From: Candidatus Zixiibacteriota bacterium
Lineage (GTDB): Bacteria; Zixibacteria; MSB-5A5; RBG-16-43-9
Assembly (NCBI GenBank): GCA_022865345.1
Contig: JALHSU010000077.1
Span: 1-45,906 of the forward strand
DNA length: 45,906 nt
Reading direction: 5' to 3'
The position numbers and the translations under genes were made by a program. Positions 1 to 45,906 of this stretch are shown one piece after another. Each line of letters opens with the position of its first letter. The first letter of the stretch is position 1. The notes under the pieces are model-generated. The model ran no database searches, was not told the origin of the DNA, and saw only the letters and a program-made list of their open reading frames with translations.

Positions 1-57
1 CTCTGGCGAAAAAAATATCTGCTGGAGCTTGAGGCGGGTTTGAAACCGAAAATCTGA
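1..57 (+). CDS. C-terminal tail of an unknown gene (partial)
   Basis: An open frame enters from the left edge and stops at TGA 55-57. It encodes 18 residues ending LELEAGLKPKI. The composition is protein-like and the first repeat begins only 21 bases after the stop, as expected for a gene end. The family cannot be recognised from so few residues, and a chance open frame is possible. Confidence 0.3.
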   Translation, partial: LWRKKYLLELEAGLKPKI

Positions 58-78
58 TCTAATTTCTGGGGACTTTTT

Positions 79-127
79 GTAGTTGCTCGATTTATCGAGC
101 AAAATGCCCAATGAATTGGGCAACTAC
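79..127. repeat. BIME-like paired palindrome, TTGC class
   Basis: The locus starts GTAGTTGC and ends GCAACTAC, an 8-bp outer stem. Inside are hairpin 1 (TGCTCGAT, TT, ATCGAGCA) and hairpin 2 (GCCCAAT, GA, ATTGGGC). Read on the minus strand, arm 2 is a diverged copy of arm 1 with the same GTAGTTGC foot. A close copy lies at 401-449, and covarying copies at 40354-40405 and 40415-40464. Confidence 0.85.
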
Positions 128-170
128 AAACGCGTAATGCCGGACGTTTCTGTCGGGCGTTTTTTCAGTT

Positions 171-250
171 GTAGCGTCCTCACTCCTGTGAGGACGCCTA
201 TTTTCTTAGGAGAGGTTGTTTGTTCGTTGCCACAGGAGTGGCAACGCTAC
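171..250. repeat. BIME-like paired palindrome, GCGT class
   Basis: GTAGCGT at 171 pairs with ACGCTAC ending at 250. Arm 1 is a 10-bp stem (GCGTCCTCAC / GTGAGGACGC) and arm 2 a 9-bp stem (CGTTGCCAC / GTGGCAACG). Both arms read on their own strand share the loop context CACTCCTGTG. The three stem positions that differ between arms are compensated on the opposite side. A degraded copy of arm 2 lies at 548-573. Confidence 0.8.
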
Positions 251-340
251 ACTATTTTGCTTTTACAAAGTTCGTAGCGTCCGACCTCGCTGGAAGCGGG
301 ATATCGGGCGTTTTTATGTGTATACTGACCTCACCCTGGC

Positions 341-391
341 CCTCTCCTAAAAGGAGAGGGTATTTCGTAGCGCGACCCTTTCAGGGTCGCC
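341..391. repeat. Two single hairpins (CCCTCTCCT and GCGACCCT stems)
   Basis: CCCTCTCCT / AGGAGAGGG (about 341-360) recurs at 27729-27751 and, degraded, near 38361. GCGACCCT / AGGGTCGC (371-391) follows a GTAG foot at 367. Both look like lone REP units in the cluster that fills the first 600 bases. The stretch 251-340 holds only degenerate relatives of the GCGT class. Confidence 0.6.
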
Positions 392-400
392 AATTATTTT

Positions 401-449
401 GTAGTTGCTCGATTTATCGAGCAAAATGCCCAATAAATTGGGCAACTAC
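401..449. repeat. BIME-like paired palindrome, TTGC class (second copy)
   Basis: Near-identical to 79-127: GTAGTTGC foot, stems TGCTCGAT/ATCGAGCA and GCCCAAT/ATTGGGC, and a GCAACTAC end. The only change is in the loop of arm 2 (AA for GA), which leaves pairing intact. Confidence 0.85.
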
Positions 450-507
450 AAGCCGTTGGAGCCCGACGTTTTTATGCTAAATACATCCTGTGATAATGTG
501 TTTTTTT

Positions 508-536
508 GTAGGGACAGAACAGTGTTCTGTCCCTAC
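508..536. repeat. Single GTAG...CTAC palindrome
   Basis: A 29-base near-perfect palindrome: GTAGGGACAGAACA, a central G, then TGTTCTGTCCCTAC. This is one REP unit of the GGGACAG class that forms the paired element at 10790-10851. It has a CTAC copy of the foot on the far side. Confidence 0.75.
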
Positions 537-591
537 AGATTTCAATCGTTGCCACAGGAATGGAAACGCTACCAACTGACAAATTTTTTCC

Positions 592-621
592 TTGACAAAC
601 AGCATTTAGATTTGCTAAAAT
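592..621 (+). promoter_or_regulatory. Candidate sigma70-type promoter for the 695 gene
   Basis: TTGACA at 592-597 is followed after 18 bases by TAAAAT at 616-621. It lies 75 bases before the start codon at 695 and just past the repeat cluster. The -35 is consensus and the -10 is a fair match. Assigned by motif only. Confidence 0.45.
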
Positions 622-694
622 TGGATAATAAAAAAGCTTCTTGCCAGTTTTTACTTAGAGCAAAACCTTTAACCCTTTAACTTAAGGAGGGGAA

Positions 695-1051
695 ATGAGT
701 GGAACCAGAGTTTTTGTTACCACCGTGTTGGGTTTTATCTTTGGCATCATCGCTTATCTTATGACCCGTGGGATGCCGGGTTTGAGTGCAGGGATTTACT
801 GGTCAATCGTCTTCGAGGGAGGAATCTTAGGCTTTATCATCGGGATCTCAGGTTTCAAATTCAACTATGTGGTGCATGGAATAATCATGGGCGCAATCGT
901 CTACTTGCCGGCAGCTCTGCCTGCGCTTCCCATGGGTGGATTCCTCAGATACTGGGTTTCAGGTATGGTTTACGGCGCTCTAATTGAAATTATCTCTCAC
1001 CTGATCATCAGGGAGAAAACAGCAGAGATGCCCCAGCCTCAAGCAGGTTGA
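695..1051 (+). CDS. Small four-helix membrane protein, paralogue of the 1692 gene
   Basis: A 118-residue protein with about four hydrophobic segments (roughly residues 7-25, 33-51, 57-77 and 83-105) and a short charged tail, so most likely an inner-membrane protein. The start has a strong AAGGAGG at 684-690. It aligns end to end with the 121-residue product at 1692-2057: both share the N-terminal pattern 'GT-phi-hydrophobic-LGFI-GI' and 'FxIGISxxxxNYxxHGIxxG'. The pair therefore arose by duplication, with a different membrane gene between them. I do not recognise a named family and no catalytic residues stand out. Its function is unknown. Confidence 0.75.
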   Translation: MSGTRVFVTTVLGFIFGIIAYLMTRGMPGLSAGIYWSIVFEGGILGFIIGISGFKFNYVVHGIIMGAIVYLPAALPALPMGGFLRYWVSGMVYGALIEIISHLIIREKTAEMPQPQAG

Positions 1052-1212
1052 CAACTGGTCAAAGGAAATCAAGCTCCGATCAATCTGAGGAATGGACTGT
1101 AAACCTTCTCGTTTACCAGTTTACCAAACAATTAAGGTTTATTTTCCAGGATATTCTAATTAAAGAAATCGAATAACACTTAAAACATCCACCCCTTTAA
1201 AAGGAGTTCCAA

Positions 1213-1614
1213 ATGGCTGTTGATCTGAAGTTGGTCGAATGGATTAAAGCTAACCGGGCAAGGTTTAGCCGTGCCGAGCTGATCGAGAAGCTTAAAGCTG
1301 AGGGTCATCCAGAACAGGATATAGTAGACAGCTATGACTCAGTAGTAAAAATGGGAACAGAAGGAGGCATAAAACCATCAAAGTCTATGGTTGCTACGGT
1401 CATATTGTCTATAATAATCCCGGGAGCTGGGCATATATACACAGGTGCGGGAGGTATAGGGGCATTAATACTTATATTGTGGATAATCGGAGTTATCTTT
1501 AATTTCACAGTTATAGGCGCGTTGATTGGCATACCTCTTACGTTTGCAATGTGGCTCTGGGGATTAATCGGATCAATCATAAGGTGTGATAAAATTAATA
1601 AGGGCGAGCTTTAG
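1213..1614 (+). CDS. Small membrane protein with TM2-like hairpin
   Basis: 133 residues. The first about 50 are soluble and helical (WIKANRARFSRAELIEKLKAEG), resembling a small UBA- or winged-helix-like bundle. The rest is a pair of transmembrane helices around the signature PGAGHIYTG, close to the PGxGxxYxG turn of TM2 and related domains, ending in a basic tail. The start ATG follows AAAAGGAG at 1199-1206. It sits between two paralogous membrane genes in the same direction, suggesting a small cluster. TM2 proteins have no single defined biochemical role, so I infer only membrane location. The family call is moderate. Confidence 0.7.
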   Translation: MAVDLKLVEWIKANRARFSRAELIEKLKAEGHPEQDIVDSYDSVVKMGTEGGIKPSKSMVATVILSIIIPGAGHIYTGAGGIGALILILWIIGVIFNFTVIGALIGIPLTFAMWLWGLIGSIIRCDKINKGEL

Positions 1615-1691
1615 CTTTTCGCCGGTTAACCATCTTTACCGAAAGTAAAGCTAAAACCTTTGCTTTCCAAAATCTCAGAAAGGAGGAAACG

Positions 1692-2057
1692 GTGAGAGGA
1701 ACTAAAATTTTAGTAGCAACCATTCTCGGTTTTATTGCCGGAATCGTCTGTTGGAGATTGGCCAGCTCAAGCGGGCCAATGCCAGCCAGTATGGCCTGGT
1801 CGATTATCCTTAGTCGGATGCTTATCGGTTTTGTCATCGGTATTTCAGCCTGGAGGATAAACTACCTAGCTCACGGAATTCTGATCGGTTTGATAGTCTC
1901 CATACCTATGGCTTTTGCGGCTGGCTCAGTTCCTGAAAAAGGAACCATGATTTTCTGGGGGACTCTGATTTTAGGCGGGGTGTATGGATTTTTCATCGCC
2001 CTGATCACAAATCTTATCGTCAAGGAGAAAAAAGAAGCACCTCAGGCTGTGGCTTAG
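1692..2057 (+). CDS. Small four-helix membrane protein, paralogue of the 695 gene
   Basis: 121 residues with four hydrophobic segments and a lysine/glutamate-rich tail (VKEKKEAPQ). The start codon is GTG, chosen because AGGAGG at 1681-1686 sits six bases upstream and no nearby ATG preserves the N-terminus shared with the paralogue. The shared core is FVIGISAWRINYLAHGI here and FIIGISGFKFNYVVHGI in the other. Function is not recognised. The conserved Asn-Tyr and His-Gly pairs are the only polar features inside the membrane part. A weak hairpin lies just upstream at 1634-1650. Confidence 0.72.
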   Translation: MRGTKILVATILGFIAGIVCWRLASSSGPMPASMAWSIILSRMLIGFVIGISAWRINYLAHGILIGLIVSIPMAFAAGSVPEKGTMIFWGTLILGGVYGFFIALITNLIVKEKKEAPQAVA

Positions 2058-2346
2058 TTTAGGGCCTGCTGAAATTTGAGATATTTTACAAATTAGTACT
2101 TCACAAATGGGGGGGAAAGAATACTATTTTTATTTTGTCAGCCTCAGCTGGCCGTTCTTCATATAAAAAAAGCCAAAAAAAACTTAAATTTTCATTTATT
2201 ATTTTCCGATTTTATATCGTAGGTAAAAGAGATTAAACCTTTTTTATAAATGGGGGTCTAAATCTTTTAGAAGGACAATTCTAAAAGAGGTGAGGGTAAA
2301 AAGATTAAAACCTTTTAAAAAACTTTAACCTTGAAGGAGGGAAGAA
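2058..2346. other. AT-rich gap with one inverted repeat
   Basis: No gene is visible. A 10-bp inverted repeat, TCTTTTAGAA (2263-2272) and TTCTAAAAGA (2279-2288), lies in the probable leader of the lipoprotein gene. The phrase GATTAAA(A)CCTTTT occurs on both sides of it. It may be an operator or leader hairpin, but there is no poly-T run to make it a terminator. Confidence 0.35.
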
Positions 2347-3252
2347 ATGAAAGAGATTAAAGAAAAACTGGTAATCAGTGGGATGATCTTAGTGTTGATC
2401 TTCTTCTTTTTCTCAGGCTGCAAAAAATCCACCAGCCCTACTACGAGCTTGGATCAGGAAGCTATCTACAGCCTGATAGGTTCAGACTCATACTCATTTC
2501 CTCAGGAGGTAATCAGCCCGGATTCTACAGGATTTCCCAAAATAGTATCAGTTGATACCATCAAATTCTGGTGGAGAAAAATTAATCGCGTGACCAGGGA
2601 CATAAATGTAACTGTCCATCAGGCAGATCAAACTCATCTTTATCCCTATGCTTATGTAACTGTGACTGATACCCTTTATGGACGCCTTTTCGTTTTAGCA
2701 AAAGATAGTTCAGAGAGTATGTCTAAGCCTTTAACCGATGAGGCGGTAAAGCATGCTTATTTCGAGAAAAGGGAAGGAAATGAAACTCATCATCGAGGCT
2801 GGAGATTGGTAGGGATCTCAGGTCTTTTAGTTCATTCATTTCCAGCAAATACGCGGGTAATAGATTCAGTGGAAGTTATCTCTCCAGGAAAAAACCTGAC
2901 TCTAACTGAATCGAATATAACTGATACCACTTCAAAAGGGAATATCTTAACCTTCAATGCCGGTGATTCCGTAACTCTGACAGTTTTCACCAGAGATTCT
3001 ACCGATTTAGTCTTTTTACACTCACTTCCCTGTCATTATTACAACTGCAAACCTCACCGACGCTCTTTTCACAACAACGGAGACGGATCTTTTACTGGTA
3101 CCTGGATAGTCGGTAGTGGTATGATGGATTCGGTCAATGTTGCTTTAAGACATGCAGCAATTGATGTGATAAAGCATACAAGCCTGGATGGGAGCGACTC
3201 TGATCCTTATGATTCCAGGATCTGGGGAGTTCTTTACAGAGTTGCGCCTTAG
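2347..3252 (+). CDS. Lipoprotein of unknown function
   Basis: 301 residues starting with a lysine-rich n-region, a hydrophobic core and the lipobox FSGC with the acylated cysteine at residue 25, so it is exported and lipid-anchored. AAGGAGGGA at 2334-2342 fixes the start. The mature part is rich in Ser, Thr and Asp with beta-like stretches and repeated D-T/S-V motifs (VDTIKFWW, VIDSVEV, GDSVTLTVF), suggesting an immunoglobulin-like or other beta-sandwich surface protein. A His-rich patch (ETHHRGWRLVG) lies near residue 150, and HSLPCHYYNCKPHRR near residue 230 could bind metal or form a disulfide. I do not recognise the family. A terminator-like hairpin follows, so it is probably monocistronic. 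Confidence 0.7.
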   Translation: MKEIKEKLVISGMILVLIFFFFSGCKKSTSPTTSLDQEAIYSLIGSDSYSFPQEVISPDSTGFPKIVSVDTIKFWWRKINRVTRDINVTVHQADQTHLYPYAYVTVTDTLYGRLFVLAKDSSESMSKPLTDEAVKHAYFEKREGNETHHRGWRLVGISGLLVHSFPANTRVIDSVEVISPGKNLTLTESNITDTTSKGNILTFNAGDSVTLTVFTRDSTDLVFLHSLPCHYYNCKPHRRSFHNNGDGSFTGTWIVGSGMMDSVNVALRHAAIDVIKHTSLDGSDSDPYDSRIWGVLYRVAP

Positions 3253-3264
3253 TATCTGGATTGA

Positions 3265-3290
3265 GTAGCTCTACAGAGCTGCTTTTTTTA
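3265..3290 (+). terminator. Rho-independent terminator after the lipoprotein gene
   Basis: A short GC-containing stem (GTAGCTCT / AGAGCTGC, including one G-T pair) is followed directly by a run of seven T. It begins 13 bases after the stop at 3252. Confidence 0.6.
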
Positions 3291-3306
3291 GAGGAATGAT
3301 AGACCA

Positions 3307-3339
3307 ATGCCCGATTCGCTCTGGCGAGGGATCGGGCAT
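3307..3339. repeat. Hairpin with GCCCGAT stem
   Basis: ATGCCCGAT (3307-3315) pairs with ATCGGGCAT (3331-3339), and a CGCTC/GGCGAG inner pairing is possible. The stem resembles arm 2 of the TTGC-class BIME at 40415, but there is no GTAG foot. Confidence 0.5.
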
Positions 3340-3409
3340 CTTATTTTCTGCAAGAATCTCAATTGACCAAGTTACTTGAGGACAAATCACCCACTGTCAG
3401 AGAAAGAAT

Positions 3410-3432
3410 GGAGGTCTGAAGACCTCCGCTAC
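3410..3432. repeat. Lone REP unit with CTAC foot
   Basis: GGAGGTCT, GA, AGACCTCC is followed by GCTAC. This is the right-hand arm of the GCGGA class (compare 9457-9513 and 10673-10725) without its left partner. It lies in the gap between the lipoprotein gene and rplU. Confidence 0.65.
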
Positions 3433-3528
3433 GTTATTTAACTTGTTACATTTGTATGAACATAGATACTCCCTTATTCTATCTTTCCCCAAAGTTAATT
3501 TTTGAGAAAACTGATGAAACAAATCTGC

Positions 3529-3556
3529 TTGACTAAGGGTAAAATAGTAATATATT
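3529..3556 (+). promoter_or_regulatory. Candidate promoter of the rplU-bamA operon
   Basis: TTGACT at 3529-3534, 16 bases, then TATATT at 3551-3556. The start codon of rplU is 57 bases downstream with GGAGGAAG before it. Assigned by motif. Confidence 0.5.
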
Positions 3557-3612
3557 AGCCTTCGTATAAAATTTAGAATTTGAGTCAAAATTTCACAAAC
3601 GGAGGAAGTTAG

Positions 3613-3945
3613 ATGTATGCAGTAATGGAAACCGGTGGCCTGCAGTTTAAAGTCCAGGAAGGGGATAAGCTGAAAATTCCGAAAATAGCAGCAGAACAGG
3701 GGAAAGAGATCGTATTCGATAAGGTGCTTTTGATCTCCAGAGATGAAAAAGAGCCCCTGGTGGGGAAACCCTATCTGGAGGGTGCTAAAATTGAGGCACA
3801 GGTTTTGTCAACCGGTAAAGGAGAGAAGATCCTGGTTTACAAATTCAAAAGGAGAGTGAAGTACAGAAGAAAAAAAGGGCACCGGCAGGACTATACCCAG
3901 ATAATGATCAGTAAGATAAACGCACCTAAAAAGTCAAAAGCTTAA
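3613..3945 (+). CDS. rplU: 50S ribosomal protein L21
   Basis: 110 residues, normal length for bL21. The N-terminus MYAVMETGGLQFKVQEGD and the basic RNA-binding stretch KFKRRVKYRRKKGHRQDYT are diagnostic. It binds 23S rRNA in the large subunit. The start follows CGGAGGAAG at 3600-3608. In most bacteria rplU is followed by rpmA (L27) and often obgE. Here bamA begins 9 bases after the stop, so L21 shares an operon with outer-membrane assembly genes. The family call is secure. Only the neighbourhood is unusual. Confidence 0.97.
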   Translation: MYAVMETGGLQFKVQEGDKLKIPKIAAEQGKEIVFDKVLLISRDEKEPLVGKPYLEGAKIEAQVLSTGKGEKILVYKFKRRVKYRRKKGHRQDYTQIMISKINAPKKSKA

Positions 3946-3953
3946 AAAATAAT

Positions 3954-6239
3954 ATGATACCCAAAAAATCTATTCTGCTCCTTCTTCTAATCCTTTTAGT
4001 CTACTCTTTTTCCTATTCCCAGGTTTTAACTATTTCCCGGGTAGAGGTGGTGGGGAATAAATCTGCTGATAAATCTCTGGTTCTCTTAGCTTCTGGATTT
4101 ACCCCGGGCTCTAATCTTGATCTGACCAGCATCCAGAGGGCTATCAAAAGAATTTACGGCTTAGGGCTTTTTTCAGATGTAGCTATTACCGCTACACAAA
4201 CTGAAGGGGGTGTGGTCCTCACAATCAGGCTCAAAGAATATCCCAGACTTGCCCGGCTGGAGATAGAAGGGAACAAGAAATTCAAGAATCAGGAGATAGA
4301 AGAGAAACTGGGTCTTAAAGCCGGGATGCAGATAAGCCCTCAGCAGGTTAAGGACGGCATCAATGTCATTCAGGGCTTATACAGGAGTAAAGGTTATGCG
4401 GCAACCAGTGTACAGTCTGAGCTGAAGCCTGGTCCAAAGGAAGAAGAAGTGGTTTTGGACTACAAGATCGATGAGGGCCAGAAAGTCAAGATTAAAAAAA
4501 TCTACGTCCAGGGAAACAGGGCTTTCAGCGAGGGGAAGGTCAGAAAACAGATGAAGACCAAGCAGGCCAGCTTACTCAGGAGCGGTGAGTTTAATTCTGA
4601 AAAATACCAGGAGGATAAGGAGCGGATCACGGATTTCTACAGGAAAAATGGGCACCTGGATGCGGAGGTACTGTCGGATTCGATCTGGTTTGATCCCACA
4701 GGCAAGGATATGTTCATCCGGCTTGTGCTCTCTGAAGGAGAAAAGTATAAATTCGGAGAGGTGAGTTTCCACGGGAATACCATATTTCCAGAAGAAAAAC
4801 TCCGGAAGGTAGTCAAGTTCAAGCCAGGGGAGTTTTATGGTCAGAAAAAATATGAAGAGACCTTAACCGAGCTTAACAATCTTTATCAAGAAGAAGGTTA
4901 TATCTACGTCCAGATCCTGGATAATACCTCTACCCACGGGAATGCGGTAAATATTGATTACCAGATAACTGAAGGTGTTCCAGCTAACATCCATTTCGTG
5001 AGAATCGAAGGGAATATCAAAACCAAGGAGAAAGTCGTCCGGAGGGAATTATCAGTAATTCCGGGTCAGAGGTTTCATCGTTCGATACTTTTGAGGAGCC
5101 TGAGGGATGTGATGTATCTGAACTATTTCTCCAACGTGACTCCGGATATCGAGGTATTACCGAATGGCGACATAGATCTTATACTCAAAATCGAGGAAAA
5201 ACAGACCGGCACAATTAATTTTGGAGCAGGGTACAGCGCGATCGACAAGTTAGTGGGTTCCATAGGCCTGGGGATACCCAATTTTATGGGTAATGGGCAG
5301 AATGCGCAGCTTAACTGGGAATTCGGCAAGACGACAAATTCCCTTCAGCTTAGTTTCACTGAGCCGTGGTTCAAGGATACCCCTACTTCTGTGGGAATAG
5401 ACATTTATCGGGTCAACCGCAGATGGTACTCGGACTTTACAGAAGGTAGAACCGGGGGTGGACTTAGGATAGGCAGGAGGCTGAGTTGGCCAGATAACTA
5501 TTCGAGGCTCTACGTCAGATACAGACTGGAAAGCGTACGCTATTTTGATTTCTCTGAGACTTATCTGACAAATTACAAAGATAGCCCCTACGGACTCCAG
5601 TACATAAAATGGCCACAAATGACATCAAGTGTGAATTTCACTTTCTTGAGGGATTCCAGGGACCTGCCTCAGTTTGCCACTTCCGGTTCGGTTCTGACTT
5701 ATGATGTTGAATTAGCCGGCGGGCTTTTAGGTGGAAACTGGTCCTACCATAAACATATATTCGAGTTCTCCAAATATGTAAAAACTTTCTGGAAATTCGT
5801 CCTGATGGCAAAAGTTCGGGCTGGCTTAATCGATGGATACGAACGCAACTCAAATGTTCCCTATAGCGAGAGATTTGCCCCTGGTGGCACTGACCCGGAT
5901 GGAATGGTGAGAGGTTATCCGGATGGCTGGATAGGTCCCAGAGATGCTTCTGGCAATCTCATCCGCGGGAGGAGCATGCTGGTTTATAATCTGGAGTATC
6001 AGTTTCCCCTGGTGGAGCAGCAGATTTATGCTCTGCTTTTTGCGGATGCCGGAAACGCCTGGATGAGCGGCAGACGATTTTCTCCAGTTTCCTTCAGGCG
6101 GCTTTACAAATCAGCCGGTTTTGGTTTCAGGATGGTCGTGCCCAGCTTGGGGATGATAGGATTTGATTTCGGTTATGGATTCGACTATCCTGGAAAAGAT
6201 AAGTGGAGACCTCACTTCCAGTTCGGCAGACCCTTCTAA
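3954..6239 (+). CDS. bamA: Outer membrane protein assembly factor BamA
   Basis: 761 residues: a signal peptide (about 1-22), five POTRA domains (about 25-400, with typical ends such as VVGNKSADKSL, IEGNKKFKNQEI, VQGNRAFSEGKV, FHGNTIFPEEKL, IEGNIKTKEKVV), then an Omp85 16-stranded barrel (about 405-761). The barrel contains VRGYPDGW near residue 650, where the family has VRGF/Y in loop 6, and ends in a C-terminal Phe as a beta-signal. It inserts beta-barrel proteins into the outer membrane. It sits 9 bases after rplU and 15 bases before the periplasmic chaperone gene, so all three are likely co-transcribed. Confidence 0.96.
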   Translation: MIPKKSILLLLLILLVYSFSYSQVLTISRVEVVGNKSADKSLVLLASGFTPGSNLDLTSIQRAIKRIYGLGLFSDVAITATQTEGGVVLTIRLKEYPRLARLEIEGNKKFKNQEIEEKLGLKAGMQISPQQVKDGINVIQGLYRSKGYAATSVQSELKPGPKEEEVVLDYKIDEGQKVKIKKIYVQGNRAFSEGKVRKQMKTKQASLLRSGEFNSEKYQEDKERITDFYRKNGHLDAEVLSDSIWFDPTGKDMFIRLVLSEGEKYKFGEVSFHGNTIFPEEKLRKVVKFKPGEFYGQKKYEETLTELNNLYQEEGYIYVQILDNTSTHGNAVNIDYQITEGVPANIHFVRIEGNIKTKEKVVRRELSVIPGQRFHRSILLRSLRDVMYLNYFSNVTPDIEVLPNGDIDLILKIEEKQTGTINFGAGYSAIDKLVGSIGLGIPNFMGNGQNAQLNWEFGKTTNSLQLSFTEPWFKDTPTSVGIDIYRVNRRWYSDFTEGRTGGGLRIGRRLSWPDNYSRLYVRYRLESVRYFDFSETYLTNYKDSPYGLQYIKWPQMTSSVNFTFLRDSRDLPQFATSGSVLTYDVELAGGLLGGNWSYHKHIFEFSKYVKTFWKFVLMAKVRAGLIDGYERNSNVPYSERFAPGGTDPDGMVRGYPDGWIGPRDASGNLIRGRSMLVYNLEYQFPLVEQQIYALLFADAGNAWMSGRRFSPVSFRRLYKSAGFGFRMVVPSLGMIGFDFGYGFDYPGKDKWRPHFQFGRPF

Positions 6240-6254
6240 GATTCGGAGGAAAAA

Positions 6255-6797
6255 ATGTTTAGAATAAATTCAAAAATCCTGACAGTTTTTTTATCCGGGA
6301 TCAGTTTTCTAATTCTTTTTAGTACCCAGCTTCTGGCTCAGGAGGGGAAGATCGGATATATTGATTCTATGAAGCTCCGGACCAGTTATAAAGAGTTCGC
6401 TGACGTTCAGGTAAAATTTGATCAGGAAGTGGCTAAATGGCAGCTCCAGGCAGATAGTCTCAAGAAAGGAGTGGATAGCCTGCAGGCTGACTTCGACAAG
6501 CAGAGCCTGCTTCTGAGCGAGGAGAAGAAAAAGGAGAAAGAACAATTTATCGAGCAAAAAAAGAACGAATATACAACCTTTATCAATCAGACCTTCGGTC
6601 CAGGCGGGAAGATGGAGAAGCTAAATACTGATCTAACTAAACCGATTTTGGATAAGATCAATGCCGCCTTAGAAAAGATAGCCCTGGAGAATAATTACAT
6701 AATGATCTTCGATGCAGTCAACGGTAACGTTGCCTGGGCCAAAAAGGGTCTGGACCTGACGGATATGGTTCTGGATGCATTGAGCAAGATGCAATAG
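6255..6797 (+). CDS. OmpH/Skp-family periplasmic chaperone
   Basis: 180 residues with a signal peptide (about 1-28, cleaved near [12 protein letters not shown]). The mature start [11 protein letters not shown] is typical of OmpH/Skp. A long charged coiled coil follows (about 65-115, [19 protein letters not shown]), the tentacle region that holds unfolded outer-membrane proteins in the periplasm. The start has GGAGGAAAAA at 6245-6254. It stands between bamA and lpxD, the classic envelope-biogenesis order (bamA-skp-lpxD). The annotation is secure at family level. Confidence 0.92.
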
Positions 6798-6820
6798 ATT
6801 TTCGTTTAAAAAGTTCGGAT

Positions 6821-7846
6821 ATGGAGAAAACCTTAGGGGAAATAGCTTCTCTGGTCTCAGGAGAACTCATAGGAGATGGCTCGGTTAAGATTCGGGGGGT
6901 AGCCGGGATAGAAGAGGCTAAAACTGGTGACCTGACTTTCCTGGTTAATCCTGTGTACAGAGCCTACCTGGAGAAGACCGGTGCCTCTGCTGTGATAGTA
7001 GGAAAGGAAATTGAAAGACTGAAAATCCCCCTTATCCGGCATAACAATCCCTACTATGCTTTTTGCAAAGCGTTAGAAATTTTCACAATAAAACAAGTTT
7101 TTCCAGAGGGGGTTCATAAAAGCGCCATTCTGGGAAAAGATGTCAGGATTGGAAAAGGTGTCCATATCGGGCCTTATGTGGTAATTGGCGACAGGGTTCA
7201 AATCGAAGACCGGGTAACGATTTTAGCTGGAAGCTTTATAGCTGACGATTCTGTTTTAGGGGAGGAAAGCTTTCTCTATCCCAGGGTGACTATCCGGGAA
7301 GAAAGCCTGATCGGGAAAAGGATTATCCTCCACCCCGGAGTAGTTATTGGAAGTGATGGATTCGGGTATGCTAAAGAAGGTGGAGTCTATCATAAGATAC
7401 CTCAGGTCGGCAGGGTAGTCTTAGAAGATGATGTAGAGATAGGGGCGAATACCACCATCGATAGGGCTACTTTAGGAGAGACCAGGATAGGGAAAGGTAC
7501 CAAAATCGACAACCTGGTTCAGATAGGTCATAACGTTTCCATTGGAGAGAATACCGTTATAGCCGCACAGGTAGGTATCTCCGGGAGTACCAAGGTGGGG
7601 AAAAATGTAGTCATGGGAGGTCAGGTTGGATTAGGAGGGCATATAAAGATAGGGGACAATGTGATGTTTGGTGCCCAGGCAGGAGCGACCAAGTCTATTC
7701 CTTCTAATACCATAGTCTCAGGTTATCCAGCCAGAGAGCATACAAAGGCCAAGAAAATCGAAGCCTGCATCACCCTTTTGCCTCTCTATGTCAAAAAGAT
7801 TAGAGAATTGGAGAGGAGAATCAAAGACATTGAAAAAAGGTTATGA
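6821..7846 (+). CDS. lpxD: UDP-3-O-(3-hydroxyacyl)glucosamine N-acyltransferase
   Basis: 341 residues, the usual LpxD length. The N-terminal uridine-binding domain (about 1-98) is followed by a left-handed beta-helix of hexapeptide repeats (about 100-300) and a C-terminal helix. The catalytic histidine is H237 in NLVQIGHN, and GSDGFGY (about 178-184) is also family-typical. It adds the second hydroxyacyl chain in lipid A synthesis, which implies an LPS-type outer membrane. No lpxA, lpxC or fabZ lies in the window, though they often follow lpxD. Its stop overlaps the next start (ATGA), so the thioredoxin gene is translationally coupled. Confidence 0.95.
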
Positions 7847-8175
7847 CCGAGCTGACTGATAAAAATTTTGACTCTGAGGTTATGAAATCAAAAGATCTCT
7901 ATCTGGTCGATTTCTGGGCAGAGTGGTGTGGACCGTGCAAGGGGATGTTCTCGATCTTAGAAAAAGTATCAACTGAATATAAAGGTAAATTAAAAGTGGG
8001 GAAATTGGACGTGGGCAAATTTCCTGAGATAGGCGCAAGGTTTAATATCTTGAGCATGCCGAATTTACTTTTTTTCAGACAGGGAAAGGTTTTAGAGCAG
8101 ATAATTGGAATGGAAAAGGAGCAGAAGTTATTTGAAAGGATCAAAGAGATTCTATCCGAAATCGGATCCAAGTGA
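7843..8175 (+). CDS. Thioredoxin-family protein (first of a tandem pair)
   Basis: 110 residues with a thioredoxin fold throughout. The active site WCGPCKG lies at about residues 28-34 and the cis-proline loop is SMPN near residue 72. The four-base overlap with lpxD fixes the ATG start. Compared with the neighbour at 8206, the residue after the active site is KGM rather than RMV and the C-terminus is longer, so this copy is the diverged one. No signal peptide is present, so it is cytoplasmic. It probably arose by tandem duplication and may serve a dedicated reductase partner. Confidence 0.9.
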
Positions 8176-8205
8176 CAACTAAATCTAAAAGCGTGAGGAG
8201 AGAAG

Positions 8206-8535
8206 ATGAGCGAGCCTGTTGAACTCACAGATGACAATTTCGAACAGGAGGTTTTGAAATCGGATTTGCCGGTTTTAGTGGATTTCTGGGCTACCTGGTG
8301 TGGTCCCTGCAGGATGGTTGGTCCAATCGTGGATGAACTGGCAAAGGAATATGCAGGTAAGCTAAAAGTGGGGAAACTGAATGTGGATAACAACGGAAAG
8401 ACCTCGATCAAATACGGGATAATGAGCATCCCCAGCCTGCTTTTCTTCAAAAAAGGTCAGGTGGTGGATCAAATGGTCGGTGCTGCTCCTAAGGGCAGCT
8501 TTGTAGAGAAATTGGACAAGATTTTAATAGATTGA
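8206..8535 (+). CDS. trxA: Thioredoxin
   Basis: 109 residues with the canonical WCGPCRM active site (about 31-37), DFWATWCGPC context and the cis-proline SIPS near residue 75. Length and motifs fit a housekeeping thioredoxin, a cytoplasmic dithiol-disulfide reductant. GTGAGGAGAGAAG upstream provides the ribosome site. It lies 30 bases after the first thioredoxin gene, and its stop overlaps the following zinc-ribbon gene. Which of the two copies is the main electron donor cannot be decided from sequence. Confidence 0.92.
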   Translation: MSEPVELTDDNFEQEVLKSDLPVLVDFWATWCGPCRMVGPIVDELAKEYAGKLKVGKLNVDNNGKTSIKYGIMSIPSLLFFKKGQVVDQMVGAAPKGSFVEKLDKILID

Positions 8536-8732
8536 CTAAAGTCGTTTTGGCGGGGTTAAAGAAAAAAGACAAAATCAAGAAAGAGGAAAAATCCTCAGAC
8601 CAAAAAAATTCTTTTGTTGAAATACTAAAAGAGGAACAGGAATGTCCCAATTGTCACTTTGCCAGACTTAAAAGGGTAGACGGCGACATATTCTGTCCAG
8701 TATGTGGGTACAGGCATAAAAGGTGCGGCTGA
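8532..8732 (+). CDS. Small zinc-ribbon protein
   Basis: 66 residues beginning at TTG 8532, which overlaps the trxA stop by four bases. A second TTG (8547) is an alternative start. The first half is a lysine-rich, probably disordered tail. The second half is a zinc ribbon with CPNC and CPVC knuckles 17 residues apart, followed by GYRHKRCG. Such ribbons bind nucleic acid or proteins. Nothing more specific can be claimed. The coupling to two thioredoxin genes suggests thiol or zinc homeostasis, but that is inference. It is last in the envelope/thioredoxin operon. Confidence 0.6.
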   Translation: MTKVVLAGLKKKDKIKKEEKSSDQKNSFVEILKEEQECPNCHFARLKRVDGDIFCPVCGYRHKRCG

Positions 8733-8780
8733 TAAGACAATTTAAAGAGAAGTTCTCTCTTTTTCAATCGAATCTGATTG

Positions 8781-8996
8781 GTAGGTCAGACATTCTTGTC
8801 TGACATCGTATGATGGAGAAGGTAGTCGCCCATCTGGGCGTATCAGCATTAGAGCGTTGTAACGCAGACATAAAGTCTGCGGCTAACCCTGTCCCTCCCC
8901 TAAAGGGAGGGACAGGGTTAGGTCATTGGCTATCTTTAAGATAAACGGTTAGATTAGATACAGATCTGATTGAACAGACAAGAATGTCTGTTCTAC
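8781..8996. repeat. Split BIME: arms 167 bases apart with other hairpins between
   Basis: The left arm GTAG + GTCAGACA/TGTCTGAC is at 8781-8804. The right arm GAACAGACA/TGTCTGTTC + TAC is at 8972-8996. In the intact copies (9527-9581, 25328-25382) the arms are about 7 bases apart. Here the linker holds CGCCCATCTGGGCG (from about 8827), CGCAGACA/GTCTGCG (about 8864-8882) and a 16-bp stem TAACCCTGTCCCTCCC / GGGAGGGACAGGGTTA (8884-8920). It fills the gap between the zinc-ribbon and OsmC genes. Confidence 0.7.
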
Positions 8997-9027
8997 CGTC
9001 TAACCAAATAGATAATAGAGGTGTAAT

Positions 9028-9441
9028 ATGTGGGCTAAGATAAAATGGTTGGGTAAACGCAGGTTTGAAGGGGAAACTGAATCCGGGCATAGGGTCAAAA
9101 TGGATATAGCCATCGAAAAAGGCGGGGAAAATACCGGACCTACTCCGATGGAGTTAGTGTTAACAGCTCTTGGTGCCTGCACCGGATTGGATGTGGTTCC
9201 GATTCTGGAAAAGAAAAGGGTCAAATTAGATGGCCTGGAGATAAAACTCGAAGCGGAAAGGGCGGATGAGCATCCCAGAGTTTTTAAAAAAATCAAAATC
9301 GAATATATTTTCCAGGGAAAAGACCTTAAAGATTCTGATCTGAAAAATGCAGTTGAGCTTTCTGCTGATAAATACTGCTCAGTAAGCTCAATGATAAGAA
9401 AAACAGCGGGACTGGATTATTCTTGGAAGGTTATATCCTGA
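9028..9441 (+). CDS. OsmC/Ohr-family protein
   Basis: 137 residues, normal for OsmC. Redox-active cysteines are C51 in LTALGACTGLDV and C117 in ADKYCSVSSM, matching the two-cysteine peroxidase centre of OsmC/Ohr proteins that reduce organic hydroperoxides or persulfides. The GPTPMELVL stretch before C51 is typical of the YhfA-like branch. There is no signal peptide. The ribosome site is weak (AGAGGTG at 9016-9022). It is flanked on both sides by BIME-like repeats, so it is probably its own transcription unit. The subtype substrate is not deducible. Confidence 0.9.
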   Translation: MWAKIKWLGKRRFEGETESGHRVKMDIAIEKGGENTGPTPMELVLTALGACTGLDVVPILEKKRVKLDGLEIKLEAERADEHPRVFKKIKIEYIFQGKDLKDSDLKNAVELSADKYCSVSSMIRKTAGLDYSWKVIS

Positions 9442-9456
9442 ACTTAGTTTCCTAAA

Positions 9457-9513
9457 GTAGCGGAAGGCTTTAGCCTTCCATCCATTTAATGGAAACCTGA
9501 AGGTTTCCGCTAC
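9457..9513. repeat. BIME-like paired palindrome, GCGGA class
   Basis: The outer stem is GTAGCGGAA / TTCCGCTAC. Arm 1 is GGAAGGCT, TT, AGCCTTCC and arm 2 is GGAAACCT, GA, AGGTTTCC. Arm 2 on the minus strand equals arm 1 apart from paired stem changes. A third small inverted repeat, TCCATTTAATGGA, lies between them. Degraded relatives are at 3410-3432 and 10611-10655. Confidence 0.85.
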
Positions 9514-9526
9514 AAAAAACATTTCG

Positions 9527-9581
9527 GTAGGTCAGACATTCCTGTCTGACCTGAATGAACAGACAAGAATGTCTGTTCTAC
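9527..9581. repeat. BIME-like paired palindrome, CAGACA class
   Basis: GTAG, then GTCAGACA, TTCC, TGTCTGAC, a short linker, then GAACAGACA, AGAA, TGTCTGTTC, ending CTAC. Arm 2 read from the minus strand matches arm 1 at the foot, CAGACA and loop. The two differing pairs (GT/AC against AA/TT) are compensated. The right arm supplies an ATG (9569) in frame with the downstream gene. Other copies: 8781-8996, 10737-10946, 20354-20411, 25328-25382, 26048-26097 and 27361-27480. Confidence 0.88.
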
Positions 9582-9622
9582 TAACACCAAAGTTTTCAGA
9601 ATATCTAAAAGGAAGGAATAAA

Positions 9623-10609
9623 ATGAGCACGGTCAGAGATAGAGATCTTCGCCTGTGGCTTCTGGATCGCAGAGATAGACTTAAGACTGCGACAGGAAGA
9701 TTCAAAGATAATGCACAAATCACCCATCTTTTAAAAGAGGTGGATTCAGCGCTTGAGCGTATAGATAACGGCTCTTATGGCCTGTGTGAGGTCTGTCATG
9801 AGCCGATTGAAGAAGAAGCGCTGATCACAGACCCTCTGATCCGGGTATGCCTTGACCACCTCACGCCTGCACAACAGCAGTCGTTGGAGCAGGATTTAAG
9901 CCAGGCTGCGAAAATCCAGGCGAAACTGCTGCCTAACAAAAATGTGAGCATCCCAGGCTGGGATATTTACTATCACTATGAGGCTGCAGGTCCGGTGAGC
10001 GGCGATTACTGTGACCTGGTGGAACTGGGAACAGATAATGAGGATCTATTGTTCGTCTTAGGTGATGTCTCTGGCAAAGGAGTAGCTGCATCTATGCTTA
10101 TGGCAAACCTGCATGCTATCTTTCATAGCCTGGTCTCTGTTGGTTTATCGATCACAGAGATGATGGAGAGAGCTAACCGGCTTTTCTGTGAGAGCACTAT
10201 GTCGACTGACTACGCCACTTTAGTCTGCGGTAAAATAGGTCAATCCGGCGAGATCGAAATCTGTAATGCCGGGCATTTTCCTCCTTTGCTCGTCAGGAAA
10301 GGTGAGATTTCCTATCTGGGTCCAACTGGCTTGCCACTTGGGATGTTCTGCAGCGGTGAGTATACTCTAAATAAACTTTGGCTCTCAGCCGGTGACAGTC
10401 TGTTACTTTACACGGACGGTCTCACAGAGGCACGTAACAAATTGGATTCGGAATACGGTGAGAAAAGGCTGGTCGAGCTGGTCAAGGGTTTTCCTGAACC
10501 TTCTGCCCAAATGCTCACTGAAGCCTGCCTCAAAGACCTGAGGAACTTTTTATCCGGAGCACCTAAGACAGACGATCTCACTATTATGGCGATCCGGCGA
10601 ACTATGTAA
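9623..10609 (+). CDS. DksA/TraR-type zinc finger fused to SpoIIE/RsbU-type PP2C phosphatase
   Basis: 328 residues. The N-terminal part (about 1-80) is a helical hairpin ending in a DksA/TraR-like finger with C55xxC58 and C76xxH79, the fourth usual Cys being His. The rest (about 90-328) is a PPM/SpoIIE phosphatase: AAKIQAKLLP, then SGDYCD with Asp128, LGDVSGKG with Asp148, YTDGLTEA and TDDLTIMAI supply the metal-binding acids. Such phosphatases activate sigma factors by dephosphorylating anti-anti-sigma partners, none of which lies nearby. AAGGAAGGA at 9609-9617 fixes the ATG. An in-frame ATG at 9569 lies inside a repeat and is rejected. The domain pairing is unusual. Confidence 0.88.
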   Translation: MSTVRDRDLRLWLLDRRDRLKTATGRFKDNAQITHLLKEVDSALERIDNGSYGLCEVCHEPIEEEALITDPLIRVCLDHLTPAQQQSLEQDLSQAAKIQAKLLPNKNVSIPGWDIYYHYEAAGPVSGDYCDLVELGTDNEDLLFVLGDVSGKGVAASMLMANLHAIFHSLVSVGLSITEMMERANRLFCESTMSTDYATLVCGKIGQSGEIEICNAGHFPPLLVRKGEISYLGPTGLPLGMFCSGEYTLNKLWLSAGDSLLLYTDGLTEARNKLDSEYGEKRLVELVKGFPEPSAQMLTEACLKDLRNFLSGAPKTDDLTIMAIRRTM

Positions 10610-10610
10610 A

Positions 10611-10725
10611 GGAAGGCTTTAGCCTTCCATTTATTTAATGGGAGCCTAAAGTCTACAATGAAAAAAAAAATCGCGTAGCTGAGCCTTTAGGGCTCAGGTA
10701 CGGAGGTTTAAAACCTCCGCTACGC
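10611..10725. repeat. Degraded and intact GCGGA-class elements
   Basis: GGAAGGCT/AGCCTTCC at 10611-10628 is the left arm of a GCGGA-class element whose right half is decayed. A complete element follows at 10673-10725: GCGTAG foot, CTGAGCC/GGGCTCAG, CGGAGGTTT/AAACCTCCG, CTACGC end. Both lie directly downstream of the phosphatase stop. Confidence 0.7.
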
Positions 10726-10753
10726 ATTATGTTCCGGTAGGGTCAGACATTCT

Positions 10754-10903
10754 GAGGCTGTTGCCAAGGTTTTTCAGGTGATTTTTTTTGTAGGGACAGG
10801 GCTTGTCCCTGTCCTAACCCTAAGACGGACAGCCACAAGGGCTGTCCCTACATTCACGCCTCCTTAATGAATATGGGTTTTCCAGGAATTGAGCAATAGC
10901 CTC
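10754..10903. mobile_element. MITE-like element with GAGGCT(A/G)TTGC terminal inverted repeats
   Basis: GAGGCTGTTGC at 10754-10764 is the inverse of GCAATAGCCTC at 10893-10903 with one mismatch. The 150-bp body has no gene and itself carries a complete BIME (10790-10851). It interrupts the hairpin loop of the 10737-10946 element, which shows it inserted. GAGGCT...TTGC ends resemble terminal repeats of some DDE insertion sequences (from memory, not checked). A target duplication is not clear. Confidence 0.6.
10790..10851. repeat. BIME-like paired palindrome, GGGACAG class
   Basis: The outer stem is GTAGGGACAG / CTGTCCCTAC. Arm 1 is GGACAGGG/CCCTGTCC and arm 2 is GGACAGCC/GGCTGTCC. Arm 2 read from the minus strand differs from arm 1 only where both sides of the stem have changed together. 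A single-unit relative is at 508-536. Confidence 0.85.
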
Positions 10904-11042
10904 TACCTGTCTGGCTTGAGCGAACAGGCAAGGATGCCTGTTCCACCGGTTTTGCAGGAAAATTGGAGTATAAAGCTTTAGCTTTATAAAGGTAAAGCTG
11001 AAGTCTCAAGACCTTGACGGCTTTACACTTCAGAAATCAGGC

Positions 11043-12812
11043 TTACACCTTTTTTAGAGCAAAGCTGAACTCGCTTCCTTTCCCTTCCTGACTTTTCACC
11101 TCAACTTTTCCGCCATGGGCTTCGATTATATGTTTGACTATGGAAAGCCCAAGCCCGGTTCCTCCTGATTCCCGGGAACGTCCTTTATCTACCCGGTAAA
11201 ACCTTTCAAAAATGCGGGGCAGGTCTTTCTGGGGAATTCCGATTCCGTTGTCGATTACCGCAATCTCGACAGATTCCCCTTTATCTTTCGCTTCAATCCT
11301 TATCTTCCCTTTTTCAGGAGTATATTTGATGGCATTATCCACTAAGTTGGTCAAAGCCTGGGTTATCCAATGTCTGTCTGCCAAGACTTTCAGATCAGGT
11401 GATGGAAGGCTGGCTTCCAGAATTTGCGATTTCTCCTCAGATGAGCTTTTGAGAGTTGAGAAAACCTCATCCAAAAGCTCCCTTACAAGGAAAGGTTCAA
11501 TTTTGAGGAGGAAGTCTTTTGATTCAATTCGGGAAAGCTGAAGAAGGTCGGTCACGATTTTATTCATCCTGTCAGCATGCTGGGAGATTATGGATAGAAA
11601 TTGTAGAGATTTTTCAGGGTCGTTAATGGCACCATCTCTCAAAGCTTCCACAAACCCTTTGATGGAAGTCAATGGAGTTCTCAACTCGTGCGAGACATTT
11701 GCCACGAAATCCTTGCGAACCCGCTCTGTTTTCTTGAGTTCGGTGATGTCGTGAAAAACAAAAAGCAGAAAGATGGAGCCTTTTCTTTTCTGCTCCACCA
11801 GTGCGGACTGCACCATAAAATCTTTTTCTTCCGGATGAAAAAAAGAGACTTCTTTTCTTTTCTCCTTGGGGTTTGTCAGAACCTCCTGAATGAATTGATT
11901 AAGTTCCGGATTACGAATTACCTCATAATATGGCTTTCCATAAGTTGCGGAACCCAGATTAAACACCTGACTCAAATTCTTGTTAACTAAAAGAACTCTT
12001 CCAGAAGAGTCCACAGCCAGAACCCCTTCCACCATGCTGGAGAGAATCGAGTCGAGCTGGGATTTTTCCTCACCTATCTGAGCGATCTTCTGTGAAAGCT
12101 CGTCAGACATCTGGTTCAGGATTTCGCCTAACTCTCCAATTTCATCTCTGGTTTTTATCTTTATCCTCTGGGTAAAATCTCCTTTGGACAGCAACTTGCC
12201 TATCTGCATCATCTGGCGCAGGGGTTTGGATACCCGGTTAGCAAACCCGAGGCTCAAGACCAGCGAAAATATGAAGGCTGCAACCAGTCCTAAGAGCACG
12301 ATATTAAATATCCTATTCTGCTGATGTCTCAGCTCGGTCAATGGAAGGGCTAAGCGCGCCACGCCTATTATCTCGCCCTGAAGTTTAATGGGAGAAGCTA
12401 TATAAAGCATCTCCTCCTTTACGGTATAACTATAGCGAATACTCTTTCCAGGCTTATCCTGCAGGGCTGAAGCTACCTCAGGCCTGTTTCTGTGATTCTC
12501 CATACGAAAAAGTGCCTCGCCGCTCTCATACGAATCACCCAGGACCTTACCTTGTTTGTCGATGATGGTAATCCTGCCCTGAATATCTCTGCTGAGCTCA
12601 TCAGTCAAACTATCGATTGTGGCAAGGCTTAAACTGTCACTCAAGGAAGTAGAGAAGATAATAGACAAAAGGTGAGTTTGAGAAAACATACTCTGCTCGA
12701 GTTGAGTCAGGGAGCGTTTTCTCTCAGAAGATGAAATCAAAACACCGGCTAAGGAGAGACCTAATAAACTGACCAGAAGATAAGTCAAAAATAATTTAAG
12801 CTGCATCCTCAT
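11043..12812 (-). CDS. PhoR-type membrane sensor histidine kinase
   Basis: 589 residues. TM1 is about 7-27, a periplasmic sensor region about 28-165 (LSRDIQGRITIIDKQGKVL, single-Cache/PAS-like), TM2 about 168-190 and HAMP about 190-243. A PAS domain covers about 250-355. HisKA has the phospho-acceptor H375 in ANVSHELRTPL, and HATPase_c (about 475-588) has N (LVDNAIKYTP), G1 (DNGIGIP) and G2 (GGTGLGLSI) boxes. It autophosphorylates and passes phosphate to the response regulator encoded 17 bases upstream. The layout matches PhoR. Phosphate sensing is not proved, since the PiT genes lie 28 kb away. Confidence 0.93.
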   Translation of the reverse strand: MRMQLKLFLTYLLVSLLGLSLAGVLISSSERKRSLTQLEQSMFSQTHLLSIIFSTSLSDSLSLATIDSLTDELSRDIQGRITIIDKQGKVLGDSYESGEALFRMENHRNRPEVASALQDKPGKSIRYSYTVKEEMLYIASPIKLQGEIIGVARLALPLTELRHQQNRIFNIVLLGLVAAFIFSLVLSLGFANRVSKPLRQMMQIGKLLSKGDFTQRIKIKTRDEIGELGEILNQMSDELSQKIAQIGEEKSQLDSILSSMVEGVLAVDSSGRVLLVNKNLSQVFNLGSATYGKPYYEVIRNPELNQFIQEVLTNPKEKRKEVSFFHPEEKDFMVQSALVEQKRKGSIFLLFVFHDITELKKTERVRKDFVANVSHELRTPLTSIKGFVEALRDGAINDPEKSLQFLSIISQHADRMNKIVTDLLQLSRIESKDFLLKIEPFLVRELLDEVFSTLKSSSEEKSQILEASLPSPDLKVLADRHWITQALTNLVDNAIKYTPEKGKIRIEAKDKGESVEIAVIDNGIGIPQKDLPRIFERFYRVDKGRSRESGGTGLGLSIVKHIIEAHGGKVEVKSQEGKGSEFSFALKKV

Positions 12813-12829
12813 ATAAAAAAAACTGAGAC

Positions 12830-13522
12830 TTATTCGGGTAAAATCTCTTTAAGTCTGTAACCCAGATTCTTGACAGTTTGAATGTTCTGGGATAAAAGGG
12901 GAATTTTCTCCCTTAATCTTCGGATATGGACATCCACAGTGCGCATCCCTCCATAATAATCGTACCCCCAAACCTGGTCCATCAGGTAATCCCGGCTTAA
13001 AACCCTTCCCTTGTTTCGCAGTAAACATTCGAGCAGGGCAAACTCCTTTGAAGTCAGTTGAAATGCCTTTCTATCCAGAGTAACCTCATGTTTGAATGGA
13101 TCCAGAACCAGATTACTATAACGATAGATTTTCTCCTTTTCAGTTTTTTTCTCAATTCTCCTAAGCAGGGCTTTAATTCTGGCAACCAGCTCTCTGGGGC
13201 TGAAAGGCTTGGTTAGGTAATCATCCGCTCCTATTTCCAGGCCAACGATCTTATCTGTCTCCTCTCCCTTGGCGGTCAGCATTATCACAGGAGTAGAGGA
13301 GGTTTTTGGATCTGCTCTTAACTCTTTACAGACCTCCAGTCCATCTATTTCCGGAAGCATTATATCCAGTATAACCAGGTCGAAATTTTCAGCTTTAGCT
13401 TTTTTAAGACCTGAAAAGCCATCTGCAGCATCTTTCAGGACAAAATTTTCCTTTTCCAGATAATGTCTGACCAATTCGACGATATCCTTGTCATCCTCAA
13501 TTATCAAGATCTTTCTGGACAT
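12830..13522 (-). CDS. OmpR/PhoB-family response regulator
   Basis: 230 residues. The receiver domain (about 1-120) has acidic pocket D10/D11, phospho-acceptor D53 (VILDIMLPE) and K105 (LTKPFSPRE). A winged-helix DNA-binding domain (about 135-228) contains LTSKEFALLECLLRNKGRV and the conserved VWGYDY and RTVDVHIRRLREK. It is the partner of the kinase gene immediately downstream and is the first gene of the pair. It resembles PhoB most closely, but the OmpR family is large, so I leave out the symbol. A TATAAT box lies about 27 bases upstream of the start. Confidence 0.94.
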   Translation of the reverse strand: MSRKILIIEDDKDIVELVRHYLEKENFVLKDAADGFSGLKKAKAENFDLVILDIMLPEIDGLEVCKELRADPKTSSTPVIMLTAKGEETDKIVGLEIGADDYLTKPFSPRELVARIKALLRRIEKKTEKEKIYRYSNLVLDPFKHEVTLDRKAFQLTSKEFALLECLLRNKGRVLSRDYLMDQVWGYDYYGGMRTVDVHIRRLREKIPLLSQNIQTVKNLGYRLKEILPE

Positions 13523-13548
13523 TGATTTCCTCTGAAAAAATCAGGGAT

Positions 13549-13554
13549 ATTATA
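13549..13554 (-). promoter_or_regulatory. -10 box of the response-regulator operon
   Basis: A perfect TATAAT on the minus strand lies 27 bases before the ATG at 13522. The -35 is weak (TTTGCT, 18 bases further upstream), as is usual for activator-assisted promoters. No direct-repeat PHO box was recognised. Confidence 0.4.
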
Positions 13555-13600
13555 ATTCTAATTTTGCTATCAAGCAAATGAAATTTTAATTCGGAGCAGC

Positions 13601-13686
13601 GTAGGGGCGTTCAAATGAACGCCCCTGACTTATACATTTGCCTGAGTATCACTATTCTGTAGGATCAGTTCATGAACTGACCCTAC
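13601..13686. repeat. Two REP-like palindromes between the two signalling operons
   Basis: GGGGCGTTCA, AA, TGAACGCCCC after a GTAG foot (13601-13625). Then GTAGG-TCAGTTCA / TGAACTGA-CCTAC (13659-13686), complete with GTAG and CTAC. The two share the TTCA...TGAA loop end, as expected of related units. No gene is visible in 13523-13781. Confidence 0.7.
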
Positions 13687-13781
13687 ATCAATAGATATAT
13701 AGAAACCAAAAAACTTTAGCTGGGAGAAAAGTGTGAATAGAGCAAACACGCAAGGTCTACCCCTGCTGATTAATGTTCCCG

Positions 13782-16124
13782 TCAGATCCTGAAGGTGCGG
13801 GTGACGACAAAAGAGGAAAGGAATTCTTTTAGCTGGGCTTCCATCTCAGAGGCATTCTGGTATCTACCCTCCGGAACTTTTTCCAGGGCTTTGCCTACAA
13901 TTCGGTCAAAAAGTGTCGGAGTTTTCTCATTTATGGCTGAGGGCATTAAAGGCTGGTCATTCAATATGCTGTAGATTAAAGCGCTGATGGTTTCGCCTTT
14001 AAAGGGCTTTTGCCCGGTCAAAATCTCGTACAGGACTACTCCAAGAGAAAAGATATCCGATCTTCTGTCAGCAGTCTTCCCCTGGAGAATCTCTGGAGCA
14101 ATATAGCTGGGGGTTCCCATGGCTATTCCGGTCTGGGTCATAGTTGCAGAGCCGCCTAACCTGGCGATTCCGAAGTCCATCACTTTTATATCGAAATTAT
14201 CCAGAATCATTATATTGGCCGGCTTGATATCCCGGTGGATTATCCCTTTCTCATGGGCATAACTCAAAGCCAGGCAGGTCTGGATCATAATCTTAGCCAC
14301 GATCTTGTAATTCAGGTCTGATTTCTTCTGGATCATCTTATCCAGAGTATACCCCTGCAGGTATTCCATAGCAATATAGTAAAGGTCTCCTTCCTGTCCC
14401 ACATCGTAAATGGTGACAATATTCGGATGAGAGAGCCTGCCTGCAGCCTGAGCCTCTTTGACTAACCGGTCTACCAGCTCAGCCATCTCCTCAGGGGAAG
14501 CCAGGGTATCTAATCTGATAGTCTTTAAAGCCACCAGACGGTCAATGGCCGGGTCCACCCCTTTGTACACCGTGCCCATTGCACCCCTGCCTATTATCTC
14601 CTGAACCTGATACCGGCCGAACTGACTAACCGAAATATGCGAAGTGCTTTTCTCAACTTTAGGGGTAGAGGTCTCTTCTAACGGTTTAGGAACAGGAGTA
14701 GAAGGAAAAGGAGTAGGTGTCCTCTCTTTAGTTTCTTCCTTTAGCCCCAGCCGCATTGTCTTTTCCGGCTCAGGTTCTGTCGGGATAAACCTTTCCTTTA
14801 TCTCATTCGGTTCCCTGGTCTCCTCCTCCTCTCTCATCTTTGGAGCTGAAGTTTTTTGCGATTTTATACCAGGAGAGACTAATAGGAAAAGTATAAGCTC
14901 CAAAAGCGGGTAAAACGGTTTGGTGATTATGTGAAAAGAGGAAAAAAGAATAAAGCTCAGATTCAGTATCACAAAAAGGAACACGAAGAGTATGATCAGC
15001 CTCTGAACCAGATTGACATTGGGTAAAACAAAAGCACAGAAGCTCCCGATTAAGATCAGAACTAAAAAATCAAGGATCGAAAGGAAGCCGGAAATTTTCA
15101 AAAAGTTCTTATGAATGATATTCTCCACCACGCAAGCGGTTTTCTCTATAGAGGGGAAGCGTGAAGAGACTGGGGTATTTACCTGGGAGATGGAAAGGTC
15201 AGTTAAACCCACCAGAACGATCTTCCGGAAGAAAAGATCCGGGCTAAACGAGCCATCTAAAAGAGAAGATGCGGGATAATACTTGAAAGAGCCTTTTGGA
15301 CCATCGTAGTTAATTAAAAATCTCCACTGGTTATCCGTGGGGATAAAAGTGTCCTTCAAATAGATCTTTCCGCCCGGCTCGATTTTTAAATCCTCCATAT
15401 TCAGATTTAAATATCTGCGGGCTATCTGCAAGCAGACCGAGGGGTAGTAATTGTCATCATAAGCCACAATCATCGATTCATGCCGGACCTTTTTGTCCAG
15501 ATCGCGAACCTGATTAACATATCCTAAGGCACATGCTGCTTCAGCCAAGGTCTGACCTGGATAGTAAACCTCCTTGGCTTTATAAGGCAGGTCGTAGCTA
15601 AGCTCCTCTCTATCCTGGATATTCTTTAGAGCAGAGCTTAACAGGATATCCGGATACCGAGTAGGAGTCAAACCTACCTCCGCAAAGTTGAAGTATAAAG
15701 GCAGGATGACGTTGCCGGCTTTTCGTATCGCCCCTGAAAGGAGGTCAGTTCTACCTGAAGTATCCTCAACTACGTCAGGAGGCAGGTAGAAATCCAGATA
15801 GATGACCTTGGGATTAGCTGAGGATAATTTTTCAACCAGGGTTGCCAGTTTGTCTCTGGACCAGGGCCAGCGGCCATACTGGTCTAGACTTTTGCGGTCC
15901 AGAGCTAAGATAACCAGCTCATTTCCGGTTTCAATTTTTCCCCTGAATTTATAGCCTAAATCCTGAAATTTGAGGTTAAACTTTTCCAGCCAGCTCTGCT
16001 GGTCCAGATATAACACCATTACTAAAAAGGTTATCAGAATGTAAAGGATGACCCCGGAAAACCTTCTGGTCCAATCCGAAAAAGCGCTTTTTGTATTTAA
16101 TTGAAACAGGTCTCTAAGCCCCAT
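13782..16124 (-). CDS. CHASE2-domain transmembrane serine/threonine protein kinase
   Basis: 780 residues. TM1 (about 24-41), an extracytoplasmic CHASE2 sensor (about 45-340, with VILALDRKSLDQYGRWPWSR and VIYLDFYL), three TMs (about 345-420), a Pro/Thr/Glu-rich linker (about 425-500), then a PknB/Hanks-type kinase (about 502-770). The kinase has glycine loop GRGAMGTVYKG, Lys534 (VALKTI), HRDIKPAN (H630) and DFG 650-652, so it should be active. CHASE2 is more familiar on adenylate cyclases and histidine kinases. It is last in an operon with an FHA protein and a phosphoesterase, implying a phospho-Thr signalling module. The stimulus is unknown. Confidence 0.93.
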   Translation of the reverse strand: MGLRDLFQLNTKSAFSDWTRRFSGVILYILITFLVMVLYLDQQSWLEKFNLKFQDLGYKFRGKIETGNELVILALDRKSLDQYGRWPWSRDKLATLVEKLSSANPKVIYLDFYLPPDVVEDTSGRTDLLSGAIRKAGNVILPLYFNFAEVGLTPTRYPDILLSSALKNIQDREELSYDLPYKAKEVYYPGQTLAEAACALGYVNQVRDLDKKVRHESMIVAYDDNYYPSVCLQIARRYLNLNMEDLKIEPGGKIYLKDTFIPTDNQWRFLINYDGPKGSFKYYPASSLLDGSFSPDLFFRKIVLVGLTDLSISQVNTPVSSRFPSIEKTACVVENIIHKNFLKISGFLSILDFLVLILIGSFCAFVLPNVNLVQRLIILFVFLFVILNLSFILFSSFHIITKPFYPLLELILFLLVSPGIKSQKTSAPKMREEEETREPNEIKERFIPTEPEPEKTMRLGLKEETKERTPTPFPSTPVPKPLEETSTPKVEKSTSHISVSQFGRYQVQEIIGRGAMGTVYKGVDPAIDRLVALKTIRLDTLASPEEMAELVDRLVKEAQAAGRLSHPNIVTIYDVGQEGDLYYIAMEYLQGYTLDKMIQKKSDLNYKIVAKIMIQTCLALSYAHEKGIIHRDIKPANIMILDNFDIKVMDFGIARLGGSATMTQTGIAMGTPSYIAPEILQGKTADRRSDIFSLGVVLYEILTGQKPFKGETISALIYSILNDQPLMPSAINEKTPTLFDRIVGKALEKVPEGRYQNASEMEAQLKEFLSSFVVTRTFRI

Positions 16125-16142
16125 TTTGAACCCCTTTTCAGC

Positions 16143-16871
16143 TTATTTCCCCAAGGCTAACCGTTCTATGAGATAAGAGGACAAGTTCGCTTTTTTCATC
16201 TTCTGCTGAGTGCGTTTCAGGTCATAAGGAATTCTTTTAAGCCAGGCTTTTTTCTCATTTGAATCATAGATCAGGTAACAGGATTTATTGTTGCCATCTC
16301 TAGGCTGTCCTACAGAGCCTATGTTTATAAGGTATTTGTATCCCTCCTCGATCTGGGTCTCTGGCTCGTCCTGTAGAAAACAGCTTTTCTCCTTATACTT
16401 TTTTATTATGAAAGGAGAATGGGAATGCCCGATTAAACAAATCTGGCTATTAAAGTAAGAAAAATTCTCCTCAGCTTCTTCCAGATAAAAGATATAGTCC
16501 CAGTTTAAGGGCTCTTTGGGTGTGGAATGGACCAGATGGAAAATATCAAAGCGATGATCGATCTTGTAGCCGGAGATCATCTCTATGCTTTTCTCGGTAA
16601 GCTTCTTCCGGGTCCACTCGATAGCTTCTTTGGCGTAAGGATTGAAATAGCTGATGTCCAGAAGCCCTAAGGCAGCGTAATCGTGATTCCCCATCAGCTG
16701 TACTTCAGCCGTCTTCTGGATCAGGCTCAGGCATTCGTTTGGTTCAGGTCCGTAGCCCACGGCATCCCCCAGGAAAAAAAACTTCTCTATTTTCTCCGTC
16801 TCGAAATCTCTGATCACGCTTTTTAGTGCTTCTAAATTAGCGTGCACATCAGAGAAAAAAGCCAGACGCAT
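16143..16871 (-). CDS. Calcineurin-like metallophosphoesterase (YfcE/MJ0936-type)
   Basis: 242 residues. Metal-binding motifs in order: FSDVHAN (residues 6-12), FLGDAVGYGP (about 34-43), MGNHDYAA (about 60-67), HLVHSTPKEP (about 112) and IGHSHSPF (about 147). This is the compact phosphodiesterase/phosphatase fold that binds two metals. It starts one base after the FHA gene ends and stops 18 bases before the kinase gene, so the three are co-transcribed. It might counteract the kinase, but family members mostly cleave phosphodiesters or nucleotides, so the substrate remains open. Confidence 0.88.
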   Translation of the reverse strand: MRLAFFSDVHANLEALKSVIRDFETEKIEKFFFLGDAVGYGPEPNECLSLIQKTAEVQLMGNHDYAALGLLDISYFNPYAKEAIEWTRKKLTEKSIEMISGYKIDHRFDIFHLVHSTPKEPLNWDYIFYLEEAEENFSYFNSQICLIGHSHSPFIIKKYKEKSCFLQDEPETQIEEGYKYLINIGSVGQPRDGNNKSCYLIYDSNEKKAWLKRIPYDLKRTQQKMKKANLSSYLIERLALGK

Positions 16872-17564
16872 TTAACTTTTCCTTTGGATGAAGCGGAAAA
16901 CCGACTTACCTATCTGGATAAGATCATCGTTTTTCAGCCTGTGTCTCTGGACCTCCTCACCATTTACCTGGGTCATCCCTTTCCTGCCCAGACTGACCAG
17001 CAGATACTCATCGTTTTCTTTCACTATCTTAGCCTGAAGCTTGGGCAGGAAAAACCCACGAGCCCTTATATTGACGAAAGTCCCCTTGCCCAGGGTGATG
17101 ACCTCCTTGTCCAGAGGGCACTCTTTTCTATCTACGTTAAGTTCACCTAAAAGTACTGAACATCCGACCTTTTGAGTTATCTCCTGCTCTTTCCTGTCTT
17201 TGCTCAACAGGTCCTTGTGTTTTCGAGTCTGCATGACCATAGTGCCATCCATATCTGAAAGGCGAGGATCCTTGGATATGCTCTGGCGATAGGTCAGGTT
17301 AAATTTCCCTATGGTTATCAGGTCATTGTCCTTTAGAAATTCCTCTGTTATCTTGCGGTTATTGACGAAGGTTCCATTCAGGCTCTCGTTATCGATGATC
17401 ACTGCCCCGCTTGGATTGAATTCTATCTGAGCATGTTTCCTGGAAACTCCCCGGTTATTCAGAATGATATCATTATCCTGAGTCCTGCCGATGGTTATTC
17501 TCTTCTTCTCGGTAACCACCCTTTCGACAATCTTGTCCTCGAATTTGACGACTATCTCCGGCAT
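16872..17564 (-). CDS. Protein with two FHA domains
   Basis: 230 residues. FHA-1 (about 20-92) is canonical: ITIGRTQDNDIILNN, then VSRKHAQIEF and NESLNGTFVNN, containing the Gly-Arg, Ser-Arg-His and Asn-Gly residues that read phosphothreonine. FHA-2 (about 135-228) is degenerate, keeping VNGEEVQ and LIQIGKSVFRF but lacking the Arg and Ser-x-x-His, so it is probably structural. The linker DMDGTMVMQTRKHK contains Thr that could be kinase targets. It is first gene of the operon with the CHASE2 kinase and is likely its phosphothreonine-binding adaptor or substrate. GAAGGAGGGAT precedes the ATG. Confidence 0.9.
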   Translation of the reverse strand: MPEIVVKFEDKIVERVVTEKKRITIGRTQDNDIILNNRGVSRKHAQIEFNPSGAVIIDNESLNGTFVNNRKITEEFLKDNDLITIGKFNLTYRQSISKDPRLSDMDGTMVMQTRKHKDLLSKDRKEQEITQKVGCSVLLGELNVDRKECPLDKEVITLGKGTFVNIRARGFFLPKLQAKIVKENDEYLLVSLGRKGMTQVNGEEVQRHRLKNDDLIQIGKSVFRFIQRKS

Positions 17565-17644
17565 ATCCCTCCTCCTTCAACTTAAGAAATATATTTCTTC
17601 TGGCTTGTCAACAACTTTACCAGAATATCTCTATTAAAAAAGGC

Positions 17645-17672
17645 TTGCCTGTAAGCCCCATTCAATTATATT
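17645..17672 (+). promoter_or_regulatory. Promoter of dus, likely giving a leaderless mRNA
   Basis: TTGCCT at 17645-17650, 16 bases, TATATT at 17667-17672. Transcription would begin about 6-8 bases later, at or beside the ATG (17679). That fits the absence of any Shine-Dalgarno. The 115-bp divergent gap also carries minus-strand TTGACA (17606-17611) for the FHA operon. Confidence 0.45.
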
Positions 17673-17678
17673 GTCGTC

Positions 17679-18677
17679 ATGAAACTGGGAAACTTAAATC
17701 TTTCGGGCAGAGTGATTTTAGCTCCAATGGCCGGGGTAACAGACTCTTCTTTTCGGATTTTAGCCCGAAGTTTTGGGGCTACCTTAACTTATACTGAGAT
17801 GATCTCAGCTGATGGGCTTGTCCGTCAAAACACTAACTCGCTGAGGCTCCTTTACTTTAAAGAGGAGGAAAGACCAATAGGGATTCAGCTCTACGGCTCA
17901 GATCCGGAGAAACTGGCCTCTGCAGCAAAAGAAGTCGAAAGGCTAAAGCCGGACCTGATCGACCTTAACTTCGCTTGTCCCGTAAAGAAAGTGACCAAGA
18001 AAAATGGGGGCGCAGCGGTGTTAAGAGATTTAGGGCTTCTAAGAAAGATCGTTTCATCTGTGGCCAAATCTGTTTCCCTTCCAATAACTCTTAAGATCAG
18101 AAGCGGCTGGGATTCAGAAAATATCGTGGCTTTAGAGGTAGCTAAGATTGCGCAAGATTGTGGAGTAATCGCCTTAACCATTCATCCCCGTACCGGCAAA
18201 TCTATGTTCAGAGGAAAGGCAAATTGGGATATAATCGGAGAGGTGAAATCTAAAGTGAACCTGACTATCCTGGGCTCAGGTGATATTTTTTCTCCTCAGG
18301 ATGTCAAGAAAATGATAGATTCGACCGGCTGTGATGGGGTGATGGTAGGAAGAGGTGCTCTGGGGAATCCATGGATCTTTGAAAGAGCAAACTATTATCT
18401 CGCGACAAATGAGCTTTTACCTGAACCCTCTATCCAGGAAGTGATAGATGTGGTTTTAAAGCATCTCAGTCTTTCTGTCCAGGAAAGGGGAGAGTACTGG
18501 GGAATTATGAGGATGAGAAAGCATCTTCTCTGGTATATAAAAAAACTTCCCGGGAATCAGGAATTAAGAAAAAATATAATTTCGACTGAGAAATTCGAAG
18601 ATTTGAAAAGAGCATTTGAATTCTATTTATTTTCAAATACTCCTCTCTCAGAGAGGAGTATAGGGGCTGAGATTTAA
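17679..18677 (+). CDS. dus: tRNA-dihydrouridine synthase
   Basis: 332 residues, normal for Dus. FMN-barrel motifs: APMAGVTDSSFR (residues 15-26), catalytic Cys100 in DLNFACPVKKV, KNGGAAVLRD, LKIRSGWD, TIHPRTGKSMFRG and GCDGVMVGRGALGNPWIF, then the C-terminal helical tRNA-binding domain. It reduces uridine to dihydrouridine in tRNA. DusB-like by overall look, though the subtype is not certain. The family's usual DxNxGCP is here DLNFACP. It is followed after 3 bases by larB, so a shared transcript is likely although the pathways are unrelated. Confidence 0.94.
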   Translation: MKLGNLNLSGRVILAPMAGVTDSSFRILARSFGATLTYTEMISADGLVRQNTNSLRLLYFKEEERPIGIQLYGSDPEKLASAAKEVERLKPDLIDLNFACPVKKVTKKNGGAAVLRDLGLLRKIVSSVAKSVSLPITLKIRSGWDSENIVALEVAKIAQDCGVIALTIHPRTGKSMFRGKANWDIIGEVKSKVNLTILGSGDIFSPQDVKKMIDSTGCDGVMVGRGALGNPWIFERANYYLATNELLPEPSIQEVIDVVLKHLSLSVQERGEYWGIMRMRKHLLWYIKKLPGNQELRKNIISTEKFEDLKRAFEFYLFSNTPLSERSIGAEI

Positions 18678-18680
18678 AAG

Positions 18681-19433
18681 ATGAACCCTCAGAAGCTGTT
18701 AGAGCTTTTAAATAAAGTAAAGGCAAGAAAGCTTACTCCCCAAAGAGCACTCGAATATCTGAAGACTCTGCCTTTTGAGGATTTAGGTTTTGCCAGAGTT
18801 GACCTCCACCGTCATCTAAGAAAAGGGTTTCCTGAAGTCATCTATTGCCAGGGGAAATCAGTTGAGCAGATAATCAAGATCGCTCAGAAGATCAAACAGT
18901 CGGGTTCGGTAGTGCTCGGGACCAGAATAGAAAAAGAGGTTTTTCAGCAAGTCAAACCTTATTTCCATGAAGCAAAATATTATCCGCAGGCAAAGATTTT
19001 TATCCTGGAGTCTAAAAGACGAGGAACTCACAGGCTAAAAGGGAATATCCTGGTCATCTCTGCTGGAACCTCAGATATTCCCGTGGCTGAAGAGGCGGCT
19101 TTGACCTGTGAGGTGATGGGAAACAGGGTGGAAAGGCTTTATGATGTGGGAGTGGCTGGGATCCATCGTTTTTTAGCATACATAGATAAGCTGAAAAAAG
19201 CAAAAGTGATAATAGTAGTTGCCGGGATGGAAGGGGCTTTGCCTTCTGTGGTATCAGGTCTGGTGGACAAACTGGTGATTGCGGTTCCTACCAGCATAGG
19301 ATATGGCACTGCTTTTGGCGGGGTAGCTCCTTTGTTAGCTATGCTTAACTCCTGTGCTTCTGGAGTGGTGGTAGTAAACATAGATAATGGCTTTGGAGCA
19401 GGCTGTGCGGCAAGTTTGATAAATCAGTTGTAA
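18681..19433 (+). CDS. larB: LarB: pyridinium-3,5-biscarboxylic acid mononucleotide synthase
   Basis: 250 residues, full length. The N-terminal part has DLHRHLRKGFPEVIYCQGK and the C-terminal PurE-like domain (about 125-250) has SAGTSDIPVAEEAALT, YDVGVAGIHR and GMEGALPSVVSGL. LarB carboxylates and hydrolyses nicotinic acid adenine dinucleotide, the first step to the nickel-pincer nucleotide cofactor of lactate racemase and related enzymes. larC follows but is separated by an unrelated gene, and larE and larA are not in the window. It begins 3 bases after dus. Confidence 0.93.
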   Translation: MNPQKLLELLNKVKARKLTPQRALEYLKTLPFEDLGFARVDLHRHLRKGFPEVIYCQGKSVEQIIKIAQKIKQSGSVVLGTRIEKEVFQQVKPYFHEAKYYPQAKIFILESKRRGTHRLKGNILVISAGTSDIPVAEEAALTCEVMGNRVERLYDVGVAGIHRFLAYIDKLKKAKVIIVVAGMEGALPSVVSGLVDKLVIAVPTSIGYGTAFGGVAPLLAMLNSCASGVVVVNIDNGFGAGCAASLINQL

Positions 19434-19530
19434 GTAGGGCAGGCATCCCTGCCTGTCCTTGGGATGAAAAAATTAGAGGCAAAGGCACGATGAGGCAGTC
19501 TTCCGGTGGCACAGGCTTCCAGCCTGTGAC
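19434..19530. repeat. REP-like hairpins after larB
   Basis: GTAG then GGCAGG/CTGCC at 19434-19458 begins directly behind the larB stop. GTGGCACAGGCT, TCC, AGCCTGTGAC follows at about 19507-19530. They separate larB from the inserted gene at 19550. Confidence 0.6.
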
Positions 19531-19549
19531 TCCCTATAGGTGATTAGAT

Positions 19550-20344
19550 ATGCTGAAAAGATTTAACAAAATTTTTGGAATTCAGGAATCAGCGGAAGAA
19601 GAAAAAAGAAAATTTACCCAAAGAATCAATCAGACTGTTTTCGATGAAATTGAAGAAGATGAGAAGTATGGGATCGTATTTAGGACTATATGTTACGGGC
19701 TAGGGAAGAATGCAGATGACCTCATAGATAGTGCCAACCCGATCCTCAGCAGTGATGGTTATAACATACCAGCTTTGCGCAAGTTGACTGGCGACAATTT
19801 TCTGCAGACACTTAGAATCCTTGAACTGCTTTACAGATTTTTTAAAAAAAATAATGACAGGAGAAAAACAATAACTTCTTGGATAGAAAATGCATTATCA
19901 ATTGCAACAGTTGATTTAGGAGTTAGGTGGAAAAAGGGGATGTTTTATCCAAGCGGAGCAAAAGTGCTTGATAAGAAATTAGTTGAAGAACCGCTTGATT
20001 GGCTTGAGGATTATCCAAATGAAAAGAGCAATTTTTTAAAAGCGATTAAAAACTACACTTCCAAGAAATATGACCAAGTGATTATAGACTGCTATTTGGT
20101 TGTTGAAGGTCTGGTGAGAAAAATTTTAAAGAATAAGAAGACATTAGACAACAACTGTGATGAGTTATTTAAAAAGATAGGATTATCTCAAGAATGGAAA
20201 TCGTTCTTGAAAAATTATATTGTTTTTGCTAATCAATATAAAAGACATGCAAGTGATAAACAGCACGCTATTAGTCCATCAGAAGTAGAATCGTTTTTAT
20301 ATTTTACAGGATTAATGACTCGATTGATCATTGAATCTAAATAA
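19550..20344 (+). CDS. HEPN-like (Abi_C-type) protein, probable defence gene
   Basis: 264 residues, all-helical in appearance and clearly more AT-rich than its neighbours. The C-terminal part (about 160-260) contains YKRHASDKQHAISPSEVESF. R232 and H239 give an R-x6-H motif within the Rx4-6H range of HEPN ribonucleases, and the HASDK...EVEFFLY-like context resembles Abi-C domains of abortive-infection proteins. The N-terminal part has no recognised domain. It sits between larB and larC, flanked by palindromic repeats (19434-19530 and 20354-20411), and looks inserted. The HEPN/Abi reading is inference from motif and context. No antitoxin is visible beside it. Confidence 0.6.
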   Translation: MLKRFNKIFGIQESAEEEKRKFTQRINQTVFDEIEEDEKYGIVFRTICYGLGKNADDLIDSANPILSSDGYNIPALRKLTGDNFLQTLRILELLYRFFKKNNDRRKTITSWIENALSIATVDLGVRWKKGMFYPSGAKVLDKKLVEEPLDWLEDYPNEKSNFLKAIKNYTSKKYDQVIIDCYLVVEGLVRKILKNKKTLDNNCDELFKKIGLSQEWKSFLKNYIVFANQYKRHASDKQHAISPSEVESFLYFTGLMTRLIIESK

Positions 20345-20353
20345 CTTTTGCAG

Positions 20354-20411
20354 GTAAGTCAGACATCCCTGTCTGATCGCATATAACAACAGACAAGAAT
20401 GTCTGTTCTAC
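20354..20411. repeat. BIME-like paired palindrome, CAGACA class
   Basis: The foot is GTAA instead of GTAG, then GTCAGACA, TCCC, TGTCTGAT. Arm 2 is AACAGACA, AGAA, TGTCTGTT followed by CTAC. It lies 9 bases after the HEPN-like gene stop and ends 15 bases before larC. Its right arm supplies an ATG (20399) in frame with larC. Confidence 0.8.
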
Positions 20412-20425
20412 CAATGAGTAAATTT

Positions 20426-21613
20426 ATGAAAATCGCTTATTTTGACTGTTTCTCCGGCATTGCCGGGGATATGATTATAGGTGCTCTGCTGGATGCGGGG
20501 CTGGAGATTTCGGCTCTAAAAAGAGAGCTTAAGAAACTTCCTTTGACAGGATATCAAGTCAAAGCTTATAAAACTAAAAAAAAGGGAATCAGAGGGACGA
20601 AATTTGAGGTCAAAGCACCTGAAGAGAAGATTCACAGAAATCTGAAAGATATATTCAAAATAATTGATAAAAGTTCTCTGGATAAAAAAATCAGGGATGA
20701 TTCTAAAAAGATATTCAAGAGGTTAGCTGAGGCTGAAGCAAAAGTCCACGGTGTAAGCGTCGACAAAATCCATTTTCACGAAGTGGGTGGAGTGGATGCG
20801 ATAATCGATATCGTGGGTGCGGTTATAGGCTTGGACATTCTTGAAGTCGATAAAATCTATTCATCTCCGCTTTCTTTTGGAAAAGGATTTGTCAAATTCT
20901 CCCACGGAAAATTTCCGGTTCCTGCTCCAGCCACAGTCGAGCTTTGTAAAAATATCCCGGTAAGATACACTGATATCGAAGGAGAGCTGGTTACTCCGAC
21001 CGGTGCGGCGATCATAACTACCTTAGCTGAATTTTCACCTAGGCTGGATTTCAAAATTGAAAAGATAGGTTATGGCGCTGGCTCAGCAGATTTGAAGGAA
21101 ATTCCTAACCTCTTGAGAGTGATGACTGGTGAAAAGAACCTTGATTTAGAGCAGGATGAAATCCTGGTTTTGGAGACCAACATAGACAATACCACTCCTG
21201 AGGTTTTAGGATATCTCACTGAGAAGCTGATAGAAAAAGGTGCACTGGATGTATACCTTGTGCCTATCATTATGAAAAAAGGAAGGCCCGGAACCATTCT
21301 CTCGGTCATCTGTAAGGTTGACAAATTGAATGAGCTTTCCTCTCTTATCTTTTCTGAGACCGGAACTATAGGACTACGGACTCAGTTTCATTTAAGAAAA
21401 AAACTTCCCCGAAAGATTAAAGTGGTTGAAACTAGGTTTGGAAAAGCAAGGGTAAAGATAATAACTGATGGGGAGAAAATTCATATTTCTCCTGAATATG
21501 AAGATTGCAAAATCTTGGCTGAGAAAAATAATTTGCCTTTAAAACAAATCTACCGCGAAGTCGAAAAAAGTTTCTGGTCAGGCGTAGGGGATAGAGCATC
21601 GTTCTGTTCATAA
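20426..21613 (+). CDS. larC: LarC: nickel-inserting enzyme of nickel-pincer cofactor synthesis
   Basis: 395 residues from the ATG that gives the family-typical start MKIAYFDCFSGIAGDM. An upstream in-frame ATG at 20399 lies in the repeat and is rejected. Further motifs are HFHEVGGVDAIIDIVGAV (about 112), FPVPAPATVELCKNIPV and ELVTPTGAAIITTLAEF. LarC inserts nickel into the pyridinium bis-thiocarboxylate ligand with CTP. In some bacteria larC is made from two frames by frameshift. Here it is a single open frame. Separation from larB by a foreign gene is notable. Confidence 0.93.
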   Translation: MKIAYFDCFSGIAGDMIIGALLDAGLEISALKRELKKLPLTGYQVKAYKTKKKGIRGTKFEVKAPEEKIHRNLKDIFKIIDKSSLDKKIRDDSKKIFKRLAEAEAKVHGVSVDKIHFHEVGGVDAIIDIVGAVIGLDILEVDKIYSSPLSFGKGFVKFSHGKFPVPAPATVELCKNIPVRYTDIEGELVTPTGAAIITTLAEFSPRLDFKIEKIGYGAGSADLKEIPNLLRVMTGEKNLDLEQDEILVLETNIDNTTPEVLGYLTEKLIEKGALDVYLVPIIMKKGRPGTILSVICKVDKLNELSSLIFSETGTIGLRTQFHLRKKLPRKIKVVETRFGKARVKIITDGEKIHISPEYEDCKILAEKNNLPLKQIYREVEKSFWSGVGDRASFCS

Positions 21614-21650
21614 ATAAATTTGGACAAAAAACTGATAAGAGGGTCAGGTT

Positions 21651-22826
21651 TTGGAAAAGATAAGATTAAGAAAGAGTGAGGATAAAAGGATAAGAGAAGG
21701 GCATCTATGGGTTTTTTCTAACGAGATTGATGAACCCATAGAAGCAAAAGGGGAAGGGGAAGTTGTAGAAGTGCATGACTCCAGAGGTGGCTTTCTGGCA
21801 AAAGGATATTATAATCGCCATTCTCTAATTGCAATCAGGGTCTTGACCTATGAGAAGGATCAGAAAATAGATCAGGATTTCTTTTTCAAAAGGATGGAGC
21901 AGGCTTTAAAATACAGGCATAGGATTTATCCCCAGCTTTCATCCTACAGAGTGGTCTACTCTGAGGGCGACTTTTTACCTGGTTTGATCATAGATAAATA
22001 TGAGAAGAATTTGGTCCTGCAGATTTTGACTTTAGGGATGGAGAGATTTGAAAATGAAATAATCAAGGCTTGCGAGAAGTTATTTCTGCCAGTGCGGATA
22101 GTTTTGCGGAACGATACCTTTTTTAGAGAGTTGGAGGGTCTGGTGCAGGGGGTAAAGATCGTCAAAGGCGATATCGAAAATCCAGCTCTGATCGAGGAGT
22201 TTGGCTTGAAATTCTTTGTGGATTTAAAAGAAGGGCAGAAGACCGGTTTTTTCTTTGACCAGAAGGAAAACCGGCTCATGGGTGCGATTTATGCTAAAGG
22301 AAGAAAAGTACTGGATTGTTTTTGTTACACCGGCGCCTGGGGAATATCTTCAGCTAAGAACGGAGCAAAAGGGATTTTGGCAATTGATAGCTCCGAGAAA
22401 AGTCTAGAGCTGGCGCAGAAGAATGCGAAGTTAAATGAGGTCGATAAGCTCTGCACTTTTGTAAAAGGGGATTCCTTCGAGGTCTTACGAGGGTTAGCAC
22501 AAAAGGGTGAAAAATTCGATATGGTTATCTTAGACCCACCGGCTTTTGTGAAAAGCAAAAGCAAATTGGTTGAGGGTATGAAAGGCTATAAAGAGATTAA
22601 TCTCCAAGGTCTGAAACTTCTGGACAAAGGGGGGATATTAATTTCCTGTTCTTGCTCGCATAATTTTTCCAAAGACCTTTTTATGGAGATGCTTAAATCA
22701 GCCGCCAAAGATGCCCATAAGACCCTCCGCCTGATCGAATTCCGCACCCAGGCAAAAGACCACCCTATCCTTCTGTCCATGCCGGAGACCGAATATCTGA
22801 AATGTGCGATTTTAGAGGTGATTTAG
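21651..22826 (+). CDS. RlmI-like 23S rRNA (cytosine-C5) methyltransferase
   Basis: 391 residues, the usual length. An N-terminal PUA domain (about 1-78: IREGHLWVFSNEI, GFLAKGYYNRHS) is followed by a RlmI/RlmK-type middle (YSEGDFLPGLIIDKY) and a Rossmann methyltransferase: SAM motif VLDCFCYTGAWGISSAK, acidic AIDSSEKSL, DPPAFVKSK and catalytic-site SCSCSH. It probably methylates C1962 of 23S rRNA. The start is TTG 21651, with AGAGGG at 21639 as ribosome site. No alternative ATG keeps the PUA domain whole. It is in the same direction as larC, 37 bases downstream, with no obvious functional tie. Confidence 0.9.
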   Translation: MEKIRLRKSEDKRIREGHLWVFSNEIDEPIEAKGEGEVVEVHDSRGGFLAKGYYNRHSLIAIRVLTYEKDQKIDQDFFFKRMEQALKYRHRIYPQLSSYRVVYSEGDFLPGLIIDKYEKNLVLQILTLGMERFENEIIKACEKLFLPVRIVLRNDTFFRELEGLVQGVKIVKGDIENPALIEEFGLKFFVDLKEGQKTGFFFDQKENRLMGAIYAKGRKVLDCFCYTGAWGISSAKNGAKGILAIDSSEKSLELAQKNAKLNEVDKLCTFVKGDSFEVLRGLAQKGEKFDMVILDPPAFVKSKSKLVEGMKGYKEINLQGLKLLDKGGILISCSCSHNFSKDLFMEMLKSAAKDAHKTLRLIEFRTQAKDHPILLSMPETEYLKCAILEVI

Positions 22827-22845
22827 GTAAAACCGATATTCGTGT

Positions 22846-22911
22846 GTCATTCTGAACGAAGTGAAGAATCTCCTATAGATTCGTCGGTCGCTTTCGCTCC
22901 CTCAGAATTAC
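22846..22911. repeat. CATTCTGA palindromic element
   Basis: GTCATTCTGA at the left pairs imperfectly with TCAGAATTAC at the right, with an inner GAATCT / AGATTC hairpin. The same outer-stem plus inner-hairpin form occurs in the next element. It lacks GTAG feet and so belongs to a different family. Confidence 0.6.
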
Positions 22912-22966
22912 AAAGGATAGGTTTGCTCTTCTTGAGTGCAAGTTAGGTTTACCGCTTATTTACTTG

Positions 22967-23059
22967 GTCATTGCGAGTCCCCCTGCAGGGACGAAGCAAT
23001 CCGTCGACAGTGTGTAGATTGCTTCGTCATCCGCCTGTGGCGAGACTCCTCGCAATGAC
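22967..23059. repeat. CATTGCGAG palindromic element
   Basis: GTCATTGCGAG (22967-22977) is the exact inverse of CTCGCAATGAC (23049-23059). Inside, GACGAAGCAATC pairs with GATTGCTTCGTC. A truncated half copy lies at 26969-27003. With the previous element it fills the 350-base gap between the methyltransferase gene and the insertion sequence. Confidence 0.8.
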
Positions 23060-23176
23060 ATAATCAGGGCCTGGGTAACCCAGCCCCTGCATTTTTTATC
23101 CGTCATTCGTCATCAGTCATTTCTTTTCATTATTGATTATATTTCTGTCTTTGCCATATAATAATGTCAGTAGTTT

Positions 23177-24390
23177 GCAAATAGAGGATGTCAGGTCCTG
23201 GGGATCCGTTTTAGGATTATAATCGTCCATATGGATGATTAGGATGTTAAACCTGACGAGGGAAGAGGCCCAGAGGTATAAAGTAATTTCGGAAGTAACT
23301 GAGGAGTACCTTAAGGTCAAGGAGGCGGCAGAGCTTTTAGGGTTAAGCGAGCGACAGATATACCGGATAAAGGCACGAGTTCAGAGAGAGGGAGGAGGGG
23401 GAGTAATTCACAGGAGCAAGGGTAAGAAGAGTCCTCGCTGGATAACTATGAAGGTGAAGGATAAGATAGGTCAGCTTTACAAGACCAAATACCGAGGTTT
23501 TAATCTTACCCATATGACAGAGTATTTGAACAGCGAGGAGAGGATAAGGGTTTCGAGGGAATCTGTGAGGCAGATATTGTTGGAGAAGGGTTCTTATATC
23601 AAGAAGAAGAGCTATCCCAGGCACAGGCAGTGGAGGGAGCCTTCTTATAGAGAGGGTCAGATGGTTCAATCTGACACCTCGGATCTTGACTGGCTGGAGG
23701 GGATCCGCCCGAGGCGGACAAGGCTTTATCTGATTGGGGGTGTAGATGATGCCACCAGTAAGGTGGCCGGGGCAGCGTTTGTGCTGACAGATGGGGTAAG
23801 GGAGAATACCGGCTTAAAGGGGAATATCCTTATACCCAATTTAGCAGGGCTTTAAGGGAATTAGGTATAAAGATGATCTACGCCTATTCACCTCAGGCCA
23901 AGGGGAGGGTTGAGAGGAAGTTCGGGGTGTTACAGGATAGGCTCTGCTCTGAGCTAAGATTACATAACATCTCCAGTTTAGAGGAAGCCAATCGCTATCT
24001 AACCCAGGAGTTTATTCCCAAACACAACCGGAGGTTTTCCCGATGGGCCAAAGAACCTGACCCTGCCTATAGACCAGTACCTAAGGGATTAAAGTTAAAG
24101 GATATCTTCTGTTTAAAAGAGGAAAGGACTGTGGCTGCAGATAACACCATAAGTTATAAGGGGAAGTTCTTTCAAATACTGCCGGATGAATATAGGTTAA
24201 GCTTTTTCAAGACGAAAGTAGAGGTGCACGAACATCTGGACGGCTCCATAAATATCTTCTACCAGAGCAAAAAACTGAAACATAAACCTATATCCAAGGA
24301 AAGGATAAAATCCTTTGGTTCTGTTTCTGGACAAAAGAAAAATGAACTTACAACTATCCCGATTAATCGGGACTGACATCTTTAATTTGC
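23177..24390 (+). mobile_element. Decayed insertion sequence (ISNCY-type) with inverted ends
   Basis: Left end GCAAATAGAGGATGTCAG (23177-23194) matches the inverse of the right end CTGACATCTTTAATTTGC (24373-24390) at 15 of 18 positions. These ends bracket the broken transposase gene. The element is about 1.2 kb. A target duplication was not identifiable by eye. Confidence 0.65.
23235..24376 (+). pseudogene. Transposase pseudogene, HTH plus DDE (rve) domain
   Basis: The N-terminal half (23235-23855) has an HTH region (VKEAAELLGLSERQIYRIKAR) and the first catalytic stretch (MVQSDTSDLDWLEG, GGVDDATSKVAG). After about residue 195 the frame shifts by one base. The second frame resumes as YTQFSRALRELGIKMIYAYS, then GRVERKFGVLQDRL with the last catalytic Glu, to 24376. 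The stretch holding the second catalytic Asp (typically LYSDRHSIF in this family) is missing, so there is both an internal deletion and a frameshift. It cannot be active. The family is placed by protein style, not by search. Confidence 0.85.
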
Positions 24391-24470
24391 GTTGACAAGG
24401 CTGGGGTTTTTTATTGACTTTAGTTCACCATAGTATTTATTTAGTACAATTGAGATGCAATGGAAGGGTG

Positions 24471-24496
24471 GCACCCTCAAACGAGTTTAAGGGTGC
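24471..24496. repeat. GCACCCTCAAAC hairpin
   Basis: GCACCCTCAAAC, GA, GTTTAAGGGTGC, with one mismatch in the stem. The same CACCCTCAAAC...GTTTGAGGGTG stem occurs at 37905-37928 and 38439-38462. It sits in the leader of the radical SAM gene. The 24391-24526 gap otherwise holds only weak promoter-like TTGACT (24414-24419). Confidence 0.65.
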
Positions 24497-24526
24497 TATT
24501 TCCCGTAAGTCAGTATAGAGAATAAT

Positions 24527-25291
24527 ATGAACGTTTTGCCATTAAAAAAAGGGATAATCTATGGTCCGGTTGATTCCAGAAGATTAGGGTTTTCCCTGGG
24601 GATAAATCTCCTACCCACTGATAAAAAATATTGCTCTTTTAATTGCATTTACTGCCATTACGGGTTTGACGATGTTCATACTTTAGAGCTGAAAGATGAG
24701 ACCGACCAGGTGCCCACTCCTCAAGAGGTAAAACAGGCATTGGAGGATTATCTGAAAATAGACAAAAATATAAATTATATCACCTTTTCCGGGAATGGCG
24801 AGCCGACTCTTCATCCTCATTTCTCCGAGATCGTGGATATCGTCAAGAAGGTGAGGGATGAGTATGTTCCTGAAGTTAAGGTTACCATTCTTTCAAATTC
24901 CTCAACTGTGGACCGGCCTGAGATAAGAAAAGCTTTAGAGAAAATAGATCTCAGGATAATGAAATTAGACTGTGGCAATGAGAAAACCTGGAGGCAGTTG
25001 AACCATCCTTTCAAAACCTTAAGTTATGAGAAAACCGTCGAGAACCTGAAAAAACTGAAAGGGATAATAATCCAGACCATCTTCGTCAAAGGCAGAGTCG
25101 ATAATACAAGGGACGAGGAAGTAAATGAGTGGATTTCAAGATTAAAACAGATACAGCCGGATAAGGTCCAGATCTACACCTGCGACCGCCCAGTTCCGGA
25201 TAAAGGTATTGAAAAGGTTCCAAAAGATGTATTAAAGAAAATAGCGGAGAGGGCAGAAAAAGAAACCAAAATCCAGGTGAACGTATTCTGA
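24527..25291 (+). CDS. Radical SAM protein (COG0731-like)
   Basis: 254 residues. The [4Fe-4S] cluster triad is C36xxxC40xxC43 (KYCSFNCIYCHYG), preceded by IIYGPVDSRRLGFSLGINLLP, which is typical of the small radical SAM group related to wyosine-synthesis TYW1-type proteins. FSGNGEPTLHP (about 87-97) is the SAM-binding GGE-equivalent. There is no auxiliary-cluster domain and the length fits a stand-alone enzyme. The substrate cannot be stated: COG0731-type bacterial members are mostly uncharacterised. Repeats lie on both sides, and the next gene is 500 bases away. Confidence 0.88.
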   Translation: MNVLPLKKGIIYGPVDSRRLGFSLGINLLPTDKKYCSFNCIYCHYGFDDVHTLELKDETDQVPTPQEVKQALEDYLKIDKNINYITFSGNGEPTLHPHFSEIVDIVKKVRDEYVPEVKVTILSNSSTVDRPEIRKALEKIDLRIMKLDCGNEKTWRQLNHPFKTLSYEKTVENLKKLKGIIIQTIFVKGRVDNTRDEEVNEWISRLKQIQPDKVQIYTCDRPVPDKGIEKVPKDVLKKIAERAEKETKIQVNVF

Positions 25292-25293
25292 AT

Positions 25294-25382
25294 GTAGGGG
25301 CGAGGTTCCCCCGCCCTATAATAACAGGTAGGTCAGACATTCCTCTCTGACATCTATGAACAGACAAGAATGTCTGTTCTAC
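25294..25382. repeat. REP unit plus intact CAGACA-class BIME
   Basis: GTAGGGGCGAGG/CCCGCCC (25294-25317) is a single hairpin related to 37770-37794. At 25328-25382 lies GTAG, GTCAGACA/TCTCTGAC (one stem mismatch), then GAACAGACA, AGAA, TGTCTGTTC and CTAC. It is a close copy of 9527-9581. Confidence 0.8.
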
Positions 25383-25485
25383 TAATCCCGTAGACCCAGG
25401 TTGCCCCCAACATTGGTATTGATCCCGCCTTGAGGGTAAGGAGGGTAACAGACAGGGCGATTATGTTTTTCGGAAGGTAAATAAA

Positions 25486-25580
25486 AACCTCACAGTCGAA
25501 TTTGACCTTGAGGCTGATTAATTGGATTAAGCTGATGATCGGCTATTCATTGTCTGCTTAATCTGTTTCATCTGCTGTGA
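25486..25580. repeat. Direct repeat copy A (partner at 27045-27189)
   Basis: ACCTCACAGTCGAATTTGAC...CTGATTA is identical for 34 bases with 27047-27080, and ATTAAGCTGAT and CTGCTTAATCTG(T/C)TTCATCTGCTGTGAATA also match. Internally ATTAAGC and GCTTAAT are inverted. The two copies lie in the same orientation around the DUF6485 and dockerin genes. Confidence 0.8.
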
Positions 25581-25636
25581 ATATGTTTTTCCCGTGGTCG
25601 TCGTCCGCCTCAGGAGGACTGAGCTGACAAAAAAGT

Positions 25637-25730
25637 GTAGAGACGCATCGAATGCGTCTCGTCTTTTGTGACCGTCGGGTCCCCTGACCCGACGGAATAA
25701 ACCTGCCAGGTCGGGGGACCTGGCAGGTAC
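25637..25730. repeat. Three successive palindromes
   Basis: GTAGAGACGCAT/ATGCGTCTC (25637-25660), CCGTCGGGT/ACCCGACGG (25672-25695) and CCTGCCAGGTC/GACCTGGCAGG (25702-25727). Relatives of each recur: GAGACGCAT at 27684, 37661 and 38331, GTCGGGT at 27212-27233, and TTGCCAGGTC at 38204-38226. No gene is visible in 25292-25803 other than these repeats. Confidence 0.75.
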
Positions 25731-25803
25731 ATAATGAGGCGGGACTGCCGAAATCTAGATTCGTAAGCAGGGCTCCCAGCCTTGCGATCAAGAAGGAGTC
25801 ATA

Positions 25804-26001
25804 ATGAAACAATGTGACAATCTAAAAGATAATTTAGCCTTCTGCACCTGCACTTATGAGCCTTGTGAAAGAAAAGGGAAATGCTGTGAATGTCTCAGAT
25901 ACCACCAGAAGTCAAAAGAGCTTCCTGCCTGCTTTTTCTCCAAAGAGGTGGAAAAAACCTATGACCGGTCATTGAGAAGATTTTTGCAGTGTTACAAATG
26001 A
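25804..26001 (+). CDS. Cysteine-rich small protein, DUF6485 family
   Basis: 65 residues with eight Cys in the first 43 (C4, C14, C16, C21, C27, C28, C30, C43) and one near the end. The pattern NLAFCTCTYEPCERKGKCC and LRYHQKSKELPACFF is typical of the small cytosolic DUF6485 proteins, which are presumed metal binders without known function. The start follows AAGGAG at 25790-25795. It stands alone among repeats. The family call is from memory of the pattern. Metal binding is inference from the cysteines. Confidence 0.8.
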   Translation: MKQCDNLKDNLAFCTCTYEPCERKGKCCECLRYHQKSKELPACFFSKEVEKTYDRSLRRFLQCYK

Positions 26002-26011
26002 ATTATTGGAT

Positions 26012-26097
26012 GTAGGGGCGACCCGCCGGGTCGCCCCTACAGTTCTAGTGGGTCAGGCATCCCTCCCTGACCAGAACAGGCAAGATGCCTGTTCTAC
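26012..26097. repeat. REP unit plus CAGGCA-type BIME
   Basis: GTAGGGGCGACCCG / GGGTCGCCCCTAC (26012-26040) is a single palindrome. GTGG foot, GGTCAGG/CCTGACC, GAACAGGCA/TGCCTGTTC and CTAC end (26048-26097) is a diverged CAGACA-class pair. Both sit between the DUF6485 stop and the dockerin gene end. Confidence 0.78.
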
Positions 26098-26146
26098 CAT
26101 TTTTTTCCCCCTTTGAACTTTTAAACCCTTAAACCCTTGAACTTTT

Positions 26147-27022
26147 TTACGGACAACCCTGACAGGGCTTGGGTCCTCCTTTGAACAGATAATTTATCGT
26201 ATAAACCACGTCAGAAACGGTAACTTTACCATCACAGTTCACCTCGCCTGCGACCAATGGTTTCATCGAAGGACCACCCTTGAATAGATAGTTTATTGCA
26301 TAGACTACATCTGCTACGTTGATAAACCCATCCCCGTTACAATCTCCGCACAGATAAACATACAAACTCCAGGTCTGGTCTGACCACCTTACCGCTCCCC
26401 ATTTGTCATAGGCTTTTACTTCCCAATACCAATTCTTAATTCCAAGGCTATCTGTAAAATCAGTATCCAGCAGGCTGTCAATGATTATGGTCGAGTCAGG
26501 GTTAAAGACAATAGAACGGCTGAGATATAAACCATAGCGAACCGTGTCATTCGGGTCAGGGTCGATAGATTTCTGCCAGGAAAGAGTCACAGGTGTTTTG
26601 ACAGAGTCATAATTTGTCGGGAAGATCAAGGAAAAAGAATCTGGACGAGCATAATTGCTTAAGTTTAAAAGGATACAGACATTGTCGCTATACCTATTTG
26701 CCACTGCCAGGTCTAAATCCGTATCCCCATCTAAATCCGCACAAAAAACAGAAAAAGGATCACCTCCTACACTATAGTTCACCGCTGGGGCGAAGGGGAT
26801 GGAATCGGGGTTGGGGTGAAGAGTTTGGGAATAAGGGTTATTGAATGGGGTGAAGGATAAAAGTAAAAAGAGGAAAAGGATAAATAAAGACCTGAGTTGG
26901 TTCGGGAATTGGATTTCCCGAACCGCCCTCTTGCGGGAATTCCAATTCCCGCAAGAACAAGAGTAAACGGATTGCTTCGTTCCCGCAGGGAACTCGCAAT
27001 GACTAACTGTTCTCAAAAGCAT
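26147..27022 (-). pseudogene. Dockerin-bearing secreted protein fragment with its 5' end replaced by repeat DNA
   Basis: The reading frame is 291 codons. From about residue 44: a hydrophobic export signal (RSLFILFLFLLLSFTP), one VCBS/FG-GAP-like unit (FCADLDGDTDLDLAVANRYSDN), then directly a fibronectin-like segment (TPVTLSWQKSIDPDPNDT, YWEVKAYDKWG) and a type I dockerin (DCNGDGFINVADVVYAINYL repeated, about 224-285). Normal relatives carry many VCBS units, so the middle is deleted. The first 43 residues come from repeat hairpins (26886-27003). Between those and the signal peptide there is no ATG, GTG or TTG codon in frame, and there is no Shine-Dalgarno at 27022. It is probably not expressed in this form. 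Confidence 0.65.
26894..27003. repeat. Palindromes forming the artificial 5' end of the dockerin frame
   Basis: GGTTCGGGAA/TTCCCGAACC (about 26900-26925), CTTGCGGGAATT, CC, AATTCCCGCAAG (about 26931-26956), then a half copy of the CATTGCGAG element at 26969-27003 (compare 22967-23059). All three lie inside the open frame. Confidence 0.75.
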
Positions 27023-27044
27023 CTTGCCCTCCTGGAGTTAGAAG

Positions 27045-27189
27045 TTACCTCACAGTCGAATTTGACCTTGAGGCTGATTATTGAGAATTAAGCTGATTGG
27101 AGTGCAAGAGCTTGCTCTTGCTTTTTTGCATCAGCAAGCTGATGCGCTCCTATTATATCAGCTTAATCTGCTTCATCTGCTGTGAATAA
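27045..27189. repeat. Direct repeat copy B (partner at 25486-25580), carrying an insert
   Basis: Same sequence as copy A, but between ATTAAGCTGAT and ATCAGCTTAAT it has about 50 extra bases made of two hairpins: GCAAGAGC/GCTCTTGC and GCATCAGC/GCTGATGC, flanked by GGAG and CTCC. Copy A looks like the empty or decayed site. Confidence 0.75.
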
Positions 27190-27307
27190 TATATCCGGTA
27201 TCCTGCGTGCCAGTCGGGTCCCCCGACCCGACGGAATAAAGAACCTTAGTTTCAAAAATAAGATAATATTTTATTATATTTTGTCAATGAGGATTCGGCG
27301 TTTTTTT

Positions 27308-27336
27308 GTAGGGGCACGGCGCGCCGTGCCCCTATA
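27308..27336. repeat. Single REP-like palindrome
   Basis: GTAGGGGCACGGCG / CGCCGTGCCCC followed by TATA rather than TAC. It belongs to the same GGGGC group as 26012-26040 and 42372-42399, with compensated stem differences. Confidence 0.7.
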
Positions 27337-27360
27337 GGTGCTACAGGTTGCATTAAACAG

Positions 27361-27480
27361 GTAGGTCAGACATTCCTGTGGCTACGAGCCAGCCCGCCCG
27401 TAGGGCGCCAGGCTTCGCTCTCTGACCAGAGGGAACAAGCAGGTCCTATTAACGGATCCGTAGGAAATGCCTGTTTTACC
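27361..27480. repeat. CAGACA-class BIME with insertions in both hairpins
   Basis: Arm 1 begins GTAGGTCAGACATTCCTGT, is interrupted by about 41 bases (27380-27420), and resumes TCTGACC. Arm 2 begins GGAACAAGCAGG, is interrupted by a palindromic stretch (TCCTA...TAGGA, about 27444-27465), and resumes AATGCCTGTTTTAC. Without the inserts it is a standard element. Confidence 0.65.
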
Positions 27481-27485
27481 AGCAC

Positions 27486-27543
27486 GTAGCGTCTGGGTTT
27501 ATCCCGGATGTTTTTCTCGTCCCGCCTTAATACGGGACGCTAC
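27486..27543. repeat. BIME-like element, GCGTC class
   Basis: GTAGCGTC / GACGCTAC outer stem. Inside are TCTGGG/CCCGGA and TCCCG/CGGGA hairpins. A single-arm relative, GCGTCCGGG, TTTAT, CCCGGACG, is at 37607-37630. Confidence 0.7.
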
Positions 27544-27566
27544 ACACTACGAACTCCTTCAAACAG

Positions 27567-27757
27567 GTAGACCCATGTTGCCCTCAACATGGGTCGGTCG
27601 TCCCACCTTGAGGGTAGGGAGGGATCAAATGTTGTTGATAGTAGAAGGCAGGTCGGGTTGCGTTAGCTACCCGACCTACATCTGCAGAGACGCATTCGAT
27701 GCGTCTCTACTTTTGTGACCTCACCCTTGCCCTCTCCTAAGAGGAGAGGGCGAAAAA
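27567..27757. repeat. ACCCATGTTG, GACGCAT and CCCTCTCCT hairpins upstream of nuoA
   Basis: GTAG then ACCCATGTTG, CCCT, CAACATGGGT (27567-27594). GAGACGCATTCG/CGATGCGTCTC with TAC (about 27683-27709). CCCTCTCCT/AGGAGAGGG (about 27729-27751). The first stem recurs at 25390, 37697-37720 and 42331-42354 with a compensated pair (T-A there, C-G elsewhere). No gene is visible in 27023-27918. Confidence 0.75.
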
Positions 27758-27770
27758 TTGTAAAAATGAC

Positions 27771-27776
27771 TTGACA
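27771..27776 (+). promoter_or_regulatory. -35-like TTGACA upstream of the nuo operon
   Basis: A consensus TTGACA is followed by an AT-rich tract. No convincing -10 at 16-18 bases was found (TACTAA at 27798-27803 is too far). It is about 145 bases before nuoA. Confidence 0.3.
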
Positions 27777-27918
27777 AAAAGTTTTTTTGGTGTTTTTTAC
27801 TAAGAATTTTACTTGTGAAGGATTTCACTTGTGTGGAGAAACCTCATATATTTTAACGCCTTTTGCGTATCATAGATGTTATCAATAATCAAGACTAATT
27901 TTATCCTGTTTAATTAAT

Positions 27919-28275
27919 ATGCCAAGCGATTATGCTTTTGTAGGACTTTTTCTGGTATTCGGGGTGGTTTTCGTCCTTTTTGTCTTTCTTCTTTCGAAAC
28001 TTATTGCCCCGTATAAACCAAACCCGGTCAAACAGGCAAATTACGAATGTGGTGAGGTGCCAATCGGGCAGGGGTGGATTCAGTTTAATGTCCGGTATTA
28101 TCTTTTTGCCATAATCTTCGTGATTTTCGATGTCGAGGTGGTTTTCTTATTCCCCTGGGCTGTGGTCTACAAGAGCTTAGGTTTTTTTGCTTTCATTGAG
28201 ATGTTAATATTTATCGCTATCCTTATATTCGGATTAGTTTATGTGTGGAGAAAAGGAGCTTTGAAATGGGTGTGA
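27919..28275 (+). CDS. nuoA: NADH-quinone oxidoreductase subunit A
   Basis: 118 residues with three transmembrane helices. The family signature [20 protein letters not shown] lies in the loop after helix 1 (about 35-55), including the conserved Cys near the quinone site. It is a membrane-arm subunit of complex I. The ATG has no clear Shine-Dalgarno. It is first in an 11-gene operon, nuoABCDHIJKLMN, and overlaps nuoB by ten bases. Confidence 0.95.
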
Positions 28276-28772
28276 TGAATAAAATCCCGGTTTACGTGGA
28301 GAAGCTGCCGGGCGGTGCTATCATAACTGCAAAATTAGACGATGTGCTGAACTATGCGCGCGCCAGCTCGATGTGGTATCTTTTGTTCGGACTTGCTTGC
28401 TGTGCAGTCGAGCTGATGGCAACAGGTGCATCCAGGTACGATTTTGACCGTTTCGGGATGTTCTTCAGAGCCTCACCCAGGCAGTCAGACTTAATGATTG
28501 TGGCTGGAACTTTAACCAAAAAAATGGCTCCACGCATAAAAAGGCTTTATGACCAGATGCCTGAGCCGAAATACGTTATCGCTATGGGTGGGTGTGTTAT
28601 CAGCGGTGGTCCTTTTAGATATGACTGCTATAGCGTGGAAAAAGGGGTTGACCATATAATCCCGGTGGATGTTTATATACCTGGATGCCCTCCTCGTCCG
28701 GAATCTTTAATGGAAGGCTGTTTGAAACTGCAGGAGAAGATAAAAAAGCAGAAAATTCAGGATTGGGCTTAG
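28266..28772 (+). CDS. nuoB: NADH-quinone oxidoreductase subunit B
   Basis: 168 residues from ATG 28266, which has AAGGAG at 28253-28258, seven bases upstream. An in-frame GTG at 28245 would extend it but lies before that site. The N2 cluster ligands are visible: tandem Cys in FGLACCAVE, Cys in [10 protein letters not shown] and Cys in IPGCPPRPE. This is the peripheral-arm subunit that passes electrons from N2 to quinone. Confidence 0.96.
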
Positions 28773-28778
28773 AAATAA

Positions 28779-29252
28779 ATGAGTCCAGAAGAGATTAAAA
28801 AAATACTCACAGAGAAATTTCCGGATAAGCTAAAAGAAGCTAAAATTCTTGGCTTTGAGCCTACTTTTGTTGTGGAGAAAGATTCACTTCTCGACGTGTG
28901 CCTGTTCGTCAAAGAATCAAAAGAGCTTAGCTTTGATCTGCTCTCCTGTATGTCAGGGGCTGATTATCCTGACAGGTTTGAGATGGTCTACCTTCTGTTT
29001 TCGTTTTCCAACAAGCATAAGATGAGCCTGAAGGTTCAACTGCCCAAAGATAATCCAGAGGTTGAATCTGTTACCGCTGTCTGGAAAGGAGCTGACTGGT
29101 ATGAAAGGGAGACAGCAGAACTTTACGGGATAAAATTCAAAAACCATCCAGATTTAAGACCTTTGCTTTTGCCTGAGGATTGGAACGAGGGGTATCCTTT
29201 GAGAAAAGACTGGACCGGAAAAGATTTTCTAAAACTGCCGGATATAAAATGA
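28779..29252 (+). CDS. nuoC: NADH-quinone oxidoreductase subunit C
   Basis: 157 residues, a stand-alone 30-kDa-type subunit, not fused to NuoD as in E. coli. Signatures are ADYPDRFEMVYLLFS and the C-terminal WYERETAELYGIKFKNHPDLRPLLLPEDW. It forms the connecting module with NuoB, D and I. It begins 6 bases after nuoB and overlaps nuoD by four (ATGA), so translation is coupled. Confidence 0.95.
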   Translation: MSPEEIKKILTEKFPDKLKEAKILGFEPTFVVEKDSLLDVCLFVKESKELSFDLLSCMSGADYPDRFEMVYLLFSFSNKHKMSLKVQLPKDNPEVESVTAVWKGADWYERETAELYGIKFKNHPDLRPLLLPEDWNEGYPLRKDWTGKDFLKLPDIK

Positions 29253-30364
29253 ACGAACAGGTATCAGAGATATATACTGAAGAGTTTTTCGTCAATATGG
29301 GACCCCAGCATCCCAGCACCCATGGGGTACTGCGTCTGCTTTTGAAGATGGATGGTGAGGTGGTTCTGGATATGGTTCCTCACGTGGGCTATCTGCACCG
29401 CTCTATGGAGAAGATCGCTGAAAACCGGACTTATTATCAATATATCCCCTATACTGACAGGATCGATTATGTCTCCTCGATGTTCTGCAACCAGGCTTTT
29501 TGTATGGCAATTGAGAAATTAGCCAATGTCCCGGTCCCGGAAAGGGCTGAATATATCAGAATAATAATGGTTGAGCTGAATAGAATCGCTAGCCACTTGA
29601 TCTGGCTGGGAACGTTCTCTTTAGATTTGGGAGCCATAACCCCATTCCTTTACTGCTTCCGCGAAAGGGAGAAAATTCTAGACCTGTTTGAGATGGTCTG
29701 CGGACAGAGGATGACCTTTAACTATATGCGGGTAGGAGGGGTATCCAGGGATATCACGCCTGAATTTGTGCCTGCAGCAAAGGAGTTCGTCAATTATTTT
29801 TTGCCCAGGGTGGATGAATATGAGGATATACTCACCCAGAACCCGATTTTCCTGAGCCGGACAAAAGGCGTAGGATTATTAGATCAAAAAACAGCAATCG
29901 AGAACGGGGTTACAGGTCCATCTTTGCGCGGAACAGGGCTGAAGTGGGATTTGAGAAAAGATGAGCCTTACTCGATCTACGATAGGTTTAAATTTGAAAT
30001 ACCGACAGGTGAAAACTCGGATGTCTGGGATAGATATGTAGTCAGGATAAAGGAGATGAGGGAATCTGCTAAGATTGTGCTACAAGCTATAGAGAGTATA
30101 CCTGAGGGTCCGATTAAGACTAAAATCCCAGCAGTTTTCAAACCTCCAGCCGGAGAGGTTTACTTAAGGATTGAAGCTCCAAGAGGAGAGATGGGATTTT
30201 ACATAGTCTCAGACGGCTCTCCCAAACCTTATAGGGTGAAAATCAGAACCGGCTCTTTTTCCAACTTGACAGTTTTGCCTATCATCTCCCGCGGCTGGAA
30301 AATAGCTGATTTGGTGGCGATCTTCGGAAGTTTGGACGTGGTTTTGCCAGAGGTTGACAGATAA
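29249..30364 (+). CDS. nuoD: NADH-quinone oxidoreductase subunit D
   Basis: 371 residues from the ATG overlapping the nuoC stop. An in-frame upstream start at 29180 would run deep into nuoC and is rejected. The quinone-site histidine is in MGPQHPSTHGVLRL, with HVGYLHRSMEK and the C-terminal FGSLDVVLPEVDR ending typical of the 49-kDa subunit. The internal MRVGGVSRDI is also diagnostic. With NuoB it builds the quinone-binding pocket. Confidence 0.96.
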   Translation: MNEQVSEIYTEEFFVNMGPQHPSTHGVLRLLLKMDGEVVLDMVPHVGYLHRSMEKIAENRTYYQYIPYTDRIDYVSSMFCNQAFCMAIEKLANVPVPERAEYIRIIMVELNRIASHLIWLGTFSLDLGAITPFLYCFREREKILDLFEMVCGQRMTFNYMRVGGVSRDITPEFVPAAKEFVNYFLPRVDEYEDILTQNPIFLSRTKGVGLLDQKTAIENGVTGPSLRGTGLKWDLRKDEPYSIYDRFKFEIPTGENSDVWDRYVVRIKEMRESAKIVLQAIESIPEGPIKTKIPAVFKPPAGEVYLRIEAPRGEMGFYIVSDGSPKPYRVKIRTGSFSNLTVLPIISRGWKIADLVAIFGSLDVVLPEVDR

Positions 30365-30369
30365 AAAAT

Positions 30370-31398
30370 ATGTTAGAGTTAGGCCAGCTTTTTAAGAATA
30401 TTTACCTGTGGGGAGAAAGCCTTTTCGCAAACTGGGGTATCCCCCATTCTATCTTTGAGCTTCTGAGTATGCTGGTGGTGGCGGTGATAATTCTTGCCTT
30501 TATGTCTCTTTCGGTCCTGTTTTTGGTCTGGTGGGAAAGAAAAGTCTCCGGGCATATGCAGTCCCGGTTTGGACCAATGCGCACCGGCTGGCACGGCTGG
30601 CTGCAGACGATTATCGATGCGATAAAATTAATCTTAAAGGAGGATACTACACCGGAAACTGCAGATAAAATCGGATTTCTTATTGCTCCGATCATAGTTT
30701 TTGTCTCGGCTTTTATGGCTTATATTTGCATTCCATTTGGTAAAGGGCTAATAGTCAAAGACCTGAACATAGGGATTCTCTATATACTGGCTATAACCAC
30801 CTTTACGGTTATCGGGCTTTTAACTGCAGGCTGGTGTTCAAACAATAAGTTCTCGGTTCTCGGAGGGTTCCGCTCAGCTGCCCAGATCATAAGTTATGAG
30901 GTCCCTTTGACCCTGTCGATTCTGGGGGTGGTCATTTTGTCCCAGACTTTGAGCATGCAGAGCATAGTGAATTCTCAAAAGCATATCTGGGAATGGTACA
31001 TCTTCAGGCAGCCGGTCGGTTTTTTGATTTATATCGTCGCAGCCATTGCGGAGATTAACCGGGTGCCCTTTGACATACCTGAGGCTGAGCAGGAGTTAGT
31101 AGCTGGTTTCAATATAGAATATTCAGGGATGAAGTTTGCAATGTTTTTCTTTGCCGAATTTGCCAACCTCTTCTTGGTATCAGCCATTGCCACCACCCTT
31201 TTCTTGGGTGGATGGAATGGGCCGCTTCTACCCTCCTGGATCTGGTTTTTTATAAAAAGTTTCTTCTTGGTTTTCGTGATAATGTGGTTCAAATGGACCT
31301 TCCCTCGCCTGAGAGTCGACCAGTTAATGGGGTTTGCCTGGAAGTTTTTGTTACCGTTAGCTTTTATAAATTTAATTTTAACCGGGCTTTTAGCTTAA
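30370..31398 (+). CDS. nuoH: NADH-quinone oxidoreductase subunit H
   Basis: 342 residues, about eight transmembrane helices. Conserved loops: WWERKVSGHMQSRFGPMRTG (about 55-74), GFRSAAQIISYEVPL, and the quinone-channel loop INRVPFDIPEAEQELVAGFNIEYSGM. WFKWTFPRLRVDQLM is close to the C-terminus. It links the membrane arm to the hydrophilic arm. It begins 5 bases after nuoD. Confidence 0.96.
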   Translation: MLELGQLFKNIYLWGESLFANWGIPHSIFELLSMLVVAVIILAFMSLSVLFLVWWERKVSGHMQSRFGPMRTGWHGWLQTIIDAIKLILKEDTTPETADKIGFLIAPIIVFVSAFMAYICIPFGKGLIVKDLNIGILYILAITTFTVIGLLTAGWCSNNKFSVLGGFRSAAQIISYEVPLTLSILGVVILSQTLSMQSIVNSQKHIWEWYIFRQPVGFLIYIVAAIAEINRVPFDIPEAEQELVAGFNIEYSGMKFAMFFFAEFANLFLVSAIATTLFLGGWNGPLLPSWIWFFIKSFFLVFVIMWFKWTFPRLRVDQLMGFAWKFLLPLAFINLILTGLLA

Positions 31399-31402
31399 AA
31401 GT

Positions 31403-31861
31403 ATGAACATCATCAAAAGAACTTTTGACGGAATTTATAACCTTTTAAAAGGGATGAAGGTCACCATAAGGTATTTCTTCAAACCGGCCATAACCCTTCA
31501 ATATCCTAAAGAGAGATGGACCATGCCGGAGCGGTCCAGGGGTATGGTGGGGTTACTTTCTGACCCTGAGACCGGCAAGTTAAACTGCACTGCCTGCTTG
31601 ATCTGCATGCGCAATTGTCCGGTCAGGGCGATTCAGATCACCCAGAAAAAGGACGAGGAAGGCAAAAGAGTGCCAGATGAGTTCGTGATCGAAGCCGGTC
31701 TTTGCATCTACTGCGGGATCTGTGAGGAATCCTGCCCCTTCAATGCAATCAAAATGATTCCAAAATACGAGTTCTCGACTTTCGATAAAAAACAGCTTAC
31801 TCATAAAAAGGAAAGATTAGCCGAGATCGGCAAAGGTTTCAAATATAATAAATGGAGTTAA
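31403..31861 (+). CDS. nuoI: NADH-quinone oxidoreductase subunit I
   Basis: 152 residues with two [4Fe-4S] motifs, CTACLICMRNCP and CIYCGICEESCP, corresponding to clusters N6a and N6b. The N-terminal amphipathic helix and YPKERWTMPERSRGMVGL are family-typical. In a complex without NuoEFG this subunit is the probable entry point for electrons. It overlaps nuoJ by ten bases. Confidence 0.95.
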   Translation: MNIIKRTFDGIYNLLKGMKVTIRYFFKPAITLQYPKERWTMPERSRGMVGLLSDPETGKLNCTACLICMRNCPVRAIQITQKKDEEGKRVPDEFVIEAGLCIYCGICEESCPFNAIKMIPKYEFSTFDKKQLTHKKERLAEIGKGFKYNKWS

Positions 31862-32361
31862 GTCTGGAAAACGGAACACAAACAGCGATTTTTTACATAC
31901 TCTCAGGATTGATCGTGGGCTCTGCCTTTATGGTGGTGAGCCTGAAGAATATCTTTCATTCGGCTTTGTTTTTAGTCCTTTGCTTTTTCTCAATTGCCGG
32001 GATATATGTTCTGCTTTCAGCCGAGTTCGTGGCTGCAGTTCAGGTCTTAATCTACGTGGGGGCAATTACAGTTCTTTTGATCTTTGCCATAATGCTGACT
32101 GCCCAGCTTTATAGTCCCAGTATCAGGCAATCTAATGAACAGGTAATTCCAGGACTCATAATCGTGGGCACGCTTTTAATAGTTACCCTTTCGGTTTTAA
32201 GGCGCACGAGCTGGAGGATAAGCACCCAGGGAATAGAAGAACAATCAACTGTCTCTATTGGAAAATCTCTTTTGACCACTTATGTTTTGCCTTTTGAGGT
32301 GGTCTCTTTAGTCTTAATAGCAGCTCTGATCGGCGCGATAATAATTGCGCGCAAGGAGTAG
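31852..32361 (+). CDS. nuoJ: NADH-quinone oxidoreductase subunit J
   Basis: 169 residues, about five transmembrane helices. The motif AEFVAAVQVLIYVGAITVLLIFAIML (pi-bulge helix TM3 region, about 57-82) is diagnostic. It is a core antiporter-linker subunit of the membrane arm. The ATG lies within the nuoI end. A start a few codons later is not supported by any ribosome site. Confidence 0.92.
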   Translation: MELSLENGTQTAIFYILSGLIVGSAFMVVSLKNIFHSALFLVLCFFSIAGIYVLLSAEFVAAVQVLIYVGAITVLLIFAIMLTAQLYSPSIRQSNEQVIPGLIIVGTLLIVTLSVLRRTSWRISTQGIEEQSTVSIGKSLLTTYVLPFEVVSLVLIAALIGAIIIARKE

Positions 32362-32362
32362 G

Positions 32363-32671
32363 ATGCTGACTTTATATCACTATTTATCTTTAAGCGCTCT
32401 GCTTTTCTGCATCGGGATATTCGGGGTCTTGACCCGCAGGAATGCCATCGGGATTTTGATGGCGATCGAGCTTTTATTCAATGCGGTGAATATAAATTTC
32501 GTGGCGTTTGCTAAATTCATAAACCCTGAAGGGCTAACCGGCCAGGTGTTCTCCATCTTCGTAATCACCGTAGCAGCAGCAGAGGCGGCTGTTGGTCTGG
32601 CGATAATCATCCTGATCTACAGGCAGCATAAGGGGGTGGAGGTGGACAAAGTGAATATAATGAAATGGTAA
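32363..32671 (+). CDS. nuoK: NADH-quinone oxidoreductase subunit K
   Basis: 102 residues, the standard length, with three transmembrane helices. It contains GVLTRRNAIGILMAIELLFNAVNINF with the conserved membrane Glu, and VAAAEAAVGLAIII with the second Glu. The ATG at 32363 follows AAGGAG at 32354-32359. An in-frame TTG upstream at 32345 is rejected. MrpC-homologous proton-path subunit. Confidence 0.95.
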   Translation: MLTLYHYLSLSALLFCIGIFGVLTRRNAIGILMAIELLFNAVNINFVAFAKFINPEGLTGQVFSIFVITVAAAEAAVGLAIIILIYRQHKGVEVDKVNIMKW

Positions 32672-32688
32672 GGAGTAAATAAAATTCT

Positions 32689-34614
32689 ATGTTACCGTAT
32701 AGCTGGCTGATTCCTTTTTTTCCGTTACTCTCGTTTGTTTTTATCATATTTTTCACCATACACAATAAAAAGTTGTCATCCTTGGTTTCCATTGGAGCTG
32801 TCGCTATATCTTTTGTGCTATCCTGCATAGTCTTGGTCACAGTTCTTCAGAATCCTGTGATCTCGGAATTCAAGATTAACTGGTTAGACCTGCCCGGATT
32901 TATAGTCGAGGCAGGAATGCTGATAGATCCTTTGACTGCAGTAATGCTAATGGTTGTGACGGTCGTCTCGATGCTGGTTCAGATCTATTCAGTGGGCTAT
33001 ATGGCAGGCGATTCCAGATTCTCTCGCTATTTCTCCTTCTTATCCTTATTCACCTTCTCGATGTTAGGTCTGGTTTTAGCTAACAATTTCTTTGAGATCT
33101 TCATCTTCTGGGAATTAGTGGGACTAACTTCATATCTTCTGATCGGGTTCTGGTTTGAGAAAAAGACCGCCTCAGATGCAGGCAAAAAAGCTTTCATCAC
33201 CACAAGGACAGGTGATTTAGCATTTTTAGTCGGGATATTCCTTTTGACTACCACGGTTGGCACCCTGAATTTTCAGGAGGCATTCCACCAGGTTGAATCA
33301 GGTGCCATCTCATCTGCTCTTCTGACTCTTTCAGCCATCTTGATCTTCGGAGGAGCAGTAGGTAAGTCTGCCCAGTTTCCCTTGCACGTGTGGCTGCCGG
33401 ATGCAATGGAAGGTCCTACTCCGGTTTCCGCTTTAATCCATGCGGCAACTATGGTCGCTGCCGGGGTATATTTAGTTGCCCGGCTGATGTCTATTTATGC
33501 GCTTTCTGTTCCTGCATCTTTGGTCGTAGCGATCATTGGAGCATTTACCGCCTTTTTAGCTGCATCCATTGCTTTAGTGCAAAACGATATAAAAAGGGTC
33601 TTGGCTTATTCTACCATAAGCCAGCTTGGTTATATGATTATGGCTTTAGGCTTGGGAGGTTACACTGCCGGGACTTTTCATCTAATGACCCACGCTTCTT
33701 TCAAAGCTCTCCTGTTTTTGGGAGCAGGAAGCGTGATCCATGCGATGCACACCAACGACATCTGGGAGATGGGAGGGTTATATCTGAAAATGCGGACTAC
33801 TGCCATAACCTTTATCCTCGGGTCCCTCTCCTTAGCCGGAATCTTCCCCTTGTCTGGTTTCTGGAGCAAAGACGAGATTTTGCTCCTTGCCTGGAACAAA
33901 AGCCCGATCTTTGCGCTGGTTGGTCTGGCAGTTGCCTTTATGACCGCATTTTATATGTTCCGGCTGTGCTTTATCGCCTTCTATGGAAAGGCAAGAGACC
34001 AGCACAAATTCGAGCATGCGCACGAGTCCCCGAAAGTGATGACAGTTCCCCTGGTGATTTTGGCTTTCCTTTCAATTTTCGCTGGATGGGTGGGAATACC
34101 CTGGTTTTCAAAAGGATATTCCTCTTTTGTCTATCATCACGAGGTCCATCATTTAGAGCCGAACCTTATTTTGATGATAGTTGCCACTCTGGTGGCTTTG
34201 TCCGGGATCTATTTAGCTTACGTCATCTATTACAAGGGGACGATCTCGGCTGAAAGGCTGAAGGACAGGTTCTCTTCCATTCACAAGTTATTATACAACA
34301 AATATTATTTTGATGAGCTTTACAATGCCATCATCATAAGACCGTTATTCAAGCTGGCCGATTTCCTGTTCAAAAAATTCGACCAGGGGGTCATAGACTG
34401 GCTGGTGAATGCGGCCGGGAATTTCACCATGTTCTTATCCTGGTTCTGGGAGCTTTTCGATACCTATGTCGTGGACGGGGCAGTCAACGGTTTAGGGTAC
34501 GTGGTCAGGGGAACCGGTGCAGGCATAAGAAGGGTTCAGACCGGGCAGTTACAGAATTATGCCTTTATCATCTTTTTCGGGATCGTCTTGATCATTCTTT
34601 TGAAGATTTTTTAA
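32689..34614 (+). CDS. nuoL: NADH-quinone oxidoreductase subunit L
   Basis: 641 residues, about 16 transmembrane helices including the long lateral helix near the C-terminus. The antiporter core has FWELVGLTSYLLIGFW (conserved Glu), PTPVSALIHAATMVAAGVYL, KRVLAYSTISQLGYM and FPLSGFWSKDEILL. It is the distal proton-pumping subunit. A long alternative frame inside it (33390-34253) is only a shadow. Confidence 0.95.
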   Translation: MLPYSWLIPFFPLLSFVFIIFFTIHNKKLSSLVSIGAVAISFVLSCIVLVTVLQNPVISEFKINWLDLPGFIVEAGMLIDPLTAVMLMVVTVVSMLVQIYSVGYMAGDSRFSRYFSFLSLFTFSMLGLVLANNFFEIFIFWELVGLTSYLLIGFWFEKKTASDAGKKAFITTRTGDLAFLVGIFLLTTTVGTLNFQEAFHQVESGAISSALLTLSAILIFGGAVGKSAQFPLHVWLPDAMEGPTPVSALIHAATMVAAGVYLVARLMSIYALSVPASLVVAIIGAFTAFLAASIALVQNDIKRVLAYSTISQLGYMIMALGLGGYTAGTFHLMTHASFKALLFLGAGSVIHAMHTNDIWEMGGLYLKMRTTAITFILGSLSLAGIFPLSGFWSKDEILLLAWNKSPIFALVGLAVAFMTAFYMFRLCFIAFYGKARDQHKFEHAHESPKVMTVPLVILAFLSIFAGWVGIPWFSKGYSSFVYHHEVHHLEPNLILMIVATLVALSGIYLAYVIYYKGTISAERLKDRFSSIHKLLYNKYYFDELYNAIIIRPLFKLADFLFKKFDQGVIDWLVNAAGNFTMFLSWFWELFDTYVVDGAVNGLGYVVRGTGAGIRRVQTGQLQNYAFIIFFGIVLIILLKIF

Positions 34615-34645
34615 ATGAAAAAAAAATCAGGAGGAAAATGCTGAT

Positions 34646-36115
34646 ATGAACTTTCCAATACTTTCTTATATGATCTTCATCCCTTTTTTGGGAATAATCG
34701 CAGTGCTGCTCTTAAGGAAGGAGCAGGTTCAGGCCATTCGCTGGGCATCCGCATTGTTTTCCTTCATCCCTCTGGTCCTCTCCTTTTTCCTTTTAGCCCA
34801 TTATGACTCCTCGACCTCAGCTATGCAGTTTGTGGAAAAGCATAACTGGATACCCTCCTTAGGAGTGACTTATTTTTTAGGAGCAGACGGGCTTTCAGTG
34901 CCGATGCTTTTTCTAACCGCGCTTTTGTCCTTTTTGTCGGTAATCGCCTCCTTTAACATAAATTTCAGGGTGAAGGAGTATTTCGCTTTCTTCCTGCTTT
35001 TGGAAGTCGGGATGATGGGAGTATTTGCGGCTTTGGATTTCTTCTTATTTTACATCTTCTGGGAGGTGATGCTGGTCCCGATGTATTTTCTGATCGGGAT
35101 CTGGGGAGGTCCCAGAAAGGAATATGCGGCAATCAAGTTCTTTTTATACACTCTTTTCGGAAGCGTTTTTATGCTGATCGGGATTTTAGCTTTATATTTT
35201 ACCTCCCAGCCTCATACCCTGAATATGATGGAGCTTATCTCCCAGGCACCTCTTTTAGGCAGAGGGTTTCAGCTTATAGTCTTTGTTGCATTCTTCCTGG
35301 CTTTTGCCATCAAAGTCCCTATTTTCCCGTTCCATACATGGCTTCCGGATGCTCACGTTGAGGCACCCACAGCAGTCTCAGTCATCCTGGCTGGAATTTT
35401 ATTAAAGATGGGAACCTACGGACTTCTGAGGGTGAGCCTTCCGATGTTCCCAAAGGCGGCTTTATATTATGCCTTACCTTTAGCTTTGTTAGCTTTAATC
35501 AATATCATCTACGGTGCCCTGGTCTGTATGGCTCAGAAAGATTTGAAAAAGATGGTGGCATACTCATCAGTCAGCCATATGGGCTACTGCATACTTGGTA
35601 TTTCTGCCCTGACAGTTACCGGCGTTTCCGGTTGCGTTTTCCAGATGTTCTCTCACGGGCTGATTACTGGCGCCCTGTTCTTGTTAGTCGGGGTTTTATA
35701 TGACCGGGCTCATACCAGGGACATAGATGCTTTTGGCGGCTTATGGATAAAAATCCCGGTTTATTCGGGGATAATGATTTTATTCTGTCTGGGTTCCTTA
35801 GGGCTGCCGGGTCTTTCAGGTTTCATAAGCGAATTTATGGTTTTCATCGGCTCATTCCCGGTCTTCAAGGTGATAGTTGCCTTAGCGGTATTAGGCGTGG
35901 TGATAACAGCAGCTTACTTCTTGCGGATGATCCAGAAGATGTTTTTAGGAACTTTCAATACCAAATGGGAAGCTTTAACCGAGATAAGCGGCAGGGAACT
36001 ATTTACGGTTATCCCTCTTGCCATCCTGATGATCGGAGTCGGGGTTTACCCTTCTCCCTTAGCTGATATGATTCGGGCGACCTTAGAAAATATCGTCCAT
36101 CTGGTAACCGGTTAA
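34646..36115 (+). CDS. nuoM: NADH-quinone oxidoreductase subunit M
   Basis: 489 residues, about 14 transmembrane helices. Signatures are FYIFWEVMLVPMYFLIGIWGG, HTWLPDAHVEAPTAVSVIL, KDLKKMVAYSSVSHMGY and GLPGLSGFISEFMV. It is one of three Mrp-type antiporter subunits. AGGAGGAAAA at 34629 precedes the ATG by about 9 bases. Confidence 0.96.
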   Translation: MNFPILSYMIFIPFLGIIAVLLLRKEQVQAIRWASALFSFIPLVLSFFLLAHYDSSTSAMQFVEKHNWIPSLGVTYFLGADGLSVPMLFLTALLSFLSVIASFNINFRVKEYFAFFLLLEVGMMGVFAALDFFLFYIFWEVMLVPMYFLIGIWGGPRKEYAAIKFFLYTLFGSVFMLIGILALYFTSQPHTLNMMELISQAPLLGRGFQLIVFVAFFLAFAIKVPIFPFHTWLPDAHVEAPTAVSVILAGILLKMGTYGLLRVSLPMFPKAALYYALPLALLALINIIYGALVCMAQKDLKKMVAYSSVSHMGYCILGISALTVTGVSGCVFQMFSHGLITGALFLLVGVLYDRAHTRDIDAFGGLWIKIPVYSGIMILFCLGSLGLPGLSGFISEFMVFIGSFPVFKVIVALAVLGVVITAAYFLRMIQKMFLGTFNTKWEALTEISGRELFTVIPLAILMIGVGVYPSPLADMIRATLENIVHLVTG

Positions 36116-36169
36116 TTTTTTACCATGAACTATGAACCAATAACTACCAAATGTCTTTCGGAGGTTTGA

Positions 36170-37603
36170 TTGTACTTCATGCCGATTTTTCCAGAAGTTT
36201 TTCTCCTCCTCTGGGCGATTTTAATTTTCGTAGTCGATTTCTTCTTAAAAGAGGAGAAGAGAAAGAATTTAGGTTACCTTTCGCTTTTAGGGATTTTAAT
36301 TACGATCATCCTGCTTTTCTTCTCAGCCCAGGGAGAGATGTTCGGAAAGGCTTATTCTTATGATTCTTTGAGTTTGTTTTTCAAACTGGTTTTCCTTTTG
36401 TCTGCATTTTTGGCAATTTCAGTCTCCATTGACTTCGTAGCCAAATTCAGAGCTTTCAAGGGCGAGTTCTTCGGCCTGATTCTCTTTTCTACGGTGGGGA
36501 TGATGCTTCTTTCATCTGCCAGGGAGCTAATCTTTTTATATGTTTCCCTGGAGCTGGTTACGATCCCGCTTTACGTTTTAGCTGCCTACTTAAAACCGGA
36601 TAGAAAATCCGCAGAGGCAGGGTTGAAATATATGCTCTTAGGGGCAATCTCCTCAGCCATTCTGCTCTATGGCATCAGCTTAATCTACGGTATAACCGGA
36701 ACCACTTTTCTTCTGGGGATTAAAACCAGACTGATGGTCGATTATCTGCAGATAGGTCCGATTGGTCCAGGTCTTTTCCTCTCCTTTATATTTTTCATCG
36801 CCGGGTTCGGGTTCAAATTGGCTCTGGTTCCTTTTCATATGTGGGCGCCGGATGTTTATGAAGGCGCACCTACCCCCATCACCGCTTTTCTTTCAGTTGG
36901 GTCCAAAGCCGCAGGTCTGGTGGCTTTCTTACGAGTTTTCTTTGAATCATTTTCTGTCTATAATCCGGACTGGGTCACCATTGTCGCGGTCTTAGCGGCT
37001 TTGAGTATGATCATCGGGAATATAATCGCTCTGCTTCAAACCAACATCAAAAGGATGTTAGCTTATTCCTCTATTGCCCAGGTGGGATACATATTAGTCG
37101 GTTTAGTGGCAATATCTGAGAGAGGAGTCTCCTCAGTTGCCTTTTACACCTTAGCTTACCTTTTTGCCAACTTAGGCGCCTTTGTGGTGGCAATCGCATT
37201 TGAGCTTCAAACCGGCTCCTCTGAGATAAAAGACTATTCAGGTCTTTCCCGGACTTCTCCGACTTTATCTTTTTTGATGATGATCTTCCTACTTTCCTTG
37301 GTGGGAATTCCTCCTTTAGCTGGATTTGTGGGGAAATATTTCCTTTTTGCTGCTGCGATTGAAAAAAATCTGATCTGGTTAGTGGTTATAGCGGTTTTGA
37401 CCAGCGTGATCTCGCTTTATTACTATGTGGACGTGATAAGGGAGATGTATTTTAATAAGAAAGAAGGCGGAGAGAAAATCTTTTTGCCCTTCGGGATAAA
37501 ACTGGCTTTGTTGATTTGTATCATAGGTGTCATTTTAGTTGGCCTTTTCCCCAATCCCTTCCTCAACCTTGCCTCCCAGGCAGCGCTGGTTTTTAAGTAT
37601 TGA
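36170..37603 (+). CDS. nuoN: NADH-quinone oxidoreductase subunit N
   Basis: 477 residues, about 14 transmembrane helices: LEKISLELV-type helix (LYVSLELVTIPLYVLAAY), WAPDVYEGAPTPITAFLSVGSKAAG, KRMLAYSSIAQVGYILVG and GIPPLAGFVGKYFLF. The start TTG 36170 is preferred over ATG 36179 because CGGAGG at 36160-36165 is 4 bases before the TTG but 13 from the ATG. It is the last gene of the operon. No nuoE, F or G follows. Confidence 0.95.
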   Translation: MYFMPIFPEVFLLLWAILIFVVDFFLKEEKRKNLGYLSLLGILITIILLFFSAQGEMFGKAYSYDSLSLFFKLVFLLSAFLAISVSIDFVAKFRAFKGEFFGLILFSTVGMMLLSSARELIFLYVSLELVTIPLYVLAAYLKPDRKSAEAGLKYMLLGAISSAILLYGISLIYGITGTTFLLGIKTRLMVDYLQIGPIGPGLFLSFIFFIAGFGFKLALVPFHMWAPDVYEGAPTPITAFLSVGSKAAGLVAFLRVFFESFSVYNPDWVTIVAVLAALSMIIGNIIALLQTNIKRMLAYSSIAQVGYILVGLVAISERGVSSVAFYTLAYLFANLGAFVVAIAFELQTGSSEIKDYSGLSRTSPTLSFLMMIFLLSLVGIPPLAGFVGKYFLFAAAIEKNLIWLVVIAVLTSVISLYYYVDVIREMYFNKKEGGEKIFLPFGIKLALLICIIGVILVGLFPNPFLNLASQAALVFKY

Positions 37604-37606
37604 TTG

Positions 37607-37830
37607 TTGCGTCCGGGTTTATCCCGGACGTTTGATTTTCGTCGGGCTACGAAATTTTTGGAGACGCATGGCGATGCGTCTCTACGAACTCGGTAAACCC
37701 ACGTTGCCCTCAACGTGGGTACGCTATAGCCCCACCTTGCGGGCAAAGGGGAGTACAGATTTTGTTTGGTAGGGGCGAGGTTCCCTCGCCCAGAGATTAG
37801 TCAACTACCTTCGGATGGTTGACCTACAGG
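37607..37830. repeat. Hairpin cluster after nuoN
   Basis: In order: GCGTCCGGG/CCCGGACG (37607-37626), GAGACGCAT/ATGCGTCTC (37661-37682), ACCCACGTTG/CAACGTGGGT (37697-37720), GGGCGAGG/CCTCGCCC (37773-37792) and GTCAACTA/TGGTTGAC (37800-37824). These units recur elsewhere in the window. A block spanning GACGCAT to CCTTGAGGG also appears, in shuffled order, at 27567-27709. Confidence 0.7.
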
Positions 37831-37855
37831 CCTACCAGTTCATATATAAATTGCT

Positions 37856-37933
37856 GTGTGGCATTCCTAAACTTGCTTTGGGGATGTTTTGTTAACCTCT
37901 CTTCACCCTCAAACAAGTTTGAGGGTGCCACCC
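37856..37933. repeat. 78-bp direct repeat, copy 1
   Basis: Aligned without gaps to 38390-38467 from GTGTGG to GTGCCACCC. The right 40 bases, including hairpin CACCCTCAAAC, AA, GTTTGAGGGTG, are identical. In the left hairpin the stem changed from TCCACAAA/TTTGTGGA to TCCTAAA/TTTGGGGA, so part of the pairing is preserved. Confidence 0.75.
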
Positions 37934-37954
37934 GTCCACCCGTCGTCGTCGGCA

Positions 37955-38060
37955 GATTCAGACCAGTTCCATCAAAGATGGACAATGGATGTCCATCAAA
38001 TATGGACAACCTGATTCCATAATTTGTGGAATCAGACACTTGTCCACCAAATATGGACAA
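37955..38060. repeat. Run of TCCAT/ATGGA and TGTCCA/TGGACA palindromes
   Basis: Four or more inverted units in 100 bases: TCCATCAAAGATGGA, TGTCCATCAAATATGGACA, CTGATTCCA/TGGAATCAG and TTGTCCACC/ATATGGACAA. No gene is visible. An AT-rich tract (ATATATAGAG) follows at 38061-38160. This is the densest such run in the 970-base gap between nuoN and the DUF502 gene. Confidence 0.7.
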
Positions 38061-38203
38061 GAAATAGAATATATAGAGATATATATATGTTAGAGATATT
38101 TATTTAGAGGGACGGTCAAGCAGAATTCAGCCAATATTTAGATAAATATTTTGAAATTAAGAAAAAAATACGTGCTCGTCGGGGAAGATTCATAATGTCA
38201 ACT

Positions 38204-38357
38204 TGCCAGGTCAGGGGACCTGGCAAGCACAACGGGGTTTGAGAGTGCCACACTTCGCTCCTGGCGGATGTTATCATCCGCCAGGGCTTCAGATTGTGTC
38301 GAGGATGATGACATCCTCGACGAGAAGGGAGACGCATGCGATGCGTCTCTACAAAAA
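38204..38357. repeat. Four successive palindromes
   Basis: CTTGCCAGGTC/GACCTGGCAAG (38203-38227), CTGGCGGATG, TTAT, CATCCGCCAG (about 38261-38284), GTCGAGGATG, ATGA, CATCCTCGAC (about 38297-38320) and GAGACGCATG/CATGCGTCTC-like with TAC (38331-38352). The second and third share GGATG...CATCC and match GGGATG/CATCCC at 42266-42284. Confidence 0.75.
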
Positions 38358-38389
38358 ACCTCTCCCTGCCCTTTCCTGTAGGGTCGATC

Positions 38390-38467
38390 GTGTGGTTTCC
38401 ACAAACCTGCTTTGTGGATGTTTTGACAACCTCTCTTCACCCTCAAACAAGTTTGAGGGTGCCACCC
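38390..38467. repeat. 78-bp direct repeat, copy 2
   Basis: See 37856-37933. This copy has the better-paired left hairpin (TTTCCACAAA / TTTGTGGA). Together the two copies bracket the palindrome runs at 37955-38357. Confidence 0.75.
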
Positions 38468-38504
38468 CCTGTCCGACTAACAGAAATTTTTTGTTCAAAT
38501 TTAG

Positions 38505-38532
38505 TTGACAAAAAGATGAAAAAGAATAACTT
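38505..38532 (+). promoter_or_regulatory. Candidate promoter of the DUF502 gene
   Basis: TTGACA at 38505-38510, 16 bases, then TAACTT at 38527-38532. GGGAGGTAAC follows and the start codon is 41 bases downstream. The -10 is weak. Confidence 0.35.
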
Positions 38533-38572
38533 AGAAGGAATTATATGGGAGGTAACTTTTTCCTGACATAAA

Positions 38573-39163
38573 ATGGTAAAGGCTCTAAGAAACTATTTTC
38601 TTTCCGGCGTACTGATCATCGTTCCCTTGATTATCACCTATCTGGTATTACGTTTCTTATTTTTAGGTCTGGACGGGCTTCTCTCTCCCTTAATCAATAA
38701 ACTTATAGGTTTTAATTTCCCTGGTACCGGGCTTTTAGCCACCTTGATCCTTATTTTCTTTGCCGGACTTTTTGCCTCCAGCCTGATTTTTTCGCGTTTG
38801 GTCTCTTATGCAGAATCTCTTTTCAACAAAATCCCGGTTATCCGAACAATCTATGGACCTGCCAAGCAATTAGTGGAAAGCTTGACGGTTGCAGATAAAA
38901 GGGGATTCAAGCAGGTTGTTCTGATCCAGTTCCCCAGACAGGGAATTTTTGCCTTAGGTTTTGTTACTAATAGGGTTAATTTTAAAAACGAAGAGCTTTT
39001 AGCGGTCTTTATCCCTTCAACCCCAACTCCCTTCACTGGCTGGACACTTCTTTTTAAAGAGGATGAGGTTACCTTTTTAGATATATCAGTGGAAGAGGGG
39101 ATAGAGTTTTTTGTGTCCGGAGGGATTGCTTCCCCGGATAAGTTTAACTTCAAGGAAAAATAG
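38573..39163 (+). CDS. DUF502 family inner-membrane protein
   Basis: 196 residues. Two N-terminal transmembrane helices (about 8-30 and 50-75) are followed by a cytoplasmic or periplasmic beta-rich domain with the DUF502 signatures SLFNKIPVIRTIYGPAKQL and FVTN. The FIPSTPTPFTGW motif (about 145-156) is also typical. Function is unknown. Family members are widespread in bacteria and plants. It lies 10 bases before the exchanger-like gene in the same direction, so both are likely on one transcript. Confidence 0.9.
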   Translation: MVKALRNYFLSGVLIIVPLIITYLVLRFLFLGLDGLLSPLINKLIGFNFPGTGLLATLILIFFAGLFASSLIFSRLVSYAESLFNKIPVIRTIYGPAKQLVESLTVADKRGFKQVVLIQFPRQGIFALGFVTNRVNFKNEELLAVFIPSTPTPFTGWTLLFKEDEVTFLDISVEEGIEFFVSGGIASPDKFNFKEK

Positions 39164-39172
39164 AATCTCAAG

Positions 39173-40348
39173 ATGCTAAAAGAAACAATCACCACTGCCG
39201 CTTCAATTAAAGCTAAAGCCTTAGCTGCTGTCTGGACCTTCCCTTCAATTCTCCTATCAGCTTTAGTCATCGGCTGGGCAGCTGAGGCGGCCCAGTTCTT
39301 ATTCTCCCAGGGTTTAGCCTTAGCTATTTTAGCCTGGCTGCAGACTTTGCCTGAATTCGCAGTGGAGGCAGTCATTGCCTGGGAGGCAGGGACTGATCCA
39401 CAGAAAGTTCACCTGGTTACTGCCAATTTCACTGGTTCTTTGCGCCTTTTGGTGGGCTTGGGCTGGCCTATGATCTATTTCACCACAGTTTTCTTCAGAA
39501 AAAGAAAACCCGGGGAGAAAAGGCTCTTAAATATAAAGCTGGACGGCGAGCATGCAGTTGAGGTCTTAGGGCTTCTCCCGCCCATTCTATATTTTGTCAT
39601 CATAGTTCTAAAAGGCACCCTTTCGCTTTTCGATTCGGTGATACTTTTTCTGATGTATGTAGGATATCTATATATTTTAAGGAAGATCCCTGCTCAGGAT
39701 CAGGAGAAAATCGAAGAAGCAGGCAGGATACCCCGCTGGATCTTAAGCCAGAAACCGCTGAGAAGAGACCTTTCCATAGCTTTTCTTTTCATCATTGGCG
39801 GGGTCTGGCTCTGTTTAGTGGCAGAGCCTTTCCTGCGTAGTATGTTAGCCCTGGCAACTTTTTTGGGGGTATCTCAATTCGTCTTCATCCAGTGGGTTTC
39901 CCCTTTTCTGTCTGAGTTCCCGGAAAAGGTCACTGCTTTTAACTGGGCAAGGACCGTAAAAAAAGCCCCAATGGCTCTGATGAATATGATCTCCTCCAAT
40001 ATCAACCAGTGGACCGTGCTGGTGGCGATGATCCCGATCGTCTATTCCATAAGTGCGGGAAAAGTCTCGGTTATCCATTTTGATTCTCATCAGAAAGTGG
40101 AGATCTTCCTGACCATTGCTCAATCAGCTCTGGGGATGGTCCTTTTAGCCAATATGGAGTTCCGCTGGTACGAGGCTCTGGGCCTTTTTGGCCTGTGGTT
40201 TACACAATTTGTAATACCGTCTCTGAGGGAGGAGATAACCTGGGTTTATCTCTTCTGGCTGTATGTGGAGCTGATTCTGGCTTTTGTTGGGAAAAGAAAA
40301 CTCAAAGTTTTTAAGGAGTTTAGAGAATTGGTCAGGAAACATTTTTGA
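39173..40348 (+). CDS. Na+/Ca2+-exchanger-like membrane protein (CaCA superfamily)
   Basis: 391 residues with about 10-11 transmembrane helices in two halves. Each half carries an alpha-repeat-like motif: LQTLPEFAVEAVIAWEAG followed by ANFTGS (about 60-87), and SPFLSEFPEKVTAFNWA followed by MISSNINQW (about 243-285). The acidic residues after Pro and the Asn/Ser positions fit the ion-binding sites of CaCA exchangers, although ordinary members have GTSLPEL-type motifs, so this is a divergent branch. Cation identity is not deducible. It lies between DUF502 and a phosphate-uptake pair. Confidence 0.78.
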   Translation: MLKETITTAASIKAKALAAVWTFPSILLSALVIGWAAEAAQFLFSQGLALAILAWLQTLPEFAVEAVIAWEAGTDPQKVHLVTANFTGSLRLLVGLGWPMIYFTTVFFRKRKPGEKRLLNIKLDGEHAVEVLGLLPPILYFVIIVLKGTLSLFDSVILFLMYVGYLYILRKIPAQDQEKIEEAGRIPRWILSQKPLRRDLSIAFLFIIGGVWLCLVAEPFLRSMLALATFLGVSQFVFIQWVSPFLSEFPEKVTAFNWARTVKKAPMALMNMISSNINQWTVLVAMIPIVYSISAGKVSVIHFDSHQKVEIFLTIAQSALGMVLLANMEFRWYEALGLFGLWFTQFVIPSLREEITWVYLFWLYVELILAFVGKRKLKVFKEFRELVRKHF

Positions 40349-40353
40349 GGTTT

Positions 40354-40464
40354 GTAGGTGCTCGATTTATCGAGTCCAAATGGACCCAATAAATTGGGCA
40401 ACTACATAGAAATTGTAGTTGCTTGATTTATCAAGCAAATTAGCCCGATGAATCGGGCAACTAC
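40354..40464. repeat. Two tandem TTGC-class BIMEs, one with compensatory changes
   Basis: The first copy (40354-40405) keeps CTCGAT/ATCGAG and CCCAAT/ATTGGG. The second (40415-40464) has CTTGAT/ATCAAG and CCCGAT/ATCGGG. Relative to 79-127, one base pair is replaced in each stem (C-G to T-A, A-T to G-C) with both sides changed. The feet GTAG(T/G)TGC and GCAACTAC are kept. Confidence 0.88.
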
Positions 40465-40486
40465 AGAAGTGAAAGAGAGGAGAATC

Positions 40487-41101
40487 ATGTTTGGAATTAT
40501 GCCCAGGGAAGACAAGTTCTTCGGGATGCTCAAGGAGTTAGCCCATTGCGTTCTAAAGGGAGCTGAGGCTTTAAAAGACTTAGTGGAGAACTACACGGAC
40601 GTGGAAAGAAAGGTAAGAGATATAAAAGAGATCGAGCATGATGGCGACAGGAACATACATCAGATCATTGACAGTCTGAACAAAACCTTCGTCACGCCAC
40701 TGGACCGGGAAGACATTCACCAGCTTGCCAGCGAGTTAGATGACGTTTTGGATGCGATCGAGGGGATATCGAGCCGCCTGTTAAATTTCAAAATCGAAAA
40801 ACCGACCCTGGAGTGCATCCAGCTGGTGAACATAATCTATAAGGCAACAGTGGAGATAGAAAAAGCGGTTTCCGATCTCAAGCATTTCAGAAACCTTCAT
40901 CCCTTCTGTGTGGAGATAAACAGCCTGGAAAACGAGGCAGACCAGATCACCCAGGCGAAGGTAGGCAAACTGCTGGACGAGGAGCCCGACTGGAGAATGG
41001 CTATCAAGTGGAAGGAGATCTACGGAAGACTGGAGACCGCGGCTGACCATTGTGAGAATATCTCCGATGTGATCGAGAGTATCGTGGTGAAAAATGCTTA
41101 G
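40487..41101 (+). CDS. DUF47/PhoU-like phosphate transport accessory protein
   Basis: 204 residues from ATG 40487 with GAGAGGAG at 40475-40482. An in-frame ATG at 40448 lies inside the repeat and is rejected. The all-helical protein shows MPREDKFFGMLKELA at the start, KEIEHDGDRNIHQIIDSLNKTFVTPLDREDIHQLASELDDVLDAIE (shown here only as its family pattern EHxxD and DREDI), and LETAADHCENISDVIESIVVK at the end. This is the PhoU-like protein that accompanies PiT transporters and controls them. The PiT gene follows 119 bases downstream, in the same direction. Confidence 0.92.
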   Translation: MFGIMPREDKFFGMLKELAHCVLKGAEALKDLVENYTDVERKVRDIKEIEHDGDRNIHQIIDSLNKTFVTPLDREDIHQLASELDDVLDAIEGISSRLLNFKIEKPTLECIQLVNIIYKATVEIEKAVSDLKHFRNLHPFCVEINSLENEADQITQAKVGKLLDEEPDWRMAIKWKEIYGRLETAADHCENISDVIESIVVKNA

Positions 41102-41220
41102 GTACTGAAAGATTTGATCAGGCGAATGCAAATTCAGGATGGCTCGGAAATCGTGCCCGCATCCAGTCCAACGAGCCAGACTCCAAAGGAGGGATACTTG
41201 TCAAATAGAGCAGGTCTCGT

Positions 41221-42225
41221 ATGTTAAGTTTAATCTTTGTCATCTTCATTATTTTGGTTGCTCTGGCTTTTGATTTCACCAACGGGCTGCACGATGCGGC
41301 TAATTCCATCGCTACGGTTGTTTCCACCCGGGTTCTAACACCCCGCCAGGCTGTGGTCTGGGCGGCTTTTTTTAATTTCGTGGCGTTTCTGATCTTCGGC
41401 ACCGCGGTAGCTACAACCATCGGCAAGGGGATGATCGATATCAGCGTGGTCACGCCAAGGCTCATATTCGCGGGATTGATCGGCGCAATTAGCTGGAACC
41501 TTTTCACCTGGTATCTGGGACTACCTACCAGCTCCTCCCATGCTTTGATCGGTGGCTATGCTGGAGCAGCCATTGTCAAAGCCGGCTTTAAAGTCATCAT
41601 CCTCAGCGGCTGGACCAAGACCATTATCTTCCTTTTTCTTGCGCCAACCCTGGGCTTAGTTTTAGGACTGATTTTCATAGTCATAGTCACCTGGATTGTA
41701 CATAAAAAGACCCCTGCCTCCATTGATAAGTGGTCACGTCGTTTGCAATTAGTCTCAGCCTGTCTGTATAGTCTGGGTCACGGAGGGAATGACGCACAGA
41801 AGACTATGGGGATTATAGCCAGCTTGTTGTTTTCGGCTGGACTTATCAAGACCTTTCACATACCTCTCTGGGTGGTGTTGAGTGCACATGCCGCTATAGC
41901 TTTAGGAACCCTGTCAGGTGGCTGGCGTATAGTGAAGACCATGGGTCAGAAAATAACCAAACTAAGGCCAATTGATGGTTTTTGTGCTGAAACTGCGAGT
42001 GCCATTAGCATTTTCACGGCTACTCATCTGGGTGTGCCAGTTAGCACCACACATGTCATCACCGGAGCCATTTCCGGGGTTGGAGCAGCCAAACGTCTTT
42101 CCGCGGTACGTTGGGGAATCACTATTAAAATCGTCTGGGCCTGGCTTTTGACCATTCCCGGAGCAGCTTTGACTGCTGGGGTTTTCTATTTTCTGCTGGA
42201 GTCGGCGATTAAGTTGTTCTCTTAG
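41221..42225 (+). CDS. pit: PiT-family inorganic phosphate transporter
   Basis: 334 residues, about 10 transmembrane helices. The two PiT signature repeats are present: FDFTNGLHDAANSIATVVST (about 18-37) and YSLGHGGNDAQKTMGII (about 183-199). GLPTSSSHALIGG and GVPVSTTHVITGAISGVG are matching internal repeats. It is a low-affinity phosphate/cation symporter of the inner membrane. With the DUF47 gene it forms a two-gene phosphate-uptake unit. No good Shine-Dalgarno precedes the ATG, so a different start a few codons away is possible. Confidence 0.94.
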   Translation: MLSLIFVIFIILVALAFDFTNGLHDAANSIATVVSTRVLTPRQAVVWAAFFNFVAFLIFGTAVATTIGKGMIDISVVTPRLIFAGLIGAISWNLFTWYLGLPTSSSHALIGGYAGAAIVKAGFKVIILSGWTKTIIFLFLAPTLGLVLGLIFIVIVTWIVHKKTPASIDKWSRRLQLVSACLYSLGHGGNDAQKTMGIIASLLFSAGLIKTFHIPLWVVLSAHAAIALGTLSGGWRIVKTMGQKITKLRPIDGFCAETASAISIFTATHLGVPVSTTHVITGAISGVGAAKRLSAVRWGITIKIVWAWLLTIPGAALTAGVFYFLLESAIKLFS

Positions 42226-42265
42226 TAAGCGACAGCTCAAAACCATAAATAAGTAGTCTGCTTCT

Positions 42266-42399
42266 GTGGGATGTTATCATCCCGAAGCTTAAAAAGAGCT
42301 GGCTAATATCAGTTTGAACGAAAACATTAAACCCACGTTGTGGGCAACGTGGGTTTACCTTGTGTAAAAGGTAGGGGCGCGATATGTCGTGCCCCTACC
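42266..42399. repeat. Three hairpins downstream of pit
   Basis: GGGATG, TTAT, CATCCC (about 42269-42284), ACCCACGTTG, TGGG, CAACGTGGGT (42331-42354) and GTAGGGGCGCGA, TATG, TCGTGCCCCTAC (42372-42399). They fill the 260-base gap. The second may also act as a transcription stop, but there is no T run. A weak promoter-like TTGCAC (42445-42450) follows. Confidence 0.7.
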
Positions 42400-42538
42400 A
42401 CTTTAGCCCAACCTGAAAATATGGTAGGCGTACAATAATTTTTCTTGCACATTCTAATAGAAAGGTATTAATTTAAAATATGAGATAATGGAAACACTTT
42501 TAGAAATATTCTTAAAACACTACAAAGGTAATTTACAA

Positions 42539-43405
42539 ATGGAACTTGAAAACAATTCAGAAAATAAATCCCAAAAAGCAGAGGTGGAAAAAGAGTGGAT
42601 GTTTCCCAAGTCTGCAAACAGATGGGACACTGTTTTTCGAGTCGTACAACTAGTTTTATTGGTACTGGCTTTAGGCCTCAGTATATGGAATCTTAAGAGT
42701 TCTGCAAAATTCTCATCTAATGTTGAAAATCACCTTAAAAATTTTGATACACTTTTTGCCAGTGTGGAGAATAAAATGAAAGCCCTACCTCAGAGTGTCG
42801 ATAAGTTTGATTCTACTATAAGGGATCTAACAGACGTAGTTGAAAGCCAGCAAAAGGAATTAAGCTCGTCTATCGGTGGGCTGAGAAAAGATGTGGATTT
42901 GTTTTCAAATAGCTTAATCTCTTATGAAAGGAAATTAAGTGAAATCGTCGAAGCCAGTGACAAACAACTACAGCTCCTAAAAAAGACTCAAGCAAGTTGG
43001 GAGAAAGAAATCTCTAGAAGCCCAAATCTAATATTATTCAAAGATAAGGCTGAAAGGGTTGATAGTAATAAAATACATATTATTCCTGCTATATTGAACA
43101 AAGGTGATCAATTTTCTGAAAAGAACAATTTTATTCTAAAAGTCCCTAAAAAATTTAACTTCAAATCTTCAGGTTGGACTCCATATGACTCTTTATCGGA
43201 CCCACAAACTTGGAGTTATAGACTTAATCAATTTATAGGATATTATAGTGATACTACAAAATGGTTAATATCCAGACCTAATAATTTTGATTTTACTGTT
43301 GAATTGCCTGCTAAAAAAGAATTATCCGAATTAAATTTTGATTATACTATTTTTCATGAAAAAGGTTCACAGGATGGCAAGTTAGAGGTCAAACTGCCTA
43401 AATAA
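42539..43405 (+). CDS. AT-rich membrane-anchored coiled-coil protein, unknown
   Basis: 288 residues if started at ATG 42539. An in-frame ATG at 42488 would add 17 residues and neither start has a good ribosome site. The layout is an acidic N-terminal tail, one transmembrane helix (about 33-52, VVQLVLLVLALGLSIW), a long coiled coil (about 58-155, KNFDTLFASVENKMKALPQ and repeated Lys/Glu/Ser heptads), then a beta-rich C-terminal domain (about 165-288). The large soluble part would lie outside the cytoplasm if the N-terminus is inside. The family is not recognised. Composition is more AT-rich than the neighbours, hinting at transfer. Confidence 0.65.
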   Translation: MELENNSENKSQKAEVEKEWMFPKSANRWDTVFRVVQLVLLVLALGLSIWNLKSSAKFSSNVENHLKNFDTLFASVENKMKALPQSVDKFDSTIRDLTDVVESQQKELSSSIGGLRKDVDLFSNSLISYERKLSEIVEASDKQLQLLKKTQASWEKEISRSPNLILFKDKAERVDSNKIHIIPAILNKGDQFSEKNNFILKVPKKFNFKSSGWTPYDSLSDPQTWSYRLNQFIGYYSDTTKWLISRPNNFDFTVELPAKKELSELNFDYTIFHEKGSQDGKLEVKLPK

Positions 43406-43441
43406 ATATTTACGACTCCCGTGTTCTAAGGACCGCCTATT

Positions 43442-44310
43442 CTATCTTTTCTTTAGAATCTTTTTTTGTTTGTACAGGGATTTTGAGTAAATAATGTCAT
43501 GAATAATCAGGTCTAAGGTGAGCCGCATGATTTCCATGAATTGAGAGTTTTTTCTGAAATCTGCGGGTGCTATATGATTAACCCTCCCATCTCTAAGCAA
43601 ATTTATGCAGGTTTCTTTCGCCTTGCGCTTTTTAGGTTTATATACAGCTATTGCATGACCACCATTCTTAATGGTTACAGTCATACCAGGTACGTCAGTC
43701 TCGCCGTCTCCGACATAAACTATATTTCTGAATGGTATTGGCCTGTCCTCCTCTGCCATATGTTCGTTAATCCTCTCATGCAATAACTCTCTTCCTTTGT
43801 TTATCCTAAACAGATACTGTGTTTTTATTGTGTCATTGACCAGGACTTTCGGAAAGAGTGGTTTTCCGTACGGATCATGATGATATTCAGATGCAAATAT
43901 TCTCTCGAATTGTTTTCTTATGGGTATTCCATCAAGTATTTCTTTCAATCCGGCAGATATCAAATAGAATCTCAAGTTTGCCTGACCTTTGCTTCTCGCT
44001 TTGACGTAGTCTCTAAGTTGTTTGAAATGTGTCTTAACTCCTTTGAAGTAATCTATTTCCCCTGAAAGCTTTTTTAAATCGGTATCCTTGAACGTTACCT
44101 TCGCTCCTTCGGCTTTCTCTATCAATAATCGCATATAACAAAGCATTTGATCAGCGTTTGTTCTCTTCGATACCCTGGCAACTTCCTCCCAAAACTTCTT
44201 GGGTTTAATGTTGAGTTCCGGCAACACTGCATATTCCTGCATTGGTTGGGGGGATAACGTTCCGTCAAAGTCGTAAACAATTGCAATAATGTTTTTTTTT
44301 TGTAGCGCAT
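43442..44310 (-). pseudogene. HAD-superfamily phosphatase with a one-base frameshift in an A10 tract
   Basis: From a well-placed ATG (44308-44310) after AAGGAGG, the frame encodes MRYKKK and then leaves the HAD frame at ten A (44292-44301 on the plus strand, as T). In the HAD frame the next codons give IIAIVYDFDGTLSPQPM, containing catalytic DFDGT motif I. Motif II is YLISAGL (about 120) and motif IV is YVGDGETDVPGM (about 205). One extra A, or a -1 slip, restores about 290 residues. The in-frame ATG at 44242 would drop motif I and is not a real start. It could be slippage control, true loss, or a sequencing error. Substrate unknown. Confidence 0.75.
44292..44301 (-). other. A10 homopolymer and slippery site in the HAD gene
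   Basis: Ten consecutive A (T on the plus strand) at codons 4-7. Reading AAA AAA AAA and slipping back one base gives AAC ATT ATT, the HAD frame. No obvious downstream stem-loop stimulates it. It is also a site prone to sequencing error. Confidence 0.75.
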
Positions 44311-44357
44311 TGTGGCCCTCCTTTTAAGATTGGATACATTGAAGCATCATTAGAAAC

Positions 44358-45906
44358 TTATCTAATGTTTCTTAATTTCTGCAGGACATCGTTGACGGTG
44401 GGGTCATTTGGATGGTCCTGCACCCATCTCTCCAGGATTTTTTGCGACTGGCTATATTTCTTGTTCATAATATAGAGGTCCGAAAGAGCCCGGAAGTTGA
44501 TGTCGTTATCCGGGCTTATCTGATAAGCCTGATAAAAGGTATTCTCTGCATCCTGAATTCTTCTCTGACCAATATAGAACAGGCCCAGATACTGAAGATA
44601 CAAAAGCTGGGGATTTGAGTCATACAGCTTTCTGAGATGTTCCTCACCTTTTTTCAAAAGGGCATCAGCTTCTTGAGTTTTTCCTTCCTGTCTGTTCAGA
44701 TCAGCTAAGATCGAATAGGTACGGTAATAATCCGGATATACCTGGACGGCTTTTTCCAGCTCAGCTATGGCTTTTCCTTTATCTCCACCGGTTAAATAGA
44801 CATTACTCAATTCGATAAACATCTCCGGATAACTGATCAGCATTCCAATGGCGTTTTCATCCTTGTAGACTTTCATATCGTTTAAACCCCGGTACTTGTA
44901 GACCTCCCATAAGAGCTTATGGTACAGGTCCACATCATACATTAACTTTCCTTCCTCCGGCACAAGTTTCAAGGCAAAACCGGCTTTTTTCAGGTGAGTA
45001 TCAAGATTTATTCTGCCATCCGGAGGAACGGTGGAGGAAAAAACTATGGAGTACTTCCACTGGTTCGTCATAATTATATTCTCGATCATCAGGTCTTGGA
45101 CCCGGATTAGTTTTTTGTTTTTCTCATCATAATAGCTGAAAAGGTAATGGTTAGTTCCTCTTAAGGGGTCGTAATACGTCTCCCGTGGAAGGGAGATGAT
45201 GGTGCCATCCGGGCGTCTGGTATCTACCCACTTTATCTGCTCGTCTCTTAAACTGATCGGGACATTCCATTTATTCTTAAGTTCCAGGATATACCAGTCC
45301 GTATTGAGCAGGCTCAAGTTTATCACCCTAACATCCGTCCTGAATTTCTCCACCTGCTGGATAAACCATAAAGGGAAGGTGTCGTTATCACCGTTGGTGA
45401 AGATGATAGCATCCCGGTCACAGGAGCTAAGGATATTGTAGGCATAATCGAACGGTAGATAATCGCCTCGCCGGTTATTGGGAGAGTGCAGCCCGCGATT
45501 TAAAGGCATCAGAGGTGCAAAAAGAAAGATTGCCGAAAACCCGTAAACAAAACTCCTGGTTCCTAACTTGCCTAACTTCGTAAAAGCTTCGCCCAGATAA
45601 CTTATGAGTCTGGAAATCCCCAAACCCATTAGCAGGGCAAAAAAGACGAATGCCGGGGTGAAAAAGTAGTCTCTATCCCTGACCTCTAAACGCTCTATCT
45701 CTCCGGTCAGGGGGTTGGACTTGGTCCCATCTCCAAAGTTCAGATAGAGTATCAACCCTATCGAGGAGATTAATACCAGGAAAAGGAGCATCCAGCCAAT
45801 ACCCTTAACTCTTCTTATCGACTCTACTACCCCTAATAGACCCAAAAGCACCGGGATGAACCATAAGCTCTTGTCCAGATACTGCTCCCGGAAAATTCCC
45901 CAGAAA
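44358..45906 (-). CDS. DUF2723-family membrane protein with C-terminal TPRs (partial)
   Basis: The frame stays open to the window edge and the visible part is 516 residues. The start of the protein lies outside. The visible N-terminal part (FREQYLDKSLWFI) continues a DUF2723 multi-pass region with about three more transmembrane helices, then a soluble segment (SSCDRDAIIFTNGDNDTFPLWF, RTDVRVINLSLLN) typical of these proteins in candidate phyla, and a TPR region (about the last 170 residues: AIAELEKAVQVYPDYYRTYSIL, AENTFYQAYQISPDN). DUF2723 proteins resemble glycosyltransferase-C membrane enzymes, so a role in surface glycan assembly is possible but unproven. It is upstream of the HAD gene on the same strand. 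Confidence 0.85.
   Translation of the reverse strand, partial: FWGIFREQYLDKSLWFIPVLLGLLGVVESIRRVKGIGWMLLFLVLISSIGLILYLNFGDGTKSNPLTGEIERLEVRDRDYFFTPAFVFFALLMGLGISRLISYLGEAFTKLGKLGTRSFVYGFSAIFLFAPLMPLNRGLHSPNNRRGDYLPFDYAYNILSSCDRDAIIFTNGDNDTFPLWFIQQVEKFRTDVRVINLSLLNTDWYILELKNKWNVPISLRDEQIKWVDTRRPDGTIISLPRETYYDPLRGTNHYLFSYYDEKNKKLIRVQDLMIENIIMTNQWKYSIVFSSTVPPDGRINLDTHLKKAGFALKLVPEEGKLMYDVDLYHKLLWEVYKYRGLNDMKVYKDENAIGMLISYPEMFIELSNVYLTGGDKGKAIAELEKAVQVYPDYYRTYSILADLNRQEGKTQEADALLKKGEEHLRKLYDSNPQLLYLQYLGLFYIGQRRIQDAENTFYQAYQISPDNDINFRALSDLYIMNKKYSQSQKILERWVQDHPNDPTVNDVLQKLRNIR

Follow-up and report, generated by a model that had tools for sequence, protein, structure and literature searches.

The window analysed here, a 45,906-nucleotide stretch of Candidatus Zixiibacteriota DNA (contig C77 of the genome designated G000), contains three nested layers at 10737-10947: an outer pair of REP hairpins, a MITE with IS1182-family ends that interrupts the loop of the first of these hairpins, and a second REP pair inside the MITE. 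The order of insertion is settled; the outer REP pair came first, followed by a MITE that already contained the inner pair. We explain the locus as the result of the mobilisation of this MITE in trans into the loop of the outer REP hairpin, and we assign this explanation as a whole a probability of about 0.88.

Layout of the locus and order of insertion

The nested element is located between the genes for a SpoIIE-type phosphatase (9569-10609) and a convergently oriented histidine kinase (11043-12812), which are separated by a chain of hairpin repeats (Table 1); another REP pair (GTAGCTGAGCCTTTAGGGCTCAG / CGGAGGTTTAAAACCTCCGCTAC, 10675-10723) is found immediately upstream. An initial annotation, made from the letters of the window, had described a MITE-like element of about 150 bp in the loop of a BIME hairpin and a further BIME within it, and we find all three layers as placed there. 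The bounds of the insert, given as 10753-10905, exceed ours by one base at the left end and by two at the right. The outer hairpin, correctly described as split by the insert, is at the same time the leading member of a complete REP pair, a role that had gone unmentioned. The insert ends, GAGGCTGTTGC on the left and GCAATAGCCTC on the right, are inverted relative to each other, as had been noticed, and are constant across loci. Likewise, the inner element is complete as described, consisting of two inverted GTAG-tagged hairpins with a DNA fold of -18.2 kcal/mol (z -5.0). This arrangement, a GTAG at the foot of each of two inverted hairpins, also holds for the outer pair, in which the right tag is degenerate.

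Table 1. Features of the nested element (positions in the window)
Feature	Positions	Strand	Remarks
Outer hairpin 1, left part	10737..10749	+	GTAG tag 10737-10740; arm GTCAGACA 10742-10749; empty ortholog in G001
TTCT, outer tetraloop and left copy of the target duplication	10750..10753	+	Same four bases form the loop at the empty G001 site
150-bp IS1182-type MITE	10754..10903	+	Inverted ends 10754-10764 and 10893-10903; ends common to complete IS in G004
Inner REP pair (BIME/REPIN-like)	10790..10851	+	Two hairpins, tagged GTAG on the left and CTAC on the right, around a 12-nt spacer; cargo constant among MITE copies
Decayed right-hand copy of the target duplication, TACC	10904..10907	+	2/4 match to TTCT
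Right arm of outer hairpin 1, TGTCTGGC	10908..10915	+	Pairs with left arm; G001 empty site
Outer REP pair, hairpin 2 (GAACAGGCAAGGATGCCTGTTC), degenerate tag	10922..10947	+	Kept in G001 and G002; hairpin itself 10922-10943

An unoccupied version of the site exists in G001, a genome of the same genus whose histidine-kinase ortholog is 94% identical to that of the window (93% in G002). Downstream of this gene, the orthologous site reads GTCAGACA-TTCT-TGTCTGAC (left side also given as GGTCAGACA), and the orthologous intergenic region, GATAGGTCAGACA-TTCT-TGTCTGACAGCACTGAACAGGCAAGATGCCTGTTCC, comprises the whole outer REP pair with no MITE, its loop having the sequence of the left duplicate in the window. 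In G002 (L222, contig C21), the loop orthologous to 10750-10753 is occupied by an unrelated insertion of some 20 bp (TGGCTACGCCAGGCTTTGCTC). Searching for the orthologous site via the upstream SpoIIE-type gene yielded close orthologs in G003 and G008 only, with other DNA adjoining. Further contrasts were obtained from a composite search with the flanks of all ten loci that possess both MITE ends. Window positions 13740-13763 represent the MITE-free ortholog of an insertion in G002 (L126, contig C21) and read TTGC where G002 has the right duplication. At a site occupied by the MITE in G001 (L149), the corresponding hairpin loop of G002 is filled by another palindromic insert, and at the L125 site G000 has a different REP and no MITE. 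The empty orthologous site, together with the MITE-free orthologs of other loci, demonstrates that the outer REP pair preceded the MITE; this is the order read from the window in the initial annotation, and the empty site that it had proposed seeking in relatives is present in G001 with its TTCT loop intact.

Ends, cargo and parent element of the MITE

The end pattern of the MITE lineage in G000, G001 and G002 is GRGRCTGTTGCCGAAGTC, the ends also being written GRGRCTGTTGC. A genome search for the ends, another check suggested at the outset, showed that they recur in G000 and in the same-genus genomes: exact matches to the left/right end patterns numbered 2/3 in G000, 3/3 in G001, 10/11 in G002, 0 in G003 and 3/6 in G004, while reversed patterns, used as a control, had 0 matches in G000 and its relatives. 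Besides several partial copies, G000 contains a second full-length copy (L002) on contig C160 with 79% identity, which, together with the recurrence of the ends relative to the reversed controls, argues that the MITE of the window is not a chance arrangement. In one genome per species for 84,980 species (own genome possibly excluded), a 21-base end pattern matched solely Candidatus Zixiibacteriota records. Full or partial copies are present in all three same-genus genomes, with many more in G001 and G002 than in G000, as far as copy numbers derived from searches go; several contigs of G002 terminate within a copy, which is what near-identical repeats would lead one to expect. The copies are 115-190 bp long, non-coding and multicopy, with 4-bp target duplications, and the 150 bp of the window MITE leave no room for a transposase gene. 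Copies with identical layout, with the end sequence TGTTGAAAAAGTC, are also found in G007 and G009, which belong to another family of the order.

A complete IS with these ends, which had likewise been proposed as a check, exists in G004, a genome of the same order. It is 1588 bp long (contig C54), has the left end GGGGCTGTTGCCGAAGTCTTT and the right end ATGAGTTGAGCAACAGCCCC, and contains one gene for a 478-aa protein. Each end is identical at 18 of 20 positions to the matching consensus end of the MITE, left and right being distinguishable, and the protein scores 355 bits against the NCBI IS1182 model NF033551 (cut-off 270), in addition to matching DUF772 and DDE_Tnp_1_6. Since both ends match this IS, whose protein passes the IS1182 model, we classify the window element as an IS1182-type MITE. 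A transposase of the same IS subgroup was not found in G000, G001 or G003, and a DUF772 family search of G000 itself yielded no transposase; as far as a draft assembly can tell, the MITE thus appears to be stranded in G000. The IS1182 found in G002 is a different one and contains a stop codon, and fragments are present in G010 and others. The IS1182 elements of G009 and G002 were also considered as partners of the MITE and rejected, as their ends are other or unrecognisable. The G009 element is a further case of an IS1182 in a palindrome: L166 (contig C23), a complete IS1182 with the ends GGGTGTGTCATAAT, lies between the inverted arms TCCCCCTCTCCAC / GTGGAGAGGGGGA.

The initial annotation had left undecided whether the inner BIME was part of the incoming MITE or a later arrival. 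The position of this BIME relative to both ends is constant in twelve aligned copies, indicating that it arrived with the MITE. One of these copies (L139, contig C94 of G002) retains only remnants, having lost both inner REP hairpins but not the GTAG...CTAC frame and the spacer. The inner REP pair also exists in standalone copies (L004, L005) and is thus a repeat in its own right; it presumably entered an internally deleted IS, in which case the IS1182 ends would have been kept while the transposase gene was replaced by a GTAG-type REP pair. Some of the aligned copies contain a further palindromic insert within the loop of an inner hairpin. Such short palindromic repeats (TTGAGC..GCGAAATCC-hairpin; GGTTCGACAAGCTCACCGTCC...GTCGAAGG) were seen in the inner REP loops of L127, L130, L137, L140, L149, L158 and L159, giving the impression that REP loops serve as insertion sites for short elements of several unrelated kinds.

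The outer hairpin as insertion target

The ten loci with both MITE ends, from which we left out a pair of contig ends in G002 (L130 and L135, TACG/TACG) whose join is unproven, allowed us to compare the flanks between loci. Exact 4-bp duplications are present at five of the ten (L125 TGCG, L127 CCTG, L139 TTCA, L145 CAAG, L137 AGAA), and that of L146 matches at three of four positions (CGGG/TGGG). In the window the duplication has decayed to TTCT/TACC (2/4), and likewise in L002. Across the ten loci, the permutation p for 4-bp duplications is 7e-5. The MITE ends are constant, while the sequences flanking them vary (GTCAGACA / TGTCTGGC, GGGCAGACC / TGTCTGCCC, GGGCGACC / GGTCGCCC, GTCAGACA / TGTCTGAC). 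As the arms differ between loci (GTCAGACA, GGGCAGAC, GGGCGACC), they belong to the target and not to the element. At loci with both ends, four bases separate the arm from the end of the element, and because these four bases are identical on both sides at five loci, the target duplication corresponds to the hairpin loop. At least six of eight arm pairs are in register outside the element at eight of the ten loci, where the target is accordingly an inverted repeat; arms of this quality occur at 0.6% of random positions and at 1.6% of intergenic positions in the window (binomial tail about 2e-13). Shuffling arm partners among loci gave a p of just 0.03, a weak value that reflects the similarity of the REP families. 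The arms of L126 form 7/8 pairs if slipped, and those of L146, GGGCAGAC/GTCTGCCC, were paired by eye, their spacing being wider and the loop containing additional Gs. In the partial copies L147, L151 and L158, the surviving end is without a clear hairpin.

We propose that an IS1182 transposase, now absent from the G000 assembly, acted in trans to cut out or copy the MITE, whose ends would then have been joined across a 4-bp stagger. With a stagger equal to the loop of a REP hairpin, the four loop bases would be duplicated and the arms pushed apart; that the loop bases are indeed duplicated and the arms separated is evident from the unoccupied site in G001 and from the duplications found at further loci. 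As most insertions with both ends in the genus are found at the tips of REP hairpins, it is probably the palindrome that the transposase reads, whether through its REP sequence or in the form of an extruded or single-stranded hairpin, and we would favour structure over sequence as the basis of recognition. A more far-reaching idea, which we put forward tentatively and consider somewhat unlikely in its entirety, is that the IS1182-group transposase of this Zixiibacteriota genus hits extruded or single-stranded hairpin loops by their structure, so that the two REP hairpins of the MITE would add landing sites with every copy, and element and REPs would mutually build nested hairpins.

It is conceivable that there is no preference for hairpins at all, that any 4-mer is accepted, and that REP loops prevail since REPs fill the intergenic DNA of the genus and insertions into genes are lost. 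REP-like repeats are indeed abundant in these genomes, and the copies in G004 reside in AT-rich 4-mers without hairpins. Five MITEs with the same ends are found in G004, which belongs to a different family of the order; each is flanked by an exact 4-bp duplication (ATTA, TTCT, ATAA, ATTT, AAAT; boundaries by eye). The cargo of the MITEs of G004 (L254-L259) is another palindromic repeat, TGTCACCCTGAACGAAGTGAAGGGTC... (also given as TGTCACCCTGAACGAAGTGAAG... / ...CAGAATGACACA); their flanks form no hairpin, and neither, judged by eye, do those of the G004 IS. From this contrast it follows that the whole group shares the 4-bp duplication, that the cargo was exchanged and that the hairpin preference is found in the other lineage; the choice of hairpins is not universal within this IS group. 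We nevertheless consider a complete lack of preference improbable, as the proportion of insertions with arms far exceeds the intergenic background and the duplication coincides with the loop instead of falling on random places in REPs. At the level of sequence statistics, the background of 1.6% speaks for a real hairpin preference in the lineage of G000, G001 and G002.

An agent other than an IS1182 transposase would be a RAYT (REP-associated tyrosine transposase), which could have mobilised the element by treating it as an oversized REP pair. The element does contain a REP pair, four Y1_Tnp proteins score above the cut-off in G000, and GTAG hairpins are located near three of five RAYT loci, their sequences being related though not identical. 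HUH transposases of the RAYT kind, however, are not expected to produce target duplications, the conserved boundaries are IS1182-type ends and not GTAG, and the transposase encoded by the IS that shares those ends is of the DDE type, so that involvement of a RAYT seems very improbable. Least probable of all is that the outer arms are part of one extended MITE of 180 bp, whose inverted ends would be longer, and that no outer hairpin existed beforehand, as suggested by the alignment of L002 with window positions 10737-10913 including the arms (79%) and by the presence of GTAGGGGCAGACC at the left of many copies, but ruled out by the intact hairpin at the empty site in G001 and by the location of the exact 4-bp duplications between arms and ends, and further contradicted by the varying arms at constant ends and by the complete IS and the MITEs of G004, which have the ends without the arms.

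Comparison with known systems

MITEs of the IS1182 family have been described in Methanosarcina acetivorans, where ISMac2-derived elements are 160 bp long and one has 4-bp direct repeats (PMC3852290). The MITE of the window is similar in being a non-autonomous IS1182-family derivative, but it contains a REP pair and is found in REP loops, whereas the passage on the archaeal elements mentions neither REP cargo nor a hairpin target (PMC3852290). Several ISs are known to target REPs or BIMEs, namely IS1397, ISKpn1, IS621, ISPpu9/10 and ISPa11, from the families IS3, IS110, IS4, IS256 and IS5 (PMC1525189). Here, too, REP palindromes are the preferred target; those ISs, however, are complete and not of the IS1182 family (PMC1525189), while in our case a MITE is inserted that has a REP pair inside as well. 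GTAG REPs have been reported from Proteobacteria, Cyanobacteria, Chloroflexi and the PVC group, but not from Zixiibacteriota (PMC3733652). The inner and outer repeats resemble such REPs and REPINs (PMC3733652, PMC3116915) in their tag, their short hairpins and their inverted pairing, and differ from them in that the inner pair moves as cargo between IS ends. In G000, GTAG-tagged hairpins lie near RAYT-type (Y1_Tnp) genes at L161, L163 and L164, in tandem at L164. Our search of the open-access literature returned no IS1182-family MITE in REP loops and none in Zixiibacteriota, which is not proof of novelty.

A parallel in target choice is offered by IS1272 of Staphylococcus, which is placed with the IS1182 family. 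It targets inverted repeats with a short loop irrespective of their sequence, for example with 9-bp arms and a 4-bp interval, yet it replaces the hairpin and leaves no duplication, loop duplication being merely sketched as pathway c (PMC5678879). An inverted-repeat target is common to both systems (in register at eight of ten loci here), but the loci described here retain both arms and have the loop in duplicate, in contrast to the hairpin removal without duplication of IS1272. Thus, while REP-targeting ISs and the targeting of hairpins by their removal were already known, we here have an IS1182-family MITE that keeps the hairpin and duplicates its loop, together with an empty ortholog and a second lineage without this preference. 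The uptake of REP pairs as cargo between IS ends amounts to a route by which REPs can spread without a transposase of their own. Moreover, the same ends being found in hairpins in one lineage and in AT-rich 4-mers in the other provides a natural contrast for asking which part of a transposase reads DNA hairpins.
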